A stretch of DNA of 56,429 nucleotides from assembly GCA_019912395.1 (NCBI GenBank), contig JAIOIH010000078.1, forward strand, positions 1 to 56,429, in the 5' to 3' direction. This DNA comes from Flavobacteriales bacterium. GTDB lineage: Bacteria; Bacteroidota; Bacteroidia; Flavobacteriales_F; PHOS-HE28. The notes under the pieces were generated by a model, which saw only the letters and a list, made by a program, of their open reading frames with translations, was not told the origin of the DNA and ran no database searches. Below are positions 1 to 56,429 of this stretch, in pieces (the first letter of the stretch is position 1; every line of letters begins with the position of its first letter). The position numbers and the translations under genes were made by a program.

Positions 1-55
1 GTTGAAACCTCCATTTAGGTTGAGCATTGGGACTCAGCAACAAAACACCAACCAA

Positions 56-865
56 ATGAAAACCGCACTCAGACTCTTAGCTCTTATCATTCCAATGGTT
101 TATGTGGTTGATGGTCGTGCTCAAGAGGGAACAAAGCTTTGGTATCCTGAAGGAACACGGATAACCCAATCCGGGAACACACTGACATTAGTGGCACCGC
201 AGGGGTGGAGTTACTTAGGCAGAACTGCTGACGGCTCAATCCAAAAAATTGGAACGGGAGCCTCCATTAAGGTTTCATGTAATTGTACTTCTTCCGGTAA
301 CTGTAATCCAGCATATTTGGATGGGCAAGTGTTTTGCAAAACAACAAATTGCTCGACGTGCCAAATGACCACATCTGGTATGGTGAATGGAAAGAATGTG
401 GATTTTGTCGAGGGCGTTTACCAGAAGCTCTCCGAACCAATTAGATTGACGAATATCAATGAAAATTTACCTGAGGCTAAGGGACTGATGTTTGAGACTG
501 AGGAGACGTTATCGAAGCTCGTTGATTTTTTACAGAGGACCTATGGGTCTACTGTTCTGCCCGAGCTGAACAAGAACAGTGATGGATCATGGGCACCTCC
601 CGCTAATTATGCAATCGTTGGAATAAACTGGTGTGGAAGAGGCGTGATTTTTGCCGTTCCTAAAAAGGCATCTTTGCCTGGCGGAGGTGGAAAGAATGCA
701 TCATGCAGTTGCAGTGATGGGAGTTGTACTCTCAAATCACAATGGGTGCCGGGTCATGGAACAGGATATTCCTGCGAGGGCAATTGTTCCGGTACTTGCA
801 CATTGACTGTAACAGGATTCAGTAGTGGCGGTGTTCTGTACAATTTCACGTCATTTACCTTCTAA
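56..865 (+). CDS. Secreted cysteine-rich protein with duplicated six-Cys module
   Basis: Unrecognised 269-aa protein. A signal peptide covers residues 1-23 (hydrophobic core, then GRAQ). Two cysteine clusters share one layout: Cys75, 77, 83, 94, 99 and 102 near the N-terminus (CxC-x5-C-x10-C-x4-C-x2-C), and CxC-x4-C-x15-C-x3-C-x3-C near the C-terminus, each followed by a Thr/Ser/Gly-rich strand. They look like two copies of a small disulfide- or metal-binding module around a helical middle. There is no T9SS tail. I counted 135 G+C in the 300 bases 361-660 (45%), well below the neighbours, which suggests transfer. The ATG at 56 is preferred over an upstream TTG because the signal peptide begins there. 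The next gene starts 3 nt after the stop. Confidence 0.75.
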   Translation: MKTALRLLALIIPMVYVVDGRAQEGTKLWYPEGTRITQSGNTLTLVAPQGWSYLGRTADGSIQKIGTGASIKVSCNCTSSGNCNPAYLDGQVFCKTTNCSTCQMTTSGMVNGKNVDFVEGVYQKLSEPIRLTNINENLPEAKGLMFETEETLSKLVDFLQRTYGSTVLPELNKNSDGSWAPPANYAIVGINWCGRGVIFAVPKKASLPGGGGKNASCSCSDGSCTLKSQWVPGHGTGYSCEGNCSGTCTLTVTGFSSGGVLYNFTSFTF

Positions 866-868
866 ACC

Positions 869-1300
869 ATGAAGGTTCACGCGTACATAAGCCGTGGGTG
901 TTTCGTCGTCTCCATGTGTGGAGTCTGCCTCGCAGGATGCGACCATCAACGAACTGCCAGTGATCAGGATGGAAATAGGGAGTTGCAGGGTAAGTGGAAA
1001 GAAACGGGCATCAACTTGGACAAGTCCATGCCACGGGATGAATCGAATCTTGTAGGCGTGATGTTCATGTTTGAACCGGGTCAAGGCGCGAAGACGTACT
1101 CGTTTACCGCCAATGAGCTTGTGGTAACGGATAGCATGGGCGCTGAAATTCATCGTTGGCCATATGTTCTGAAGGATTCGCTCTTGATATACGATGCCAG
1201 TGATACCGCCATGGTCCGATGGAAGAGTGTGAATGCCTTTACGGCCTATTCGCACGGAGTAAGCGTGTCCTACGAGCGGTTGCCGGGGGAAGGACGCTGA
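869..1300 (+). CDS. Lipoprotein, lipocalin-like
   Basis: A 143-aa predicted lipoprotein. The N-terminus is hydrophobic with lipobox L-A-G-C, so Cys24 would be lipidated. The mature part alternates polar and hydrophobic strands ([33 protein letters not shown]) like the small lipocalin-type 'stress/secreted lipoproteins' of Bacteroidota. That family link is inferred from pattern only. It begins 3 nt after the stop of the cysteine-rich secreted protein, so the two are probably co-transcribed. Its base composition is closer to the window average than that neighbour. Substrate and function are unknown. Confidence 0.7.
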
Positions 1301-1316
1301 AACGTTCAGGTCTTTC

Positions 1317-1670
1317 GTGCCCGCTGCCAACACCTGCCGACAGGTCATCAGTGAACCAATGGCGCGGAAGGAGGATCGCACCAGCGTGTGGAAATGCGGC
1401 ATCGAGCAGGCTTTCCACGACGGCAAGATCCCCTTCAACAAGCCGATCAGCTGCCATCTCTATCCCATCCGCGTCACCAAGTTGAAGTACCATGATGCGC
1501 TCAACTACAACCTATGGAACATTTGCTCCCCGGCCTGCGAGTTCGGTGCCAAATTGGGAGTACCGGTGTTCCGTTTCCTGAAGGAATCGCTGACGCGCGT
1601 TTACGGTGTGGACTGGTATGAGGAGCTGGAGGTGATCTATGCGGAGTGGCTGAAGCGGGAGGGGGCCTAG
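1317..1670 (+). pseudogene. 5'-truncated DUF3109 family gene
   Basis: The open frame encodes 117 aa. From about residue 25 on it matches the C-terminal half of DUF3109 proteins: Cys-containing '[16 protein letters not shown]', then '[12 protein letters not shown]', '[15 protein letters not shown]' and '[16 protein letters not shown]'. DUF3109 proteins are about 190 aa and have an N-terminal part with further cysteines. Here that half is missing and replaced by an unrelated leader ([16 protein letters not shown]). Translation is open to the normal C-terminus. I read this as a gene fragment left by a rearrangement whose junction lies near 1300-1375. A short working protein is less likely. Confidence 0.7.
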
Positions 1671-1756
1671 GCTCGTATATTCGTAGGGCAAATACTGCGC
1701 CAAGGCAGCGCTTCGTCAACAAGCGGTGTCCTACGTTCACACCCAACCGGATCCGT

Positions 1757-4309
1757 ATGAAAACCATCGGTTACCAATTGGCGCGAGCAGGATTCTGCGC
1801 GCTGGCGGCACTCTTCTTCATTTCCCACACCACCGCTCAACTTGTCTTTGTCCCTGACACCAACCTTCGATCGGCCCTGAACGAATGGGTGCCGGGCGCC
1901 GTGGATGCGAGCGGCTATTTGGATACCGGGAACCCGGTGGTATTGGCGCAGGATACCTTGGAGCTTATGGTGAATTGGACCCCAGCGGACCTCACGGGGA
2001 TCGATGCCCTGGGCAATCTTGAGGCACTGAGCATACATGGCCGTTGCTATGATATGATGTCCGGTCAATATGGCGCTTGTGACAGCAGCGATTGCAGCAT
2101 CCCTGCCTGGCCGATCGGGTTGGTCTCCCTCCGGTTGGACCGTGGCACATGGGCCACACTGCCATCATTCCCTACGGGATTGAGCGTACTTTCCATCAAT
2201 GTGCCCGGCCCTTCCATCATACCGACCATTCCGAATGGGGTGATCTCTCTTTTCTTGATGGACCAGATCACACTATCCGCTTTCCCGGCCATCCCATCAT
2301 CCGTGGTGAACCTGAACCTGGTCAGTCGCGGTAATGCTTTTCCTTCCCTTCATGAAGGGATCATCCGGCTGGTCTTGAAAGGCAGTTCAGGTGTATCTGT
2401 TCCAGCGCTGCCCAGTTCGGTGGATTCACTGGTCTTATGGCAAGCTGATAATTCGTCCATCCCATCCTGGCCGAGTTCAGCACAAACGATCACGGTAGGT
2501 CAATTGCCGAATGTGATACAACTACCGCCATGGCCATCCGGGTTGAATTTGCTTAAGTTGTCTTACATGGATTCGCTTTCCGTTCTACCACCTTTCCCGG
2601 CCGGTCTGCAAGACATACAATTTATAGCCATGCCTCAGATCGATACGATCCCCTTATGGCCGAATGCCCTGCAGTCCATCTTTTTGGCCGCCCCAATTCC
2701 TGTACAAGAGCTGCCTCCATTCCCCGCAGGCCTGGAGATATTGGATATCAATTATTTGGGTCAACTGGCCTGTTTGCCGTTGCTGCCGGCCGGGCTGACT
2801 ACACTGTACATAGATATCGATGGAAATATACCGGAGACTTCACCCACAGCGATAAACTGCCTGCCCAACTTTCCTCCGGGATTCACACTCTATTGGAATC
2901 ACTTTTGGGAGACAACACAGGACCCGGACATGCTCTGCACTTCGCTGAACAGCAGTTGCCCCTTCCTCAACCCTGTCGCCACGGGAACCACCTACTGGGA
3001 CCAAAATGCGAATGGCACGCGCGATGCCGGTGAACCGGGCTATCCCTACGTCACTTTGCACCAGCAGCCCGGCAGCGCCATGCACGGTGTGGCCATGGAT
3101 GGCTCCTACGCTTGGCCGATGCCCCTTGGCAGTTACACCGTTTCCGCCAGCGGGAACTTCCCTTACGTCCAGAGCATCGCCCCTGCACAACATGCGCTCT
3201 CCTTCACGATCAATGGTGAAGTATCCACCGGAAACGATTTCGGCGTGGTGCTACAACCCAACGTGCAGGACCTGCGCATCGACCTCACGGGACCATGGGG
3301 CCAACCCGGCTTCGATTCGTACGCAACGATCACCTGTGAAAATGTGGGCACCATGGCGGTCGACGCCACGGTGACCTTCCAACTGGACGCTGATCAAAGT
3401 TGGGTGAGCGCAACGCCGACCCCATTGTCCGTTGTGGGGAATACGATCACTTGGGACATGCTCGCATTGCAAGTAGGGGAGTCAAGGCAGATCGATCTTG
3501 TGGTGCATACCGACTCCACTGTTGATGTGGGCACTCCACTTGTGCAAACTGCGGAAGTGGGTCCGGTGGCGAGCGATGCCACCCCTTCGGACAATGTGAG
3601 CATCGTTACCACGGAGGTCTTCGCGAGCTTTGATCCGAACGACAAGCTGGTACAGCCGGCCGCGCTATCCTCCGCAGATGTGGCCGCCGGGAATGATGAG
3701 CTCACCTACACGATCCGGTTCCAGAACACAGGCACCTGGCCCGCTGTGAAGGTGCGGGTGGTGGATACACTTTCCACAGATCTGCAATGGTCCACCTTCC
3801 GCAAGATCTCCAGCAGTCACGCTTGCACCTGGGAGCTGAACGACGCTGGCGTGCTCACCTTCCAGTTCGACCCGATCGATCTTCCGGACAGCATCAGCAA
3901 TGAACCCCGGAGCCATGGCTTCGTGAAGTTCGCGATCAAGCCGGCAACGACCTTGCAGTTGGGCATGACCGTGTCCAACTCAGCGGACATCTACTTCGAT
4001 TTCAACCTGCCGGTGCGCACACTTCCCGCCGTGTTCACCGTGGATGACGAGGCCAGCGTGGCGGAAACGTTGCCGACAGCGATCCAGGTCTATCCCAATC
4101 CCGTGCGGGATGTGCTTTGGGTGAAGGTGAATACCACTGCACAAACCACCATCCAGATCTTCGATGCCATGGGTCGTGAGCACATCCGCCAAAACGCAAC
4201 ATCCGCAGATGTGATGAACGTTGCCGTGAATGACCTTGCACCAGGACCATATTCCCTGCGGTGTACCACCAGCCAGGGCACTTGGTCCACGAAATTCCTG
4301 AAAAGATAA
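1757..4309 (+). CDS. T9SS-secreted LRR-like surface protein
   Basis: An 850-aa secreted protein, signal peptide residues 1-28 (MKTIGYQLARAGFCALAALF, cut after TTAQ). Residues about 110-380 form at least ten irregular leucine-rich-like repeats of 20-22 aa with a 'PP(F/W)P-x-GL-x-x-L' core. Then comes an SdrD B-like unit (TYWDQNANGTRDAGEPG), a conserved-repeat domain ending in the 'FDPNDKLV ... YTIRFQNTGTWPA ... DIYFDFNLPVRT' block typical of Bacteroidota surface proteins (DUF7619 type), and a C-terminal T9SS type A sorting domain (VYPNPVRDVLWV ... GREHIRQ ... STKFLKR). It would be exported by Sec, moved through T9SS and left on the surface or released. The ATG at 1757 is chosen for the signal peptide. 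Ligand unknown. Confidence 0.85.
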   Translation: MKTIGYQLARAGFCALAALFFISHTTAQLVFVPDTNLRSALNEWVPGAVDASGYLDTGNPVVLAQDTLELMVNWTPADLTGIDALGNLEALSIHGRCYDMMSGQYGACDSSDCSIPAWPIGLVSLRLDRGTWATLPSFPTGLSVLSINVPGPSIIPTIPNGVISLFLMDQITLSAFPAIPSSVVNLNLVSRGNAFPSLHEGIIRLVLKGSSGVSVPALPSSVDSLVLWQADNSSIPSWPSSAQTITVGQLPNVIQLPPWPSGLNLLKLSYMDSLSVLPPFPAGLQDIQFIAMPQIDTIPLWPNALQSIFLAAPIPVQELPPFPAGLEILDINYLGQLACLPLLPAGLTTLYIDIDGNIPETSPTAINCLPNFPPGFTLYWNHFWETTQDPDMLCTSLNSSCPFLNPVATGTTYWDQNANGTRDAGEPGYPYVTLHQQPGSAMHGVAMDGSYAWPMPLGSYTVSASGNFPYVQSIAPAQHALSFTINGEVSTGNDFGVVLQPNVQDLRIDLTGPWGQPGFDSYATITCENVGTMAVDATVTFQLDADQSWVSATPTPLSVVGNTITWDMLALQVGESRQIDLVVHTDSTVDVGTPLVQTAEVGPVASDATPSDNVSIVTTEVFASFDPNDKLVQPAALSSADVAAGNDELTYTIRFQNTGTWPAVKVRVVDTLSTDLQWSTFRKISSSHACTWELNDAGVLTFQFDPIDLPDSISNEPRSHGFVKFAIKPATTLQLGMTVSNSADIYFDFNLPVRTLPAVFTVDDEASVAETLPTAIQVYPNPVRDVLWVKVNTTAQTTIQIFDAMGREHIRQNATSADVMNVAVNDLAPGPYSLRCTTSQGTWSTKFLKR

Positions 4310-4460
4310 GACGCACCGGGCCTTTTGAACTGTGCGGAACGAGGTGAATTGCATTCGTTGCCCCACGCTCCCGCAAGCGTTTACGTCCCGGCCCCCTGCA
4401 CTCGCTCGCGTGTCCACAACGCGGGCACTCGCTCGGCTTTTTGCCCAGTGAGCGTATTCT

Positions 4461-4552
4461 AGGGCCTCCGGCCCGTCGCAGAACCGTGCTGGTATTCCTG
4501 CAATAAGGCGGGCCAGAGGCCCTATGCAGAACGCACTCGGGAAAAACCCGAG
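4461..4552. repeat. Inverted repeat and hairpin upstream of RAYT fragment
   Basis: The 311-nt gap before the transposase fragment holds palindromic DNA. Arms 4461-4477 and 4507-4523 are inverted repeats matching at 15 of 17 positions (AGGGCCTCCGGCCCGTC against the complement of GGCGGGCCAGAGGCCCT), 29 nt apart. A second hairpin follows at 4536-4552 (CTCGGG, AAAAA, CCCGAG). Upstream, GCACTCGCTCG occurs twice within 4390-4440. Such structures flank RAYT genes in many genomes, so this may be an ancestral REP/BIME; that link is inference. No gene is seen in the gap. Confidence 0.55.
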
Positions 4553-4620
4553 CGCGTGCATCTGTGTGTCCGTGCATCCGTACATGCGTCCAGTAGTCCG
4601 CAACCAACTTCATTCGGTCC

Positions 4621-5004
4621 ATGTCCGAGATCCACAAGGCCAACGTGGAAGAAGCCACCTACTTCGTCACCTTGACGGTGGATGGCTGGGTGGATGTCTT
4701 CACACGCAAGGAGCTGGTGGCGGAACTGGTTCGGAACGTCCAGTACTGCCAAGAGCACAAGGGTCTGGAGCTGTTCGCATACGTGATCATGCCCAACCAT
4801 GTACATTTCGTGATGAGTCGTGCCGATGGTTTGTTAGCGGACCTGTTGCGCGATTTCAAGAGCTGCACCACCAAGCAACTGTTGCACTTGATCGCTACCC
4901 CGCCCGATGAAAGCCATCCTGATCGGATGCTATGGACTTTCAACAGCGCACGAAAAACAAATGCACGGGACAAGGATACATTTGGCTTCAGATCCATTAT
5001 CGCC
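4621..5004 (+). pseudogene. Truncated REP-associated tyrosine transposase (RAYT)
   Basis: 128 codons matching the N-terminal half of Bacteroidota RAYT / IS200-like Y1 transposases: 'MSEIHKANVEEATYFVTLTV', 'DVFTRKELV', 'YCQEHKGLELFAYVIMPNHVHFVM' (the HUH metal-binding motif is N-H-V-H) and 'LLADLLRDFKSCTTKQLL'. The catalytic-tyrosine helix, usually seen as a 'YIHxNPVKAG'-like block, is absent. After 'LWTFNSARKTNARDKDTFGF' the frame runs without a stop into the next gene's signal peptide. It is therefore a decayed element, and the open frame through 8721 is accidental or recent. The -7-like box TTCATTCG ends 4 nt before the ATG. Confidence 0.8.
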
Positions 5005-8000
5005 ATGCGCTACTTGACCCTCTTGCTTTTCGTGTCCTCTTGTGCCCTACATGCCCAGTTCGGGCCGCAGGTGAACATCTCCCATTCCGCTTCAGCACCG
5101 ACATGCATCGTGGTTGCGGACCTGAATGATGATGGCCTCAACGACCTATTGGTGAGTGCCTATTCCAATGATCAGGTAGCGTGGTATCCGGGGCTTGGAG
5201 CAGGCGTGTTCGGGGAGCAGCAATTGATCGCCCAGGACCTTTTAGGGGCGAGCCGTTGTGAAGCCGTGGACCTGGACGGGGATGGGGACCTGGACGTATT
5301 GGCGAGTGCGAAGGATGGAAACAAGATCGTGTGGTACCGGAATGATGGAGCCGGGTTTTTTGGGCCGGAACGAGTGCTGTCCACCGCCGCAATTGGGCCG
5401 TCGAGTGTTCAGTCCGCCGATCTGGACGGCGATGGGTTGCCGGATGTGGTGGCAACTTGCAGTGGTGGCTCGATCACTTGGTACCGCAACCTCGGCAATG
5501 GACAATTCGGTGAAGAGGTGACGATCGTGTCCGGATTGAACAACCCACTTATGACCGCCACCGGTGATCTCGATGGGGACGGCGACCTTGATCTCGTGGT
5601 GGCGGAAGCTGGGAACAACGTGGTCAAGTGGTATCCCAATGCCGGAGATGGAACGTTTGGCACACAGACCGTAGCTGGATACTTGACCATGTATGCCTCG
5701 TACGTAAGCGCGGTCGATATTAATGGCGACGGGACCTTGGACCTGCTGGTGGGCTGCGGAGGGGACAACAAGATCAAATGGTTCACCAACGATGGCACTG
5801 GGACATTCAACGCAGCCGGAACCCTCATTGCTGATGATCCCAATACATACCTGCGTGGAGTATATGCCGCCGATCTTGATGGGGACGGTGATCTGGACGT
5901 TGTTGCGGGCGCTTCCAGCCCCAACTATGTGATCTCCTGGTATGCCAATAATGGGACGGGCTTATTCGGCCCGCAACAAGTGATCAGCACCACATTGGGG
6001 AATCCGGCGACCGTTATGGCAGGGGACCTCGATAATGATGGAGACATGGATGTAGTTGCTTCGGGCCACGCGGCCGACCTGCTCGTCTATTATGCCAACA
6101 ACGGGTCCGGTCAGTTCGGCAGCGCGTACACTGTGGGCGCATCAGAGACCTCAAACGTGTATATGAGCTTTTGCGCCGACATCAACGGGGACGGAACGTT
6201 GGATGTGGTCGCGGTATCCAGCGGGGATGGCAAATTGTCCTGGTATCCCAATACCGGAGCGGGTACGTTCGGGGCCCAGCAGGTGGTTGCGGTCAGTTCC
6301 GGAATGAAGTTCGCTCTTAGCGTGGATGTGGATGGGGACGGCGACTTGGACTTGATCTCCATGGCCGGCTTGTATGACCTAGGGCTTTCGATCAACAATG
6401 GCAATGGCCAGTTCAGCCCCCGCGTGGCGATACCGGGTGCTGAACTGATGTTCAGTTTGGCAGCGGGGGATGTGGATGGCGACGGGGACATGGACCTGCT
6501 GCTGGGCTATATGGATGAGGATGGCCTGAAGATCGCCTTGAACAATGGCTCAGGTTCGTTCACCATGCCCCTCTATGATGACTATACCAGCAATCAACCG
6601 CAGTGCATGTCGCTGTTCGATGTGGATGGGGATGGTGACTTGGATGTGCTGATGGGCAACCAGTTCGACGATGTTTACCAATGGTTCCCGAATGATGGTT
6701 CAGGACAGTTCGGTGCAGCACAGGATATTGCACCGGCCATTGGCACGGTGAAGCGCATCATTTGGGCGGACATGGACGGTGACGGCATTAAGGACATGCT
6801 GACAAGCACCGAGTCCCCGGACAAGATCGCTTGGTACCGTAACCTGGGCAACGGCAGCTTTGGAAGCCCCATCGACATCGGCCCGCTCGGCACCCCACGC
6901 GGACTCGCGGTCGCGGACCTGGACGGCGACGGTGATCTGGACGTGGTGGCGGCATCCTGGTTCGATAACGTCGTTGCCTACTACCTGAATGACGGTTCGG
7001 GCCTGTTCTCCGGACAGCACGTGATCGGTGATCTGCTGTATTCCCCGATCTATGTCGATGTTGGCGATCTGGACCAAGATGGAGATCCAGATGTGGTCGT
7101 TTCATCGAATTTGGACGACAGGGTGGTCTGGTATGAGAATTATATCGGCTCGCCTTTCCGAATGGAGGGCAGGCTTTACCATGATCTGAACGGAGATGGT
7201 CTGGCTGATGCCGGAGAACCCGGTGCGATGTGGGCTTCCGTGCAGAGCCTGCCCCAGTCCTCCACGGCACTGTCGGATACGCTTGGTCACTTTATCATTT
7301 TCGCCGACAGTGGTGCATATCAAGTTCATCCGGTATTGCCCAATGGTTTTTGGCAGGTGAGTTCCACGCCACCCTATCAAGAAGCCTTGTTGACCGGCTC
7401 TCAACCTGTTGCCTTCGGCTTGGACCTGGGGATCATGCCCGCTGTTGATACCTCAGTGATCGTGACCAGCCTACAGGACATGATAGGGCCCTGCGGAAGT
7501 ACGGCGCAGCAATACGTTGTGATGGCGAACATGGGCACCCGGGTTGAGCACGGAAGGCTCACGGTTGACCTGGACAGTTTGTTCGCGTTCAATGGCGCCG
7601 AGCCTACTCCGGACCTGGTCCAAGGGCACCATTTGGAATGGAACTTCACGGACCTGGGTTATGAGGAGGTGCGCACCTATGTCTTGAACGTGACCCGTCC
7701 CGGTGCCGAATTTTACGGTGATGAATTGAACAGTTCCGTCAATGTGCTTCGCGAGGATGAATTCAATGCGGTGACGGACACCTTCTCCTACGCATGGAGC
7801 TATGATCATCTCTGTTCGTATGACCCCAATGACAAGTTGGTCGACCCGAAAGGGACCGGTCCTTTGGGGATCATCGCCTTGGACATGGATCACCTGGACT
7901 ACACGATCCGTTTCCAGAACACGGGAAATGCGCCGGCCTACGATGTCGTCCTCCGGGACCAGCTGGACCCCGCGCTGTTGCAGGATGCGGTGCAAGTGCT

Positions 8001-8721
8001 TGGATACAGTCATGCACCCAGTCGCATATCGATCGAGCCGGGCGGTGAACTGGTGGTGGAGTTCAGAGGCATCGCATTGCCGGATAGCGGTGCGAACAGG
8101 GCCGACAGTCAGGGGTTCTTCAGTTTCCGCGTGGGGGTGGTGCCAGGCCAGCCGAATGCGACCATTATCGCGAACCAAGCGGCGATCTATTTCGACCTGA
8201 ACACCCCGGTGATCACCAATAACAGGGTGAGCACGTTGCTGGATTGCAGCCTGTACACGGCCACCATCACCGACCTGGGCAACGGCCTGCTCGAGGCATC
8301 CCCGGGGAATGGCTTTCAATGGTCGTTCAACGGATCGGCGATCCCCGGCGCGACCCAGTCCGCGTTGCTGGCCACGGAAACGGGTTATTACAGCGTTTCG
8401 GTCACGGGGCCGTTCGGCTGTGAGAATGAAAGTGATCCGTTCTACCTGAGCGCTACCGGGATAGCGGAGGTCGATCCGGGTCATGGGGTGATCTTCCCGA
8501 ATCCGGTACACGATAAGGCTGTGTTGTATGTGACCCATGTGCTGGACGTTCACACCCTGATAGAGGTTGTGGATGTACAAGGCAGGACGTTGTTGACGAT
8601 GGCGGGTAATGGGGAGCGCACCCTGCCTTTGGATGCTTCCTCCCTGGCCCCCGGTATTTACATGGTCCGTGTGTTGGATACCACGGGAATGAAGTACGTG
8701 GGGCGTTTCGTTGTGGAATGA
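5005..8721 (+). CDS. VCBS/FG-GAP repeat protein with T9SS sorting domain
   Basis: A 1238-aa secreted protein. Residues 1-20 are a signal peptide (MRYLTLLLFVSSCALHAQ). About 14 repeats of roughly 50 aa follow, each with a calcium-binding-type loop (DLDGDGDLDV and variants) and a 'WYxNxGxGxFG' strand; this is the VCBS/FG-GAP beta-propeller family. After about residue 710 come an SdrD B-like unit (YHDLNGDGLADAGEPG), the 'SYDPNDKLVDPKG ... YTIRFQNTGNAPA ... AIYFDLNTPVITN' domain, an Ig-like segment (FQWSFNGSAIPG) and a T9SS type A tail (IFPNPVHDKAVLYV ... GRTLLT ... GIYMVRV). The frame is open upstream into the RAYT fragment, but the ATG at 5005 is chosen because the signal peptide must be N-terminal. 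Probably a large surface adhesin or sensor. Confidence 0.9.
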   Translation: MRYLTLLLFVSSCALHAQFGPQVNISHSASAPTCIVVADLNDDGLNDLLVSAYSNDQVAWYPGLGAGVFGEQQLIAQDLLGASRCEAVDLDGDGDLDVLASAKDGNKIVWYRNDGAGFFGPERVLSTAAIGPSSVQSADLDGDGLPDVVATCSGGSITWYRNLGNGQFGEEVTIVSGLNNPLMTATGDLDGDGDLDLVVAEAGNNVVKWYPNAGDGTFGTQTVAGYLTMYASYVSAVDINGDGTLDLLVGCGGDNKIKWFTNDGTGTFNAAGTLIADDPNTYLRGVYAADLDGDGDLDVVAGASSPNYVISWYANNGTGLFGPQQVISTTLGNPATVMAGDLDNDGDMDVVASGHAADLLVYYANNGSGQFGSAYTVGASETSNVYMSFCADINGDGTLDVVAVSSGDGKLSWYPNTGAGTFGAQQVVAVSSGMKFALSVDVDGDGDLDLISMAGLYDLGLSINNGNGQFSPRVAIPGAELMFSLAAGDVDGDGDMDLLLGYMDEDGLKIALNNGSGSFTMPLYDDYTSNQPQCMSLFDVDGDGDLDVLMGNQFDDVYQWFPNDGSGQFGAAQDIAPAIGTVKRIIWADMDGDGIKDMLTSTESPDKIAWYRNLGNGSFGSPIDIGPLGTPRGLAVADLDGDGDLDVVAASWFDNVVAYYLNDGSGLFSGQHVIGDLLYSPIYVDVGDLDQDGDPDVVVSSNLDDRVVWYENYIGSPFRMEGRLYHDLNGDGLADAGEPGAMWASVQSLPQSSTALSDTLGHFIIFADSGAYQVHPVLPNGFWQVSSTPPYQEALLTGSQPVAFGLDLGIMPAVDTSVIVTSLQDMIGPCGSTAQQYVVMANMGTRVEHGRLTVDLDSLFAFNGAEPTPDLVQGHHLEWNFTDLGYEEVRTYVLNVTRPGAEFYGDELNSSVNVLREDEFNAVTDTFSYAWSYDHLCSYDPNDKLVDPKGTGPLGIIALDMDHLDYTIRFQNTGNAPAYDVVLRDQLDPALLQDAVQVLGYSHAPSRISIEPGGELVVEFRGIALPDSGANRADSQGFFSFRVGVVPGQPNATIIANQAAIYFDLNTPVITNNRVSTLLDCSLYTATITDLGNGLLEASPGNGFQWSFNGSAIPGATQSALLATETGYYSVSVTGPFGCENESDPFYLSATGIAEVDPGHGVIFPNPVHDKAVLYVTHVLDVHTLIEVVDVQGRTLLTMAGNGERTLPLDASSLAPGIYMVRVLDTTGMKYVGRFVVE

Positions 8722-8815
8722 ATGTGGTGAAGCTCAGCCTCTGGAGCGACGAGATGAAGAACAAGATCATCCAAGGCAACGGCAGCGTGCAGTCCCCCCC
8801 CCCGGCGCTCGCTTA
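8721..8815 (+). pseudogene. Possible nrdA (ribonucleotide reductase alpha) sliver
   Basis: In the frame starting at 8721 the DNA reads NVVKLSLWSDEMKNKIIQGN followed by GSVQ, then SPPPALA and a stop. The 'LWSDEMKNKII-x-x-NGSVQ' string resembles a conserved stretch in the C-terminal part of class I ribonucleotide reductase large subunits of Bacteroidota. Only about 24 residues remain and there is no start codon or flanking match. A run of ten C bases (8794-8803) follows at once. I treat it as a relic fragment; the assignment rests on memory of the motif. Confidence 0.4.
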
Positions 8816-9165
8816 GCCGTTGACCCGAAGAACCTGCCGAGCCTGCATACCTTAGGTATGTGCCTGATACCACAATCAACTTTTGGCGGTTTCCAGCACT
8901 TCAACCAAGAGCCGATCACGGGGTAGGTCGTTGAGGACCGTAGGCCGACGTTGATGGGGTACGCGGAAAATGGCCGCGCCATGCCCCCGAAGTCTTCCCG
9001 GCCACCGCACCATGCGTTCCAAGCCCCAATGGCCCGTGCCACAGGTCGAGGACATCACGCTCCCACATACGCCTCTCCTGCTCCCGAACACCTCAGTCCA
9101 TGTCCATCTGTAACCGATCGTCCCCTACCGCATCCAATTCCCGTCACCAAATTGACATTCCCATC
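8816..9165. other. 350-nt stretch without a recognised gene
   Basis: Short open frames exist on both strands here (for example minus strand 8767-9042), but none has a recognisable domain, a plausible start or company with a neighbour. I see no strong hairpin. The stretch separates the VCBS protein from the DUF4142 gene and probably contains the latter's promoter. Confidence 0.4.
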
Positions 9166-9714
9166 ATGAAACAGACATCATCCATACTGAAACGTGGCAC
9201 CAGCGTACTGGCCATGGCCTCCTTGTTCGCGCTTGGAGCATACGCGCAGGACGCCCCGAAACTAACCGACCCCGAGATCGCCCACGTGGCGGTAACGGCG
9301 AACCAAATAGACGTGGACTACGCGGCGATCGCCAAGGAAAGATCCACCAACAAGGACGTTCTCCAGTTCGCTGCCACCATGGCGAAGGACCACACCGGCG
9401 TGATCAAGCAGGCTTCGGAGCTGGCGGCCAAGCTGGGCGTTACGCCCAAGGATAATGCGCTGAGCAGATCCCTGAAGGAAGGCGAAGCCAAGACCTCAAA
9501 AATGTTGCGTTCCTTGAACGGAGCCGCTTTCGATAAGGCCTACATCGACAATGAGGTGGCCTACCACAAAGCCGTGATCGATGCCGTGAAGAACGTATTG
9601 ATCCCCCAAACGCAGAACGCTGAGCTGAAGAACTTGCTGGTAAGCGTTGCACCCGTACTGGACTCGCACCTGGCGCATGCCGAGATGGTACAGAAGGAAT
9701 TTGCCGGGAAATGA
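9166..9714 (+). CDS. DUF4142 domain protein, secreted/periplasmic
   Basis: A 182-aa protein with a signal peptide (MKQTSSILKRGTSVLAMASL ... AYAQ, cut near residue 25). The mature part is the all-helical DUF4142 fold, ferritin-like in character: 'LTDPEIAHVAVTANQIDVDY', 'FAATMAKDHTGVIKQ', 'DKAYIDNEVAYHKAVIDAV' and 'LLVSVAPVLDSHLAHAEMVQ' carry the His and Glu/Asp positions usual for the family. The family's biochemical role is not established. The stop overlaps the start of the cupredoxin lipoprotein by 4 nt (ATGA), which indicates translational coupling and perhaps a shared envelope redox or stress role. The ATG at 9166 is preferred because the upstream extension is not signal-like. Confidence 0.88.
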   Translation: MKQTSSILKRGTSVLAMASLFALGAYAQDAPKLTDPEIAHVAVTANQIDVDYAAIAKERSTNKDVLQFAATMAKDHTGVIKQASELAAKLGVTPKDNALSRSLKEGEAKTSKMLRSLNGAAFDKAYIDNEVAYHKAVIDAVKNVLIPQTQNAELKNLLVSVAPVLDSHLAHAEMVQKEFAGK

Positions 9715-10091
9715 TCACCACGGCGGGAAAACGGATCGCACTACCCCTGCTCCTGGCTTGCGCTTGCCTGTCGGCCTGCAGCACGCCGGAGGCGAAGGAT
9801 ACCGGTGCCGCGACACCTGAGGTCGCCAAGACCGGACACGTGCCCACTTCTGTTGCCATTTCCATCGCGCAGATGAAATTCAACCCGGACACGGTCACCA
9901 TCCAACAGGGCGACACGTTGATCTTCACCAACAACGATGTGGTTGACCACGACGCCACGGCACTGCCGGATTCCGCATGGACCTCCGGCCCCCTGAAACC
10001 GGGTGACAGCTGGAAGGTGGTGCCCGGCGCTTCCACGGAGTACTTCTGCAGCATCCATGTGGTGATGCGCGGCGATATCGTCGTGGAATAG
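9711..10091 (+). CDS. Cupredoxin (plastocyanin-like) lipoprotein
   Basis: A 126-aa lipoprotein: hydrophobic leader ending in the lipobox L-S-A-C (Cys21). The mature domain is a blue-copper fold: 'MKFNPDTVTIQQGDTLIFTN' forms the first strands, 'DVVDHDATA' supplies a His ligand, and 'EYFCSIHVVMRGDIVV' supplies Cys, His and Met, so all four type 1 copper ligands are present. It probably shuttles electrons or binds copper at the envelope. It starts inside the stop of the DUF4142 gene (4-nt overlap) and is followed by a strong terminator at 10113-10150, so the two genes look like a complete operon. Confidence 0.88.
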   Translation: MITTAGKRIALPLLLACACLSACSTPEAKDTGAATPEVAKTGHVPTSVAISIAQMKFNPDTVTIQQGDTLIFTNNDVVDHDATALPDSAWTSGPLKPGDSWKVVPGASTEYFCSIHVVMRGDIVVE

Positions 10092-10112
10092 CGGACGTTG
10101 CCGGATGCTCCG

Positions 10113-10150
10113 AACAAGCAGGGCGACCTTGGGGTCGCCCTGCTTGTTTT
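10113..10150 (+). terminator. Rho-independent terminator
   Basis: A near-perfect 16-bp stem: AACAAGCAGGGCGACC pairs with GGTCGCCCTGCTTGTT across a 4-nt loop and ends in TTTT. It lies 21 nt after the cupredoxin stop and closes the DUF4142-cupredoxin operon. Confidence 0.9.
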
Positions 10151-10309
10151 CCATACATGGGTTGAGGAGCCCATTGCGGGGAATGGGAAGGATGTTCGGG
10201 AGGTCAACGGGGATATCATGCCCCATGAGATCAGTCCTTTTCATCGGGAAACACCTTGAAGACCCGATGGCACATGGTTCGCACGGTGCTGATCAAAAGA
10301 ACCTTCAAC

Positions 10310-10945
10310 ATGAAACATGCTTATCTCAATCTGGTGGCCCTATGCGGAGCGCTCCTCCTCGCGGCACCAACGTTCTCCCAAGGCCCCACCTTCGGTCTGA
10401 AAGGTGGATTGAACTACACCAACCTCGCTGGCCTGGATGCCGATGACAACAATGCCCGCGTGGGTTTCAATGCGGGCGTTTTTGCGCGCACCATGCCTGA
10501 ATCACCAGTGGGTGTCCAATTGGAACTGCTGTATTCCACCAAAGGGAATCGAACCACGTACAATGCCTTCTTCGGATTGGTGGAACAGGACGTTGACTTC
10601 AACCTCAACTACTTGGAACTTCCCGTGATGGCCTCCATCCGTGTGATGGATGTGGTGGACTTTCAGATCGGTGGCTATGCGGCCTACCTGCTTTCCGGCA
10701 AGGTGAAGACCTCCGGTGATCTGGGCAGTGGGTCAGGTGAGATCGACAAGAGCGACTTCACCTCACTCGATGCCGGAATTGTTGGCGGCATTGGTTTCAA
10801 TGTGGGCGAAAACCTACAGATCGGGATGCGATACCTCCACGGGCTTGTGGACGTGATCGACGATTCCACCCTGAGCGCTGTGGTGGGTGATGCCCAGAAC
10901 CGCTGCCTGCAAGTGTACCTCGCCGTTGGCGTGGGCGGTAATTAA
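10310..10945 (+). CDS. Outer-membrane beta-barrel protein, PorT-like
   Basis: A 211-aa protein with signal peptide (MKHAYLNLVALCGALLLAAP ... FSQ). The mature part reads as an eight-strand-type outer-membrane barrel of the PorT/OMP_b-brl_2 family: 'PTFGLKGGLNYTNLAG' at the start, 'VGFNAGVFA', 'VQLELLYSTKGN', 'LNYLELPVMASIRV', 'FQIGGYAAYLLSG', 'SLDAGIVGGIGFNVGENLQI' and 'GMRYLHGLVDV'. The function of individual members is generally unknown. The ATG at 10310 is chosen over upstream starts since the leader begins there. The gene converges with the T9SS protein at 10972. Confidence 0.88.
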   Translation: MKHAYLNLVALCGALLLAAPTFSQGPTFGLKGGLNYTNLAGLDADDNNARVGFNAGVFARTMPESPVGVQLELLYSTKGNRTTYNAFFGLVEQDVDFNLNYLELPVMASIRVMDVVDFQIGGYAAYLLSGKVKTSGDLGSGSGEIDKSDFTSLDAGIVGGIGFNVGENLQIGMRYLHGLVDVIDDSTLSAVVGDAQNRCLQVYLAVGVGGN

Positions 10946-10971
10946 GGTCTTATCCCATAGTATAGCCATCG

Positions 10972-12273
10972 CTACCCGATCACAATGCGGGCGGTCAGCA
11001 CTTGGCCGTCCGCATTGCGGGTTTGCAGCACGTACACCCCAGATGCCCAGCCGTCCGTGCTGAATTGATACCGGGCGGTCCGTTCGCTCACGGCCAGGAT
11101 CAAACGACCCTGTGCATCCATCACGCGCAGTTCACCGAGGGACCGTCCATCGGTGCTGGAAAGGATGGCGAAGCCGCTCCCCACGCTCACCACCAAGCGA
11201 GCATCGGCGAACTCAGTGACGGACTGCACCGGGTCGGCACAAGGTCCATAAAATGTAAAGCCAATTTCATTCTGGTCCATTGAGCTCACGTATTCGGCCG
11301 GACCGTAGGTCCCATTGGGATCCGCCACACCGTATACGAGTTGACCACCGGTTGGCTCCTGCTGCGGCATAAGGTGCAACTCATAGTTCCCGGATTGGAG
11401 GCACAGCGTGTCCTGATCGGATTGCTGGTCCACAGTGAGCGTGAGCAAACCACTGGTGATGGGGATCCCGTTGGAGAGTACCGTATAGGTAAAGGCCCCC
11501 AAACCGAGCGCATCACCAAAATTCCCGAGGTGCACCAGCATGGGAGAGCAGCTGTCCGGCGGGCAGAGGTCAATGCTGAGGTCCCATGTGCAGGCCAACT
11601 CGGAAAAGAAGCCGGTCCACAGTTGCAGCGTAGCATTGAAGGGGGACACCGGCATATTTGCTCCCTCTGGGATGTTGAGTATGTGGGTGCTTTCGGTCCC
11701 GATGCCGAAGAGATCGACCGTTTCGCGTGCCAGCGTATCACCATTGTCGCTGAGTAGCAGAAATCCCGGATAGTCGAACAGCGTGGTGGAGGAGTTGAAG
11801 GCATGCAGTACCAGTGCAGTGTCCGAAAAGGCGGCCCACTGGATGCTGCCGATCAGCAACGAGTCACACCCACCACTTCCGCCACCACCAGAGACCGTGA
11901 ATACATGCTGCTCGAACGGTGCTCCATCGTACACACCGAAGCCAGCCACATTCACGGTGTACGTTCCGGCAGGCAACAGGCCCACGTCGATGGTCTCCGT
12001 ATGCGGGACCAGCACATCCAGGCCGATCGTGTTCTGCGTTACCAGCGTCAGTTCAACCGAAAAACCATTTACCTGTGCAGTAGCAGTTGCAACCGACGAC
12101 CCCGTACTGGACAGGTTGCCGATAAGCTGAAGTTGTACATTATCCTGTTCGGTGGGGTCAGCTGGGGTGACTGCGATCTCGTCGACATAGAAGTAGGTCT
12201 GTGCCTGAACGGTGGAAAAGAGACAAACGCAGGCTGCCGCCAGCAGCACGTGAAGGGTCTTTGATCTGCTCAT
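10972..12273 (-). CDS. Secreted protein with T9SS type A sorting domain
   Basis: A 433-aa protein with signal peptide (MSRSKTLHVLLAAACVCLFS ... QAQ). The first mature domain looks Ig/bacterial-surface-like ('YFYVDEIAVTPADPTEQDNVQ ...'), followed by a Gly-rich linker (SGGGGSGG) near residue 130. The middle has several Cys pairs and no recognisable enzyme motif. The last 70 residues are a T9SS type A sorting domain ('VMDAQGRLILAVSERT ... WASGVYVLQTRNADGQVLTA'). It is probably an exported surface protein of unknown role. On the minus strand it lies downstream of the START and sulfotransferase genes, separated from them by 107 nt. A -7-like TTCG ends 5 nt before its ATG. Confidence 0.82.
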   Translation of the reverse strand: MSRSKTLHVLLAAACVCLFSTVQAQTYFYVDEIAVTPADPTEQDNVQLQLIGNLSSTGSSVATATAQVNGFSVELTLVTQNTIGLDVLVPHTETIDVGLLPAGTYTVNVAGFGVYDGAPFEQHVFTVSGGGGSGGCDSLLIGSIQWAAFSDTALVLHAFNSSTTLFDYPGFLLLSDNGDTLARETVDLFGIGTESTHILNIPEGANMPVSPFNATLQLWTGFFSELACTWDLSIDLCPPDSCSPMLVHLGNFGDALGLGAFTYTVLSNGIPITSGLLTLTVDQQSDQDTLCLQSGNYELHLMPQQEPTGGQLVYGVADPNGTYGPAEYVSSMDQNEIGFTFYGPCADPVQSVTEFADARLVVSVGSGFAILSSTDGRSLGELRVMDAQGRLILAVSERTARYQFSTDGWASGVYVLQTRNADGQVLTARIVIG

Positions 12274-12380
12274 GGGTCCGAAGGTTGTGGATGCATGACG
12301 CTATCGCTGTGCGAAACGCTGCCCGAAGGTATTTGACCTCAAGAGCGCTCCACGAAAGACCGTCGGAGCACATGGAGCGG

Positions 12381-12974
12381 TCACTGCGCCACGATCTTCC
12401 GCAGATTCTGCATCGTTCCGAAGGGCTGGTCCACAATGAAGCTGTTCGCCAGCCAGGCCGGTACGGCCCCGCCGGGTTCGCCGTGGAATTGATAGATCAC
12501 GTTGACGTTGCTCCCCGCTTGGGTCAACTTCCACGTACCGCTCGCACGTGTAATGCGCACCAGCTTTTTATTCTCCGGAATGCGGTCGGACAGGGCACGG
12601 ATGGTTACCGTTGCCGCACCACCTGCGGGGTCCATTTCCGTGCGTTGCTCATATACCCCGTCCCGATCACTTACCGGAAAGGGCACATCCGTGCGGATGT
12701 AATGCACCGTGTTATAACGGCCTTGCTGTTCCAGGACCGTGGCTTCGGCACAATTCGGGAAAAGTTCCATGAATCCGCTCACGTTGGTTACGATATCGAG
12801 CACGTCGGCCAACCGGGCGTTGTTCAAGGTGGTCACGGCCTTGAATTCAGCGATCGCCGATCCTTCCACGCTGCGCGTGTACACTTTGATGTCATCCTGG
12901 TCCTTTTTCAGCGACCATTCACCTATTCCGGTTGGAAGTGCAGTCAACAGGGCGATCGCAGCGATAAGGATCAT
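12381..12974 (-). CDS. START domain protein
   Basis: A 197-aa protein with an N-terminal hydrophobic segment (MILIAAIALLTALPTG) that is probably a signal peptide or anchor. The rest is a START/SRPBCC lipid-binding fold: 'WSLKKDQDDIKVYTRSVEGS', 'FKAVTTLNNARLADVLDIVT', 'YIRTDVPFPVSDRDGVYEQR', 'NKKLVRITRASGTWKLTQAG' and 'IYQFHGEPGGAVPAWLANSF' are typical blocks. Family members bind hydrophobic ligands such as lipids or sterols. Its start overlaps the stop of the upstream sulfotransferase by 4 nt, so the two are coupled. A joint role in modifying or moving a lipid-like substrate is a reasonable inference, not shown by the sequence. Confidence 0.88.
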   Translation of the reverse strand: MILIAAIALLTALPTGIGEWSLKKDQDDIKVYTRSVEGSAIAEFKAVTTLNNARLADVLDIVTNVSGFMELFPNCAEATVLEQQGRYNTVHYIRTDVPFPVSDRDGVYEQRTEMDPAGGAATVTIRALSDRIPENKKLVRITRASGTWKLTQAGSNVNVIYQFHGEPGGAVPAWLANSFIVDQPFGTMQNLRKIVAQ

Positions 12975-14134
12975 GGGCGTTCGTTGGTCGGTCGGGGTTC
13001 CTTGGTAGGGTCTGTTATCACTTGGACATTCTTCGGAAGTGCAAAGTTCTGCTCGCGCATGTACGGCTCCAATCGTTTCATCACGTATGTCAAATCGACC
13101 TTGTCCACTTGGTAGGTGTTCGTTCGATGGCCTTTTTGTGACTTGAGATAAGCCATATAGCAGGGCATGGCGACCGAGGGATCCCGGCGAAGCAACTGCC
13201 GCTCGATCATTTCCAAGGCATCCAAGGGAGCTTCCGCGAAGGTGTCATAACGGACCTCCAGCAAGTTCCCTGCCGGGATAAGCGATCGCTGCTCAGCGAA
13301 ATCACGCATCATGCGGTCATGCACATCCAGGATCATTTCGCTGAGGAAATCATCATTGGGCAATTCCTCCAAGCATAGCGTGGGCATGAGCTGTTGAAAG
13401 AAGCGCAGCGTGGAATAGTACACCGTGATCGGGTTGCGATGGATGTACAGGAACCTGGCATCCGGATACAGGCGAAGAAGCTTATCAATACGCGCGGTGT
13501 TCACCGGGTTCTTCACGATCAGCTGCTTGCCCTGGCTCGATACCGCCGCTTTCCTCAGCAGCTTGGCATAGGTGCGGTACCAGTGCTCCACCTCGCGTTC
13601 ATCAAGTCCGTTGTGGCGTACGGCGCGATCGTAGAAAGCCGCATACTGCGAAGGGAAGTAGAAGAAGTTGTAGTAGGCGTTCGGCTGCATGTTCGCGAAG
13701 GCGAATTCATCTTCTTGCGGGAAGTCCGGGTGCAGGGCGACACTGTCCGATGGGCGCTTGTCCGGCATGTTCAACCCCATGAAGGTCTTGAAGATCCACG
13801 TGCTGGCCATGTTGTTCGGGAACACCGATGCGTAGGTGCTCAAATAGGCTGCGCGAGGGTCTTGGCAAAGCACGTTGTGGAGCAGTGTGGTCCCGCTGCG
13901 CCAATGACCCAGGATAAAGAGGGGCGGCTCCATCGGTGCTGATCGTTTGATCCGCCTTCCATAGACCAGTTCTTCCCAGAGCTGGAATGGGGTACGAACA
14001 AGAACCACGAGCGTGGTCAGGGCCACTTTGAAGTAGGATCGCTTGGCGATGGTACCGCTTCGCAGGATCTTGAAATAGCTGCCGAGCACCGACCCCGCGA
14101 GGGTGGAGATCGGAGGGATCCTGAATTCGCTCAT
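12971..14134 (-). CDS. Sulfotransferase family protein
   Basis: A 387-aa sulfotransferase. The 5'-phosphosulfate-binding loop is 'PLFILGHWRSGTTLLHN' (residues about 71-87), and the 3'-phosphate-binding region is 'LIVKNPVNTARIDKLLRLYP' followed by 'DARFLYIHRNPITVYYST'. The family moves sulfate from PAPS to hydroxyl or amine groups. The acceptor cannot be read from the sequence. The coupled START-domain gene downstream suggests a lipid or other hydrophobic acceptor. It diverges from the ECF sigma factor; the 193 nt between them hold both promoters. No PAPS synthesis genes (cysD/N/C) are in the window. Confidence 0.9.
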   Translation of the reverse strand: MSEFRIPPISTLAGSVLGSYFKILRSGTIAKRSYFKVALTTLVVLVRTPFQLWEELVYGRRIKRSAPMEPPLFILGHWRSGTTLLHNVLCQDPRAAYLSTYASVFPNNMASTWIFKTFMGLNMPDKRPSDSVALHPDFPQEDEFAFANMQPNAYYNFFYFPSQYAAFYDRAVRHNGLDEREVEHWYRTYAKLLRKAAVSSQGKQLIVKNPVNTARIDKLLRLYPDARFLYIHRNPITVYYSTLRFFQQLMPTLCLEELPNDDFLSEMILDVHDRMMRDFAEQRSLIPAGNLLEVRYDTFAEAPLDALEMIERQLLRRDPSVAMPCYMAYLKSQKGHRTNTYQVDKVDLTYVMKRLEPYMREQNFALPKNVQVITDPTKEPRPTNERP

Positions 14135-14327
14135 CGTGTTGGGCCGTTCCGTAGGGCCATGGGAACGGATCGTGCGAAGTTCGGTGATCGGAGGGCCGGG
14201 ACCATACCAACCGGGCCTTGACCTCAGGGTTTCCCCATACAGCGGAAGGCCCTGCAGGGCGCGATACAGGTAGGGAGTAACTTTCGGCGAAGTGGACCGT
14301 CATACCATTAGGAAAGCATCTGTTCCC

Positions 14328-14813
14328 GTGACCCTGACCGACTACAATAGCGCTGTGGACCAGCATGCGGACGGCATCTACCGTTTCGCGGTGAAGCACC
14401 TGCGAGATACCGACCGGGCCAAGGATGTGGTGCAGGAGAGCTTTGCGCGGCTTTGGCAGAAGGTGGATGATGTGGAGGGCACAAAGGCGAAGAGCTACCT
14501 CTTCACCACGGCACACCACCTGTTGGTGGATGAAGCACGGAAGGATGTCCGCAAGACGAGGATGGAGGACCGGCATGCCGACCTACGCTGGACGGGACAA
14601 TCGCAGCCGGACCTGAAGGAGGTGTTGGATGCCGCATTGGCCACGTTGCCGGAAATTCAGCGCAGCGTGGTGCTGCTGCGCGACCTGGAGGGATACAGCT
14701 ATGAGGAGATCGCGGAGCTCACGCAGTTGAACATTTCCCAAGTGAAAGTGTACATCTACCGGGGACGGACCTCGCTGAAGCACTACATCGGAAGCTTGGA
14801 GAACGTGCTATGA
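14328..14813 (+). CDS. ECF-type RNA polymerase sigma factor
   Basis: A 161-aa sigma-70 family ECF factor. Region 2: 'DQHADGIYRFAVKHLRDTDR' then 'AKDVVQESFARLWQKVDDVE' and 'KSYLFTTAHHLLVDEARKD'. Region 4: 'ALATLPEIQRSVVLLRDLEG' then 'YSYEEIAELTQLNISQVKVY' and 'YRGRTSLKHYI' (helix-turn-helix). GTG at 14328 gives VTLTDYN, the normal family start; GTG at 14292 would add 12 residues. A TAACTTTC box at 14277 could be its -7 element. The stop overlaps the start of the anti-sigma-like gene by 4 nt, so the two are translated together and probably act as a regulator pair. Confidence 0.92.
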   Translation: MTLTDYNSAVDQHADGIYRFAVKHLRDTDRAKDVVQESFARLWQKVDDVEGTKAKSYLFTTAHHLLVDEARKDVRKTRMEDRHADLRWTGQSQPDLKEVLDAALATLPEIQRSVVLLRDLEGYSYEEIAELTQLNISQVKVYIYRGRTSLKHYIGSLENVL

Positions 14814-16171
14814 AATTGAACAGGGAGACATACGAAGCTTGGCTGCTGGACCGCATGGAAGGTGTTCTCACACCTGCCCAAGAAGCGGCGCTGAATGCCT
14901 TCCTGCTGGAACATCCGGACCTGGAGATTTCCGCCGATCCACTCCCCCGGGTGAACGTCAGCAACGAACACTTCCCCGGGAAGGAACAGTTGCACCGGAC
15001 CTTTCCACCCACAGGCACCCCGGATTCCGCGCGATTGGATGATTTCCTGGTGGCCCGCTTGGAAGAGGACCTGACCAGTGAGCAACAGCAAGAGCTGGCA
15101 CATTACCTGTATGAGCATCCGGAGGCTGAACGGCATGCCGTGTTAATGGCGATGGCCAAGGTGCCGTACGAGCCGATGGCCTTCACTGAAAAGGAGAAGC
15201 TGCACCGTCATTTTCCACCGCAGGGCCTTCCTGACCTCCACCGGCTCACCGATTTTCTGATCGCCGAGCTGGAGGGAGACCTAACTGCTGAGCAGCAGAA
15301 AGCCCTAAGGGCCTACCTCGCCGAGAATGCGATTGCACGCCAGGAACGGGAACTGGTGCATGCGTCGCGCGTGCAGGCCGAGCTTCTTCCCTATCCGAAA
15401 AAGAGTGATCTGAAAAAGCGTGAAGTGCGTGTCTTTGCGCTCTGGCCGCGATTGGCCGTAGCTGCCAGCGTGCTGCTGGTCCTGAGTGCCGGATGGTGGT
15501 TCCTCCGCGAGGACAGCAGGCAGGATGCGGGATTGGTACGCGTGGAACCAAAGGAGATCCTTCAACGTCCTTCCTCCACTTCAACCACTAATGCCCCGGT
15601 TGAAAGCGATCCTACAGATCAGATCCATCCGGAGGATCCTTCAGCAACTCAACCCGCTGAGGTGAGTGACGCTACCCAACGAAAGGAGCCATCCACCGTT
15701 GGGAAGGTGAAGCCCGGAAAAACGAATGCACACACACCGGAAGAGAAGCCTGAACAGGAACTTGAGCAGACACCGCAGGTCCCTGCATCACAAGTTCCGG
15801 TGATCGACCGGCTTCCCGTGAGGGAGCCGACACTTGCCCAGCTTCCTGACCAGCCGGTGCCTGAACCCATGGGCGTCAGCCCATCTTCAACATCAGTTGC
15901 AACGGATCAGGACCTGGCTGTTGTGGATACCAGGAACACCGGACAAAGCTTGGGCACCTTCGTAGCCAATACAGTACGAGGCGAAGTGCTTTCAGCCCCC
16001 GAACGCGCGGAGGTGTTGGATGGTCAGGATGCGCTGGCCTTTGCCGATAAGGCGATCGGCACCGTGACGGGCGGACGAGGTGGCGTACAACTCCAGCGCA
16101 ATGCCTCAGGTGAACGCATCAAGCTTCGCCTCGGGCGCAACCTTTCCTTCAGCGCCAGCAGGAACCGCTGA
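14810..16171 (+). CDS. Anti-sigma-factor-like membrane protein with three N-terminal repeats
   Basis: A 453-aa protein translationally coupled to the ECF sigma factor. Residues 1-205 hold three repeats of about 68 aa, each with 'F/WL-x3-LE-x-D/VLT-x-EQ-x2-L-x3-L-x-EHP' and, in the first two, a closing 'K-x2-LHR-x-FPP-x-GxPD'. One membrane segment (LAVAASVLLVLSAGWWFL) sits at about 221-238. The C-terminal half is low-complexity, Pro/Thr/Glu/Gln-rich and presumably periplasmic, ending in 'GERIKLRLGRNLSFSASRNR'. No zinc-finger (HxxxCxxC) is visible. Position and topology say anti-sigma factor, with the repeats as the cytoplasmic sigma-holding part; this is inferred. Confidence 0.75.
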   Translation: MKLNRETYEAWLLDRMEGVLTPAQEAALNAFLLEHPDLEISADPLPRVNVSNEHFPGKEQLHRTFPPTGTPDSARLDDFLVARLEEDLTSEQQQELAHYLYEHPEAERHAVLMAMAKVPYEPMAFTEKEKLHRHFPPQGLPDLHRLTDFLIAELEGDLTAEQQKALRAYLAENAIARQERELVHASRVQAELLPYPKKSDLKKREVRVFALWPRLAVAASVLLVLSAGWWFLREDSRQDAGLVRVEPKEILQRPSSTSTTNAPVESDPTDQIHPEDPSATQPAEVSDATQRKEPSTVGKVKPGKTNAHTPEEKPEQELEQTPQVPASQVPVIDRLPVREPTLAQLPDQPVPEPMGVSPSSTSVATDQDLAVVDTRNTGQSLGTFVANTVRGEVLSAPERAEVLDGQDALAFADKAIGTVTGGRGGVQLQRNASGERIKLRLGRNLSFSASRNR

Positions 16172-16377
16172 GCTTCTTCCGAGTTCGTGCCTACCGTATC
16201 GGCCCAATATTGCCACGGGTATGCAGCACCCGATCGGGCCTGTAAAGGTGCTGTGCCGCTCATCCCCGCCCCTGGACCGCTCATCCATTTCCCGCTGATC
16301 CGCTGTAACAAAGTGCCGGTTTTCCGTGTCTCATGCAAACAACCATCACAAGCCGAAACGGCCCAAAACCACATACC

Positions 16378-16758
16378 ATGAAAACCGGGATCCTTCGTCA
16401 AACCTTCGCGCTCTTGCTGATCGCATGCGCGATGAGCACACATGCGGCCAACCCTGTTACGGCCGAAGCACTTACCTTTTACACAAGCAACTCCATCGCT
16501 ATGGAGCGCGCCGTGAAGCACCAGATCAATCGCTACGTGATCTTCCCGTTGGATGCTGACGAGGAGGAGATGTTCGGAACGGTGGAGGTCCAGTTCGTGG
16601 TGAACACGGAAGGCAAGTTGGTGGTAACCGAAGCCCGCTCCGAGAACCAGGAACTATGTGACTATGTGCTGGCAAAGCTACGCCGCGTGCAAGTGGGCCC
16701 CAATCCTTCCGGGCTATGGAAAACCTCCCACCTGAGGTTCAACTTCCGGCCGGAATAG
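16378..16758 (+). CDS. Small secreted TonB C-terminal-like protein
   Basis: A 126-aa protein with a signal peptide (MKTGILRQTFALLLIACAMS ... THAA). The mature part resembles the TonB C-terminal fold: 'EMFGTVEVQFVVNTEGKLVV' then 'TEARSENQELCDYVLAKLRR' and 'LWKTSHLRFNFRPE'. It lacks a TonB membrane anchor and Pro-rich spacer, so it is probably not an energy transducer. Many Bacteroidota encode such free periplasmic domains of unknown function. The ATG at 16378 is chosen over one at 16333 because the signal peptide starts there. A terminator-like hairpin follows. Confidence 0.75.
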   Translation: MKTGILRQTFALLLIACAMSTHAANPVTAEALTFYTSNSIAMERAVKHQINRYVIFPLDADEEEMFGTVEVQFVVNTEGKLVVTEARSENQELCDYVLAKLRRVQVGPNPSGLWKTSHLRFNFRPE

Positions 16759-16778
16759 GTCTTCCACCAAGCTGAAGC

Positions 16779-16813
16779 GAAAGCGCCGTATGCCCTTGGT
16801 CATCGGCGCTTTC
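16779..16813 (+). terminator. Probable terminator hairpin
   Basis: GAAAGCGCCG (16779-16788) pairs exactly with CGGCGCTTTC (16804-16813) around a 15-nt loop, 20 nt after the TonB-like gene. Only a short T-containing tail (ACATTTG) follows, so strength is uncertain. Confidence 0.6.
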
Positions 16814-16889
16814 ACATTTGAGGAAAGGACCTTTGAGGAGCTGTAACTATTGGAACAGTGCCCCGTCCTATTCACAAAGCGACCAAGTG

Positions 16890-17876
16890 ATGAAACCTCT
16901 ACTATGCATTCCGCTCTTGCTGCTCCCTTTGATCGGCATCGCCCAGCAGGACAGCATCCCTGCCCCAAGCGGTACCGCTCCACAGGACCAACATATCCTC
17001 TACGTCACCGCAGGTAGTAACGGCGTGAAAGTGAAAGTGGAGAACACGGACACCAACTATGCGCAGAATGGTGACACCATCCGGATCACCTCCAAGCGCA
17101 AGCTTATCCGCATCATCACCACCAAGCGCACGGACGTGGACTCCACCACCTTCGAGAGCAAATTGGCCGACCTGAAACGTGAGCGACGCAACCTCTTTAG
17201 TTACTGGGCCGGCATGGAACTGGGCATGAACAGCTTCGTAACGGCGGATGGTCGCATAGGCGATGGACCGGAAAGCGGGCCACTGCAGCTGAACAATGCG
17301 AAGAGCCGCTTCTTCGCCATCAACTTCCTGGAGCGCAAGTTCGAGTTCGGCACCAACCACATCGGCCTCTTCACGGGTATGGGGATTGAATTCCTCAACT
17401 ACAGGCTCAGCGAGAACAACACCTTGCAATTCAACAGCGACAGCACGTACGCTGTGGCGATGGACAGCCCCGACCTGCGCAAGAACAAGCTGCGGCAGAT
17501 CGGACTGCGCGTACCGCTGATGCTCGAGTTCAACACCAACCGCGCCCAGCTTCCCCTCAATGCCGGAGCATTGGAGGCCAAGCCGGACTGGTCCTTCAGC
17601 CGGAAACACAACTTCCACCTTGCGGTCGGTCTGGTGGGAAGCTGGTACTTCGATACCATGTACAAACAGAAATTCAACGAGGGTGGCGAGTCGAAGAAGC
17701 TCCGCGCCAAGGCGAGCTACAATCTACTGCCGTACCGGGTGGCCGCCCGAGCGCAGATCGGTTACGGTGGCCTCAATCTCTTTGCCGAATACGGCCTCAC
17801 ACCCCTGTTCGAGGAAGGCACCGCGCCCACGCTGAACGCCTTGAACGTCGGCATCACATTGATCGGCTTCAACTAG
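16890..17876 (+). CDS. Outer-membrane beta-barrel protein
   Basis: A 328-aa protein with signal peptide (MKPLLCIPLLLLPLIGIAQ). After a linker containing 'ILYVTAGSNGVKVKVENTDT' comes a barrel domain of amphipathic strands: 'YWAGMELGMNSFVT', 'FFAINFLERKFEFGTNHIGL' and 'FTGMGIEFLNYRLSE', then 'LRQIGLRVPLMLEFNTNR', 'KHNFHLAVGLVGSWYF', 'RVAARAQIGYGGLNLFAEYG' and the closing 'LNALNVGITLIGFN' strand with terminal aromatic-Asn. It belongs with the PorT-like/outer-membrane beta-barrel proteins common in Bacteroidota; role unknown. Upstream in-frame codons are not signal-like, so the ATG at 16890 is used. A strong terminator follows at 17921. Confidence 0.85.
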   Translation: MKPLLCIPLLLLPLIGIAQQDSIPAPSGTAPQDQHILYVTAGSNGVKVKVENTDTNYAQNGDTIRITSKRKLIRIITTKRTDVDSTTFESKLADLKRERRNLFSYWAGMELGMNSFVTADGRIGDGPESGPLQLNNAKSRFFAINFLERKFEFGTNHIGLFTGMGIEFLNYRLSENNTLQFNSDSTYAVAMDSPDLRKNKLRQIGLRVPLMLEFNTNRAQLPLNAGALEAKPDWSFSRKHNFHLAVGLVGSWYFDTMYKQKFNEGGESKKLRAKASYNLLPYRVAARAQIGYGGLNLFAEYGLTPLFEEGTAPTLNALNVGITLIGFN

Positions 17877-17920
17877 GGAACGGGCCGCGCGACGAGGGGA
17901 CATCGTTCGCTATCGCCCGG

Positions 17921-17955
17921 GCAGGGCCGCTGCAAGCAGCGGCCCTGCCTATTTT
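17921..17955 (+). terminator. Rho-independent terminator
   Basis: A perfect 13-bp stem, GCAGGGCCGCTGC with GCAGCGGCCCTGC (loop of two bases, or four if the top pair opens), followed by CTATTTTC. It lies about 45 nt after the barrel gene and before yebC. Confidence 0.88.
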
Positions 17956-18011
17956 CGCGGTCCGCTAGGCACTTCGCCCGGCTGTCGCATACCAAAGAAC
18001 CCGCCATCACC

Positions 18012-18764
18012 ATGGGCCGCATCTTCGAAAAACGCAAGCACCGGATCTTCGCCCGCAACGCCAAGCTCAGCAAGCTCTTCACCCGCATCGGCAAGGAGAT
18101 CGCCATGGCCGTGAAGGCAGGAGGTCCCAATCCGGATGCCAACCACCGGCTGAAGGTGGCCATCCAGAACGCCAAGGGCATGAACATGCCCAAGGACAAT
18201 ATCGACCGCGCGATCAAAAAGGCGGCCGGTGGAACGGAAGTGGATTTCACCGAGATGACATACGAGGGTTATGCTCCCGGCGGGGTGGCGATCTTCGTGG
18301 AGACCGCCACCAACAACACGACCCGCACGGTGGCCAACATCCGAAGTTTCTTCAACAAATGCGACGGCAACTTGGGGAACACGGGGTCCTTGGCGCACGT
18401 TTTCGACCGAAAGGCGGAATTCGTCGTGGAAGAGGCCGCACTGAAGGGGATGGACACCGATGACTTCGAAATGGCCTGCATCGACGCCGGCGCGGAGGAC
18501 TTTCACCATGATGAGGAGGGCTTCATCATTCTGGCAGCCTATACCGAATTCGGACCGATCCAGCAGAAACTGGATGAACTGGGCATTGAAGCCAAGAGCG
18601 CCGAGCTCAAGCGCTTTCCCCTGAGCACCATTCCCGCCGACCTGGCCACCGCCCGCAACGTGATGAAGCTGATCGACCTCCTGGACGACGACGAGGACGT
18701 GAACGCCGTGTACCACAACATGGAGCTCAGCGAGGACGTGGAAGCCGCGCTGGCCGAGGAGTAG
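18012..18764 (+). CDS. yebC: YebC/PmpR family protein
   Basis: A 250-aa full-length YebC/PmpR/TACO1 family protein. The N-terminal domain carries 'MGRIFEKRKHRIFARNAKLS' and 'NHRLKVAIQNAKGMNMPKDN'. The middle has 'YEGYAPGGVAIFVETATNN' and 'TRTVANIRSFFNK', and domain three 'FHHDEEGFIILAAYTEFG'. Members were first described as DNA-binding regulators. Newer work on the family links it to translation, helping ribosomes at proline-rich stretches. The family often starts MAGHSKW; here the start is MGRIFEKR, a variant I believe is common in Bacteroidota. It stands alone between a terminator and a convergent histidine kinase. Confidence 0.93.
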   Translation: MGRIFEKRKHRIFARNAKLSKLFTRIGKEIAMAVKAGGPNPDANHRLKVAIQNAKGMNMPKDNIDRAIKKAAGGTEVDFTEMTYEGYAPGGVAIFVETATNNTTRTVANIRSFFNKCDGNLGNTGSLAHVFDRKAEFVVEEAALKGMDTDDFEMACIDAGAEDFHHDEEGFIILAAYTEFGPIQQKLDELGIEAKSAELKRFPLSTIPADLATARNVMKLIDLLDDDEDVNAVYHNMELSEDVEAALAEE

Positions 18765-18803
18765 GAGCTTGGACGTTGTTGGGTTACCCCGGCCTTCTCC
18801 GGT

Positions 18804-20717
18804 TCATTTCACCCTGAACCGTATGTGGTACCGGGTGCCCGTGGCATCGCTCTCCAGGGTCATGAATCCGTTGAGCTGTTCCACGAGGCTTTCAATGAGG
18901 CTGTGGCCCAAGGTGCCGGAGTCGGTGTTCAGTTTCTCCTTGGGTATCCCTCCCCCGTTATCGCTGTAGTGCAGGTCGAACTGGTCGTGATCGGCACGGT
19001 GGATCCTCAGATTGATGAACCCTTCCTGTCCCTCGGTGAATGCATGCTTGAACGAGTTGGTGATGAGCTCGTTCAGGATGAGGCCCAGGGGCACCATGGT
19101 GTCCAGGTCCAGCACCAGGTCGGGATCGATGGCCGTGCGGTAGCGAATGCTTTCCCGCACTTTGTTCAGTTGCACCAGCTCCGCAAAAAGTTCCTTGATG
19201 TACTGGGAAAGATCCACTTGGGCGAGGTCGTCGCCCTTGTACAGTTTCTCGTGGATCAAGGCCATGGAGGCCACCCGGCCCTGGCTCTGCGCGAAGACCT
19301 GCTGCAGCTGTTCATCGGCGATGGTCCCGGACTGGAGCCGCAGCATGCTGGATACCACTTGGAGGTTGTTCTTCACCCGGTGGTGGATCTCCCGGATGAG
19401 CGTGCGGATACGTGCGTTGGCCTGTTCCACTTTTTCCTTCTCCTGAAGCAGGACGCGGTTGTGCTCCATGTCCCGTTCGCGAGCGGACCTCAGGTTGTCC
19501 CGCATGCGCGTGAGGGAATGGCCCAGTACGTCCTGGTCCCCCCGCACGATCACGGGCGTATCATAGTTGCCCTTGCCGATGGCGTCCGCACTGGCGGAAA
19601 GCGAGCGGATGGCCTCTATCATCACGTTGAACGAACCAGCCATCTGCCCCACCTCGTCGTCCGAGGTCACCGGGACACGCGCCCGCACATCCCCTTTGGC
19701 CAAAGCCGAAGCCGCATCGGTAACCTCGGACACGGTGCTGCGGAGGCCACGCATGATCACAATGGCCATCACGGACACCGTGCCCACCACCACCAGGAGG
19801 AGAAAGAGCACCAGGAGCAGACGTTTTTGAGCGGCCCGGGATACATCCTCACTGGCCACGATGATCGAATCGATCGAACGCTCCTCCACTTGACGCAATC
19901 GCGCGGTAGCCTCCCCGCTCAGCTCCCACCACTCGGAGGCCGTAGTGCCCACGCCGTTGATCGATCGGCTTTCGTGTATGGTGCCGATCATCGAACGCAG
20001 GAAGTTGACCTCCGGCCCTTGGAACGTACTCCGGTAATAGGCCCGCACATCGGGCGGTGCATCGCGCTGGAAGAGCACGGTGCTGGTCTCATAGAGCGCA
20101 ATGCTCTCATTGAGCTCGCCAAGCTCCGCCGGGCTCAAGCCGGAAACCAGTGCGCGCAGCACCCGGGTCCGGATATCGCTCAGGGCCTCCTTTGTGTTCA
20201 ACAGGCCCAGGTGCGCGAAGAGCTGTTGATTGGTCGTCGGGTCCATGGCCTGCTTGGATACCTCTGCAAGTTTGCCCAGAAGCTCTTCGTTCATGGCACG
20301 ATAGGACCGCTCGACCTGTACCGCGGAGACGTTCCGCTCATCCATCCGTTTGCGATCGCTTTCCAGGGGGCGCAATACATCCCCGGGTCGTACAAGAGGG
20401 TCGATGGTCAATTCCGGATCGTTCATCCGGGCGATGTAGGCATCACTTTGCACCCGGGCCAGCCGCAGGGAACTGCTGTTGGGCAGGACACCTTCCAGGA
20501 TGGCCACGCTCACCGCGCTTTCATGCTGCAGGCCGTCCATCACGTCGCCGATCACCCGAATGTTGCGGGCCTGCTTGGACACATAGCCGAGTACATCCGT
20601 CCGCTTCAAGCTGGAATCCACCTGCTTACCGATCAGCAGCACCAACCCCGCCACCGGGATCCCCAGCGTGATCAGGAATTTGGTCCGGATGGGAAGGTCA
20701 GCAAAGCGCCAGTTCAT
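18804..20717 (-). CDS. NIT-domain sensor histidine kinase (HisKA_2/HWE type)
   Basis: A 637-aa membrane kinase. TM1 is at about 13-30 (FLITLGIPVAGLVLLIG). A periplasmic all-helical region follows with 'LQHESAVSVAILEGVLPNSS', the pattern of the NIT nitrate/nitrite-sensing domain. TM2 (LLLVLFLLLVVVGTVSVMAI) is near residue 300, followed by HAMP and a coiled linker. The dimerisation/phosphoacceptor box is 'EIHHRVKNNLQVVSSMLRLQ' (His446 the likely acceptor). The ATPase part has 'LILNELITNSFKHAF', 'YSDNGGGIPKEKLN' and 'GTLGHSLIESLVEQL'. No response regulator is adjacent; a distant partner is likely. It diverges from the carboxylase gene, with TACATTCG on its own strand 7 nt before the ATG. Confidence 0.88.
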   Translation of the reverse strand: MNWRFADLPIRTKFLITLGIPVAGLVLLIGKQVDSSLKRTDVLGYVSKQARNIRVIGDVMDGLQHESAVSVAILEGVLPNSSSLRLARVQSDAYIARMNDPELTIDPLVRPGDVLRPLESDRKRMDERNVSAVQVERSYRAMNEELLGKLAEVSKQAMDPTTNQQLFAHLGLLNTKEALSDIRTRVLRALVSGLSPAELGELNESIALYETSTVLFQRDAPPDVRAYYRSTFQGPEVNFLRSMIGTIHESRSINGVGTTASEWWELSGEATARLRQVEERSIDSIIVASEDVSRAAQKRLLLVLFLLLVVVGTVSVMAIVIMRGLRSTVSEVTDAASALAKGDVRARVPVTSDDEVGQMAGSFNVMIEAIRSLSASADAIGKGNYDTPVIVRGDQDVLGHSLTRMRDNLRSARERDMEHNRVLLQEKEKVEQANARIRTLIREIHHRVKNNLQVVSSMLRLQSGTIADEQLQQVFAQSQGRVASMALIHEKLYKGDDLAQVDLSQYIKELFAELVQLNKVRESIRYRTAIDPDLVLDLDTMVPLGLILNELITNSFKHAFTEGQEGFINLRIHRADHDQFDLHYSDNGGGIPKEKLNTDSGTLGHSLIESLVEQLNGFMTLESDATGTRYHIRFRVK

Positions 20718-20724
20718 CTGCCGA

Positions 20725-20765
20725 CGAATGTAGGGGAAGCAACGATGCGCGGCTTTCTACATTTG
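20725..20765. promoter_or_regulatory. Divergent promoter pair (kinase / acyl-CoA carboxylase)
   Basis: Minus strand: TACATTCG at 20732-20725, ending 7 nt before the kinase ATG. Plus strand: TACATTTG at 20758-20765, a full match to the Bacteroidota -7 consensus TAnnTTTG, about 50 nt before the carboxylase ATG. Neither has a clear TTG at the -33 spacing. Confidence 0.6.
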
Positions 20766-20814
20766 GCCGCGGCCCGTCCTTTTTGCGGGTCCGCCCATAA
20801 TCCGCAGATCCGCC

Positions 20815-22362
20815 ATGGACATGAAAGCGAAGTTCGACCTCCTGGGAAAGAAAACGGAGGAAGCCCTCAAGGGTGGCGGGGAAGACCGCATCGCAGCCCA
20901 GCACAAGAAGGGCAAGCTCACCGCCCGCGAACGCTTGAACCTGCTGCTGGACGAGGGATCCTTCCAGGAGATCGGCCAACTGGTGACCCACCGCAGCGTA
21001 CACTTCGGGCTGGACAAGCAACACTTTCTCGGCGACGGGGTGGTCACCGGATACGGCACCATCAACGGTCGTACGGTCCATGTCTTCTCGCAGGATTTCA
21101 CCGTGCTGGGCGGCTCCTTGGCCGAAGCGCACGCGGGAAAGATCTGCCGCATCATGGACCTCGCCATGCAGAACGGTTCGCCGGTCATTGGCCTCAACGA
21201 CAGCGGTGGTGCGCGCATTCAGGAGGGTGTGGTGTCGCTCGGCGGCTACGCGGACATTTTCCACCGCAACGTGATGGCCAGTGGCGTAGTGCCGCAGATC
21301 AGCGCCATTCTAGGGCCTTGTGCCGGTGGTGCGGTGTACAGCCCGGCCCTCACGGATTTCGTGCTGATGGTGGAACGCTCCAGCTACATGTTCGTCACCG
21401 GACCCAACGTGGTGAAGACCGTGACGCACGAAACGGTGACCGCCGAGGAATTGGGCGGTGCCGCCACGCACGCCTCCAAGAGCGGGGTGGCCCACTTCAC
21501 TGCGCCGGACGAGCTGGACGCCATCGAACAGCTGCGCCGCCTGGTGGGCTACATGCCGAACAACTGCGAGGAGCGCGCACCCGTTCTGCCCTACGAGCCG
21601 GGCGACGAGCACCGTCCCGCGCTCGATAGTATTCTGCCGGAAAACCCGAACCAGCCCTACGACATCCGCGATGTGCTGAACGCCGTGATCGACCCCGACA
21701 GCAGCATGGAGGTCCACGCCGACTACGCGCGCAACATGGTGGTGGGCTTCGCCCGCGTGGCCGGTGAAACGGTGGGCTGCGTGGCCAACCAGCCCTCGGT
21801 GCTCGCCGGTGTGCTGGACATCGATGCCTCCATCAAGGCCGCCCGCTTCGTGCGCTTCTGCGATGCCTTCAACATCCCGTTGCTCGTGTTCGTGGACGTG
21901 CCCGGCTTCCTGCCCGGCACCGAGCAGGAGTGGCGCGGCATCATCGACCATGGCGCGAAACTGCTCTACGCCTTCAGCGAGGCCACCGTGCCCCGCATCA
22001 CCGTGATCACCCGCAAGGCGTACGGCGGCGCCTACGACGTGATGAACAGCAAGCACATCGGCTGCGACATGAACTACGCGTGGCCCGCGGCGGAGATCGC
22101 CGTGATGGGTGCCAAGGGAGCTGCGGAGATCATCTTCCGCAACGACATCAAGAAGTCCGACGACCCCGAAGCGACCCTAGCCGCCAAGGAAGCCGAGTAC
22201 AAGGAGCGTTTCGCCAATCCGTACGAGGCGGCGGCACACGGCTTCATCGACGAGGTGATCCAGCCCGCTGACACCCGCCTGAAGGTGATCGAGGCCCTAC
22301 GGATGCTCCGCAACAAGGCCCAGCGCCTGCCGCGCAAGAAGCACGGCAACATCCCGCTATAG
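20815..22362 (+). CDS. Acyl-CoA carboxylase beta subunit (propionyl-CoA carboxylase type)
   Basis: A 515-aa carboxyltransferase, the usual length. Both crotonase-like halves are present: N-half '[20 protein letters not shown]', '[20 protein letters not shown]', '[13 protein letters not shown]' and '[20 protein letters not shown]'; C-half '[20 protein letters not shown]', '[20 protein letters not shown]' and '[20 protein letters not shown]'. It transfers carboxyl from carboxybiotin to propionyl- or another acyl-CoA. It fits pccB or mmdA-type decarboxylase beta chains equally; no biotin carboxylase, biotin carrier or decarboxylase subunit is in the window to decide. A second Met two codons in (20821) is a possible alternative start. 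Confidence 0.93.
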
Positions 22363-22512
22363 GACGATCGGGCACACCGCACGGCCAGCTCTTGCAAGGG
22401 GCCGGTATGCGCATGGGGAAGAAATACGGTGGTTCCCGTATGCGATCACGGGGTTTCACGGAAGAACACCCGCGTTGAACCGGTCAGAACAAAACCAAAA
22501 AATCTCGATTCC

Positions 22513-23268
22513 ATGCGCACTATCCCACGTACCATTTCCATGGCCATGCTCGCTACCGCCATCTGCTTGGGCGGCTGCAAGAAAGAGGAGGCCGAAACCC
22601 CTGCCACGCCCTCCGGAGGTGGTGGTGGAAGCAGCACTCCCGCCAGCACCACTCCCGCGTTCACCGATGCCTCCGGTGTGCTCATCGCGGTGAACACCCT
22701 CACCTCCTACGATGTCGGCGGCATCCCCGTGGAGATCCAAATGGGCACTGCGCTAGGCATGTTCCCATCCGCAGGCAACGCCTCCGTCTACCTGGATGGC
22801 GGCACCGTTTCCTTGGAAGGGACCACGCTCACCAAGAATGCGAACAACGCATACTTCGCGACCCCCGACCAGACCAACCCCACGGGCATCGACCTGAGCG
22901 GCAGCACGCATTGGGTGGTCAGCGGCAACGGCGAGGTGCCCGCTATCGACCGCTCGCCGAGCTTCAGCTTCCCCAGCGTGGGCACCATCACCAGCTCCAC
23001 CACCATCACGCGCAGCGATGGCTACACCCTGAACGTGAGTGGCGTCAACAACGCGGATTCGGTGGTGTTCGTAGTGGGCAATATCATCAAGACCAAGGCA
23101 CCCGGAACCTTGAGCTGCAACTTCAGTGCGGCGGAACTCGGTACCGAGGGCGCAGGGGCCACGGTGATCCAGGTTTCGCCCTACACGTTCCAGAACGAAA
23201 TGATCGGAGGGAAGAAGATCTATTTCGGCAAGCAAAGCAGCCGTACGCTCTCGGCTACCTTCCAATAG
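22513..23268 (+). CDS. Lipoprotein of unknown function
   Basis: A 251-aa predicted lipoprotein: leader 'MRTIPRTISMAMLATAICLG' then G-C-K-K, giving lipobox LGGC (Cys22). After a charged and Gly/Ser/Thr-rich linker, the mature part is a beta-rich domain with 'AFTDASGVLIAVNTLTSYDV', 'STHWVVSGNGEVPAIDRSPS' and 'GYTLNVSGVNNADSVVFVVG'. I recognise no family by name; the layout resembles surface lipoproteins of Bacteroidota. The ATG at 22513 is chosen for the lipobox. A strong hairpin at 23284 closes the gene. Confidence 0.75.
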   Translation: MRTIPRTISMAMLATAICLGGCKKEEAETPATPSGGGGGSSTPASTTPAFTDASGVLIAVNTLTSYDVGGIPVEIQMGTALGMFPSAGNASVYLDGGTVSLEGTTLTKNANNAYFATPDQTNPTGIDLSGSTHWVVSGNGEVPAIDRSPSFSFPSVGTITSSTTITRSDGYTLNVSGVNNADSVVFVVGNIIKTKAPGTLSCNFSAAELGTEGAGATVIQVSPYTFQNEMIGGKKIYFGKQSSRTLSATFQ

Positions 23269-23283
23269 CCGCTATTCCTTACT

Positions 23284-23323
23284 GGCACGGCCCGCCCGGT
23301 TCTGAGACCGGGCGGGCCGTGCC
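23284..23323 (+). terminator. Strong terminator-like hairpin
   Basis: A 17-bp perfect stem: GGCACGGCCCGCCCGGT pairs with ACCGGGCGGGCCGTGCC across a 6-nt loop. It lies 15 nt after the lipoprotein stop and is followed by GTTCC, so it lacks a clear T-run. Confidence 0.75.
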
Positions 23324-23358
23324 GTTCCCGGACGAAGTGCAGCGGCTACATTCGCCGC

Positions 23359-25374
23359 ATGCGCCACCCGCTGCCGACGCACCGCGAACCTTGGCCCGCC
23401 GTACCCTCGGGCCGGACGCTTCGCCTGTTGGTGATGTTGGCCCTTTGGTGGTGCATTCCGGGCCTTGCACAAACCCAGCCGGACGCGCCCACACCGGCGC
23501 AAGTCCTGGCGATGCCGGGCGACACGGTGAAGGTGCTGAAGCTCTCCGACCTCTGCTACGCCTACCGCCGGGTCGATGCCGATTCTGCACGGCTCTTCGG
23601 TGAAGCCGCACTGGACCTGGCGAAGGACCTGCATTACAAGCGAGGCGAGGCGCAGGCCTGCAACGACCTCGCCATCCTCCGGATCGACCGCAGTGATTAC
23701 GCTGCGGCGGACAGCCTGTTGCGCCGTTCACTGGATCTACGCACTCAACTTCAGGACTCGGCCGGTATGGCCGCGGTCCACAACAAGCTCGGCATCATCT
23801 TCCAATCCCGCTTCATGCTGGAGGAGGCCCTGGAAGAGAACCTGAGCGCCCTGCGGATCTATGAGCGCACCGGGCCACCGGCGCACGAGGCCGTGATCCT
23901 CAACAACATCGCCATCCTGCGGTTCAACCTGAACCGGCTTCCCGAAGCCTTGGCCACACACCAGCGGGCTGCCGCCATCCGGGAACGGATCGGGGACGGG
24001 GCGGGACTGGCGGCATCATACGGCAACATGGCCAATGTGGAGGCACAGTTGGGAGATACCGCCGCGGCGATCGCCCACTTCCAAGCGGCGATCACCTACT
24101 TCCGGGATCAGCATATGATGTCCGAACTGGCCGTACAGTTGAACAACCTGGCCGGGATACGCATGGCCCGAGGGCAATTGGACGAGGCCGCCGACGGCTA
24201 CGGCGAGGCCCTCACGATCCGGACCAAGGCCGGGGAACGGAAGGCCATTGCCTCCTCGCTCATCGGGCTGGGCGGCACCCGCCTGCGGCAAGGGCGCATC
24301 ACCGAGGCCCGGAGCCTGCTGCTGCAGGCACTCGCCATGAGCCGCGCCGTGGACGCACGAAGCGAGCAAATGCAGGCCCTGTTGGACCTGGCCCGGCTGT
24401 ATGCGCGGACCAACCGCGGGGACAGTTCATTCTTCTACCACCAGCGCTATGCCGCCTTGAAGGACTCGGTCTTCAACGAAGACATGAGCGCACGCCTGGC
24501 CCTGGCCGAAACGCGGTTCGAGACCGAGAAGAAGGAGCGGCGCATCCTGGAGCAACGGGCGGAGATCGCCGAGCTGGAGCAGGAAAGCGAGCACCGCAAA
24601 CTGTGGCTGGTCACCGCCGTGGGCGGATCGGCCGTGGTGGCAATGGCCGCGCTGCTGCTGCTGCAGGTGCAGCGGCGGCGTGCCCGGGCCCGGCACGATG
24701 CGGCCGTGATCGCCGAGCGGGAGACCGGATTGCGTGGCATACTGAAGGCCACCGAAGCGGAACGAACACGGATCGCCCGGGAATTGCACGACGGCGTGGG
24801 CCAGCAGCTTACCGGCCTGAAATTCCGCTTGGAGGAGATCGCCGCAAAAGTGGGGAACCACCTCCCGCTGCCCGCCGACACCGTCACGGAAGCCTTGGCC
24901 ATCACCAGTGATGCCGGCCGCGAGGTACGCGATATCGCCCATGCCATGATGCCCCGTGCACTGGGCGAGCTCGGTTTGGCCGCCGCCCTCTCCGACATGC
25001 TCAAGCGCACCCTTGGAAGCGCAGGCATAGGCCACCAATTGGATCAATTCGGACTGGACGAGCGCTTGCCCCAGGAAGTGGAAGTGGGCCTGTACCGCAT
25101 CGCGCAGGAGCTGGTGCAGAACACCATGAAGCATGCCGGGGCCCGGCAGGTACACCTGCAACTGCTGAAGAACCAAGGGCATGTGGTGTTCATCTACGAG
25201 GACGATGGCAAGGGCTTCCCCCCTAACCGGGCCCGGGACGGCATCGGGCTCCGCAACATACGAGAACGTGTGCGTGCCGTGCAGGGCGTGATCAACATCG
25301 GCAACGGCGCGCGACAGGGCATCTTGGCCACGGTGCGCGTTCCACTGCATGGTGGCCCCATCCGGACGATATGA
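23359..25374 (+). CDS. TPR-containing sensor histidine kinase (HisKA_3, NarX type)
   Basis: A 671-aa kinase. A hydrophobic leader (LRLLVMLALWWCIPGLAQ, about 21-38) targets the N-terminal part to the periplasm. It is followed by about six TPR units (for example 'AQACNDLAILRIDRSDYAAA', 'AAVHNKLGIIFQSRFMLEEA', 'AVQLNNLAGIRMARGQLDEA'). A coiled coil precedes one TM segment at about 415-437 (LWLVTAVGGSAVVAMAALLL). The cytoplasmic part has the HisKA_3 box 'IARELHDGVGQQLTGLKFRL' (His477) and an ATPase domain with 'ELVQNTMKHAGA', 'YEDDGKGFPP' and 'GIGLRNIRERVRAV'. The response regulator lies directly downstream (32 nt). The -7-like TACATTCG ends 4 nt before the ATG. Confidence 0.93.
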   Translation: MRHPLPTHREPWPAVPSGRTLRLLVMLALWWCIPGLAQTQPDAPTPAQVLAMPGDTVKVLKLSDLCYAYRRVDADSARLFGEAALDLAKDLHYKRGEAQACNDLAILRIDRSDYAAADSLLRRSLDLRTQLQDSAGMAAVHNKLGIIFQSRFMLEEALEENLSALRIYERTGPPAHEAVILNNIAILRFNLNRLPEALATHQRAAAIRERIGDGAGLAASYGNMANVEAQLGDTAAAIAHFQAAITYFRDQHMMSELAVQLNNLAGIRMARGQLDEAADGYGEALTIRTKAGERKAIASSLIGLGGTRLRQGRITEARSLLLQALAMSRAVDARSEQMQALLDLARLYARTNRGDSSFFYHQRYAALKDSVFNEDMSARLALAETRFETEKKERRILEQRAEIAELEQESEHRKLWLVTAVGGSAVVAMAALLLLQVQRRRARARHDAAVIAERETGLRGILKATEAERTRIARELHDGVGQQLTGLKFRLEEIAAKVGNHLPLPADTVTEALAITSDAGREVRDIAHAMMPRALGELGLAAALSDMLKRTLGSAGIGHQLDQFGLDERLPQEVEVGLYRIAQELVQNTMKHAGARQVHLQLLKNQGHVVFIYEDDGKGFPPNRARDGIGLRNIRERVRAVQGVINIGNGARQGILATVRVPLHGGPIRTI

Positions 25375-25405
25375 CGATCTTGCGACCGCGAAGGCAATTT
25401 GGACG

Positions 25406-26056
25406 ATGGAACCCGAAACACCGATAAGGCTCGTACTCTGTGATGATCATTGCATCATCACCGATGGCCTGCAGCGCATGCTTCGGGACGAGCCATGGGT
25501 GGACTGCGTTGGTACCGCGCCCAGTGGGGAGGAGGCGCTCTTTCTGCTGGAGCATATCGCGGCGGACATCGTGCTACTGGACCTGAACATGCCCGGCATG
25601 GACGGGATCGAGGTCATGCAACGCATCCGGGAGCGCTGGCCGGAAATGAAGATCATCATCCTGACCATGAACGATGAGCCTGCCGTGGTGCGCCGGTTGC
25701 TGGACCAAGGCGCGCACGGATACCTGCTGAAGACCTGTGGGCGCGATGAGCTGCTGCGGGCGGTGCAGGCCGTCCACGAGGGGAACAAGCATTTTTCCGC
25801 CGATGTCACCGAGGCCCTGTTGAAGCAGCGTACGGAGACCGCCGCCCATGATGGACGGCTTACCCTGCTCAGCCCGCGCGAACGTGAGGTGCTGGGCGCA
25901 TTGGCGGAAGGACTCTCGAACAAGGAGATCGGGAAACGGCTCTTCATCTCATCCCGCACGGTGGATACGCACCGCACCAACCTCATGAAAAAGCTGGGCA
26001 TGCACAACCTCGCCGGCCTGGTGCGGCTCGCCGTATCGGCCGGATTGGTGCGGTGA
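25406..26056 (+). CDS. NarL/FixJ-family response regulator
   Basis: A 216-aa regulator paired with the TPR kinase just upstream. Receiver domain: acidic pair in 'LVLCDDHCIITDGLQRM', phosphoacceptor Asp59 in 'IVLLDLNMPGMDGIEV', the conserved Thr in 'IIILTMNDEP' and Lys in 'GYLLKTCG'. The C-terminal LuxR-type helix-turn-helix is 'LLSPREREVLGALAEGLSNK' followed by 'EIGKRLFISSRTVDTHRTNL'. The ATG at 25406 puts the receiver at the N-terminus; a GTG at 25349 inside the kinase gene would add 19 unlikely residues. It should bind DNA when phosphorylated; the targets cannot be read here. Confidence 0.94.
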   Translation: MEPETPIRLVLCDDHCIITDGLQRMLRDEPWVDCVGTAPSGEEALFLLEHIAADIVLLDLNMPGMDGIEVMQRIRERWPEMKIIILTMNDEPAVVRRLLDQGAHGYLLKTCGRDELLRAVQAVHEGNKHFSADVTEALLKQRTETAAHDGRLTLLSPREREVLGALAEGLSNKEIGKRLFISSRTVDTHRTNLMKKLGMHNLAGLVRLAVSAGLVR

Positions 26057-26128
26057 GGGAACAGCCCTCGGTTCCCCGTGGACACCGACCTGCTCGTTAC
26101 CTTTAGGCCCGAACAAAAGACCAGGACC

Positions 26129-26755
26129 ATGCTCTTGAAACTCCTCGCCCTCGCCGCCTTCACAGGCATTGCCATCGCACCATCGGAACTGCCCGACCTG
26201 GCCATCGGCGCCACCGCTCCCGCCTCGGACGTGAAACTGAAGGACGTGATCGGCGGGGAACGGAGCCTGAAGGACATCGCCGGCGAGAACGGCTTGCTGG
26301 TGATCTTCACCGGCAATGTCTGCCCCTTCGTGGTGGGAAGTGCAGGAAGCGAAGGCTGGCAGGACAGGTACGGCCCCTTGGCCGCAGGGTGCGCCGCCAA
26401 ACAGATCGGCTTCGCCCTGGTGAACAGCAATGATGCCCAACGCGAGCAAGGTGATGGTTTCCCGGACATGCAACGGATCTACAAGGAGCACCACTATGGA
26501 GGAAGCTACCTGCTGGACCAAGGCCATCTGCTGGCCGATGCCTTCGGTGCGCGCACCACGCCGCACGTTTTCCTCTTCGACAAGGACCTGAAGTTGGTGT
26601 ACAAGGGCGCGATTGATGACAATGTGAAAAGTGCCTCGGACGTGAAGGAGCCGTGGCTGCGCAACGCCATCACCGCCATGGTGGCCGGGCATGCACCGGA
26701 TCCGGCCACCACGCGCAACACGGGCTGCAGCGTGAAGCGGACGACGGTGCGGTGA
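26129..26755 (+). CDS. Thioredoxin-fold redoxin (AhpC/TSA-like), secreted
   Basis: A 208-aa protein with signal peptide (MLLKLLALAAFTGIAIA). The thioredoxin-like domain has 'IGATAPASDVKLKDVIGGER', 'GLLVIFTGNVCPFVVGSAGS' (one active-site Cys in CPFV, no CxxC), 'IGFALVNSNDAQREQGDGFP', 'GARTTPHVFLFDKDLKLVYK' (the cis-Pro loop is TTP) and a C-terminal 'NTGCSVK'. This layout is that of the redoxin family common in Bacteroidota, in which a lone peroxidatic-type Cys plus a distal Cys is found. Likely a periplasmic thiol oxidoreductase or peroxidase. It stands alone after the response regulator; TTACCTTTA near 26098 could belong to its promoter. Confidence 0.85.
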   Translation: MLLKLLALAAFTGIAIAPSELPDLAIGATAPASDVKLKDVIGGERSLKDIAGENGLLVIFTGNVCPFVVGSAGSEGWQDRYGPLAAGCAAKQIGFALVNSNDAQREQGDGFPDMQRIYKEHHYGGSYLLDQGHLLADAFGARTTPHVFLFDKDLKLVYKGAIDDNVKSASDVKEPWLRNAITAMVAGHAPDPATTRNTGCSVKRTTVR

Positions 26756-26904
26756 GGGACCGCTCGAACCGGACCAACAATACACCGATCGTCCGGGGGT
26801 ACCGCAACGGTAAGTCTGTACCGGTCCGCTATTGTTGATATGTTGGAAACTTCATTTCCTTTCCCAGCGGAAGGGTTCTTCCTTTGTGCGAAAGGGATCC
26901 CATC

Positions 26905-28236
26905 ATGAACGTACTGTTGATCGGCGGCGGAGGAAGAGAACATGCACTGGCCTGGAAGCTCGCCCAGAGTTCCATGTTGGACGAACTGTACGTGGCCCCG
27001 GGCAACCCCGGCACCGTGCGCCATGGCCGCAACGTGAAGCTGGACCTGAACGACCAGCGGGCGCTGCGCCAGCTCATCATCGACAAGCGCATCCGCATGG
27101 TGGTGGTGGGCCCGGAAGGCCCGTTGGTGGACGGCCTGCACGACCGCATCGCGGCGGATGCCCAGCTCAAGGGCCTCGTCACGGTGATCGGCCCCACCGC
27201 TTCGGGGGCACGGCTGGAAGGGAGCAAGGAATTCGCCAAGGAGTTCATGTTCCGGCACAACATCCCCACGGCGCAGTTCCGGGCCTTCGGCAAGGATCAG
27301 CTCCCCGAGGCCATCGCGCACATCGGCCGCATGGAGGGCCCGTACGTCATCAAGGCCGATGGCTTGGCGCAGGGCAAGGGCGTGGTGATCGCCACCGATC
27401 GCAAGGAGGCTGAAAAGGCATTGAACGAGATGTTGGGCGGCAGCAGCCTGGGCGCTGCAGCGGACCGGGTGCTCATTGAACAGCACCTTGTTGGCGTGGA
27501 GCTTTCCGCCTTCCTCATCACCGACGGGGAAGCCTTCAAGATGCTTCCCTCGGCGAAGGACTACAAACGCATCGGCGATGGCGACACCGGGCCGAACACC
27601 GGAGGCATGGGGGCGATCTCACCGGTTCCTTTTGCCGAGAAGGAGTTCATGGGTAAGGTGCACGACCGCATCGCGGTGCCCACCATCCGCGGCCTGCGCA
27701 GTGAGGGCATCCCTTTCCAGGGCTTCATTTTCATGGGCCTGATGAACGTGGGTGGCGACCCCTACGTGATCGAGTACAACGTGCGCCTGGGCGATCCCGA
27801 AGCGCAAGCCATATTGCCCCGGCTGCGCAGCGACCTGATGGACCTGTTCGAGGGCATCGCCACGGGCACCCTCAGCGAGCGGCACGTGGACGTGGACGAC
27901 CGCAGCTGCGCCACGGTGGTACTGGCCTCGGAGGGCTATCCCGGAAAGTACGCGACCGGCAAACCCATCGTGGGGCTGGAGATGGTGCGGGCCGCGCACG
28001 TTTTCCAATCCGGGACGGCCTTGGACAAGGATGAACTGGTGACCGCTGGCGGGCGCGTGCTGAGCGTTACCGCTTTCGGCAAGGACATCGAGCACGCCAT
28101 CATCAACGCCTACGCGAGCGCCTCCCTGATCGAGTTCGAGGGAAAGCGCCAACGCATGGACATCGGTCGGGACCTGTTGCAGGCAACAGCGGGAAAAGGC
28201 GGCGGGGCCGCAGGGATGAAGCTGGGGGTCAAATGA
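26905..28236 (+). CDS. purD: Phosphoribosylamine--glycine ligase (GAR synthetase)
   Basis: A 443-aa ATP-grasp enzyme joining phosphoribosylamine and glycine in step two of purine synthesis. The N-domain begins 'MNVLLIGGGGREHALAWKLA', with 'VVVGPEGPLVDGLHDRI'. The ATP-grasp part has 'YVIKADGLAQGKGVVIA', 'EQHLVGVELSAFLITDGEAF', 'PNTGGMGAISPVPF' and 'VIEYNVRLGDPEAQAILPRL'. The C-domain has 'VVLASEGYPGKYATG'. Length is slightly above the usual 420-430 because of a basic tail ending 'GAAGMKLGVK'. It converges with and overlaps (8 nt) a 59-aa minus-strand gene; purQ lies 1.3 kb downstream, though not in a tight operon. Confidence 0.96.
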   Translation: MNVLLIGGGGREHALAWKLAQSSMLDELYVAPGNPGTVRHGRNVKLDLNDQRALRQLIIDKRIRMVVVGPEGPLVDGLHDRIAADAQLKGLVTVIGPTASGARLEGSKEFAKEFMFRHNIPTAQFRAFGKDQLPEAIAHIGRMEGPYVIKADGLAQGKGVVIATDRKEAEKALNEMLGGSSLGAAADRVLIEQHLVGVELSAFLITDGEAFKMLPSAKDYKRIGDGDTGPNTGGMGAISPVPFAEKEFMGKVHDRIAVPTIRGLRSEGIPFQGFIFMGLMNVGGDPYVIEYNVRLGDPEAQAILPRLRSDLMDLFEGIATGTLSERHVDVDDRSCATVVLASEGYPGKYATGKPIVGLEMVRAAHVFQSGTALDKDELVTAGGRVLSVTAFGKDIEHAIINAYASASLIEFEGKRQRMDIGRDLLQATAGKGGGAAGMKLGVK

Positions 28237-28408
28237 AGTCGCCCCGTTCCTTCGCCTTGCGTGTAAGCATCCTCTGCGTCCGCAGCCAGTACGCCATCCC
28301 AAAGAGAAGCACCGCGATGATCGCTACCGGGATGGTCCACTCGGCAATGACCAGGATCTCCAGGATCCATTCGAAGAAACGGCCGATCGCGAAAAAGAAG
28401 TCTGTCAT
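28229..28408 (-). CDS. Small membrane protein, DUF6341-like (59 aa)
   Basis: A 59-aa open frame beginning MTDFFFAIGRFFEWILEILV, with a second hydrophobic stretch (TIPVAIIAVLLFGMAYWL) and a basic tail (RTQRMLTRKAKERGDFI). The aromatic 'F-x2-I-x3-F' start and the gap between purD and a DUF6427 gene match the DUF6341 small membrane proteins of Flavobacteriia, which occupy this same neighbourhood; there the protein is about 70 aa. Here it is shorter and lies on the opposite strand to both neighbours. A good -7 box, TATATTTG on the minus strand (28440-28433), lies 24 nt before the ATG. Its end overlaps the purD end by 8 nt. Function unknown. Confidence 0.7.
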   Translation of the reverse strand: MTDFFFAIGRFFEWILEILVIAEWTIPVAIIAVLLFGMAYWLRTQRMLTRKAKERGDFI

Positions 28409-28432
28409 GGGAGGTCACGCTTTGAGGAGCGG

Positions 28433-28440
28433 CAAATATA
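28433..28440 (-). promoter_or_regulatory. -7 box for the 59-aa membrane gene
   Basis: TATATTTG on the minus strand matches TAnnTTTG exactly and lies 24 nt before the ATG at 28408. No TTG is seen at the -33 spacing. Confidence 0.5.
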
Positions 28441-28480
28441 GCGGCAGCGCGGGATGGATCGCTGCCCACCCTTTCCGGCC

Positions 28481-29488
28481 ATGCTGACCCGGTTCTTCCG
28501 ACAGGACAGCCCCATTGCATATCTCCCCTTGCCCTTGCTGGTGCTATTGCTCTGGCCGGGTGGGGGCACCGAAGGCCTTTCGCCCTTTTCAATGGGTCCT
28601 GAAGTGGCCCAACAGGTCGTCAAGGGAATGCCGTTCTACATTCCCGTGCGCCTGCTGATGGAGCTTTCGCCGTGGCTGGCCATGGGGCTGAGCCTTTTAC
28701 TGGTGCTGGGTTTGGCGCACAGCTTGAACCGCATGGCGAACGACGCCGAGCTGTACGAGCGCCGGAACCACTTGAGCGTACTGCTACTGCCCCTGCTGCT
28801 CGCGCTAATGCCCTTCGGGTTGGTGCCCGGCCCCGCTTTTCTGGGGGTGTGGGCGGTGATCTGGGCGCTGGCCCGAGCCTGGCAGGCCATGGGGCGAAAG
28901 AACATCCGATCGGCCCTTTTCGACGCGGGTCTCTTGCTCGGTATTGCCGGGCTCTTTTATCTCCCCTACACCTTCCTCACGGTGGTGATCTGGGCCACTT
29001 TGGCCGTGACCCGTCCGTTCAGTTTTCGGGAATACATCCTCCCTCCTTTGGGCATGGCGGTGATGCTCTTTCTGGGCTGGGGTGTGTTGCATTTCATCGA
29101 TCCCGGGCTTTGGAGCCCCGTGGCCTCCATGCATTTCGACAGCGGAACCCCGGCGCCTTCGGCGGGCCATTGGATGTACACCGTGATACTGGTGTCGGTG
29201 CTGGGCGTACTGGCCCTGAGCGTGATCGTCTCCTTTACGGCGGTATACGGCCACAGCGTAATGCGGGAGAAGAACATCCGTGCCTCCTTCCTCGCCTTCG
29301 CTTTCGCCATGGGGCTATTGGCCCTCTTTGCCTGGTGGCTGGACCGGAGAGTGCCCCCGGTGCTGCTGGCCGTACCCGGCTCATTGCTGCTGGTCTATCC
29401 GCTGCTTCAGGCCAAGCGGACCGCATGGGCGGATGCAGCGATCTGGGTCCTGCTGCTCCTGGCCGGCTGGGCCCGATGGGCGGGCTGA
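28481..29488 (+). CDS. DUF6427 family multi-pass membrane protein
   Basis: A 335-aa very hydrophobic protein with about ten predicted membrane segments, starting 'MLTRFFRQDSPIAYLPLPLL'. Short loops such as 'LNRMANDAELYERRNHLSV', 'RPFSFREYILPPLG' and 'HSVMREKNIRASFLA' fit DUF6427, a Bacteroidota family found beside purD and the DUF6341 small protein. Function unknown; a transporter or polymer-related role has been guessed for such proteins but nothing here shows it. ATG at 28481 is preferred over codons at 28454 since it starts at the hydrophobic domain. purQ follows after 50 nt on the same strand. Confidence 0.8.
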   Translation: MLTRFFRQDSPIAYLPLPLLVLLLWPGGGTEGLSPFSMGPEVAQQVVKGMPFYIPVRLLMELSPWLAMGLSLLLVLGLAHSLNRMANDAELYERRNHLSVLLLPLLLALMPFGLVPGPAFLGVWAVIWALARAWQAMGRKNIRSALFDAGLLLGIAGLFYLPYTFLTVVIWATLAVTRPFSFREYILPPLGMAVMLFLGWGVLHFIDPGLWSPVASMHFDSGTPAPSAGHWMYTVILVSVLGVLALSVIVSFTAVYGHSVMREKNIRASFLAFAFAMGLLALFAWWLDRRVPPVLLAVPGSLLLVYPLLQAKRTAWADAAIWVLLLLAGWARWAG

Positions 29489-29490
29489 GC

Positions 29491-29498
29491 TAACTTCG
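29491..29498 (+). promoter_or_regulatory. Probable -7 box for purQ
   Basis: TAACTTCG fits the TAnnTTYG form seen before many genes of this window, 40 nt before the purQ ATG, in the short gap after the DUF6427 stop. Confidence 0.4.
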
Positions 29499-29538
29499 CG
29501 CCCACACGGCGGCACTGCCGCACAAGGAGCATAAGAGC

Positions 29539-30228
29539 ATGAAGTTCGGTGTTGTCACTTTTCCCGGTTCGAATTGCGATGAGGACATGGCCTATGCCGT
29601 GGAGTCCCTGACGCAACAGCCCGTGGAGCGCCTCTGGCACAAGGACCATGACCTGCGCGGCTGCGACATGGTGCTGCTGCCGGGCGGTTTTTCCTATGGG
29701 GATTATTTGCGCAGCGGTGCCATCGCACGCTTCTCGCCCATCATGCAGGAGGTGGCCGCGCATGCCAAAAAGGGCGGACTGGTCTTCGGGGTCTGCAATG
29801 GTTTCCAAGTGCTTTGCGAAGCCGGGCTCCTGCCGGGCGCGTTGCTCCACAATGAAGGTCGCAAGTTCGTTTGCCGGAACACCTGGATCCGGCCGGCATC
29901 GCTGAACACCCCGCTCACTGCGGGGTTGAAGCCAAAGCCCTTGCTCATTCCCATCGCCCATGGCGAAGGCCGCTACTACGCCGACAGCGAAACGCTGAAG
30001 GTCCTGAACGAAGAGGACCGCGTGCTTTTCCATTACTGCGATCACGAGGGTTGGTTGAAGGAAGAATCCAATCCGAACGGCAGCGTGGAGAACATCGCCG
30101 GGGTGTGCAATGCAGGGCGGAACGTGTTCGGCATGATGCCCCACCCGGAACGGGCGGCCGATGAACGCCTGGGCAACACGGCCGGCAGGGCGCTGTTCGA
30201 GTCCTTGCTACAGGCCGCGCTTGCTTGA
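29539..30228 (+). CDS. purQ: Phosphoribosylformylglycinamidine synthase subunit PurQ
   Basis: A 229-aa class I glutamine amidotransferase subunit supplying ammonia for step four of purine synthesis. It begins 'MKFGVVTFPGSNCDEDMAYA'; the oxyanion strand is 'VLLPGGFSYGDYLRSGAIAR', the nucleophile Cys86 lies in 'FGVCNGFQVLCEAGLLPGAL', and the catalytic His/Glu in 'MMPHPERAAD'. Length is normal for the small-subunit form, so this organism uses the split PurL/PurQ system (the large subunit is not in the window). Its last 21 nt overlap the 3' end of the convergent CotH-type gene. Confidence 0.96.
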   Translation: MKFGVVTFPGSNCDEDMAYAVESLTQQPVERLWHKDHDLRGCDMVLLPGGFSYGDYLRSGAIARFSPIMQEVAAHAKKGGLVFGVCNGFQVLCEAGLLPGALLHNEGRKFVCRNTWIRPASLNTPLTAGLKPKPLLIPIAHGEGRYYADSETLKVLNEEDRVLFHYCDHEGWLKEESNPNGSVENIAGVCNAGRNVFGMMPHPERAADERLGNTAGRALFESLLQAALA

Positions 30229-32241
30229 ATACCCTACCGGCCGGAACACGGCCGTGATGTCCATGTTCCTCCGAGGTACCAGGAGAACCTCTTCGCTGCT
30301 TTCCTGCGATCCCTTCCAACCGGCAAATTCCATCCCGTCACGGGCCGTCGCCCCGAAATGGAGCGGCACGCCGTCAAAGGCCGTTATCCCGCGTTGCGTC
30401 CCGGTCAGGTAAAGGCCCTCCACCGACACGCTGCCGGCATCGGCAGGTTCCACGCGGACATTGATCGATAGCAATGGCTGGCCGGTGTATCCGGCCAACT
30501 CCTGGAACAAATGCTCATTCCTTCGGTGAACATGGTCCAGCAGGAGGGTATGGGCTGCTTCCGGAGCGGGTGATGGCATGTCGCTCTTCCATCGTTCATG
30601 GTCCAGGGACATCGCATGGCGATAGACCCGGTAGAGGGAATCGGCCAGCAGGGCGGCGCGATCGGGGCTAAGTGTGGTGGCACCCAGGGCAGCAAGCCGG
30701 GCGAGCAGGCGGTCGCGCGTTCCACCATCGGCCAGCAGCTCAGGAAGGAAGGGGGTTGCCGACACGTTCGCCCCGCACATGCGCTGTACCGTGCGATCAT
30801 CGGCAGGGGCCCACTGGTCCATATCGTACATCACCCATCGCCATCGGCCTTCGGGTTTGCTTGGGCGCCAGCTACGGATGTTCAGTTCGTGGTCCGCACG
30901 GCCGGTCCACAGGTCGAAACAGGCCAGCTCCACCAAACTGGCCACATCCACGGTTCTGCCCAGCGTGTCCAAGGGTGCCCCGGATAACAGGGTTTGGAGC
31001 ATCCGCTGATAGTGTTCGGCATCACCGTTCACGGGTTGTGCGTCGGGTCCCTCAATGATCTCCACGGTGGCGCCTCCGTTGAAGCTGCTCAGCCATTCCC
31101 CCCCCTTGGCCGGCATGGCCCGGTACAATCCTTCATATCGTCCGTTGAGGTAGAGCGGGACGGGGAAGCCGGGCTGCACCTCCACCCGGCGTCCGCTACG
31201 GATGGCCGTTACCTCCATGAAGGCATTGCGCAGCAAGGCGTAAGGTGTGGCATCCGCACGAAGGATCACCTCGCGCCACGCGGTCCCGTCCGGCAAGGGC
31301 ACCGGGCCAGCAGCACCAAAGCGATCACGGACGATCAATTTGTAGTTGCGCTTCGGAAGGGTGCGCGAGCCGCTGCCCGCGATGGCGATCCCCACGGGAC
31401 GGACGACATCCCCCTGCTGGATCCAGGCCTGGCGTTGCCATTTGCGCCCCTTGCGGGCATGATTGCCCCGGAGCGTATCGGCAATTCCGTTCTTCCCGAT
31501 GAGGTCGTTCACCTCAATGAACAATGCCCAGGCCGTGTCCGGCACACCGATGGTATGCACGGCACAAGGGCTCGGCACGGCATCCGGAGCAAAAGAGCGG
31601 GCGCGCACCACTGTGCCAGCGGGAAGCACCAAGGCTCCCGTATAGCTATGCGAATCCGCCTGCGGCAGGGAACCGTCCAGCGTATAGTGGACCGTCTCGC
31701 CAGCACCGGACGCCATCGATAACAGACCCGCCTGCACCGTGAGCACGGGCATGGTGGCAAGTTTCGGGACCGCCGCGCGGTTCGGCCCGCCTGGAGATGG
31801 CTTGGCGAAGAAGCCCCAGGAGCGTCCCCCGTCAACATTCCTTCCGATGGAAACCCCCGGAGGCAGGGAAGGCCAGGAAAACAGGTCCAGTACGGTAGCC
31901 CCGTCCGGTGCGATCAGGAGCAGGGTACCACCCGTCCGGGGCAGTTTCATGCCCACATGTTCCAGACCGAGCTCAGGGGCATTATCACACCACAGCACAC
32001 GTTGCTCTCCCGGCGCGATGGATAGCCCGGATGTCAGCCGCTGTGCGTTTCCGTTCAGCACCAGCGCATAGCCACCGAGGTCCACCTCATGGTCCCCCAC
32101 GTTGTACAACTCCACCCAATCTCCATTCGGTCCGTACCCATCGCTATCCACTGTCCGGGTACACTGTAATTCATTGATCCGGACCTGGGCATGCAGGTAT
32201 TGGACAGCAAGCAGAACGAGCAGCAGGCTCCAATGACGCAT
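30208..32241 (-). CDS. CotH-kinase-like secreted protein with lamin-tail domain
   Basis: A 677-aa protein with signal peptide (MRHWSLLLVLLAVQYLHAQ). An N-terminal lamin-tail domain is clear: 'VRINELQCTR', 'NGDWVELYNVGDHEVDLGGY' and 'LSIAPGEQRVLWCDNA'. It is followed by a chitobiase-like 'VHYTLDGSLPQADSHSYTGA' unit. The CotH-like region has 'LPKRNYKLIVRDRFG', 'YLNGRYEGLYRAMP', 'FDLWTGRADHELNIRSW' and 'RWRWVMYDMDQWAPADD', the last resembling the catalytic D-x-D of spore-coat-type kinases. The C-terminus has an 'MEFAGWKG ... MDITAVFRP' repeat-type strand. No full T9SS tail. Such proteins may phosphorylate secreted substrates; here this is inference. Confidence 0.83.
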   Translation of the reverse strand: MRHWSLLLVLLAVQYLHAQVRINELQCTRTVDSDGYGPNGDWVELYNVGDHEVDLGGYALVLNGNAQRLTSGLSIAPGEQRVLWCDNAPELGLEHVGMKLPRTGGTLLLIAPDGATVLDLFSWPSLPPGVSIGRNVDGGRSWGFFAKPSPGGPNRAAVPKLATMPVLTVQAGLLSMASGAGETVHYTLDGSLPQADSHSYTGALVLPAGTVVRARSFAPDAVPSPCAVHTIGVPDTAWALFIEVNDLIGKNGIADTLRGNHARKGRKWQRQAWIQQGDVVRPVGIAIAGSGSRTLPKRNYKLIVRDRFGAAGPVPLPDGTAWREVILRADATPYALLRNAFMEVTAIRSGRRVEVQPGFPVPLYLNGRYEGLYRAMPAKGGEWLSSFNGGATVEIIEGPDAQPVNGDAEHYQRMLQTLLSGAPLDTLGRTVDVASLVELACFDLWTGRADHELNIRSWRPSKPEGRWRWVMYDMDQWAPADDRTVQRMCGANVSATPFLPELLADGGTRDRLLARLAALGATTLSPDRAALLADSLYRVYRHAMSLDHERWKSDMPSPAPEAAHTLLLDHVHRRNEHLFQELAGYTGQPLLSINVRVEPADAGSVSVEGLYLTGTQRGITAFDGVPLHFGATARDGMEFAGWKGSQESSEEVLLVPRRNMDITAVFRPVGYSSKRGL

Positions 32242-32275
32242 TGGGGCAAATTATGGGTTGGAGCGGGATTGCCCC

Positions 32276-32283
32276 TACATTTG
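32276..32283 (+). promoter_or_regulatory. -7 box for the T9SS protein at 32302
   Basis: TACATTTG, an exact TAnnTTTG match, 18 nt before the ATG. A TTG at 32258-32260 is only 15 nt upstream of it, so the -33 element is weak. Confidence 0.5.
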
Positions 32284-32301
32284 GATCAATATCATTGCTA
32301 C

Positions 32302-33675
32302 ATGAAGCTCATTCCCCTTTCCGCTTTTCTGCTTTCCGCTCCGATCGCGTTCGCCCAACAGATCACGAACGTCACTGTAACACCATCGCCCCTGCACGCT
32401 TGCGAGCTGATGACCTTCCATGTGATGGGCACGGCTCCTCCCGGCATGTCCTTCAACTTTATCAATTCGGCGAACACCGAAACGAGCATCAACATGGTGA
32501 TCGAGGCCGCTGGTCCGGGATCCGGTTCTTCCTCCTTCAATAATCCCGTGCCTGGCGGCCCATTTGGGGAAGGCGAATACACCTTGTCGGTAAGCCTGCA
32601 GTACAACGGTACCATCACCAGCACCTGGAACGGCAACCTCACCGTCCTGCCGCCGGTCCTGCCGGACGTGGGCGAGGCAAACTCCATCGCCGTATGCCCG
32701 AACGATGCACCCTTTTCCATGACCTCCCGATTGAACGGCACCCCCGACGCGGGAGGTATTTGGCTGAATCCCCAGCTGCAGACGGTCCCGGGCGGGATCT
32801 TCGTGCCGGGGGTCAGTCCTCCTGGCGGGTATCAGTACTATTTCAATATTCCTCCTCCCTGTGAGGCGGAGTACCAGAGCCTGGTCATCACGTACAATCC
32901 GAACAGTTCGGCAGGTACCAGCACCACCGCTACGCTCTGCACGGAACCGGGTGCGCCCGCAGTGCAGTTGTTCCCCCTGCTGGGTGGATCGCCGAACACG
33001 GGCGGCACTTGGAGCGGTCCCGGCACCAGCGGCGTGTTCACTCCGGGTGTCAGCCAACCGGGGCAGTACGTGTATACGGTACCGGGCATCCCCCCCTGTG
33101 CGGATCCCACTGCAACGCTCACGGTGATCGGTACTACGGGTACGGATGCGGGCACCGGTAGTCCGGCGATATTCTGCTTCGACGATGAAGCCGCGAACCT
33201 CAACAACTATGTCACCGGTGAGCCCAACTCGGGTGTCTGGTATGCTCCGGACGGCTCCGGGATCGCGCTGTACAATGACCCGGTGAACGTGGCGGCCTAT
33301 GGTGAAGGTGTCTATGCGTATGTAGTGGATGCAGCACCCTGCCCCGCCGATACCGCCTACGTGACGGTCACGCTGGATGGCCCGCCTTGCACATTGGGCA
33401 TCGCGGCACACGTGCGACCCACCGGCCGGTTGGAGGTGATGCCGAATCCTGCCAGCGGCCACGTGATCGTGGAGATCGAGCGCGCACATGCGGGCAGGGC
33501 CGGGACCATCATATTCTCCGATGTGAACGGACAGGTGGTGCTGAGGCAAGCACTGGGCAGTGCGGGCACCACCATCCGCCAATCGGTGGACATTTCGTCC
33601 TTGCCCCCCGGCGCGTACATCATCGAGCTGGAAGGAGGCGAACATGGCCTGGCACGGCGCCTGATGGTGCGCTAG
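32302..33675 (+). CDS. T9SS-sorted secreted protein with PKD/Ig-like repeats
   Basis: A 457-aa protein with signal peptide (MKLIPLSAFLLSAPIAFAQ). The middle holds repeated Ig/SprB-like units: 'SIAVCPNDAPFSMTSRLNGT', 'NTGGTWSGPGTSGVFTPGVS' and 'IFCFDDEAANLNNYVTGEPN', each beginning with a Cys-containing strand and a 'P-x-x-GG-x-W' core that is typical of Bacteroidota surface proteins. The C-terminus is a T9SS type A sorting domain: 'RLEVMPNPASGHVIVEIERA', 'IIFSDVNGQVVLRQALGSAG' and 'LPPGAYIIELEGGE'. Exported and surface-attached or released; no catalytic motif seen. It diverges from the CotH-type gene. Confidence 0.87.
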   Translation: MKLIPLSAFLLSAPIAFAQQITNVTVTPSPLHACELMTFHVMGTAPPGMSFNFINSANTETSINMVIEAAGPGSGSSSFNNPVPGGPFGEGEYTLSVSLQYNGTITSTWNGNLTVLPPVLPDVGEANSIAVCPNDAPFSMTSRLNGTPDAGGIWLNPQLQTVPGGIFVPGVSPPGGYQYYFNIPPPCEAEYQSLVITYNPNSSAGTSTTATLCTEPGAPAVQLFPLLGGSPNTGGTWSGPGTSGVFTPGVSQPGQYVYTVPGIPPCADPTATLTVIGTTGTDAGTGSPAIFCFDDEAANLNNYVTGEPNSGVWYAPDGSGIALYNDPVNVAAYGEGVYAYVVDAAPCPADTAYVTVTLDGPPCTLGIAAHVRPTGRLEVMPNPASGHVIVEIERAHAGRAGTIIFSDVNGQVVLRQALGSAGTTIRQSVDISSLPPGAYIIELEGGEHGLARRLMVR

Positions 33676-33680
33676 GTCCC

Positions 33681-33830
33681 TTACAACGCGTTGCGCGTTA
33701 CCCAGTACCGATAGGCCACCAAGGCCAGACGGACCTTGCTCAAGCGCGCAAGGTCGCGGTGCCACTGCTTGGGCAGGACTTTGCGGTTCAGGGCTGCCAG
33801 CAGGCGGAAGGTTCGTTTGCGCAATGTCAT
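33681..33830 (-). CDS. Conserved 49-aa basic mini-protein (often mislabelled SsrA-binding protein)
   Basis: A 49-aa frame: MTLRKRTFRLLAALNRKVLP, then KQWHRDLARLSKVRLALVAY and RYWVTRNAL. It matches a short basic protein I know from Flavobacteriia with the pattern 'K-x-LF-x-L-x-KLNK-x-LPS ... DLSKA-x-K-x-QLA-x-I-x-W-x-x-x-VT-x-NAL', often annotated 'SsrA-binding protein' although it is far shorter than SmpB. The helix-turn layout and eleven Arg/Lys residues suggest nucleic-acid or membrane contact. It starts 4 nt after the cation-efflux gene stop and is probably in its operon. Function unknown. Confidence 0.7.
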   Translation of the reverse strand: MTLRKRTFRLLAALNRKVLPKQWHRDLARLSKVRLALVAYRYWVTRNAL

Positions 33831-33834
33831 CCCT

Positions 33835-34740
33835 TCAATGGTCTTGCAGTGAACATTCATCCTGCGGCCGTTCCAGTTCGATGGTGGCGTGATGTACGCC
33901 CATGTCCTTCAGCACCTGGCGCGCCTGATCGGTCAACCGGAAGCGTTCCTCGGCATCGGTGGTGTCCACTTCAAGGTGTACGGTGAGCACAATGTACTGG
34001 CCATCGAGCGTCCACGCGTGCTGGTCGTGCGAGCCCGTTACATGGGGCAGTGCAAGGAGAGCCTCGGCGATGGCTGCCTCATCGAAGTCCTCCGGAAGGC
34101 GTTGCATCAGGATGGCGGTGCCTTTGTGCAAGGTGCGTATGGCGTTGAAGAGCACGTAAAGGTTGATGGCGATGGAGAGCAACGGATCGATGATGCCGAG
34201 CCCGGTGAAGTGGATGAGGATCCCCCCCACCAGCACGGCGGCCCAGCCCAGCACGTCCTCCATGAGGTGCAGAAAAGCACCTCGTTCATTCAGTGAACTT
34301 CCCCCGTGCAGCTTCCACGCCGCGAAGCCGTTCATGCACAGGCCGAACAGCGCCAGCAGGACCATCCCGCCGGCATGGGGTTCGTGCACCGCATTGATCC
34401 GCGACAGCGTGAACGCCATCAGCACCACTGAGCCGATGGCCAGCACCAGGGCCGTGAGCCAGCCGCCGAGCATGCCATAGCGCCCATAACCGTAGCTGTA
34501 CTTCGCATCCCGGCCGCGCACGGCCAAATGGCTCAGGTACCATGCCGCGCCCAGCACCAGCACGTCACCCATGTCGTGCAGCGCATCGCTGAGCACCGCC
34601 AAGCTGTTGGTCCAAAGTCCACCCGCGACCTCAACGAGGATGAAGGCCAGGTTGAAGAAGAAGGCGAGCCGCAGATTGCGGGAACCGCGGGCATGTTCGG
34701 AACCGGCGTGCCCGTGGTGGTGCGCATGGTCATGGGCCAT
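33835..34740 (-). CDS. Cation diffusion facilitator (Zn/Cd/Co efflux)
   Basis: A 301-aa CDF antiporter exporting divalent metal from the cytoplasm. The N-terminus is His-rich (MAHDHAHHHGHAG). Six membrane segments follow; TM2 carries the metal site 'NSLAVLSDALHDMGDVLVLG' and TM5 'FLHLMEDVLGWAAVL', giving the H-x3-D / D-x3-D type ligands. The C-terminal cytoplasmic domain includes 'LPHVTGSHDQHAWTLDGQYI' and 'VHHATIELE'. Architecture is closest to CzcD/ZitB. The gene follows dnaG by about 180 nt on the same strand and precedes the 49-aa gene. Confidence 0.92.
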   Translation of the reverse strand: MAHDHAHHHGHAGSEHARGSRNLRLAFFFNLAFILVEVAGGLWTNSLAVLSDALHDMGDVLVLGAAWYLSHLAVRGRDAKYSYGYGRYGMLGGWLTALVLAIGSVVLMAFTLSRINAVHEPHAGGMVLLALFGLCMNGFAAWKLHGGSSLNERGAFLHLMEDVLGWAAVLVGGILIHFTGLGIIDPLLSIAINLYVLFNAIRTLHKGTAILMQRLPEDFDEAAIAEALLALPHVTGSHDQHAWTLDGQYIVLTVHLEVDTTDAEERFRLTDQARQVLKDMGVHHATIELERPQDECSLQDH

Positions 34741-34917
34741 TCAGCGAAGGTAGGATCAGTGGGGCGATGAACTGAACGTCGATCGATCCCTGGTCCGTTG
34801 CCCTCTTTCTGCACGCCGGGCGTATTCCGCCCTGCATCCGCCGCACGATGATGTGTTCCAGCGCCGCAGAAAGGTACATGGGAGCGGAGATCGGGAACGA
34901 CCAGATGGGGCATTCCA

Positions 34918-36870
34918 CTAGCCCACCACCACCCTGCCCGTTTGCTTGGCAAAGGACTTTTTTGCTTCCTGCAGGGCAACCAGCATGCGCAGGACCAGCT
35001 CCACGTCCGCCTCCTCGCTGAGCGTCTTCAATTCCTCCTGCTTCTCCACGAGCATCCGGTCCACGCGGCGCTCCTTCAGGATGTTCACCGCCAGCTCTAC
35101 CGCGTGCAGCAATTGGTCCTGTTCGTGAGTGACGTGGATCTTGTGCCTGGTCTCCCAATTGGGGCTGAGCGTGTACCGCTCGGTGAGCAGGTCGATGCTG
35201 AGGCTGCGCCACTCCTCCTTGTCGCTGCCGATGTAACGGGAAGGGCCCACCTCCTCGCCCATTTTATGCGCGAAACTGTAATCGCGGTAGATGGCTTGAA
35301 AGAGGGGCTCGTCGAACATGATGTCGTCCATGGCCAGGGACTGGAACATGAACTCCGCAATGGAAAGTTCCTCCTCCGATGCGGTCCCGTCCTGTTCCTG
35401 CATCGGCACGATAACGCGCTTGTGCCCGTAGCGGATCAGCATCCGCAGCAGGTCGCGTTCCTGGGGGGTGGTGCCCAGGTTCTGCACGGTGGGCTGGGGT
35501 GCGGCGATGGCCGGGTCCACCAGCTCCTCCACGGGCGGAGCATCACCGCCCAAGCGCTTGCGATAGCCGCGCCGCAGCACCTTGTTCATTTCGCTCACCA
35601 GGGCCTGTTCAGCCACGTCGAGCATACGGGCGCACTCCTTCACATAGAGCGAGCGAAGCACATGGTCCGGCACCAGTGCGATGCTCGCCACCAGCTCGTG
35701 GATGGCAGCCGCCTTGCGCACGGGATCCTCCCCCGCCTCCTTCACCAGAAGGTCCGCCTTGAAGACCAGGAAATCCTTCGCCGCTTCGCTGATGAAGGAC
35801 TGGATCTCACTGCTGGAATGCTTGCGTGCGAAGCTGTCCGGATCGTCGCCTTCGGTGAAGACCACCACCTTCACGCTGAGTCCTTCCGAGATGATGAGAT
35901 CGATGCCGCGCAAGGAAGCCTTGATGCCCGCCGGGTCGCCGTCGTAGAGAATGGTAACGGCCGGTGCGTAGCGCTTGATCATGCGCACCTGGTCCACCGT
36001 AAGGCTGGTGCCGCTGCTGGCCACCACGTTGGTGATGCCGGCTTGGTGCAGGCTGATCACGTCGGTGTAGCCCTCCACCAGCAGGCAGTTCTGCTGCTCC
36101 ACGATCGCCTTCTTCGCCAAGGAGATGCCGTAGAGCGAGCGGCTCTTCACATAGAGGGTGCTCTCCGGACTGTTGAAATACTTCGGGAGTTTCTTGTCGC
36201 TCTTCAAGGTCCGCGCTCCGAATGCGATGGGCTGACCGGTAAGGCCATGGATGGGGAAGGTGACGCGGCCTTGGAAGAAATCCCACGGGGTTCCATTGTC
36301 GCGCCTTTTGATCCAGCCGGCCTTCTCCAGCAGGTCGGGCGTGAAGCCATGTGCGAGGGCGGCCGTGGCGAAGGCATCGCCGCGCTCGGGCACGTAGCCC
36401 AACTGGAATTCCCGGATGGTATCCTCGCGAAAGCCGCGCTCGATGAAGTAGGCCAGCCCGATCTGCTTGCCCTCCTCGGTGTTCCAAAGCTGGTCCACGC
36501 TCCAGTTCAGCGCCCATTGCTGCACCACGCCGAGGCTTTCCCGCTCGCTCTGCTCCTTCTGCTGTTCCTCCGAACGCTCCTCCTCGACCAGCTCGATCTG
36601 GTAGCGTTTGGCCAGCCATCGGATGGACTCCACGAAGGATAGATGCTCCTGCTTCTGGAGAAAGGTGATCGCATCGCCGCTCTCTCCGCAACCGAAGCAC
36701 TTGTAGATGCCCAACTGGGGGCTCACATTGAACGAAGGCGTCTTCTCATTGTGGAAAGGGCAGAGGCCGAGGTACCGTGGACCCTTGCGCTTGAGGTCCA
36801 GGAATTCGCCCAGCACCTCCTCGATGCGTACCGCATCCTTTACTTGCTGAACGGACTGTGGAGTGATCAC
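34918..36870 (-). CDS. dnaG: DNA primase
   Basis: A 650-aa bacterial primase making RNA primers at the replication fork. The CHC2 zinc finger is complete: Cys37, His40 (CPFHNEKTPSFNVSPQ), Cys58 and Cys61 (YKCFGCGESGDAITF). The core has 'EFQLGYVPERGDAF', 'GRVTFPIHGLTGQPIAFGAR' and the Toprim motifs 'LLVEGYTDVISLHQAGITNV', 'ASSGTSLT' and 'ILYDGDPAGIKASLRGIDLI'. The C-terminal helicase-binding part runs from about residue 450 and is charged, as in Bacteroidota. The minus-strand box TAAATTCG lies 34 nt upstream. Confidence 0.96.
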   Translation of the reverse strand: MITPQSVQQVKDAVRIEEVLGEFLDLKRKGPRYLGLCPFHNEKTPSFNVSPQLGIYKCFGCGESGDAITFLQKQEHLSFVESIRWLAKRYQIELVEEERSEEQQKEQSERESLGVVQQWALNWSVDQLWNTEEGKQIGLAYFIERGFREDTIREFQLGYVPERGDAFATAALAHGFTPDLLEKAGWIKRRDNGTPWDFFQGRVTFPIHGLTGQPIAFGARTLKSDKKLPKYFNSPESTLYVKSRSLYGISLAKKAIVEQQNCLLVEGYTDVISLHQAGITNVVASSGTSLTVDQVRMIKRYAPAVTILYDGDPAGIKASLRGIDLIISEGLSVKVVVFTEGDDPDSFARKHSSSEIQSFISEAAKDFLVFKADLLVKEAGEDPVRKAAAIHELVASIALVPDHVLRSLYVKECARMLDVAEQALVSEMNKVLRRGYRKRLGGDAPPVEELVDPAIAAPQPTVQNLGTTPQERDLLRMLIRYGHKRVIVPMQEQDGTASEEELSIAEFMFQSLAMDDIMFDEPLFQAIYRDYSFAHKMGEEVGPSRYIGSDKEEWRSLSIDLLTERYTLSPNWETRHKIHVTHEQDQLLHAVELAVNILKERRVDRMLVEKQEELKTLSEEADVELVLRMLVALQEAKKSFAKQTGRVVVG

Positions 36871-36904
36871 GGCGGCGGGGGATGTTCCGAGGAATTTCGG
36901 ACCG

Positions 36905-36912
36905 CGAATTTA
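36905..36912 (-). promoter_or_regulatory. -7 box for dnaG
   Basis: TAAATTCG on the minus strand, fitting TAnnTTYG, 34 nt before the dnaG ATG and just after the stop of the MORN lipoprotein gene. Confidence 0.45.
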
Positions 36913-36916
36913 CCAT

Positions 36917-37369
36917 TCACGACCCGCCTTCCCCGGGATCGTTGATAACTGCACCCGCAGTGTCGTAGACTACGGTGCGCTCGAGGTTTCCCTGCTCGTC
37001 ATGGAACCTCCACTCCCCTACCTGCTTATCGTTGCGGTGCTGGCCGGAGTAGAGCAGCGCTCCATTTTCGCGGAATACGGTGGACAACCCTTCGAGCTTG
37101 CCCTCACGGTATTCGTTCCGGCTTCTTACCCGCCCGTCCGGGAAGTAGCTGGTCCACACGCCATGGCGCAGGCCGTTCTTCTTATTGCCCTCCATCTGCA
37201 CGCTGCCGTCGGGGGCGAGAATGCGCTCCGGACCGTTCACCACCTCGGTGTGCTCGCGGGGCGCCATGGCCGGCAGTGAGGGCGGCGGGCCCGAAGGTGC
37301 CGGGGCGTTCCCCCCGCAGGAGAGAAGTGCCGACGCGGAAAGCAGGATCCAGTAGTTGCGTGCGCGCAT
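36917..37369 (-). CDS. MORN-repeat lipoprotein (YwqK-like)
   Basis: A 150-aa lipoprotein: leader 'MRARNYWILLSASALLSCGG', lipobox LLSC (Cys18). After a Pro-rich linker come at least three MORN-variant repeats: 'MEGNKKNGLRHGVWTSYFPD', 'RSRNEYREGKLEGLSTVFRE' and 'LYSGQHRNDKQVGEWRFHDE', the pattern of the 'antitoxin YwqK' family. Despite that name the Bacteroidota members are mostly uncharacterised envelope lipoproteins. ATG at 37369 is chosen; a GTG at 37378 would overlap the polyprenyl synthetase stop by 4 nt. Either way the two genes are tightly linked and likely co-transcribed. Confidence 0.83.
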   Translation of the reverse strand: MRARNYWILLSASALLSCGGNAPAPSGPPPSLPAMAPREHTEVVNGPERILAPDGSVQMEGNKKNGLRHGVWTSYFPDGRVRSRNEYREGKLEGLSTVFRENGALLYSGQHRNDKQVGEWRFHDEQGNLERTVVYDTAGAVINDPGEGGS

Positions 37370-37374
37370 GCTGA

Positions 37375-38385
37375 TCACTTGTTGCGTTCCACGGTCATTT
37401 CCAACAGGCCCTCCAAGGAGAGGCGTGCATCGGTCAGGGGCAATTGGTGCAGGATCCGGAGTGCCAGGTCGCGCTGCTCGTACATCTTCCGCCGGGCATG
37501 ATCGATACCTCCCGTCTCCACCACCTTCGCCACCAATCGCGCCACTGCCTTGTTGTCGGAGCTTTGGTGCTTTACGGTGCGCACCATCCAGCGCCGGTCC
37601 CCGGCGTCCACTTGTTGCAGTGCATGGATCAAGGGCAGGGTGAGCTTTCCCTCCTTGATGTCGATGCCGGTGGGTTTACCCACGTCCTGGCCCGCCCCGT
37701 AATCGAACAGGTCGTCCTTGATCTGGAAGGCGGTTCCGGCGTGCTCCCCGAAGCGGTGCATCAGCGCGACCTCCTCCGCGTTGGCTCCTCCGGCATGGGC
37801 ACCGCTGGCGCAGCAGGCGGCGATCAGGCTGGCGGTCTTTTTACGGATGATGTCAAAGTAGACATCCTCCTTGAAGTTGAGGCCACGCGCCTTTTCCAAC
37901 TGGAGCAGCTCGCCCTCGCTCATCTCGCGGACGGCGGTGCTCACCAAGCGCAGCAGCTCGAACTGCTCCTGCTCCACGGCAAGCAACAGCCCCTTGCTCA
38001 GCAGATAGTCGCCCACGAGAACGGCGATCTTGTTCTTCCACAGGGCGTTGATGCTGAAGAATCCCCGGCGCATGTTGCTGTCGTCCACCACGTCATCATG
38101 CACGAGGGTTGCCGTATGCAGCAGCTCGATCAGGGAGGCAGCGGTGTAGCCGGCCTCGTTCACCGGCCCGAACTGCCTCGCGCTGAGCAGGGTGAACAAG
38201 GGGCGCATCTGCTTGCCCTTGCGTTGCACGATGTAGTGCATCACCCGGTCCAGCAGGGCCACTTTGCTCCGCATGGCCTCCCGGAAGCGCCGCTCGAAGA
38301 GGTCCATCTCCGCCGTCACGGGTCTTCGGATCTCCGCCACGGAGAGCGGGACCGGGGCAGGGCGGGCGATGGTCGGGGAACCCAT
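37375..38385 (-). CDS. Polyprenyl diphosphate synthase (long-chain isoprenoid)
   Basis: A 336-aa trans-isoprenyl diphosphate synthase. First Asp-rich motif 'TATLVHDDVVDDSNMRRGF' (DDxxD), second 'AFQIKDDLFDYGAGQDVGKP' (DDxxD), and substrate region 'GKQMRPLFTLLSARQFG'. The size suits an octaprenyl/solanesyl-type enzyme making the side chain of menaquinone. ATG at 38385 begins 'MGSPTIARP' and agrees with family length; an upstream extension is open but has no family match. The -7-like CATCTTTG on the minus strand ends exactly 4 nt before this ATG. It diverges from the barrel gene at 38488. Confidence 0.93.
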   Translation of the reverse strand: MGSPTIARPAPVPLSVAEIRRPVTAEMDLFERRFREAMRSKVALLDRVMHYIVQRKGKQMRPLFTLLSARQFGPVNEAGYTAASLIELLHTATLVHDDVVDDSNMRRGFFSINALWKNKIAVLVGDYLLSKGLLLAVEQEQFELLRLVSTAVREMSEGELLQLEKARGLNFKEDVYFDIIRKKTASLIAACCASGAHAGGANAEEVALMHRFGEHAGTAFQIKDDLFDYGAGQDVGKPTGIDIKEGKLTLPLIHALQQVDAGDRRWMVRTVKHQSSDNKAVARLVAKVVETGGIDHARRKMYEQRDLALRILHQLPLTDARLSLEGLLEMTVERNK

Positions 38386-38487
38386 GGCGCAAAGATGGGC
38401 AGCCCGGCGCGAAGGGGCGCCGGGAATTATCACCCCTATGGGCCATCCCCTCGTCCAAGAGACACTGCCGTCCCGTACATTCGGCAC

Positions 38488-39204
38488 ATGGTGAGAATGG
38501 TACTTCCGATCATGCTGGCGCTGGCCGTGGCCTTTCCAAGTGGAAGTGCCTTGGCCCAAGCCAATGGCAAAAGCACCAAGGTGGTGTTGTACAAGGACAG
38601 GCTGGCCGCGCAGTGGGATACGGTGAACTGCGTGAAGAACGTACTGAAGTTCAACCCGCTTCTCTTTTTCCGCGGCGAGGTCCCCATCTACTACGAGCAC
38701 GCCCTTTCGCACCGCATCAGTGCGGAATTGGCCGTTGGGATCACCACCCGCAACTATCTCGGCGGTGAATTCACCGGGGACGAACCGGATGATTTCAGCG
38801 CCGGCACCAAGCTCATCCCCAAAATTTCAGCGCATGTCGGCTTCCGCTTGTACCTCATTGACGATATCGAACCTCAAGGCACCTACGTCCAAGGCGAGTT
38901 CGCCTACTTGAACCACAGCAAGGACATTGCCATGAAGGACAGCACCGGACGGGTGACCGACCAGACACTTCGGGACCAGAGCATCTACAACGACATCCGC
39001 GTCTATTTCGGCTATCAGCGCTTGTCCAGCACCAGCAACTGGCTCTTCGATGCCTACTGCGGAGCGGCATTCCGCAATCGATCGATCACCCAGGTGGATG
39101 AACGGCTGGACCTGGTGGAGCGTACCTGGAGCTACACAGTGGTGGAATCGCACGACAACGTGCCCGCCTTTTTCCTCGGGGTGAAGATCGGGTATGGCTT
39201 TTGA
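38488..39204 (+). CDS. Outer-membrane protein (DUF3575-like barrel)
   Basis: A 238-aa protein with signal peptide (MVRMVLPIMLALAVAFPSGS ... ALAQ). Body: 'DTVNCVKNVLKFNPLLFFRG', 'EVPIYYEHALSHRISAELAV', 'AHVGFRLYLIDDIEPQGTYV' and 'DIRVYFGYQRLSSTSNWLFD', ending 'VPAFFLGVKIGYGF'. The 'K-x-N-x-L ... GE-x-P-x-YYE-x-x-L' start is typical of the DUF3575 outer-membrane barrels. Role unknown. TACATTCG ends 4 nt before the ATG. The plus-strand frame is open far upstream, antisense to the polyprenyl synthetase gene, but the signal peptide fixes the start. Confidence 0.82.
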   Translation: MVRMVLPIMLALAVAFPSGSALAQANGKSTKVVLYKDRLAAQWDTVNCVKNVLKFNPLLFFRGEVPIYYEHALSHRISAELAVGITTRNYLGGEFTGDEPDDFSAGTKLIPKISAHVGFRLYLIDDIEPQGTYVQGEFAYLNHSKDIAMKDSTGRVTDQTLRDQSIYNDIRVYFGYQRLSSTSNWLFDAYCGAAFRNRSITQVDERLDLVERTWSYTVVESHDNVPAFFLGVKIGYGF

Positions 39205-39232
39205 GATGGGGGTGCGAAGGAGATAAGGAATA

Positions 39233-39258
39233 GACGCAGAGGCGCGGAGGCGCGGAGA
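39233..39258. repeat. Short tandem GCGGAGGC tract
   Basis: GACGCAGAGGCGCGGAGGCG then CGGAGA: about three imperfect 8-9-nt units between the barrel gene and rlmN. A related ACGGAGGCACGGAGGC tract is read on the minus strand at 42885-42900, after queA. Such simple repeats occur between genes in many unrelated bacteria. Confidence 0.45.
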
Positions 39259-39373
39259 AATGGGAATGCGATAACTGACAACAGCGCCACCGTGGCGATG
39301 GGAAATACATTGGGCCCATGTCCCACGACGTATGGATCCACGGATCAGCGATCGGCCATTCGAGATCTGGAAT

Positions 39374-40459
39374 TCACTTCACCGGCTTCATCACCCTTTC
39401 CCCTTCCTTCACGGCGGGTTCGTTCTTGTTGGCGAGCTGTCCGCAGGCGGCATCAATGTCGCGCCCTCGGCTTCTGCGAATGCGCGCGGTGATGCCCTTG
39501 CTCTCCAGGTAGTTCTGGAACTTCAGGGCCTGCTCGATCGGTGTGCGCTGGAAACGCCCGTCATCAATGGCGTTGTACTCGATCAGGTTCACTTTAGCGT
39601 CCACCTTGCTGCATAGGCGCACCAGGTCGCGGGCATCTTCCAGCGAGTCGTTGTAGTCGCGGAAAAGGATGTACTCGAAGGTGACGTCCTTGCGCGATAG
39701 CGCGGTGTAGTGGCGCAGCGCCGACATCAGCTCCTGCAGGTTGTTCGTGTCGTTGATGGGCATCAGGCTGCTCCGCTTCTCGTCGGTGGCGGCGTGCAGG
39801 GAAAGGGCGAGGTTGAACTTGGCCCCGTCATCGCCCAGCTGGCGGATCTGCTTCGCGATGCCCGCCGTGCTCACCGTGATGCGGCGATAGCTCATGCCCA
39901 GGCCGTCCTCCGCATTGATGCGCTCGGCGCTGCGGAGCGTATTGCCGTAGTTCAGCAAAGGCTCGCCCATGCCCATGTACACGATGTTGGTGAGCGGCCG
40001 CTGGAGGTGTTCCTCGGCCAGGGCGGCGATCTGCACCACTTGGTCCACGATCTCGCCCGCGCTCAAGTTCCTTACCCGCTTCAGCTTTCCGGTGGCGCAA
40101 AAATCACAGGCCAAGCTGCAGCCGATCTGTGAGCTCACACAGGCGGTGATGCGCTTTTCCGTGGGGATCAACACGCCCTCCACCACATGGCCGTCCCACG
40201 TACGGAACGCGCATTTGATCGTGCCGTCGGTGCTCTGCTGCTGCTCCGCGATCACCAGTGGACGCAGCACCGCGCGTTCGGCCAATTTCGCCCGAAGGTC
40301 CTTCGAGAGATTGCTCATCGCCTCGATGGACGGCGCATGTGTCTTCCACAACCATTCCCACACCTGTGCGGCGCGGTAGGGCTTCTCCCCCAGCTCGGCA
40401 ACAAGTGCGCTCACTTCTGCCTTGGAGAGTTCGCGGAGATCGATGGGGCTGGCGTTCAT
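39374..40459 (-). CDS. rlmN: 23S rRNA (adenine2503-C2)/tRNA(adenine37-C2) methyltransferase RlmN
   Basis: A 361-aa radical-SAM methylase acting on A2503 of 23S rRNA and A37 of some tRNAs. Motifs: N-terminal 'EKPYRAAQVWEWLWKTHAPS', the 4Fe-4S cluster Cys114, Cys118 and Cys121 (GCSLACDFCATG), 'NIVYMGMGEPLLNYGNTLRS', 'ITVSTAGIAKQIRQLGDDGA', 'LALSLHAATDEKRSSLMPIN' and the C-terminal methyl-carrying Cys in 'DIDAACGQL'. ATG at 40459 follows GACCTTTG at exactly 4 nt, which supports this start over the codon 11 residues upstream. Confidence 0.96.
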   Translation of the reverse strand: MNASPIDLRELSKAEVSALVAELGEKPYRAAQVWEWLWKTHAPSIEAMSNLSKDLRAKLAERAVLRPLVIAEQQQSTDGTIKCAFRTWDGHVVEGVLIPTEKRITACVSSQIGCSLACDFCATGKLKRVRNLSAGEIVDQVVQIAALAEEHLQRPLTNIVYMGMGEPLLNYGNTLRSAERINAEDGLGMSYRRITVSTAGIAKQIRQLGDDGAKFNLALSLHAATDEKRSSLMPINDTNNLQELMSALRHYTALSRKDVTFEYILFRDYNDSLEDARDLVRLCSKVDAKVNLIEYNAIDDGRFQRTPIEQALKFQNYLESKGITARIRRSRGRDIDAACGQLANKNEPAVKEGERVMKPVK

Positions 40460-40573
40460 GGTGCAAAGGTCGTTGCCACGCATCTTACACACGTACTACA
40501 TCTCACACAGGGTCATGCCAAGAAATACCTCCGGCGATCAGGGGACCCCACGCATGATCGCCCACTTTCCATA

Positions 40574-40600
40574 CGCAGGGTCCCGAGGCGGAGACCTGAG
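40574..40600. repeat. Partial REP-like unit
   Basis: CGCAGGGTCCCGAGGCGG then AGACCTG: the core shared with the two 40-nt palindromes at 53809 and 55856, but the outer stem is degenerate. It lies in the 295-nt gap between rlmN and the AI-2E-type permease, in which I see no gene. Confidence 0.45.
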
Positions 40601-40754
40601 TGAGGGTTGATTCATCCTCTCCCGTTCGGGAACGGGAACGGAGATTCCCCGCTGGACCTCCGTTCACTGCCCGATGCCGTATTGGGCGGAGCGGAAATTC
40701 ACGACCTTGCGATCATCAAGCCCCCGCGATGAACCGAATCGGATCCGTTTCGAG

Positions 40755-41807
40755 ATGAATGACCTAGGCACTACCAACAGGCTCCTGCTCGTCATCGTCG
40801 TTCCCTTGATCTTCTATCTGCTGAAGGAGCTTTCCTTCATTTTCGTACCGCTTTTCTTCTCCATGTTCATCGCCCTTCTTTTTCTTCCGCTGATGAGGTG
40901 GTTCAAGAAGAAGAAGGTGCCAAACGCACTTAGTGTTATTGCCGTCATTGGCATCATCGCCGCCACCTTCCATCTAGGTGGTCGCTTGATCAAGATCTCC
41001 ACGAGCGAGCTCCTCTCGGTCGACAACACGTTTGTAGCCCTGGCCGAATCCAAGCTACTTGGCTTGGTGGTGTCGCTGGAATCGTTCCTGGGCATTGAGC
41101 GCATCGCTGGAGTGAGGGTGATCGATCACTACCTCAAGGAGTTCAATGTCTTCAACAACCTGGGCCCCACGGTTGAGATGGTCGGCAACACACTGACCAT
41201 GACCCTGATGACGGCCTTCTTCGTACTGCTTCTTCTGGCAGGATCCATCAACCTCCAGGACGTGATACAGACCGTGTTCTTTCGCCGGAAATACGCTTCG
41301 GTAAAGGTGTTCAGGAGAATAGAGAAGGACATTATCAAGTTCATCCGGGTCAAATTCATCATTAGCTTTTTCACCGGTGTCGGTTTCACGCTGGCCTGCC
41401 TGTTCTTCGATGTGAGCTTCCCTGTTTTCTGGGGGCTCTTCGCTTTCCTGATCAACTTCGTGCAGATGGTCGGCTCGATCGTTTCGGTCATTCTATTGAG
41501 CCTTTTTGCCATGGTGGAACTCGATACATCGGGTACGCTGCTCGCCTTTATCCTTGTGATCATTGGCGTACAGGTGCTCATGGGCTCCATACTGGAACCG
41601 ATCTTCCTGGGCAAAACGTTCTCCATCAACGTGATCACCGTGCTGGTGATGCTCATGCTTTGGGGATACATCTGGGGCGTGCCCGGCCTGATCATGGCCA
41701 TACCCATCACGGTATTCGTCAAGATCATCATGGAGCAATTTCCCGGAACCAAGGTCATCGCCCGATTGATGTCGGGCACAACGGCGGGAGCTGTGAATGC
41801 GCGGTAG
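40755..41807 (+). CDS. AI-2E family transporter (PerM-like permease)
   Basis: A 350-aa membrane protein of the AI-2E/UPF0118 family, about eight TM segments. It starts 'MNDLGTTNRLLLVIVVPLIF'. Landmarks are 'LSFIFVPLFFSMFIALLFLP', the long soluble loop from about 85 to 160, 'FFRRKYASVKVFRRIEKDII', 'FWGLFAFLINFVQMVGSIVS' and 'MGSILEPIFLGKTFSINVIT', followed by 'GYIWGVPGLIMAIPITVFVK'. Family members export small molecules or act as Na+(Li+)/H+ antiporters; AI-2 export is proven for few. ATG at 40755 is chosen because codons upstream add a non-homologous leader. Composition is slightly more AT-rich than the neighbours. Confidence 0.9.
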   Translation: MNDLGTTNRLLLVIVVPLIFYLLKELSFIFVPLFFSMFIALLFLPLMRWFKKKKVPNALSVIAVIGIIAATFHLGGRLIKISTSELLSVDNTFVALAESKLLGLVVSLESFLGIERIAGVRVIDHYLKEFNVFNNLGPTVEMVGNTLTMTLMTAFFVLLLLAGSINLQDVIQTVFFRRKYASVKVFRRIEKDIIKFIRVKFIISFFTGVGFTLACLFFDVSFPVFWGLFAFLINFVQMVGSIVSVILLSLFAMVELDTSGTLLAFILVIIGVQVLMGSILEPIFLGKTFSINVITVLVMLMLWGYIWGVPGLIMAIPITVFVKIIMEQFPGTKVIARLMSGTTAGAVNAR

Positions 41808-41816
41808 GGCCGGTAG

Positions 41817-42105
41817 GACTTCGTTCAACTTGATGTGCCGGTCCAGGGCTTTTGCACCGACTTCGGGCACGACACGCTCTGGGACGGCAGGACCCGCCGG
41901 TTACTGAACATCATCAACACGTACAACCGCTCGGTCCTACCAACGATATGGGCCCCTCACTACCCGCTTTCCGCGTGGCCCGCGAACTGGACCGGATCAA
42001 GCCCGTACGGCCCTTGCCGGGGATGATCCGCGCGGACAACGATCGACCATCCCCAATCCACACGAACAAACCTCAAAAACCTGTGCAGTGAATGGAGCGT
42101 ACCTC
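41817..42105 (+). pseudogene. Frameshifted IS3-family transposase (orfB) remnant
   Basis: Two plus-strand frames together match the DDE core of IS3 orfB. The first, from 41835, reads 'FGHDTLWDGRTRRLLNIINT' then 'YNRSVL', normally the start of the catalytic domain. After a +1/-1 shift near 41945 the second reads 'SLPAFRVARELDRIKPVRPL' and 'PGMIRADN', the position of the second catalytic Asp (usually R-x-DNGPEF). After another shift 'NLKNLCSEW' follows. Both ends, the final Glu and orfA are missing. No terminal repeats seen. This 357-nt gap between the permease and ispD contains no intact gene. Confidence 0.75.
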
Positions 42106-42164
42106 CGAGTTCGCCGAGATCGATGGGGCCGCCGTTCAGGTGATGGAAGTCCCGTACTGAGGAT

Positions 42165-42833
42165 TCAATCCCGATCAAGAAAGACCTCCGCCACCCGCAG
42201 GTCCAAGGGCGTGGTCAGCTTGATGTTCCGCTCTTCCCCCTCCACCAGATGCACGGTAGTTCCGGTGCGTTCCACCAGCGTGGCCTCATCGGTGAAGGCC
42301 GGGTCGTAGGGCCGCTCGAAGGCCTTCCGCAACAGCGGCACACGAAAACACTGCGGGGTTTGCACCAAGCGCAAGCGTGCGCGGTCCACCGCACGGGAAC
42401 CGTCCCCGATCACCTCTCGCACCGAAGAACTTACCGGCACCACGGGGATGGCGGCCCCATGTGCTTCGGCAGCGGCAAGGCAACGGGCGATCAGCTCCAC
42501 GCTCACCAGCGGCCGCACACCATCGTGGACTGCTACCAGCCCCTCGTGCTTGACCTCCTTCAATCCTTCCCGGACGGAATGGAAGCGCTCTTCACCTCCG
42601 CACACAACGCTGTGCTCCAGCGTGAAGCCATGCCCGATGCAGAGCATCCGCCAACTGTCCAACTGGTCCTCCGGCAGCACAACAATGAGCTGCATGTCCG
42701 GGTCCGCCTGGTAAAAGGCTTCGATGGTACGGCACAGTACAGGCTTGCCCTTGAGCAGAAGGAATTGCTTGGGCACTGAAGCCCCCATGCGCTTGCCGCT
42801 GCCGCCCGCGACGATGATGGTTGAACGTTTCAT
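42165..42833 (-). CDS. ispD: 2-C-methyl-D-erythritol 4-phosphate cytidylyltransferase
   Basis: A 222-aa nucleotidyltransferase of the MEP isoprenoid pathway, making CDP-methylerythritol from MEP and CTP. Motifs: 'IIVAGGSGKRMGASVPKQFL' (CTP-binding loop with the Arg/Lys pair), 'GGEERFHSVREGL', 'VAVHDGVRPLVSVELIARCL', 'IPVVPVSSSVREV' and 'LRLVQTPQCFRVPLLRKAFE', ending 'EERNIKLTTPLDLRVAEVFL'. Length is normal. It lies 77 nt after queA on the same strand; a hairpin between them may separate transcripts. Confidence 0.95.
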   Translation of the reverse strand: MKRSTIIVAGGSGKRMGASVPKQFLLLKGKPVLCRTIEAFYQADPDMQLIVVLPEDQLDSWRMLCIGHGFTLEHSVVCGGEERFHSVREGLKEVKHEGLVAVHDGVRPLVSVELIARCLAAAEAHGAAIPVVPVSSSVREVIGDGSRAVDRARLRLVQTPQCFRVPLLRKAFERPYDPAFTDEATLVERTGTTVHLVEGEERNIKLTTPLDLRVAEVFLDRD

Positions 42834-42862
42834 TGAGACGACGACAAAGGTGTAAAGAAGAA

Positions 42863-42885
42863 GCCGCAAGGAATTTCCCTGCGGC
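42863..42885 (-). terminator. Probable terminator after queA
   Basis: On the minus strand GCCGCAGGG, loop AAAT, then TCCTTGCGGC (one mismatch/GU) followed by TTCTTCTTT. It sits 25 nt after the queA stop and before ispD. Confidence 0.6.
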
Positions 42886-42910
42886 CTCCGTGCCTCCGTG
42901 TTTTTTCCAC

Positions 42911-43960
42911 TCAGATGATCAGCATCGCATCCCCGTAGCTGAAGAAGCGGTACTTCTCCTTGATGGCCACCTTGTACGCGTTCCACACGTGATCGTAGCC
43001 ACCGAAGGCCGCCACCATCATCAGGAGCGTGCTCTCGGGCATGTGGAAGTTGGTGACCATGCGGTCTGCAATGTTGAATTCGTAGGGCGGGAAGATGAAC
43101 TTGTTGGTCCATCCGTTGAACGGCTTGATGTGCTCGTCCGTGCTCACGCTGCTCTCGATGGCGCGCATGGTGGTGGTGCCCACGCAGCAGATGTGCTTTT
43201 TGGCGTCCACGCTGGCGTTGATGATGTCGCAGGCCTTTTGTCCGATGATCACCTGCTCGCTGTCCATCTTGTGCTTGGTGAGGTCCTCCACTTCCACCGG
43301 GCGGAAGGTTCCGAGGCCCACGTGCAAGGTGACCGACGCGAAGTTGATGCCCTTGAGCTCGGCACGCTTCATCACCTCGCGGCTGAAGTGGATGCCCGCA
43401 GTGGGCGCGGCCACGGCACCCTCGTGCTTGGCATAAATGGTCTGGTAGCGCTCGGCATCGCTGGCCTCCAGGTCGCGCTTGATGTAGTGCGGCAGGGGGG
43501 TTTCGCCCATCGCCGTGATGGTCTGCTTGAATTCCTCGTAGCTGCCATCGAAGAGGAAGCGCAGGGTGCGCCCGCGGCTGGTGGTATTGTCGATCACTTC
43601 CGCGACCAGCTCATCGTCCTTGCCGAAGTAGAGCTTGTTGCCGATACGGATCTTGCGGGCGGGGTCCACCACTACGTCCCACAGCAGGCTGTCGCGGTTC
43701 AGTTCGCGCAGCAGGAACACTTCGATCTTGGCTCCGGTCTTCTCCTTGTTGCCCCACATGCGTGCGGGGAATACCTTGGTATCGTTGACCACGAAGGTGT
43801 CTCCCTCGTCGAAATAGTCGAGGATGTTCTTGAATTTCTTGTGCTCGATCTTGCCCGTTTTGCGGTCCAGCACCATCAGCTTCGCGCCGTCGCGATCCTT
43901 GGTGGGATATAGGGCAATGAGTTCCTTGGGTACGTCGAATTTGAATGATGTGAGCTTCAT
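42911..43960 (-). CDS. queA: S-adenosylmethionine:tRNA ribosyltransferase-isomerase
   Basis: A 349-aa full-length QueA, which moves the ribosyl part of SAM to preQ1-tRNA to make epoxyqueuosine. Family landmarks: '[20 protein letters not shown]', '[20 protein letters not shown]', '[20 protein letters not shown]', '[12 protein letters not shown]', '[11 protein letters not shown]', '[20 protein letters not shown]' and '[20 protein letters not shown]'. A minus-strand TATCTTCG box lies 43 nt upstream (44004-44011). It is the downstream neighbour of truB, an order common in Bacteroidota. Confidence 0.96.
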
Positions 43961-44003
43961 GGAGTTGTGCAGGGCTTACAGGCCCATTTTCGTAATTGGG
44001 GCG

Positions 44004-44011
44004 CGAAGATA
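44004..44011 (-). promoter_or_regulatory. -7 box for queA
   Basis: TATCTTCG on the minus strand fits TAnnTTYG and lies 43 nt before the queA ATG, in the 80-nt gap after truB. Confidence 0.4.
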
Positions 44012-44040
44012 GCACATCGGCACCCCCTGTGGGTAGTGGG

Positions 44041-44763
44041 TCAGCGGTCCGTTTTCCCGCTGCGCTCGGAAGCCCAATGGTCCAACCACCGGGACCATTG
44101 CTCCGGCGTGCGGGCGTCGCGCACATGGAAGTCACCGCTGGCGGTGCGGCGCAGGCCCACCAAGTGGGCGCCGCAGCCCAGGGCCTCACCGATGTCGTGC
44201 GCCAAGGAGCGGATGTAGGTGCCTTTGCTACAGCGGACCTCGATGGTGACATCGGAACCCTGGACCTCCACCAGCTCCAGGTGGTGGATGGTGAGCGTTA
44301 CGTGCGGCAGGTCCACGAACTCCCCGGCGCGGGCGAGGTGGTAGGCCCGCTCCCCCTTGAAGCGTTTGGCGGAAAAATCCGGCGGGCGTTGCTCGATCTC
44401 CCCGGTAAAGCGGGGCAGAACGGCACGTATGGCAGCCTCGTCGATGTGTTCCCAGGGCCGCTCCACTTCCACATCGGTCTCCGCATCGTAGCTGAGCGTG
44501 CTTTGCCCCAGGCGCAAGGTGGCCGTATAGCTCTTGTCCTCATCGGCCAAGTGCTGCAGCTGCTTGGTGCAGGTGCCGGTTCCGAGGACCAGCAATCCGC
44601 TGGCCAAGGGGTCCAGGGTGCCGGCGTGGCCCACCTTCACGCGGTGGCCGCACAGGGCGCGCAATGCCGCACGGATCTTGGCCACCACGTTGAAGCTCGT
44701 CCAGGTGATGGGCTTGTCCACCAACAGGATCGCCCCGGCCTCGGGGTCCAGTTCCTCGTTCAT
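44041..44763 (-). CDS. truB: tRNA pseudouridine(55) synthase
   Basis: A 240-aa pseudouridine synthase acting on U55 of the tRNA T-loop. Motifs: '[20 protein letters not shown]', catalytic Asp51 in '[20 protein letters not shown]', '[20 protein letters not shown]', '[20 protein letters not shown]' and '[20 protein letters not shown]'. It ends soon after the core, without the C-terminal PUA domain of longer enzymes, which is usual in this phylum. The ATG overlaps the uppP stop by 4 nt. Confidence 0.95.
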
Positions 44764-45548
44764 GCCATGTTCAGGTCCGTGCCCAGCGCAAGAAGCGCCA
44801 GCAGCAGCAGACCGATAATGATGCGGTACCAGCCGAAGGCGCGGAAGCCGTGGCGGGTGAGGAAGCCCACGAAGCTGCGGATGGCGAGCAGCGCCACGAT
44901 GAAGGCCACCGCGTTGCCCAATAGCAGCAGGCCGATGTGGTCGCCGCTGAAGATCTCCGGGTCGGCCTTCCACCCTTGCAGCATCTTGTAGCCCGAGGCC
45001 GCAGCCATGGTGGGCACCGCCAGGAAGAAGGAGAATTCGGCCGCCTGCTTGCGCGTGAGCCCCAGGCTCATGCCGCCAATAATGGTGGCCGCCGAGCGCG
45101 ATACGCCCGGAACCAGGGCCAAGCATTGGAACAAGCCGATGCCGAAGGCCCGTGGATAGGAGACTTGCTCCACGCCCTTGGGCTTGAACCATTTGTCCAC
45201 GAAGAGCAGCACGATGCCGCCCAGCAAGAGGGCGACGGCCACCACGGTCACGTTCTCCAGCATCCGATCGATCGCACTGCCGAGCAGGAGGCCGAAAACG
45301 GCCGCTGGGATGAAGGCCACCAGCAGCTTCCAGTAGAGGTCCAGCGAGCGGAAGAACCGCTTCCAGTACAGCACCACCACCGAAAGGATGGCCCCGAACT
45401 GGATGTTCACCATGTAGGCCTTGGTGAACTCCGTGGGCTCAAGGCCCAGGAGCGCTTGCACGATCACCATGTGGCCCGTGCTGGACACCGGCAGGAACTC
45501 CGTGAGCCCCTCCACGATAGCGATAACAATAGCTTGGAAAATGGTCAT
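44760..45548 (-). CDS. uppP: Undecaprenyl-diphosphate phosphatase
   Basis: A 262-aa integral membrane phosphatase (BacA/UppP) recycling the lipid carrier for peptidoglycan and other envelope polymers. Signature '[20 protein letters not shown]' at residues 10-29 and '[20 protein letters not shown]' near 150-170, with the conserved Glu, Ser and Arg residues. About eight TM segments. It sits between the DUF3098 gene (45 nt upstream) and truB (4-nt overlap). The whole ftsX-DUF3098-uppP-truB block is co-directional and probably one operon. Confidence 0.96.
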
Positions 45549-45593
45549 CCTGCACCGTCGATCCCCCCACGCGCCCTACGGCCCTGGTGATGG

Positions 45594-45839
45594 TCACGCC
45601 TCTTCACGGGGTTTGCGCATGATGGCATAGATCACGAAAACGTAGCCGATCAAGCATACGATGGGGGCCACGGTGATGCGTCGCGCACTGAAGATCTCCT
45701 CGGCGTCGAACACTTCGGGATCCCCGCTTCCACCGCCGCTCATCAGTATGAAACCGATGATCACGATACCAATGCCGATCAGTAGGAGCTTGTAGTTGAT
45801 GGCTTCGAAAGCCAGTGCGTCGTGCGTGTTCGAGGCCAT
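45594..45839 (-). CDS. DUF3098 family small membrane protein
   Basis: An 81-aa protein with two membrane helices: 'YKLLLIGIGIVIIGFILMSG', then the loop 'GGSGDPEVFDAEEIFSARRI' and 'TVAPIVCLIGYVFVIYAIM', ending in a basic tail. This is the DUF3098 pattern, found in Bacteroidota between ftsX and uppP. It is thought to be linked to envelope or division functions by location only. ATG at 45839 is used; a TTG at 45851 would overlap the ftsX stop and add four residues. Start lies 2 nt after the ftsX stop. Confidence 0.9.
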   Translation of the reverse strand: MASNTHDALAFEAINYKLLLIGIGIVIIGFILMSGGGSGDPEVFDAEEIFSARRITVAPIVCLIGYVFVIYAIMRKPREEA

Positions 45840-45841
45840 GA

Positions 45842-46717
45842 TCAGGTCCAATTGAGTTCGTCGGTGTTCATGCGAAGGTAGCGCCTCACCGCGAAGGCGG
45901 TTGACAGGAGGGAGATCAGGAGGCCCAGCACCACGATGCTCCCGAGCAGGATGGCCAAGGGCACCGGATGCACCAGCGTGCCCAGGTCCGGCTGCCAGCG
46001 CACCAGCATTTGGATGCTCCCCACCAGCAGCCCGATCGCCAGGATCGAGGCAACGATCCCCTGCCAGAGGCTGTTCCCCAGGAACGGACGCTTGATGAAC
46101 CAGCCGGTGGCCCCCACCAAGTGCATGGTGCGGATCAGGAAGCGCTTGCTGTAGATCGCCAGGCGTATGGTGTTGTTGATCAGCGCCACGGCGATCACCA
46201 GGAGCAGCAAGCTGAAGCCCAGCATCACCCAGCGCAGCTTGCCCATGTTGGCATCGATGTTCTCCACCACCACGGGATTGTACTTCACCTCATGCACGTT
46301 GGCATCCTGGCGCAGGTGCTCGGCCACCCACTTCAAGCTGTCCGGCGACGCGTATGCCTCCTTCATGTTCAATTCGATGGAGGGCAGCAGCGGATTGGCC
46401 CCCAGCACGCCCAGGAAGTCCTCGCCCATATCGGCCTTCAGCTGTTCGGCGGCCTCGTCGGCGGTCACATAGCGGGTTTCGCGCGCGAAGGGCTCCGCGT
46501 CCAGCTGCTTCCGGAACTTCATCACATCCACCTCCTTCAGGTCGCGCTTCAGGTAGATGTCCACCTTCACGTTCTCCTTGAAGTGGCGCTCCAGTTCCCG
46601 GGCGTTCAGCAGCATGAAGCCCAGCAGCCCCAGCATGAAGAGCACCAGGGTGATGCCAACGATGGTGCCCACATTGCTGCTGCGGGTACGGTTGCGGAGG
46701 TAACGTCCGGTGCTCAT
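45842..46717 (-). CDS. ftsX: Cell-division protein FtsX (ABC transporter permease)
   Basis: A 291-aa four-TM permease that with FtsE controls periplasmic peptidoglycan hydrolases at the septum. TM1 'VGTIVGITLVLFMLGLLGFM', then the extracellular domain from about 45 to 165 ('VKVDIYLKRDLKEVDVMKFR', 'ANPLLPSIELNMKEAYA'), then TM2-4 with 'ALINNTIRLAIYSKRFLIRT' and 'MHLVGATGWFIKRPFLGNSL'. FtsE is not adjacent. TAACTTCG on the minus strand lies 40 nt before the ATG. The gene heads the operon that runs to truB and diverges from leuS. Confidence 0.94.
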   Translation of the reverse strand: MSTGRYLRNRTRSSNVGTIVGITLVLFMLGLLGFMLLNARELERHFKENVKVDIYLKRDLKEVDVMKFRKQLDAEPFARETRYVTADEAAEQLKADMGEDFLGVLGANPLLPSIELNMKEAYASPDSLKWVAEHLRQDANVHEVKYNPVVVENIDANMGKLRWVMLGFSLLLLVIAVALINNTIRLAIYSKRFLIRTMHLVGATGWFIKRPFLGNSLWQGIVASILAIGLLVGSIQMLVRWQPDLGTLVHPVPLAILLGSIVVLGLLISLLSTAFAVRRYLRMNTDELNWT

Positions 46718-46757
46718 GCGCTCATTGCCGGTGGCCTTGGAAGGACCGTTCGGGCGG

Positions 46758-46861
46758 CGAAGTTATTCCGAGCGGGCGCATCGGCGGTCCATCCCCGGGC
46801 GGTTTCCCACCTACCGATCGTGCATGATGCTTCCCCGACCGGCCACAGCGGGCTAAATTCG
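46758..46861. promoter_or_regulatory. Divergent -7 boxes for ftsX (minus) and leuS (plus)
   Basis: Minus strand TAACTTCG at 46765-46758, 40 nt before ftsX. Plus strand TAAATTCG at 46854-46861, 20 nt before leuS. Both fit TAnnTTYG; no clear TTG at the -33 spacing. Confidence 0.45.
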
Positions 46862-46881
46862 CCCTCCATCCAAGGGGAAGC

Positions 46882-49851
46882 ATGGCGTACGAGCACAAGA
46901 AGATCGAGGCTGAATGGCAGCGCAGGTGGAAGGAACAGCAGACGTTCCGGGTGGAGAACGATCCGTCCAAGCCCAAGTACTACGCGCTCGACATGTTCCC
47001 CTACCCCAGCGGGGCGGGCCTGCACGTGGGGCATCCGCTGGGCTACATCGCCAGCGACATCGTGGCGCGCTACAAGCGGCACTGCGGCTACAACGTGCTG
47101 CACCCCATGGGCTACGATTCCTTCGGCCTGCCGGCGGAACAGTACGCCATCCAGACCGGCCAACATCCGGCCAAGACCACCGAGGAGAACGCCGCCCGCT
47201 ACCGCGAACAACTGGACCGCATCGGCTTCAGCTTCGACTGGAGCCGGGAGGTGCGCACCAGCGATCCGAAGTTCTACAAGTGGACGCAGTGGATCTTCCT
47301 CCAGCTCTTCAACAGCTGGTACGACCCACGGACGGACAAGGCACGGCCCATATCCGAATTGATCGAACGGTTCGAAAACTCCGGTTGCCAAGGGCAGGAT
47401 GCAGAGGTGCTCACCGGCGAAGTGGAGGAAGCCCTTGGACCCTTCACCGCAGCGGAGTGGAAGGGCTTCAGTGAACGGACGCGCCAAATGGTGCTCCAGT
47501 ACTTCCGCCTCGCCTACCTCAGCGATGCCTGGGTGAACTGGTGCCCCGCCTTGGGCACCGTGCTGGCCAATGATGAGGTGAAGGACGGCGTGAGCGAACG
47601 CGGTGGCCACCCCGTGGAGCGCAAGCGCATGCACCAATGGAGCCTGCGGATCACGGCCTACGCCCAGCGCTTGCTGGACGGCTTGGATGAACTGGATTGG
47701 AGCGGCTCACTGAAGGAGGCGCAGCGGAACTGGATCGGAAGAAGCACCGGTGCCAGTGTGCGATTCCCCGTGGGCGATGACTTCATCGAGGTGTTCACCA
47801 CCCGCCCGGACACGTTGTTCGGCGTCAGCTTCATCACCCTTGCCCCCGAGCATGTGCTGGTGGGCAAGTACACCACCGATGCCCAGCGCGCCGAAGTGGA
47901 GGCCTACGTAAGGAGCGCCACGAACCGCAGCGAGCGCGAGCGCCAGGCCGAGGTGGACAAGATCAGTGGCGTGTTCACCGGCAGGTACGCCAAGCATCCC
48001 TTCACCGGAGCGAACATCCCCATCTGGGTGGGCGATTACGTGCTGGCCGGCTATGGCACCGGTGCGGTGATGGCCGTTCCCGGCGGCGATCAGCGCGATT
48101 GGCGCTTTGCGAAGCATTTCGACCTGCCCATCATTGCCGTGACGGAAGGGGCCGACATCAGCAAAGGAGCAGATGAAAGCAAGGACGCGGTGATCTGCAG
48201 CGAAGGCTTCTTGAAAGGCCTGAAGGTGCCCGATGCCATCGGCCGGGCGATCGAGGAACTGGAAAAGCGGGGTGCCGGCGAAGGCCGCATCAACTACCGG
48301 CTGCGCGATGCCGCCTTCGGCCGCCAGCGTTACTGGGGCGAGCCGATCCCGATCTACTACAAGGACGACATCCCCTACGCCCTGCCGGAGAGCGCCTTGC
48401 CGCTGGAGCTTCCCGTGGTGGACAAGTTCCAACCCACGGAGACCGGTGAACCGCCCTTGGCACGGGCCAAGCAATGGGCTTGGGACGAAACGAAGGAACG
48501 GATCGTCGCCACGGGCGAAGGCGCTCCCTTGGAGACCACCACCATGCCCGGTTGGGCCGGCAGTAGCTGGTACTACCTGCGCTACATGGACCCTCACAAC
48601 GAGGAGCGGTTCGCCTCGCCGGAGGCGCTCAAGTACTGGGGACAGATCGATCTGTACATCGGTGGGAGCGAGCACGCCACCGGCCACCTGCTCTACTTCC
48701 GCTTCTGGACCAAGTTCCTCTACGACCTCGGCCTGATCCCCTTTGATGAACCGGCGAAGAAGCTGGTGAACCAAGGGATGATACAGGGGGTGTCGGCCTT
48801 GCTTCCTTTCCTAGGGAAAATAGGTGTTCCAAAAGGTTTAGAGCACCTATCCGGCAATTCATTCACCGCTGAAACAACTCCTATGCTCTACGTCAGTGGG
48901 TCGATAGCAGCACAAGGAGATGATGCCGTAAAGCAACTGCTAATAAAGAAGTTCAAGGAATACTGGCCCGCGTACAGTGACAATGAATCGCTGATCCATT
49001 TGGATTTCAAGATGGTCCCAGTGAACATTGACATAAAATTCGTGGATGAACATAATGCGTTGCAAATAGAAGGATTCGTTAAGGAAAAAGAAGGGAATCT
49101 CGCCGAGCCAAGAACAATCGACTTCTTGCGTGATCCAGATGGACGGGTATTAACCATTCGCGAGGTCGAAAAGATGTCGAAGTCCAAGCTGAACGTGGTG
49201 AACCCCGACGACATCATCGAGCGCTATGGCGCGGACACACTTCGTCTCTACGAGATGTTCCTTGGCCCGCTGGAGCAGAGCAAGCCCTGGGATACGCACG
49301 GAATCGAAGGCACCAGCCGCTTCCTGAAGAAATTCTGGAACCTGTTCTTCGAAAGTGATATCATCAGCGTAAGTGAAGAGGCGCCCACCGATGCCGAGCA
49401 GAAGGTGCTCCACGCCACGTTGAAGAAGGTGACGGAGGACATCGGCAAAATGAGCTTCAACACCAGCGTGGCGCAGTTCATGATCGCGGCGAACGAGCTG
49501 AGCGCCTTGAAGTGCCACAAGCGGGACATTCTGGAACCGCTCACCATTGCCCTTGCCCCGTTCGCGCCCCACATCGCGGAGGAGCTGTGGAAGGAACTGG
49601 GGCATACGGAAAGCATCTCCACGGCCGCTTGGCCCCAATGGCACGCCAAGTTTCTCGTGGAGAGCAGCTTCAACTATCCGATCAGCTTCAACGGCAAGAC
49701 CCGCCTGCAGCTGGAATTCCCCGCCACCATGGACGCCAAGGCCGTGGAGGCCGCAGTGCTGGCGAACCCGGAGGTGCAGCAGCGCATGGAGGGCAAAGCG
49801 CCCAAAAAGGTGATCGTGGTTCCCAAGCGCATCGTGAACATCGTGATGTGA
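46882..49851 (+). CDS. leuS: Leucyl-tRNA synthetase with an atypical segment
   Basis: A 989-aa class I synthetase, somewhat longer than the usual 920-960 aa of the phylum. HIGH motif is His-Val-Gly-His at 48-51 (MFPYPSGAGLHVGHPLGYIA); KMSKS is at 764-768 (EVEKMSKSKLNVVNPDDIIE). The editing domain lies between ('VFTTRPDTLFGVSFITLAPE', 'VPGGDQRDWRFAKHFDLPII'), followed by 'MPGWAGSSWYYLRYMDPHN' and 'GGSEHATGHLLYFRFWTKFL'. The C-terminal anticodon-binding domain is complete. Residues about 634-762 (DNA 48781-49165), just before KMSKS, are compositionally different: 134 G+C in 300 bases (45%) against about 60% on each side. They also do not resemble the usual sequence there. The reading frame is intact, so the enzyme is probably active. 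Confidence 0.96.
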   Translation: MAYEHKKIEAEWQRRWKEQQTFRVENDPSKPKYYALDMFPYPSGAGLHVGHPLGYIASDIVARYKRHCGYNVLHPMGYDSFGLPAEQYAIQTGQHPAKTTEENAARYREQLDRIGFSFDWSREVRTSDPKFYKWTQWIFLQLFNSWYDPRTDKARPISELIERFENSGCQGQDAEVLTGEVEEALGPFTAAEWKGFSERTRQMVLQYFRLAYLSDAWVNWCPALGTVLANDEVKDGVSERGGHPVERKRMHQWSLRITAYAQRLLDGLDELDWSGSLKEAQRNWIGRSTGASVRFPVGDDFIEVFTTRPDTLFGVSFITLAPEHVLVGKYTTDAQRAEVEAYVRSATNRSERERQAEVDKISGVFTGRYAKHPFTGANIPIWVGDYVLAGYGTGAVMAVPGGDQRDWRFAKHFDLPIIAVTEGADISKGADESKDAVICSEGFLKGLKVPDAIGRAIEELEKRGAGEGRINYRLRDAAFGRQRYWGEPIPIYYKDDIPYALPESALPLELPVVDKFQPTETGEPPLARAKQWAWDETKERIVATGEGAPLETTTMPGWAGSSWYYLRYMDPHNEERFASPEALKYWGQIDLYIGGSEHATGHLLYFRFWTKFLYDLGLIPFDEPAKKLVNQGMIQGVSALLPFLGKIGVPKGLEHLSGNSFTAETTPMLYVSGSIAAQGDDAVKQLLIKKFKEYWPAYSDNESLIHLDFKMVPVNIDIKFVDEHNALQIEGFVKEKEGNLAEPRTIDFLRDPDGRVLTIREVEKMSKSKLNVVNPDDIIERYGADTLRLYEMFLGPLEQSKPWDTHGIEGTSRFLKKFWNLFFESDIISVSEEAPTDAEQKVLHATLKKVTEDIGKMSFNTSVAQFMIAANELSALKCHKRDILEPLTIALAPFAPHIAEELWKELGHTESISTAAWPQWHAKFLVESSFNYPISFNGKTRLQLEFPATMDAKAVEAAVLANPEVQQRMEGKAPKKVIVVPKRIVNIVM

Positions 49852-49910
49852 TGATGCCCCTTGCCTTGGCCCGATCCGCAGCTTGGTATGGCAATTGCAA
49901 GGTTGCCTTC

Positions 49911-50723
49911 ATGGCACACCGATCCGTGGTTGCTATTGCGGCAACCTGTCTCTTCTCACTGGGCTTCGCCCAAAGCGGCGCCCCCCCGGCGACTTCACCG
50001 GAACTGCTTCCCTTGCGCTCTCTGGACCACCATGCGTTCGCCAGCGGGGAGAAGCTGAGCTACGTGCTGCACTACGGTTGGCTCAATGCCGGCGTGGCCA
50101 CCTTGGAGCTGAAGGAGTCCCCGCAGGATATCGCCGGACGCAAGGTGCTTCACGCCGTGGGCATCGGGGAGAGCACCGGTGCCTTCAAGGCCTTCTACAA
50201 GGTGGAGGACCGGTACGAGACGTACATCGACAAGAGCGGGGTCTTCCCCTACCTGTTCATCCGTCGCGTGAACGAGGGCGGCTATATCATCAACCAGGAC
50301 TACGTGTTCATGCAGCGCAGGCAGCAGGTGGCCACCCAGGACCAGAAGACCTACGACGTGCCGCCGCATATACAGGACATGCTCAGTGCCTTCTACTTCG
50401 CCCGTACGCTGGATTATGCGAACGCCAAACCCGGCCAGGAGTTCAGCATCCCCTGCTTCATGGACAATGAGGAGTGGAACCTCCGGATGCGCTTCGTGAA
50501 GAAGGAGACCATCAAGCTTCGCAACGGCAAATACCGCTGCCTGAAGTTCCAACCGGTGGTGCAGGAGGGGCGTGTGTTCAAGACCAACGACGACCTGAAC
50601 GTGTGGATCACCGACGATGCGAACCACATTCCGGTGCTTGCGCAGGCCAAGGTGCTGGTGGGTTCGATCAAGCTGGAGCTCAGTGGTTACGAGGGTTTGG
50701 CCAACCCGATCGCCAAGGAGTAA
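49911..50723 (+). CDS. DUF3108 domain protein, secreted
   Basis: A 270-aa protein with signal peptide (MAHRSVVAIAATCLFSLGFA, cut after AQ). The mature part is DUF3108: 'FASGEKLSYVLHYGWLNAGV', 'ATLELKESPQDIAGRKVLHA', 'FKAFYKVEDRYETYIDKSGV', 'IQDMLSAFYFARTLDYANAK' and 'SIPCFMDNEEWNLRMRFVKK', ending 'LVGSIKLELSGYEGLANPI'. It is a periplasmic or outer-membrane-associated beta-rich protein of unknown function, widespread in Bacteroidota. ATG at 49911 gives a clean signal peptide; an ATG at 49851 overlapping the leuS stop adds 20 residues. It probably shares a transcript with leuS, with the M23 peptidase following. Confidence 0.87.
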   Translation: MAHRSVVAIAATCLFSLGFAQSGAPPATSPELLPLRSLDHHAFASGEKLSYVLHYGWLNAGVATLELKESPQDIAGRKVLHAVGIGESTGAFKAFYKVEDRYETYIDKSGVFPYLFIRRVNEGGYIINQDYVFMQRRQQVATQDQKTYDVPPHIQDMLSAFYFARTLDYANAKPGQEFSIPCFMDNEEWNLRMRFVKKETIKLRNGKYRCLKFQPVVQEGRVFKTNDDLNVWITDDANHIPVLAQAKVLVGSIKLELSGYEGLANPIAKE

Positions 50724-50815
50724 CCTGGAACCTGTTCGGGCTTTCCCGGCCCCACTGTTGAAAATCCCGCATCCGGGCACCTTTTCGGAGGCAGTACCGT
50801 TCTTTGCTTCGTAGC

Positions 50816-52093
50816 ATGCGGGGAAAGACAGTACGGAACATGGGCGGGCTGGTGCTGGTCGCGGCCGGGGCGGCCTATCTCTATCTGGGTGTGGACCTCT
50901 CCCCGCACCAGGAATACAGGGAGGAGGCAGCGGTGTCGGCACAGGATACCCTGCCTGCGCCGCCCAGCGCCTATGGCATTCCGCTGGCCGGTTTTTGCGT
51001 TGATCGCGATCATGTGAGGTCCGGATCCACCTTCAGCGCCTTGCTCCTGCCCCTGGGCATCAGCGCGGCAACCATCGACAGCCTCGTGCGCTTGGCCGCT
51101 CCGATCTTCGATGTGAACCGCATCCGTGCAGGCCATCCCTTGGCCTTCATCTTCCCGGAAGATTCCAGTGATACCCCGGCCTACTTCGTCTATGAGTCCG
51201 ATCCCGTGGACCATGTGGTGTTCGACCTGCGCCCACCGTATTCCGTGCGCATGGAAAAGCGCCCGGTACATACCGAGGAGAAGAGCCTCAGCGTGGAAGT
51301 GACCGGTGCCCTATGGAACGACCTGGTGGGGGCCGGGGCCACTCCGGCCTTGGCCGCGGAGCTGAGCAAGGTGTTCGCATGGACGGTGGATTTCTACCGG
51401 ATCCAGAAGGGTGACCGCTTCACCATGATCTATCGGCAGAAGACCGTGGACGGCGTGCCCTACGAAGATCCCGTTCTGCTCAGTGTCCGGTATGAAGGTT
51501 CCAGCACGCAGGAAGCCTTCCTGTTCGATAGTCCCGATAGCAAGGGAGGCTATTACGATGCGGAGGGCAAGAGCTTGCGCAAGGCCTTCCTGCAAGCCCC
51601 GTTGGAATACAGTCGCATCTCATCGGGCTTCAGCCGCCGCCGCTTCCACCCGGTACAGAAACGCATGAAGGCCCACTTGGGCACGGACTATGCCGCACCC
51701 TACGGCACGCCCATCCGCTCCACGGCCGATGGCGTAGTGGAAAAGGCCGGCTACACCGGGGGCAACGGCAACTACGTGAAGATCCGCCACAACCGGACCT
51801 ACGAGACGCAATACCTGCACATGCGCAAGATCCTGGTAAAGCGCGGACAAGTGGTAAAGCAGGGGCAGGTGATCGGCGAGGTGGGCAGCACGGGGCTGGC
51901 CACGGGGCCGCACGTGTGCTATCGCTTCTGGAAGAACGGCAAGCAGGTGGACCCGCGCAGGGAGATCCTGCCCAGCGCCGACCCGCTGAAACCCGCGGAC
52001 CTCCCCGCGTTCGACCAGGTACGGGACGAGTTTCTCGCTCGCATGGACGAGGCGGAAAGCGAGGCGAAGACCCTCAGCGTAGCTACCTTCTAG
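50816..52093 (+). CDS. M23-family peptidoglycan endopeptidase
   Basis: A 425-aa membrane-anchored protein: basic start, then one hydrophobic helix (NMGGLVLVAAGAAYLYLGV). Residues about 50-250 hold an OapA/LysM-like part with 'SAATIDSLVRLAAPIFDVNR' and 'AELSKVFAWTVDFYRIQKGD'. The M23 domain follows: 'YSRISSGFSRRRFHPVQKRM', zinc ligands His287 and Asp291 in 'KAHLGTDYAAPYGTPIRSTA', 'GNYVKIRHNRTYETQYLHMR' and 'TGPHVCYRFWKNGKQVDPR'. The usual HxH is here H366-V-C368, Cys replacing the second His, a change I believe is common in Bacteroidota members and compatible with zinc binding. TTGCTTCG ends 4 nt before the ATG. The end overlaps the convergent oxidoreductase by 4 nt. Confidence 0.92.
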   Translation: MRGKTVRNMGGLVLVAAGAAYLYLGVDLSPHQEYREEAAVSAQDTLPAPPSAYGIPLAGFCVDRDHVRSGSTFSALLLPLGISAATIDSLVRLAAPIFDVNRIRAGHPLAFIFPEDSSDTPAYFVYESDPVDHVVFDLRPPYSVRMEKRPVHTEEKSLSVEVTGALWNDLVGAGATPALAAELSKVFAWTVDFYRIQKGDRFTMIYRQKTVDGVPYEDPVLLSVRYEGSSTQEAFLFDSPDSKGGYYDAEGKSLRKAFLQAPLEYSRISSGFSRRRFHPVQKRMKAHLGTDYAAPYGTPIRSTADGVVEKAGYTGGNGNYVKIRHNRTYETQYLHMRKILVKRGQVVKQGQVIGEVGSTGLATGPHVCYRFWKNGKQVDPRREILPSADPLKPADLPAFDQVRDEFLARMDEAESEAKTLSVATF

Positions 52094-52746
52094 CGCTCGG
52101 TCATCCGACGAATATCGCGGTAGGTATACCGGTGCATTCCGCCTTGAGGATCGATCGAGGCTTCCACCAACGCCCTGGCCAGCACCATGTGCGGCATCAC
52201 GCGGAGCCGGGCCAACGAGCCCAACAGCAAGGGGCCAAGCAGGTGCATTACAACAATACCCACCCCCTCGCCAAAGCGCTTTTCCTGCCGGGGACCGGAA
52301 AGAACGGAAGGCTGGAAGATGGACAAGTTGCTGAATTGCATCGCTTCCAGCTCCTGCTCCACCTCCCCTTTCACGCGGCTGTAGAAAACCCGGGAACCCG
52401 GATCCGCACCGACCGCGCTGATGATCACATAGGTAGGCACCCCTTGCGCCTTGGCCCACCGCGCGATCCCCAGCGGTAGCGCCTTGTCCACGGCGAGAAA
52501 GGCTGCTTGGCTACCCGCGTTCTTGATGGTGGTGCCCAGGCAGCAGATCACTGCATCCACTTTCGCCGGTTTCAGTTCTTCTTGGAGATCATCGCCCACC
52601 CATTGTTCCAGCTTGGGGTGTGTGATGGTCAAGGGTCGCCGCACCAAAGCGATCACCTTACCCACGCGTTCATCAGCCAGCAGCAGTGGCAGGCAGGCGC
52701 TGCCAACAAGCCCCGTGGCACCGGCAAGGAGAATGGTCTTTGACAT
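52090..52746 (-). CDS. NAD(P)-binding Rossmann oxidoreductase (HTATIP2/YbjT-like)
   Basis: A 218-aa atypical short-chain reductase. Nucleotide-binding loop 'ILLAGATGLVGSACLPLLLA' (GxxGxxG), then 'VIALVRRPLTI', 'DAVICCLGTTIKNAGSQAAF' and 'YVIISAVGADPGSRVFYSRV' (Tyr-x3-Lys active-site type, with KGEVE following), and 'LSIFQPSVLSGPRQEKRFGE'. Substrate unknown. It diverges from the membrane protein/regulator pair at 52940, and its 3' end overlaps the M23 gene by 4 nt. A truncated, diverged copy of its first 83 codons lies at 55897-56148. Confidence 0.88.
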   Translation of the reverse strand: MSKTILLAGATGLVGSACLPLLLADERVGKVIALVRRPLTITHPKLEQWVGDDLQEELKPAKVDAVICCLGTTIKNAGSQAAFLAVDKALPLGIARWAKAQGVPTYVIISAVGADPGSRVFYSRVKGEVEQELEAMQFSNLSIFQPSVLSGPRQEKRFGEGVGIVVMHLLGPLLLGSLARLRVMPHMVLARALVEASIDPQGGMHRYTYRDIRRMTER

Positions 52747-52870
52747 GGCGTGAAGTTCGGCAGAATATGGTCCGCCGACCTCCTCTTCACCGGATCACCT
52801 TCAGCACTGTGGTGGTGGGGAAGCAAGACTACTGAAGGCACTACCAAAAAATAAATGATCACACTCCTTC

Positions 52871-52900
52871 TTGTTTATTTTATAAACCTATTTACATTTG
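52871..52900 (+). promoter_or_regulatory. Consensus Bacteroidota promoter
   Basis: TTG at 52871-52873 and TACATTTG at 52893-52900 are separated by exactly 19 nt, the full -33/-7 consensus TTG-N19-TAnnTTTG. It is 39 nt upstream of the membrane-protein ATG, and the same arrangement is kept in the duplicated copy (56187-56216). Confidence 0.85.
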
Positions 52901-52904
52901 CCCC

Positions 52905-52920
52905 GTCGGAATGTTCCGAC
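52905..52920. promoter_or_regulatory. Palindromic operator
   Basis: GTCGGAATGTTCCGAC: perfect 7-bp inverted repeats around TG, starting 4 nt after the -7 box and so covering the transcription start. The likely binder is the winged-helix regulator encoded as the second gene of this operon. Confidence 0.65.
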
Positions 52921-52939
52921 CACCAACTCCAACGAGACC

Positions 52940-53524
52940 ATGGAACGCGAACTCACTCCCTCCGAAAGCCTCAAGCTGATAGAGACAATGATCTCCCAGG
53001 CCAAACAAAGTTTCCACCGTCAGAGCTTCTACTTCCTCCTGTGGGGTGCGTTGTTGATCGCCGCGATGATCTTCAACTACGTGATGGCCATGCAGGGCAG
53101 CCCCATTGGATCGTATGGATGGGCCGTAGTGGGAATGGTCGGTGGCCTCCTAAGCTGGTGGCGCGGCGCACGCGAGGCCAAGCACCAACACGTGCATACG
53201 ATGATGGACCGCATGATCGCATGGCTATGGGCCGGCTTTTTGGCCACCTTGTTCATCACCATGCTGGGGAGTGGCATTTCCGGGGACCCCATGAACGTGG
53301 GCGCGATCATCGTGCTCACCGGCCTGCCCACCTTCCTCACCGGCCAGCTGATGCGTTTCAAGCCATTGATCCTAGGAGGGATCCTTTTCTGGGTGCTCGG
53401 TGCCATCTCCTTCTTCGTGGACATGCGCGCCGTGGCCTTGTTGTATATCGTCGCGATGTTCTTCGGCTATCTGGTCCCCGGCTACCTGCTCAAGCGTCAA
53501 GAGGATGGCCTTCGCACCGCTTGA
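52940..53524 (+). CDS. Multi-pass membrane protein
   Basis: A 194-aa protein of unknown function. A soluble N-terminus ('MERELTPSESLKLIETMISQ') with predicted helix is followed by six hydrophobic segments: 'FYFLLWGALLIAAMIFNYVM', 'YGWAVVGMVGGLLSW', 'MIAWLWAGFLATLFITMLGS', 'VGAIIVLTGLPTFLTGQLM', 'LILGGILFWVLGAISFFV' and 'ALLYIVAMFFGYLVPGYLL'. It is the first gene of a two-gene operon: the winged-helix regulator starts 20 nt inside its end. Pairs of this kind (membrane protein plus small PF13601-type regulator) are widespread in Bacteroidota. Its promoter and operator are clear (52871-52920). The first 12 codons are repeated, diverged, at 56255. Confidence 0.82.
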   Translation: MERELTPSESLKLIETMISQAKQSFHRQSFYFLLWGALLIAAMIFNYVMAMQGSPIGSYGWAVVGMVGGLLSWWRGAREAKHQHVHTMMDRMIAWLWAGFLATLFITMLGSGISGDPMNVGAIIVLTGLPTFLTGQLMRFKPLILGGILFWVLGAISFFVDMRAVALLYIVAMFFGYLVPGYLLKRQEDGLRTA

Positions 53525-53801
53525 TCCACTGCTGCATAACCAATTGCGCTTGGCCATTGTGAGCCTGCTGGTGGGTGTGGACAGCGCGGATTTCAACTTC
53601 CTGCTGGAGAAAACGAGCGCCACGCGCGGCAACCTCAGCGTGCAGATCACGAAACTGAAGGACGCGGGCTATGTCACGGTGAAGAAGACCTTCAAGGACA
53701 ACTACCCCAACACGAGCTGCTCGCTTTCCGCCAAGGGGCTGAAAGCCTTCGAGGCCTATGTGAAGGCGATCAAGGTGTACTTGGGGACTGGTGAAGATTG
53801 A
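53505..53801 (+). CDS. Winged-helix transcriptional regulator (HTH_27 type)
   Basis: A 98-aa DNA-binding protein: 'PLLHNQLRLAIVSLLVGVDS', 'ADFNFLLEKTSATRGNLSVQ', then recognition region 'ITKLKDAGYVTVKKTFKDNY' and 'PNTSCSLSAKGLKAFEAYVK'. This is the single winged-helix domain of PF13601, related to MarR/ArsR. Its start overlaps the end of the membrane-protein gene by 20 nt in another frame, so the pair is translationally linked. It is the natural candidate to bind the palindrome at 52905-52920 and repress its own operon; this is inferred. A REP-like palindrome begins 8 nt after the stop. Confidence 0.9.
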   Translation: MAFAPLDPLLHNQLRLAIVSLLVGVDSADFNFLLEKTSATRGNLSVQITKLKDAGYVTVKKTFKDNYPNTSCSLSAKGLKAFEAYVKAIKVYLGTGED

Positions 53802-53808
53802 TGGGGGC

Positions 53809-53848
53809 GTCCCAGCGCAGGGTCCCGAGGCGGTGACCCAGCGGGGAC
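53809..53848. repeat. REP-like 40-nt palindrome, copy 1
   Basis: Outer arms GTCCC / GGGAC, inner arms GCAGGGTC / GACCCAGC, around the loop CCGAGGCGGT. It matches copy 2 at 55856-55895 at 35 of 40 positions by eye. A further partial unit (GCGGTGACCCTGCGGGGGCTTC) follows directly. Copies 1 and 2 flank htpG in the same orientation. Confidence 0.7.
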
Positions 53849-53896
53849 TTCAAGCGGTGACCCTGCGGGGGCTTCAAAGCGTCATCCTCACTGCGG

Positions 53897-55777
53897 TCAC
53901 TTGATCAACTCAACGCTTCTGCGCAGGAAGGCGGTCAGCGCTTCGCCCTTCAGCAGGCCCTGCCCCAGCAGCGCCAGGTCCACCGCTTGCTTGCTCAGCT
54001 TCTCCTTGCGCTTGTCTGTCTTCGCCTCTAAGATGGTCTGCGTCAGGGGATGGTCGGTGTTCACCACCAGGTTCATCATCTCCGGCATCTCGCCCATCAT
54101 GCGCATGCCGCCGGTGAGCTGCTGCTCGCGCATGCGGCGCATGAATTCCGGGCGGGTGATCACCACCGCGTCGCCTTCGCTGCCCATGGGCTCGAACTGC
54201 AGGTGGAACTGGTCCTTCCCGATCACCGCCTCGAAGGCGGGCTTCAGTTGACCGATCTCTTCTTCACTCAGCTTCCCGACATGCTTCTCTTCCTTCGGCA
54301 CCAGCTTGTCCAGCGTGTCGGCGTCCACGCGGGCGAAACGCAGGTTCTCGTGCTTCATCTCCAAGCGCTGCACCACGTGGGCGGTGAGCGGGCCGTCCAG
54401 CAGCACCACTTCGTAGCCGCGCCCCTTGGCCGCCTGGATGAAGGAGTGCTGCCCCTCCTTGTCGGTGGCGTAGAGCAGCACCAGGTTGCCATCCTTGTCG
54501 GTCTGCAGGGCCTTGGTCTTTTCCCGCAGTTCCTCCAGCGTATGGAAATTCCCCTCGCTGTCCTTCAGCAGGTTGAAATCCTGCGCGGCCTCGAAGAATT
54601 TCTCATCCGTGAGCATGCCGTACTCGATGAAGACCTTGATGTCGTCCCACTTCGCCTCCAGGTCCTTGCGGTCCTTGTTGAACATCTCCTTCAGCTTGTC
54701 GGCCACCTTCTTGGTGATGTGGCCGCTGATCTTCTTCACGTTGGCATCGCTTTGCAGGTAGCTGCGTGAGACGTTCAGGGGGATGTCCGGCGAGTCGATC
54801 ACGCCGTTGAGCAGGGTGAGGAATTCCGGCAGGATCGCGCTCACGTCATCGGTCACGAAAACCTGCTCGCTGTACAGTTGCACCTTGTTGCGGCGCGGGT
54901 CGAAATCATTCTTCAGTTTGGGGAAGTAGAGAACGCCCGTGAGCTTGAAAGGATGGTCCACGTTGAGGTGGATGTGGAACAAGGGGTCCTCGCTGAACGG
55001 ATATAGCTCGTGGTAGAGGGCCTTATAATCTTCGTCCTTCAGCTTGGTGGGATGCTTGGTCCACGCCGGATCGGTGTTGTTGATCACTGCGGGCTTCTTC
55101 TCCTTCTTGTCCCCTTCGCCGCTTTCCTCCTCCCCGAAGAGGATCGGCACCGGCAGGAAGCTGCAATACTTTTTCAGGATGCCCCGCACGCGCGCCTCGC
55201 TGAGGAATTCCTTGCTGTCCGCGGCGATGTGCAGGATCACGTCCGTGCCGCGCTCCTTGCGCTCGCCCTTCCCCAGGGAGAACGACGTGCTCCCCTCGCA
55301 GGTCCAGTGTACGGCCTCGGCACTGGGCTGCCAGGAGCGGCTCACTAGTTCCACCTTGTCGGCCACCATGAAGGCGCTGTAGAAGCCCAGGCCGAAGTGC
55401 CCGATGATGTTCGGTGCATCCTGCTCGCCCTTGTACTTCTCCAAAAACTCCTCGGCACCGCTGAAGGCGATCTGGTTGATGTATTTCTCCACCTCCTCCG
55501 CCGTGAGCCCCACGCCACGGTCGCTGATGGTGAGGGTACCTTCCTTCTCGTCGATGCGCACCTCGATGTTCAGCTCGCCCAGTTCCTCCTTCAGCTCTCC
55601 TTTAGCGGAGAGCACCTTCACCTTCTGGGTGGCATCCACGGCATTGCTCACCAATTCCCGCAAGAAGATCTCGTGATCCGAATACAGGAACTTCTTGATG
55701 ATGGGAAAAATGTTCTCTGTATGCACGCTGATGGTGCCCTGCTTGGCTTGCGCCTGCTCCTCGGTGATAGTGGCCAT
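53897..55777 (-). CDS. htpG: Chaperone HtpG (Hsp90)
   Basis: A 626-aa ATP-dependent Hsp90 chaperone. The N-terminal ATPase has 'SDHEIFLRELVSNAVDATQK', 'LTISDRGVGLTAEEVEKYIN' and 'GHFGLGFYSAFMVADKVELV' (nucleotide-binding lid and Gly-rich loop), then 'HWTCEGSTSFSLGKGERKER'. The middle domain has 'GVLYFPKLKNDFDPRRNKVQ', 'GVIDSPDIPLNVSRSYLQSD' (catalytic Arg) and 'NRKDLE'-like helices. The C-terminal dimerisation domain ends 'LLGQGLLKGEALTAFLRRSV'. Length is normal. It stands alone, flanked on both sides by REP-like palindromes and, beyond them, by the two copies of the duplicated divergent region. Confidence 0.96.
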   Translation of the reverse strand: MATITEEQAQAKQGTISVHTENIFPIIKKFLYSDHEIFLRELVSNAVDATQKVKVLSAKGELKEELGELNIEVRIDEKEGTLTISDRGVGLTAEEVEKYINQIAFSGAEEFLEKYKGEQDAPNIIGHFGLGFYSAFMVADKVELVSRSWQPSAEAVHWTCEGSTSFSLGKGERKERGTDVILHIAADSKEFLSEARVRGILKKYCSFLPVPILFGEEESGEGDKKEKKPAVINNTDPAWTKHPTKLKDEDYKALYHELYPFSEDPLFHIHLNVDHPFKLTGVLYFPKLKNDFDPRRNKVQLYSEQVFVTDDVSAILPEFLTLLNGVIDSPDIPLNVSRSYLQSDANVKKISGHITKKVADKLKEMFNKDRKDLEAKWDDIKVFIEYGMLTDEKFFEAAQDFNLLKDSEGNFHTLEELREKTKALQTDKDGNLVLLYATDKEGQHSFIQAAKGRGYEVVLLDGPLTAHVVQRLEMKHENLRFARVDADTLDKLVPKEEKHVGKLSEEEIGQLKPAFEAVIGKDQFHLQFEPMGSEGDAVVITRPEFMRRMREQQLTGGMRMMGEMPEMMNLVVNTDHPLTQTILEAKTDKRKEKLSKQAVDLALLGQGLLKGEALTAFLRRSVELIK

Positions 55778-55855
55778 GGATCGTTTTTTTGTTGCGCCGC
55801 GCGAGGGACAAAGGATATGCCAGCAGGTGGAATGGTGACAGCTTGACAGTCGATC

Positions 55856-55895
55856 GTCCCAACGCAGGGTCCCGAAGCGGTGACCATGCGGGGAC
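55856..55895. repeat. REP-like 40-nt palindrome, copy 2
   Basis: Outer arms GTCCC / GGGAC, inner arms GCAGGGTC / GACCATGC, loop CCGAAGCGGT. It ends right where the truncated oxidoreductase copy begins (stop at 55897), so it marks a duplication breakpoint. Confidence 0.7.
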
Positions 55896-55896
55896 T

Positions 55897-56148
55897 TTAG
55901 AACGCCGCTTGGCTACCAGCCTTTTTGATGGTGGTTCCGAGGCAACAGATCACGGCATCGAGGGGCGCGGACTTCAATGCCTTCAGCAGGTCATCGCCCA
56001 CCCATTGTTCCAGCTTGGCGTGTTCGTTCGCCAAGGGGCGCCGCACCAAAGCGATCACCTTATCCACGCGTTCATCAGCCAGCAGCAGTGGCAGGCAGGC
56101 GCTGCCAACAAGCCCCGTGGCACCGGCGAGGAGGATCGCTCTGGACAT
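55897..56148 (-). pseudogene. Truncated second copy of the NAD(P)-binding oxidoreductase
   Basis: 83 codons from ATG to a stop, matching the first 83 residues of the oxidoreductase at 52090-52746 at 68 positions (82%). The nucleotide-binding loop 'ILLAGATGLVGSACLPLLLA' is intact, and the match ends at 'GTTIKKAGSQAAF', where the frame hits a stop at the edge of the REP-like palindrome. The catalytic half is gone, so no activity is expected. Differences are scattered and mostly amino-acid-changing, so this is an old or transferred paralogue rather than a fresh duplicate. Confidence 0.85.
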
Positions 56149-56186
56149 GCGGTGAAGGTCGACAAGAAATAAAATCGAACCACGTT

Positions 56187-56235
56187 TTGCTCATTTCATA
56201 AACCTATCTACATTTGTTCGTCGGAATGATCCGAC
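56187..56235 (+). promoter_or_regulatory. Duplicated promoter and operator
   Basis: TTG at 56187-56189, 19 nt, then TACATTTG at 56209-56216; followed by GTCGGAATGATCCGAC at 56220-56235, which keeps 6-bp arms of the palindrome. The upstream spacer is about 87 nt shorter than in the first copy. Confidence 0.75.
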
Positions 56236-56254
56236 CACCAACTCCAACGAGACC

Positions 56255-56320
56255 ATGGAACGCGATCACACTCCCTCCAAAAGCCTCAAGGGTGGTTCGA
56301 AGAACCTGTTGACAACTTGA
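56255..56320 (+). pseudogene. 5' fragment of the membrane-protein gene copy, cut by an IS
   Basis: The frame begins MERDHTPSKSLK, matching MERELTPSESLK of the gene at 52940, and then runs into foreign sequence (GGSKNLLTT, stop at 56318-56320). Identity to the first copy stops at the bases CCTCAAG (about 56290). From there the sequence is probably the left end of an insertion sequence. Confidence 0.8.
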
Positions 56321-56429
56321 TGCCTGATGATCTTGACAATGTGGGGTGTGATCGATCTCTTTGAGGCATGAACAAGAAGCGTCCCACTGCCGGTCTTTTC
56401 GATGTGCATCACAAGCAAGCCAAGCTGGC
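56291..56429 (+). mobile_element. Left end of a probable insertion sequence (partial)
   Basis: Sequence after 56290 no longer matches the first copy of the locus. TTGACAA occurs twice (about 56309 and 56333), a promoter-like start. The element runs off the window, so the right end, terminal repeats and target duplication cannot be seen. Confidence 0.5.
56368..56429 (+). CDS. Transposase, N-terminal 20 residues only (partial)
   Basis: An open frame starting MNKKRPTAGLFDVHHKQAKL and cut by the window end. The 'LFD-x(4-6)-KL' start resembles IS5-like transposases of Bacteroidota. Its position behind a break in synteny supports a transposase, but 20 residues cannot fix the family. Confidence 0.45.
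   Translation, partial: MNKKRPTAGLFDVHHKQAKL

Follow-up and report, generated by a model that had tools for sequence, protein, structure and literature searches.

The window analyzed here, the whole of contig C48 (56,429 nucleotides) of a Flavobacteriales genome assembly (G000; 4,132,750 bases in 87 contigs), carries at positions 55900–56289 a truncated second copy of the start region of two divergent genes, an oxidoreductase-like gene (ox) and a membrane-protein gene (mem). Sequence comparisons suggest that this second copy is probably the native ox/mem start region, displaced when a block resembling the genome of the nearest relative (G022, a Flavobacteriales MAG, probably JAHBUL010000001.1) was inserted at the locus.

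The repeated start region and its surroundings

The repeat finder paired positions 52499–52762 with 55901–56164 (83% over 264 nt), 52858–52900 with 56174–56216 (77%), and 52904–52975 with 56219–56290 (94%). A genome-wide DNA search agreed with this result: it recovered two pieces of the second copy with E values of 2.2e-75 and 7.7e-34 and revealed no third copy of the region in the 87 contigs. The repetition of the divergent start region, proposed in the initial annotation, was thus confirmed, as were the boundaries of the second copy, namely, a REP-like element on one side (junction at 55899|55900) and, after 12 codons of mem, an insertion sequence (IS) on the other.

The second copy retains 83 codons of ox, as had been noted, with an amino acid identity to the intact gene over the same codons of 83% rather than 82%; the nucleotide divergence of this part is 17%, and amino acid changes are numerous. 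The promoter region, described earlier as kept, is present but shortened in its middle, since alignment and coordinates give an intergenic region of 106 bp in copy 2 versus 193 bp in copy 1. The ox and mem remnants are pseudogene ends. The features of the locus are listed in Table 1; no Pfam or NCBIfam match was found for the mem protein.

Table 1. Features of the ox/mem locus and of its second copy (window positions; the start coordinate of wHTH is provisional).
Feature	Position	Strand	Evidence or remark
ox copy 1, intact NAD(P)-binding oxidoreductase-like gene	52090..52746	-	PF13460/PF01370
Left-hand change from background to G022-like sequence	within 52166..52222, taken as ~52175		mismatch map
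Intergenic region, copy 1 (intact, divergent)	52747..52939		13 mismatches vs G022 in 740 nt over 52200–52939
mem, intact membrane-protein gene	52940..53524	+	allele clade A, not G022-like
wHTH, winged-helix regulator gene, overlapping the mem end	about 53511..53801	+	PF13601 HTH_34, E 9.4e-26
REP-like repeat left of htpG	53808..53874	+	repeat family D3; pattern match at 53820
htpG (Hsp90 chaperone), probably acquired	53897..55777	-	NF003555, 632 bits, cut-off 371
REP-like repeat right of htpG, where the G022-like tract ends	55855..55899	+	91% to the left repeat
ox copy 2, truncated, 83 codons	55900..56148	-	stop codon at 55897–55899, from the REP-like element
Patch near-identical to copy 1, 89 bp, likely conversion tract	56039..56127		one mismatch, at 56063
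Intergenic region, copy 2, shortened	56149..56254		mem-side promoter-like site at 56186–56216
mem start, copy 2 (12 codons), read into the IS	56255..56320	+	21-residue hybrid
IS5-family element (1246 bp), left end	56290..56429	+	transposase start at 56368; contig ends

The repeats at htpG, which we take to be dispersed intergenic repeats of a REP-like kind, share the core GGGTCCCGAAGCGGTGACC. This core showed 18 matches with at most three mismatches versus 2 for the reversed control, a dispersal beyond chance. Like REP elements, the unit is short, G+C-rich, and present in many copies.

Similarity to the nearest relative and the locus in the genus

The divergence from G022 is distributed along the locus in an uneven manner. 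In the genes left of the locus, 34–51% of fourfold sites differ (leuS 122/363, DUF3108 43/100, and M23 92/181), whereas the values are 1/46 in codons 1–83 of ox copy 1 and 23/259 in htpG, the product of which is 98% identical in amino acids. The wHTH gene differs at 7/42 fourfold sites, and mem differs at 31/58 (60% amino acid and 65% nucleotide identity). The exchange around the locus appears patchy, as the ispG-like ORF, too, is fairly similar to its G022 counterpart (60/311). In most 300-bp steps of the aligned window, identity to G022 is 68–91%, while ox and htpG reach 93–98%. Other stretches of high identity are found at 10.2–17.7 kb (92–100%) and in one step of leuS (93%); over its initial 9 kb, the window has almost no match within the G022 stretch compared.

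The left limit of the G022-like sequence lies inside the intact ox gene. Mismatches with G022 are dense up to position 52165; one more follows at 52175, and then just two (52222 and 52224) precede 52318. Fourfold sites in codons 191–215 of ox differ at 8 of 10 positions, so that the switch near 52175 is sharp (8/10 versus 1/46), as a homologous crossover at one end would leave it. Since its last codons are at background divergence and the rest is G022-like, the intact ox gene is a chimera, with codons 1 to ~190 of the G022-like type and codons 191–215 of the background type. The G022-like part points to recent sharing with the G022 lineage.

The G022-like stretch extends from ~52,175 to 55899, interrupted by mem, and stops at the exact base preceding copy 2. 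The REP-like element right of htpG is the same element in the same place in G022; past it, the G022 sequence runs into unrelated DNA toward ispG. A phylogenetic tree of the mem protein (17 rows) placed G000 and G022 on opposite sides of a split with high support (96/99).

Foreign DNA without homology to the native locus is represented between the two ends by htpG, which was found in 3/45 genomes of the genus (G000, G022, and G011). In G011 it occupies another setting, ox, mem, and wHTH all being absent from the 1.5 kb and ~0.7 kb of flanking sequence compared. The rarity in the genus of htpG, which is located between the two copies, had been missed in the initial annotation.

The order leuS-DUF3108-M23-ox-mem-wHTH is complete in the loci of six of 11 relatives (G022, G006, G024, G010, G019, and G032). 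It is partial or interrupted in the other five, some of which are cut by the extent of the stretch compared: G031 and G004 contain extra DNA inside the leuS-to-wHTH order, ox is without a match in G020, mem and wHTH are without one in the G002 stretch, and G017 shows just ox, mem, and wHTH. Among these 11 loci, htpG stands beside the locus in G022 alone, where a single ox-mem locus is followed by wHTH, htpG, the REP-like element, and ispG. An ispG-like ORF right of the locus, after variable genes, was recognized in four of nine relatives (G019, G031, G006, and G024) in addition to G022; that of G019 matched TIGR00612 ispG_gcpE with 470 bits (cut-off 280).

The comparison across related genomes did not reveal the second copy in any relative searched. 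The DNA of copy 2 matched 16/45 genus genomes, its own included, and two separate ox-start loci were present in no genome of the 45 except G000, both results being based on the best 15 or fewer candidates per genome. The ox protein matched 41/45 genomes, with no second strong match to its N-terminal part outside G000, and mem was single in each of the 29 genomes with a match among 35 searched. The absence of a second copy from relatives had been named in advance as a result that would speak against a second locus. This absence holds as far as the search extended, but it does not refute the repeat, because a scar private to G000 should be absent elsewhere.

Origin of the second copy

Copy 2 itself is heterogeneous. 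It differs from G022 at 42/249 ox positions, which are unevenly spread. The stretch at 56039–56127, with its single mismatch to copy 1, was reached in 0/20000 permutations of mismatch positions, and the longest such stretch between copy 2 and five other relatives is 19–29 nt. Outside positions 56026–56134, copy 2 differs from G022 at 35/140 positions and 7/14 fourfold sites, versus 2/24 fourfold sites inside; in this outer part, its distance to every relative compared is much the same (34–40 of 140). Copy 2 is therefore likely to combine background divergence with a short conversion patch. In a tree built from the 83 ox codons, copy 2 fell beside copy 1 and G022 (support 91/97), but no placement was resolved once the patch was left out. 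Because the grouping depends for the most part on the 89-bp patch, the tree was not retained as proof of affinity. In its mem leader, copy 2 agrees with copy 1 at 105/126 positions and with G022 at 101/126, compared with 62–67% for six other relatives (best 82/122). Being closest to copy 1 and G022 in this leader, copy 2 probably stems from the G000/G022 line and not from a distant source.

According to the explanation that we consider the most probable, the native locus had the order leuS-DUF3108-M23-ox-mem-wHTH-...-ispG, and the ox-mem-wHTH-htpG-REP block of a G022-like relative would have recombined into the native ox gene. The left end would correspond to a homologous crossover inside ox near codon 190, and the right end, just past the REP-like element, to a join with native ox at codon 83 that shows no obvious homology. 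As a result, ~320 bp of native ox between the two points would have been lost and htpG gained, with the 5' part of native ox and the start of mem left stranded right of htpG. Later, an IS5-family element would have inserted at codon 12 of the stranded mem; the 89-bp patch of the stranded ox may have been converted by copy 1, or the reverse.

The coincidence of the tract end with the start of copy 2, and the background-like divergence of copy 2 outside the patch (7/14), support this explanation. In addition, the ispG-like gene of G000 is located behind an IS3-family end, as would be expected if the stranded side had later been broken. The intact mem (60% amino acid identity) and, to a lesser degree, wHTH (7/42) fit a simple G022-like block poorly; the donor may have possessed a clade-A mem, or the native mem may have been copied back or mem replaced later. 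The nearly equal identity of copy 2 to several relatives when the patch is omitted also stands against it, as do the closeness of ispG to G022 and the failure to find the remainder of native mem and wHTH in the assembly. We infer the direction of transfer, a single event rather than several, and the mechanism of the right-hand join. The direction from the G022-like relative to G000 is suggested by the order in G022, which runs simply to ispG, while the block in G000 is bordered by a partial duplicate; transfer in reverse would need a clean deletion.

The main rival supposes that ox-mem was duplicated in tandem long ago in the G000 lineage. Its second unit would then have decayed and been interrupted by the IS, and separate later exchanges with a G022-like lineage would have replaced ox and introduced htpG in the first unit. 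A mem leader peculiar to G000 and G022, the patchy exchange (ox 1/46, wHTH 7/42, htpG 23/259, and ispG 60/311), and a mem of another allele clade are all consistent with such a history. Nevertheless, it appears considerably less probable, as the second copy was not found in the other genus genomes searched and the exchanged tract would have to end by chance on the first base of copy 2.

The initial annotation proposed an old paralogue or a transferred second operon. What stands of this proposal is a truncated divergent copy that is private to G000 in the genus sample; its polarity was probably reversed, since the fourfold-site values given above point to the intact ox and htpG, rather than copy 2, as the transferred part. 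A foreign operon brought in separately and then truncated would agree with the 17% nucleotide divergence and many amino acid changes of the ox part, and with the 34–40 of 140 differences to every relative compared outside the patch. We regard this as quite unlikely, given that six other relatives are more distant in the mem leader than copy 1 and G022 are and that copy 2 lies in native orientation at the edge of a tract that itself looks foreign. An assembly chimaera, with 55900–56429 misjoined behind htpG at the REP-like repeat, is the least likely explanation: the assembly is fragmented (87 contigs), the REP-like repeats are dispersed, and the contig ends in a multi-copy IS, but the 17 other matches to the REP-like core all carry 1–3 mismatches, contig overlaps of ~140 nt at the IS suggest joins based on long words, and the assembly contains copy 2 at no other place.

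The displacement of the native start region by a G022-like block resembles known processes. In homology-facilitated illegitimate recombination, as described in the consulted part of PMC3240628, a homologous crossover at one end is combined with an illegitimate join at the other, and foreign DNA is added. The homologous left end and the DNA added to the locus correspond to this scheme, as would the putative illegitimate right end; unlike it, the present case is deduced from one natural genome assembly, and the mem gene in the middle of the block mismatches the donor-like genome. Single-round laboratory transformants of B. subtilis carry several discontinuous donor segments close together (PMC13344027, consulted part). 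Low and high divergence alternate similarly here over a few kb (ox, mem, wHTH, htpG, and ispG), although many events over time may overlie one another in G000. A likeness to the tandem duplications that follow transformation was dismissed, as those reported in the consulted part of PMC3784515 are ~100–900 kb long and do not resemble this locus. The portion of the literature on HtpG and horizontal gene transfer that was consulted contained nothing on this kind of case. Thus, the kind of event is already known, and what is new is this instance together with a hint of a recurrent capture site.

As for the latter, it may tentatively be proposed, at a low level of confidence, that the ox-mem-wHTH locus is a natural site of exchange and capture in the genus, where strongly diverged mem alleles are swapped between species inside conserved flanks and one-sided ox recombination repeatedly adds genes. 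Candidates for such added genes are htpG in G000, an insert flanked by duplicated edges in G004, and other cargo in G002 and G031. If this proposal is true, selection would favor diversity in mem and its regulator, for instance in a surface trait or one related to phages, and the locus would be worth watching for interspecies gene flow. The window would also offer a readable natural case of how the whole htpG gene may enter a lineage new to it, within Flavobacteriales known through metagenome assembly, both edges of the event being visible, and a caution that the intact member of a duplicated pair is not necessarily the native one.

The insertion elements and the promoter-like site

Contig C48 breaks 140 nt into the IS. 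The same left end also terminates C50, C49, C66, and C18, and a collapsed full copy of 1246 bp with one transposase opens C49. The transposase of the C49 copy is of the IS5-type DDE class (NF033581, E = 8e-80, 268 bits, cut-off 140; PF01609 and PF05598). Like members of the IS5 family, the element has imperfect terminal inverted repeats (GGGTGGTTCGAAGAACC and GGTACTTCGTGGTACCC) and, at four sites, 4-bp target duplications, which were identified by eye: TATA at C50/C8, TTAG at C66/C10, ATAT at C18/C49 start, and TAGA at C49 end/C20. Five left ends are present at contig ends, and four right flanks (C49 start, C10, C20, and C8). Two further, more distant IS ends (74%) are located on C86. All four right flanks were rejected as the right end of the window copy, being taken by other 4-bp duplications; no partner for its left flank TCAA was found in the assembly. 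The window copy therefore differs from the other IS copies, whose duplications are seen, in having no right end in the assembly.

A search beyond the window for the IS right end and the missing 3' parts of copy 2, which the initial annotation had recommended, did not find them in the assembly: mem has just one match, and apart from the two copies ox has only a distant paralogue on C6 (31%). Likewise, the remainder of native mem and wHTH was not found in the assembly, where contigs down to 1228 long were seen, nor did the opening 700 bases of C11, the ispG contig, show any credible mem or wHTH. It is possible that a shorter unplaced contig contains the lost 3' part. The ispG-like gene of G000 occupies positions 518–2488 of C11. 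The first 140–145 bases of this contig recur on C67 and C6 and represent the end of an IS3-family element, the orfB of which was identified on C6 (NF033516, 219 bits, cut-off 160). With one IS at the end of copy 2 and an IS3-family end before ispG, at least two insertions appear to have disrupted the stranded side.

The promoter-like site of copy 2 has the form TTTG-N19-TACATTTG. In a search of the window for exact TTTG-N18..21-TANNTTTG, with the TTTG/TANNTTTG consensus taken from the consulted part of PMC6847099, this site was the sole match (0.16 expected; at least one match in 14/100 shuffles). The counterpart in copy 1 has CTTG instead of TTTG and gives no exact match. The site is directed into the IS, toward the transposase start, and the hybrid mem frame ends earlier, at a stop codon at 56320 after nine codons of IS sequence. 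Some transcription from the putative copy 2 promoter into the IS, as envisaged in the initial annotation, is possible, and the remnant would have no function beyond, perhaps, such passive transcription.

Inserted DNA near the oxidoreductase gene in related species

Additional DNA containing ORFs adjoins the NAD(P)-binding oxidoreductase-like gene (ox) in two genomes of the same genus, namely, G002 (~3.3 kb; locus L115, 2542-5814) and G031 (~2 kb; L113, 5998-8054). Thus, inserts are taken up in the neighbourhood of ox in several species. In G004, an insert of ~4 kb with two long ORFs separates the M23 gene from ox (L112, 1598-6245), and its borders carry a weak fragment of the ox 3'-end and a fragment of the M23 3'-end. 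This insert with its 3'-end fragments is perhaps an insertion scar similar to that of G000, the genome of the window, in another species.

Probable exchange among relatives

At the same locus (L111, L112, L113), the divergent membrane-protein gene is nearly identical between G004 and G019, yet their M23 genes differ. G019 and G031 have almost the same sequence at the starts of an ATPase gene and of the ispG-like ORF. These near-identities probably represent further exchanges at the locus.

Positions 10200-17700 of the window show 92-100% identity per 300-bp step with G022, the nearest relative, versus 68-91% for most of the aligned window. Since this identity is high, the ORFs of the stretch are protein-coding and ordinary in appearance, and an Rfam search of the window gave no match, the stretch looks like another recent exchange tract.

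Repeated elements

The core pattern of the REP-like repeat had 18 matches genome-wide versus 2 for a reversed control pattern.

REP-like repeats located in the window
Feature	Position	Context
REP-like repeat	53808-53874	directly flanks htpG
REP-like repeat	55855-55899	directly flanks htpG
REP-like repeat	40578-40596	

Near both ends of contig C86 of G000 (L011, L012) lie two places that share 74% identity with the left terminus of the IS5-family element and probably belong to a diverged relative of this element.
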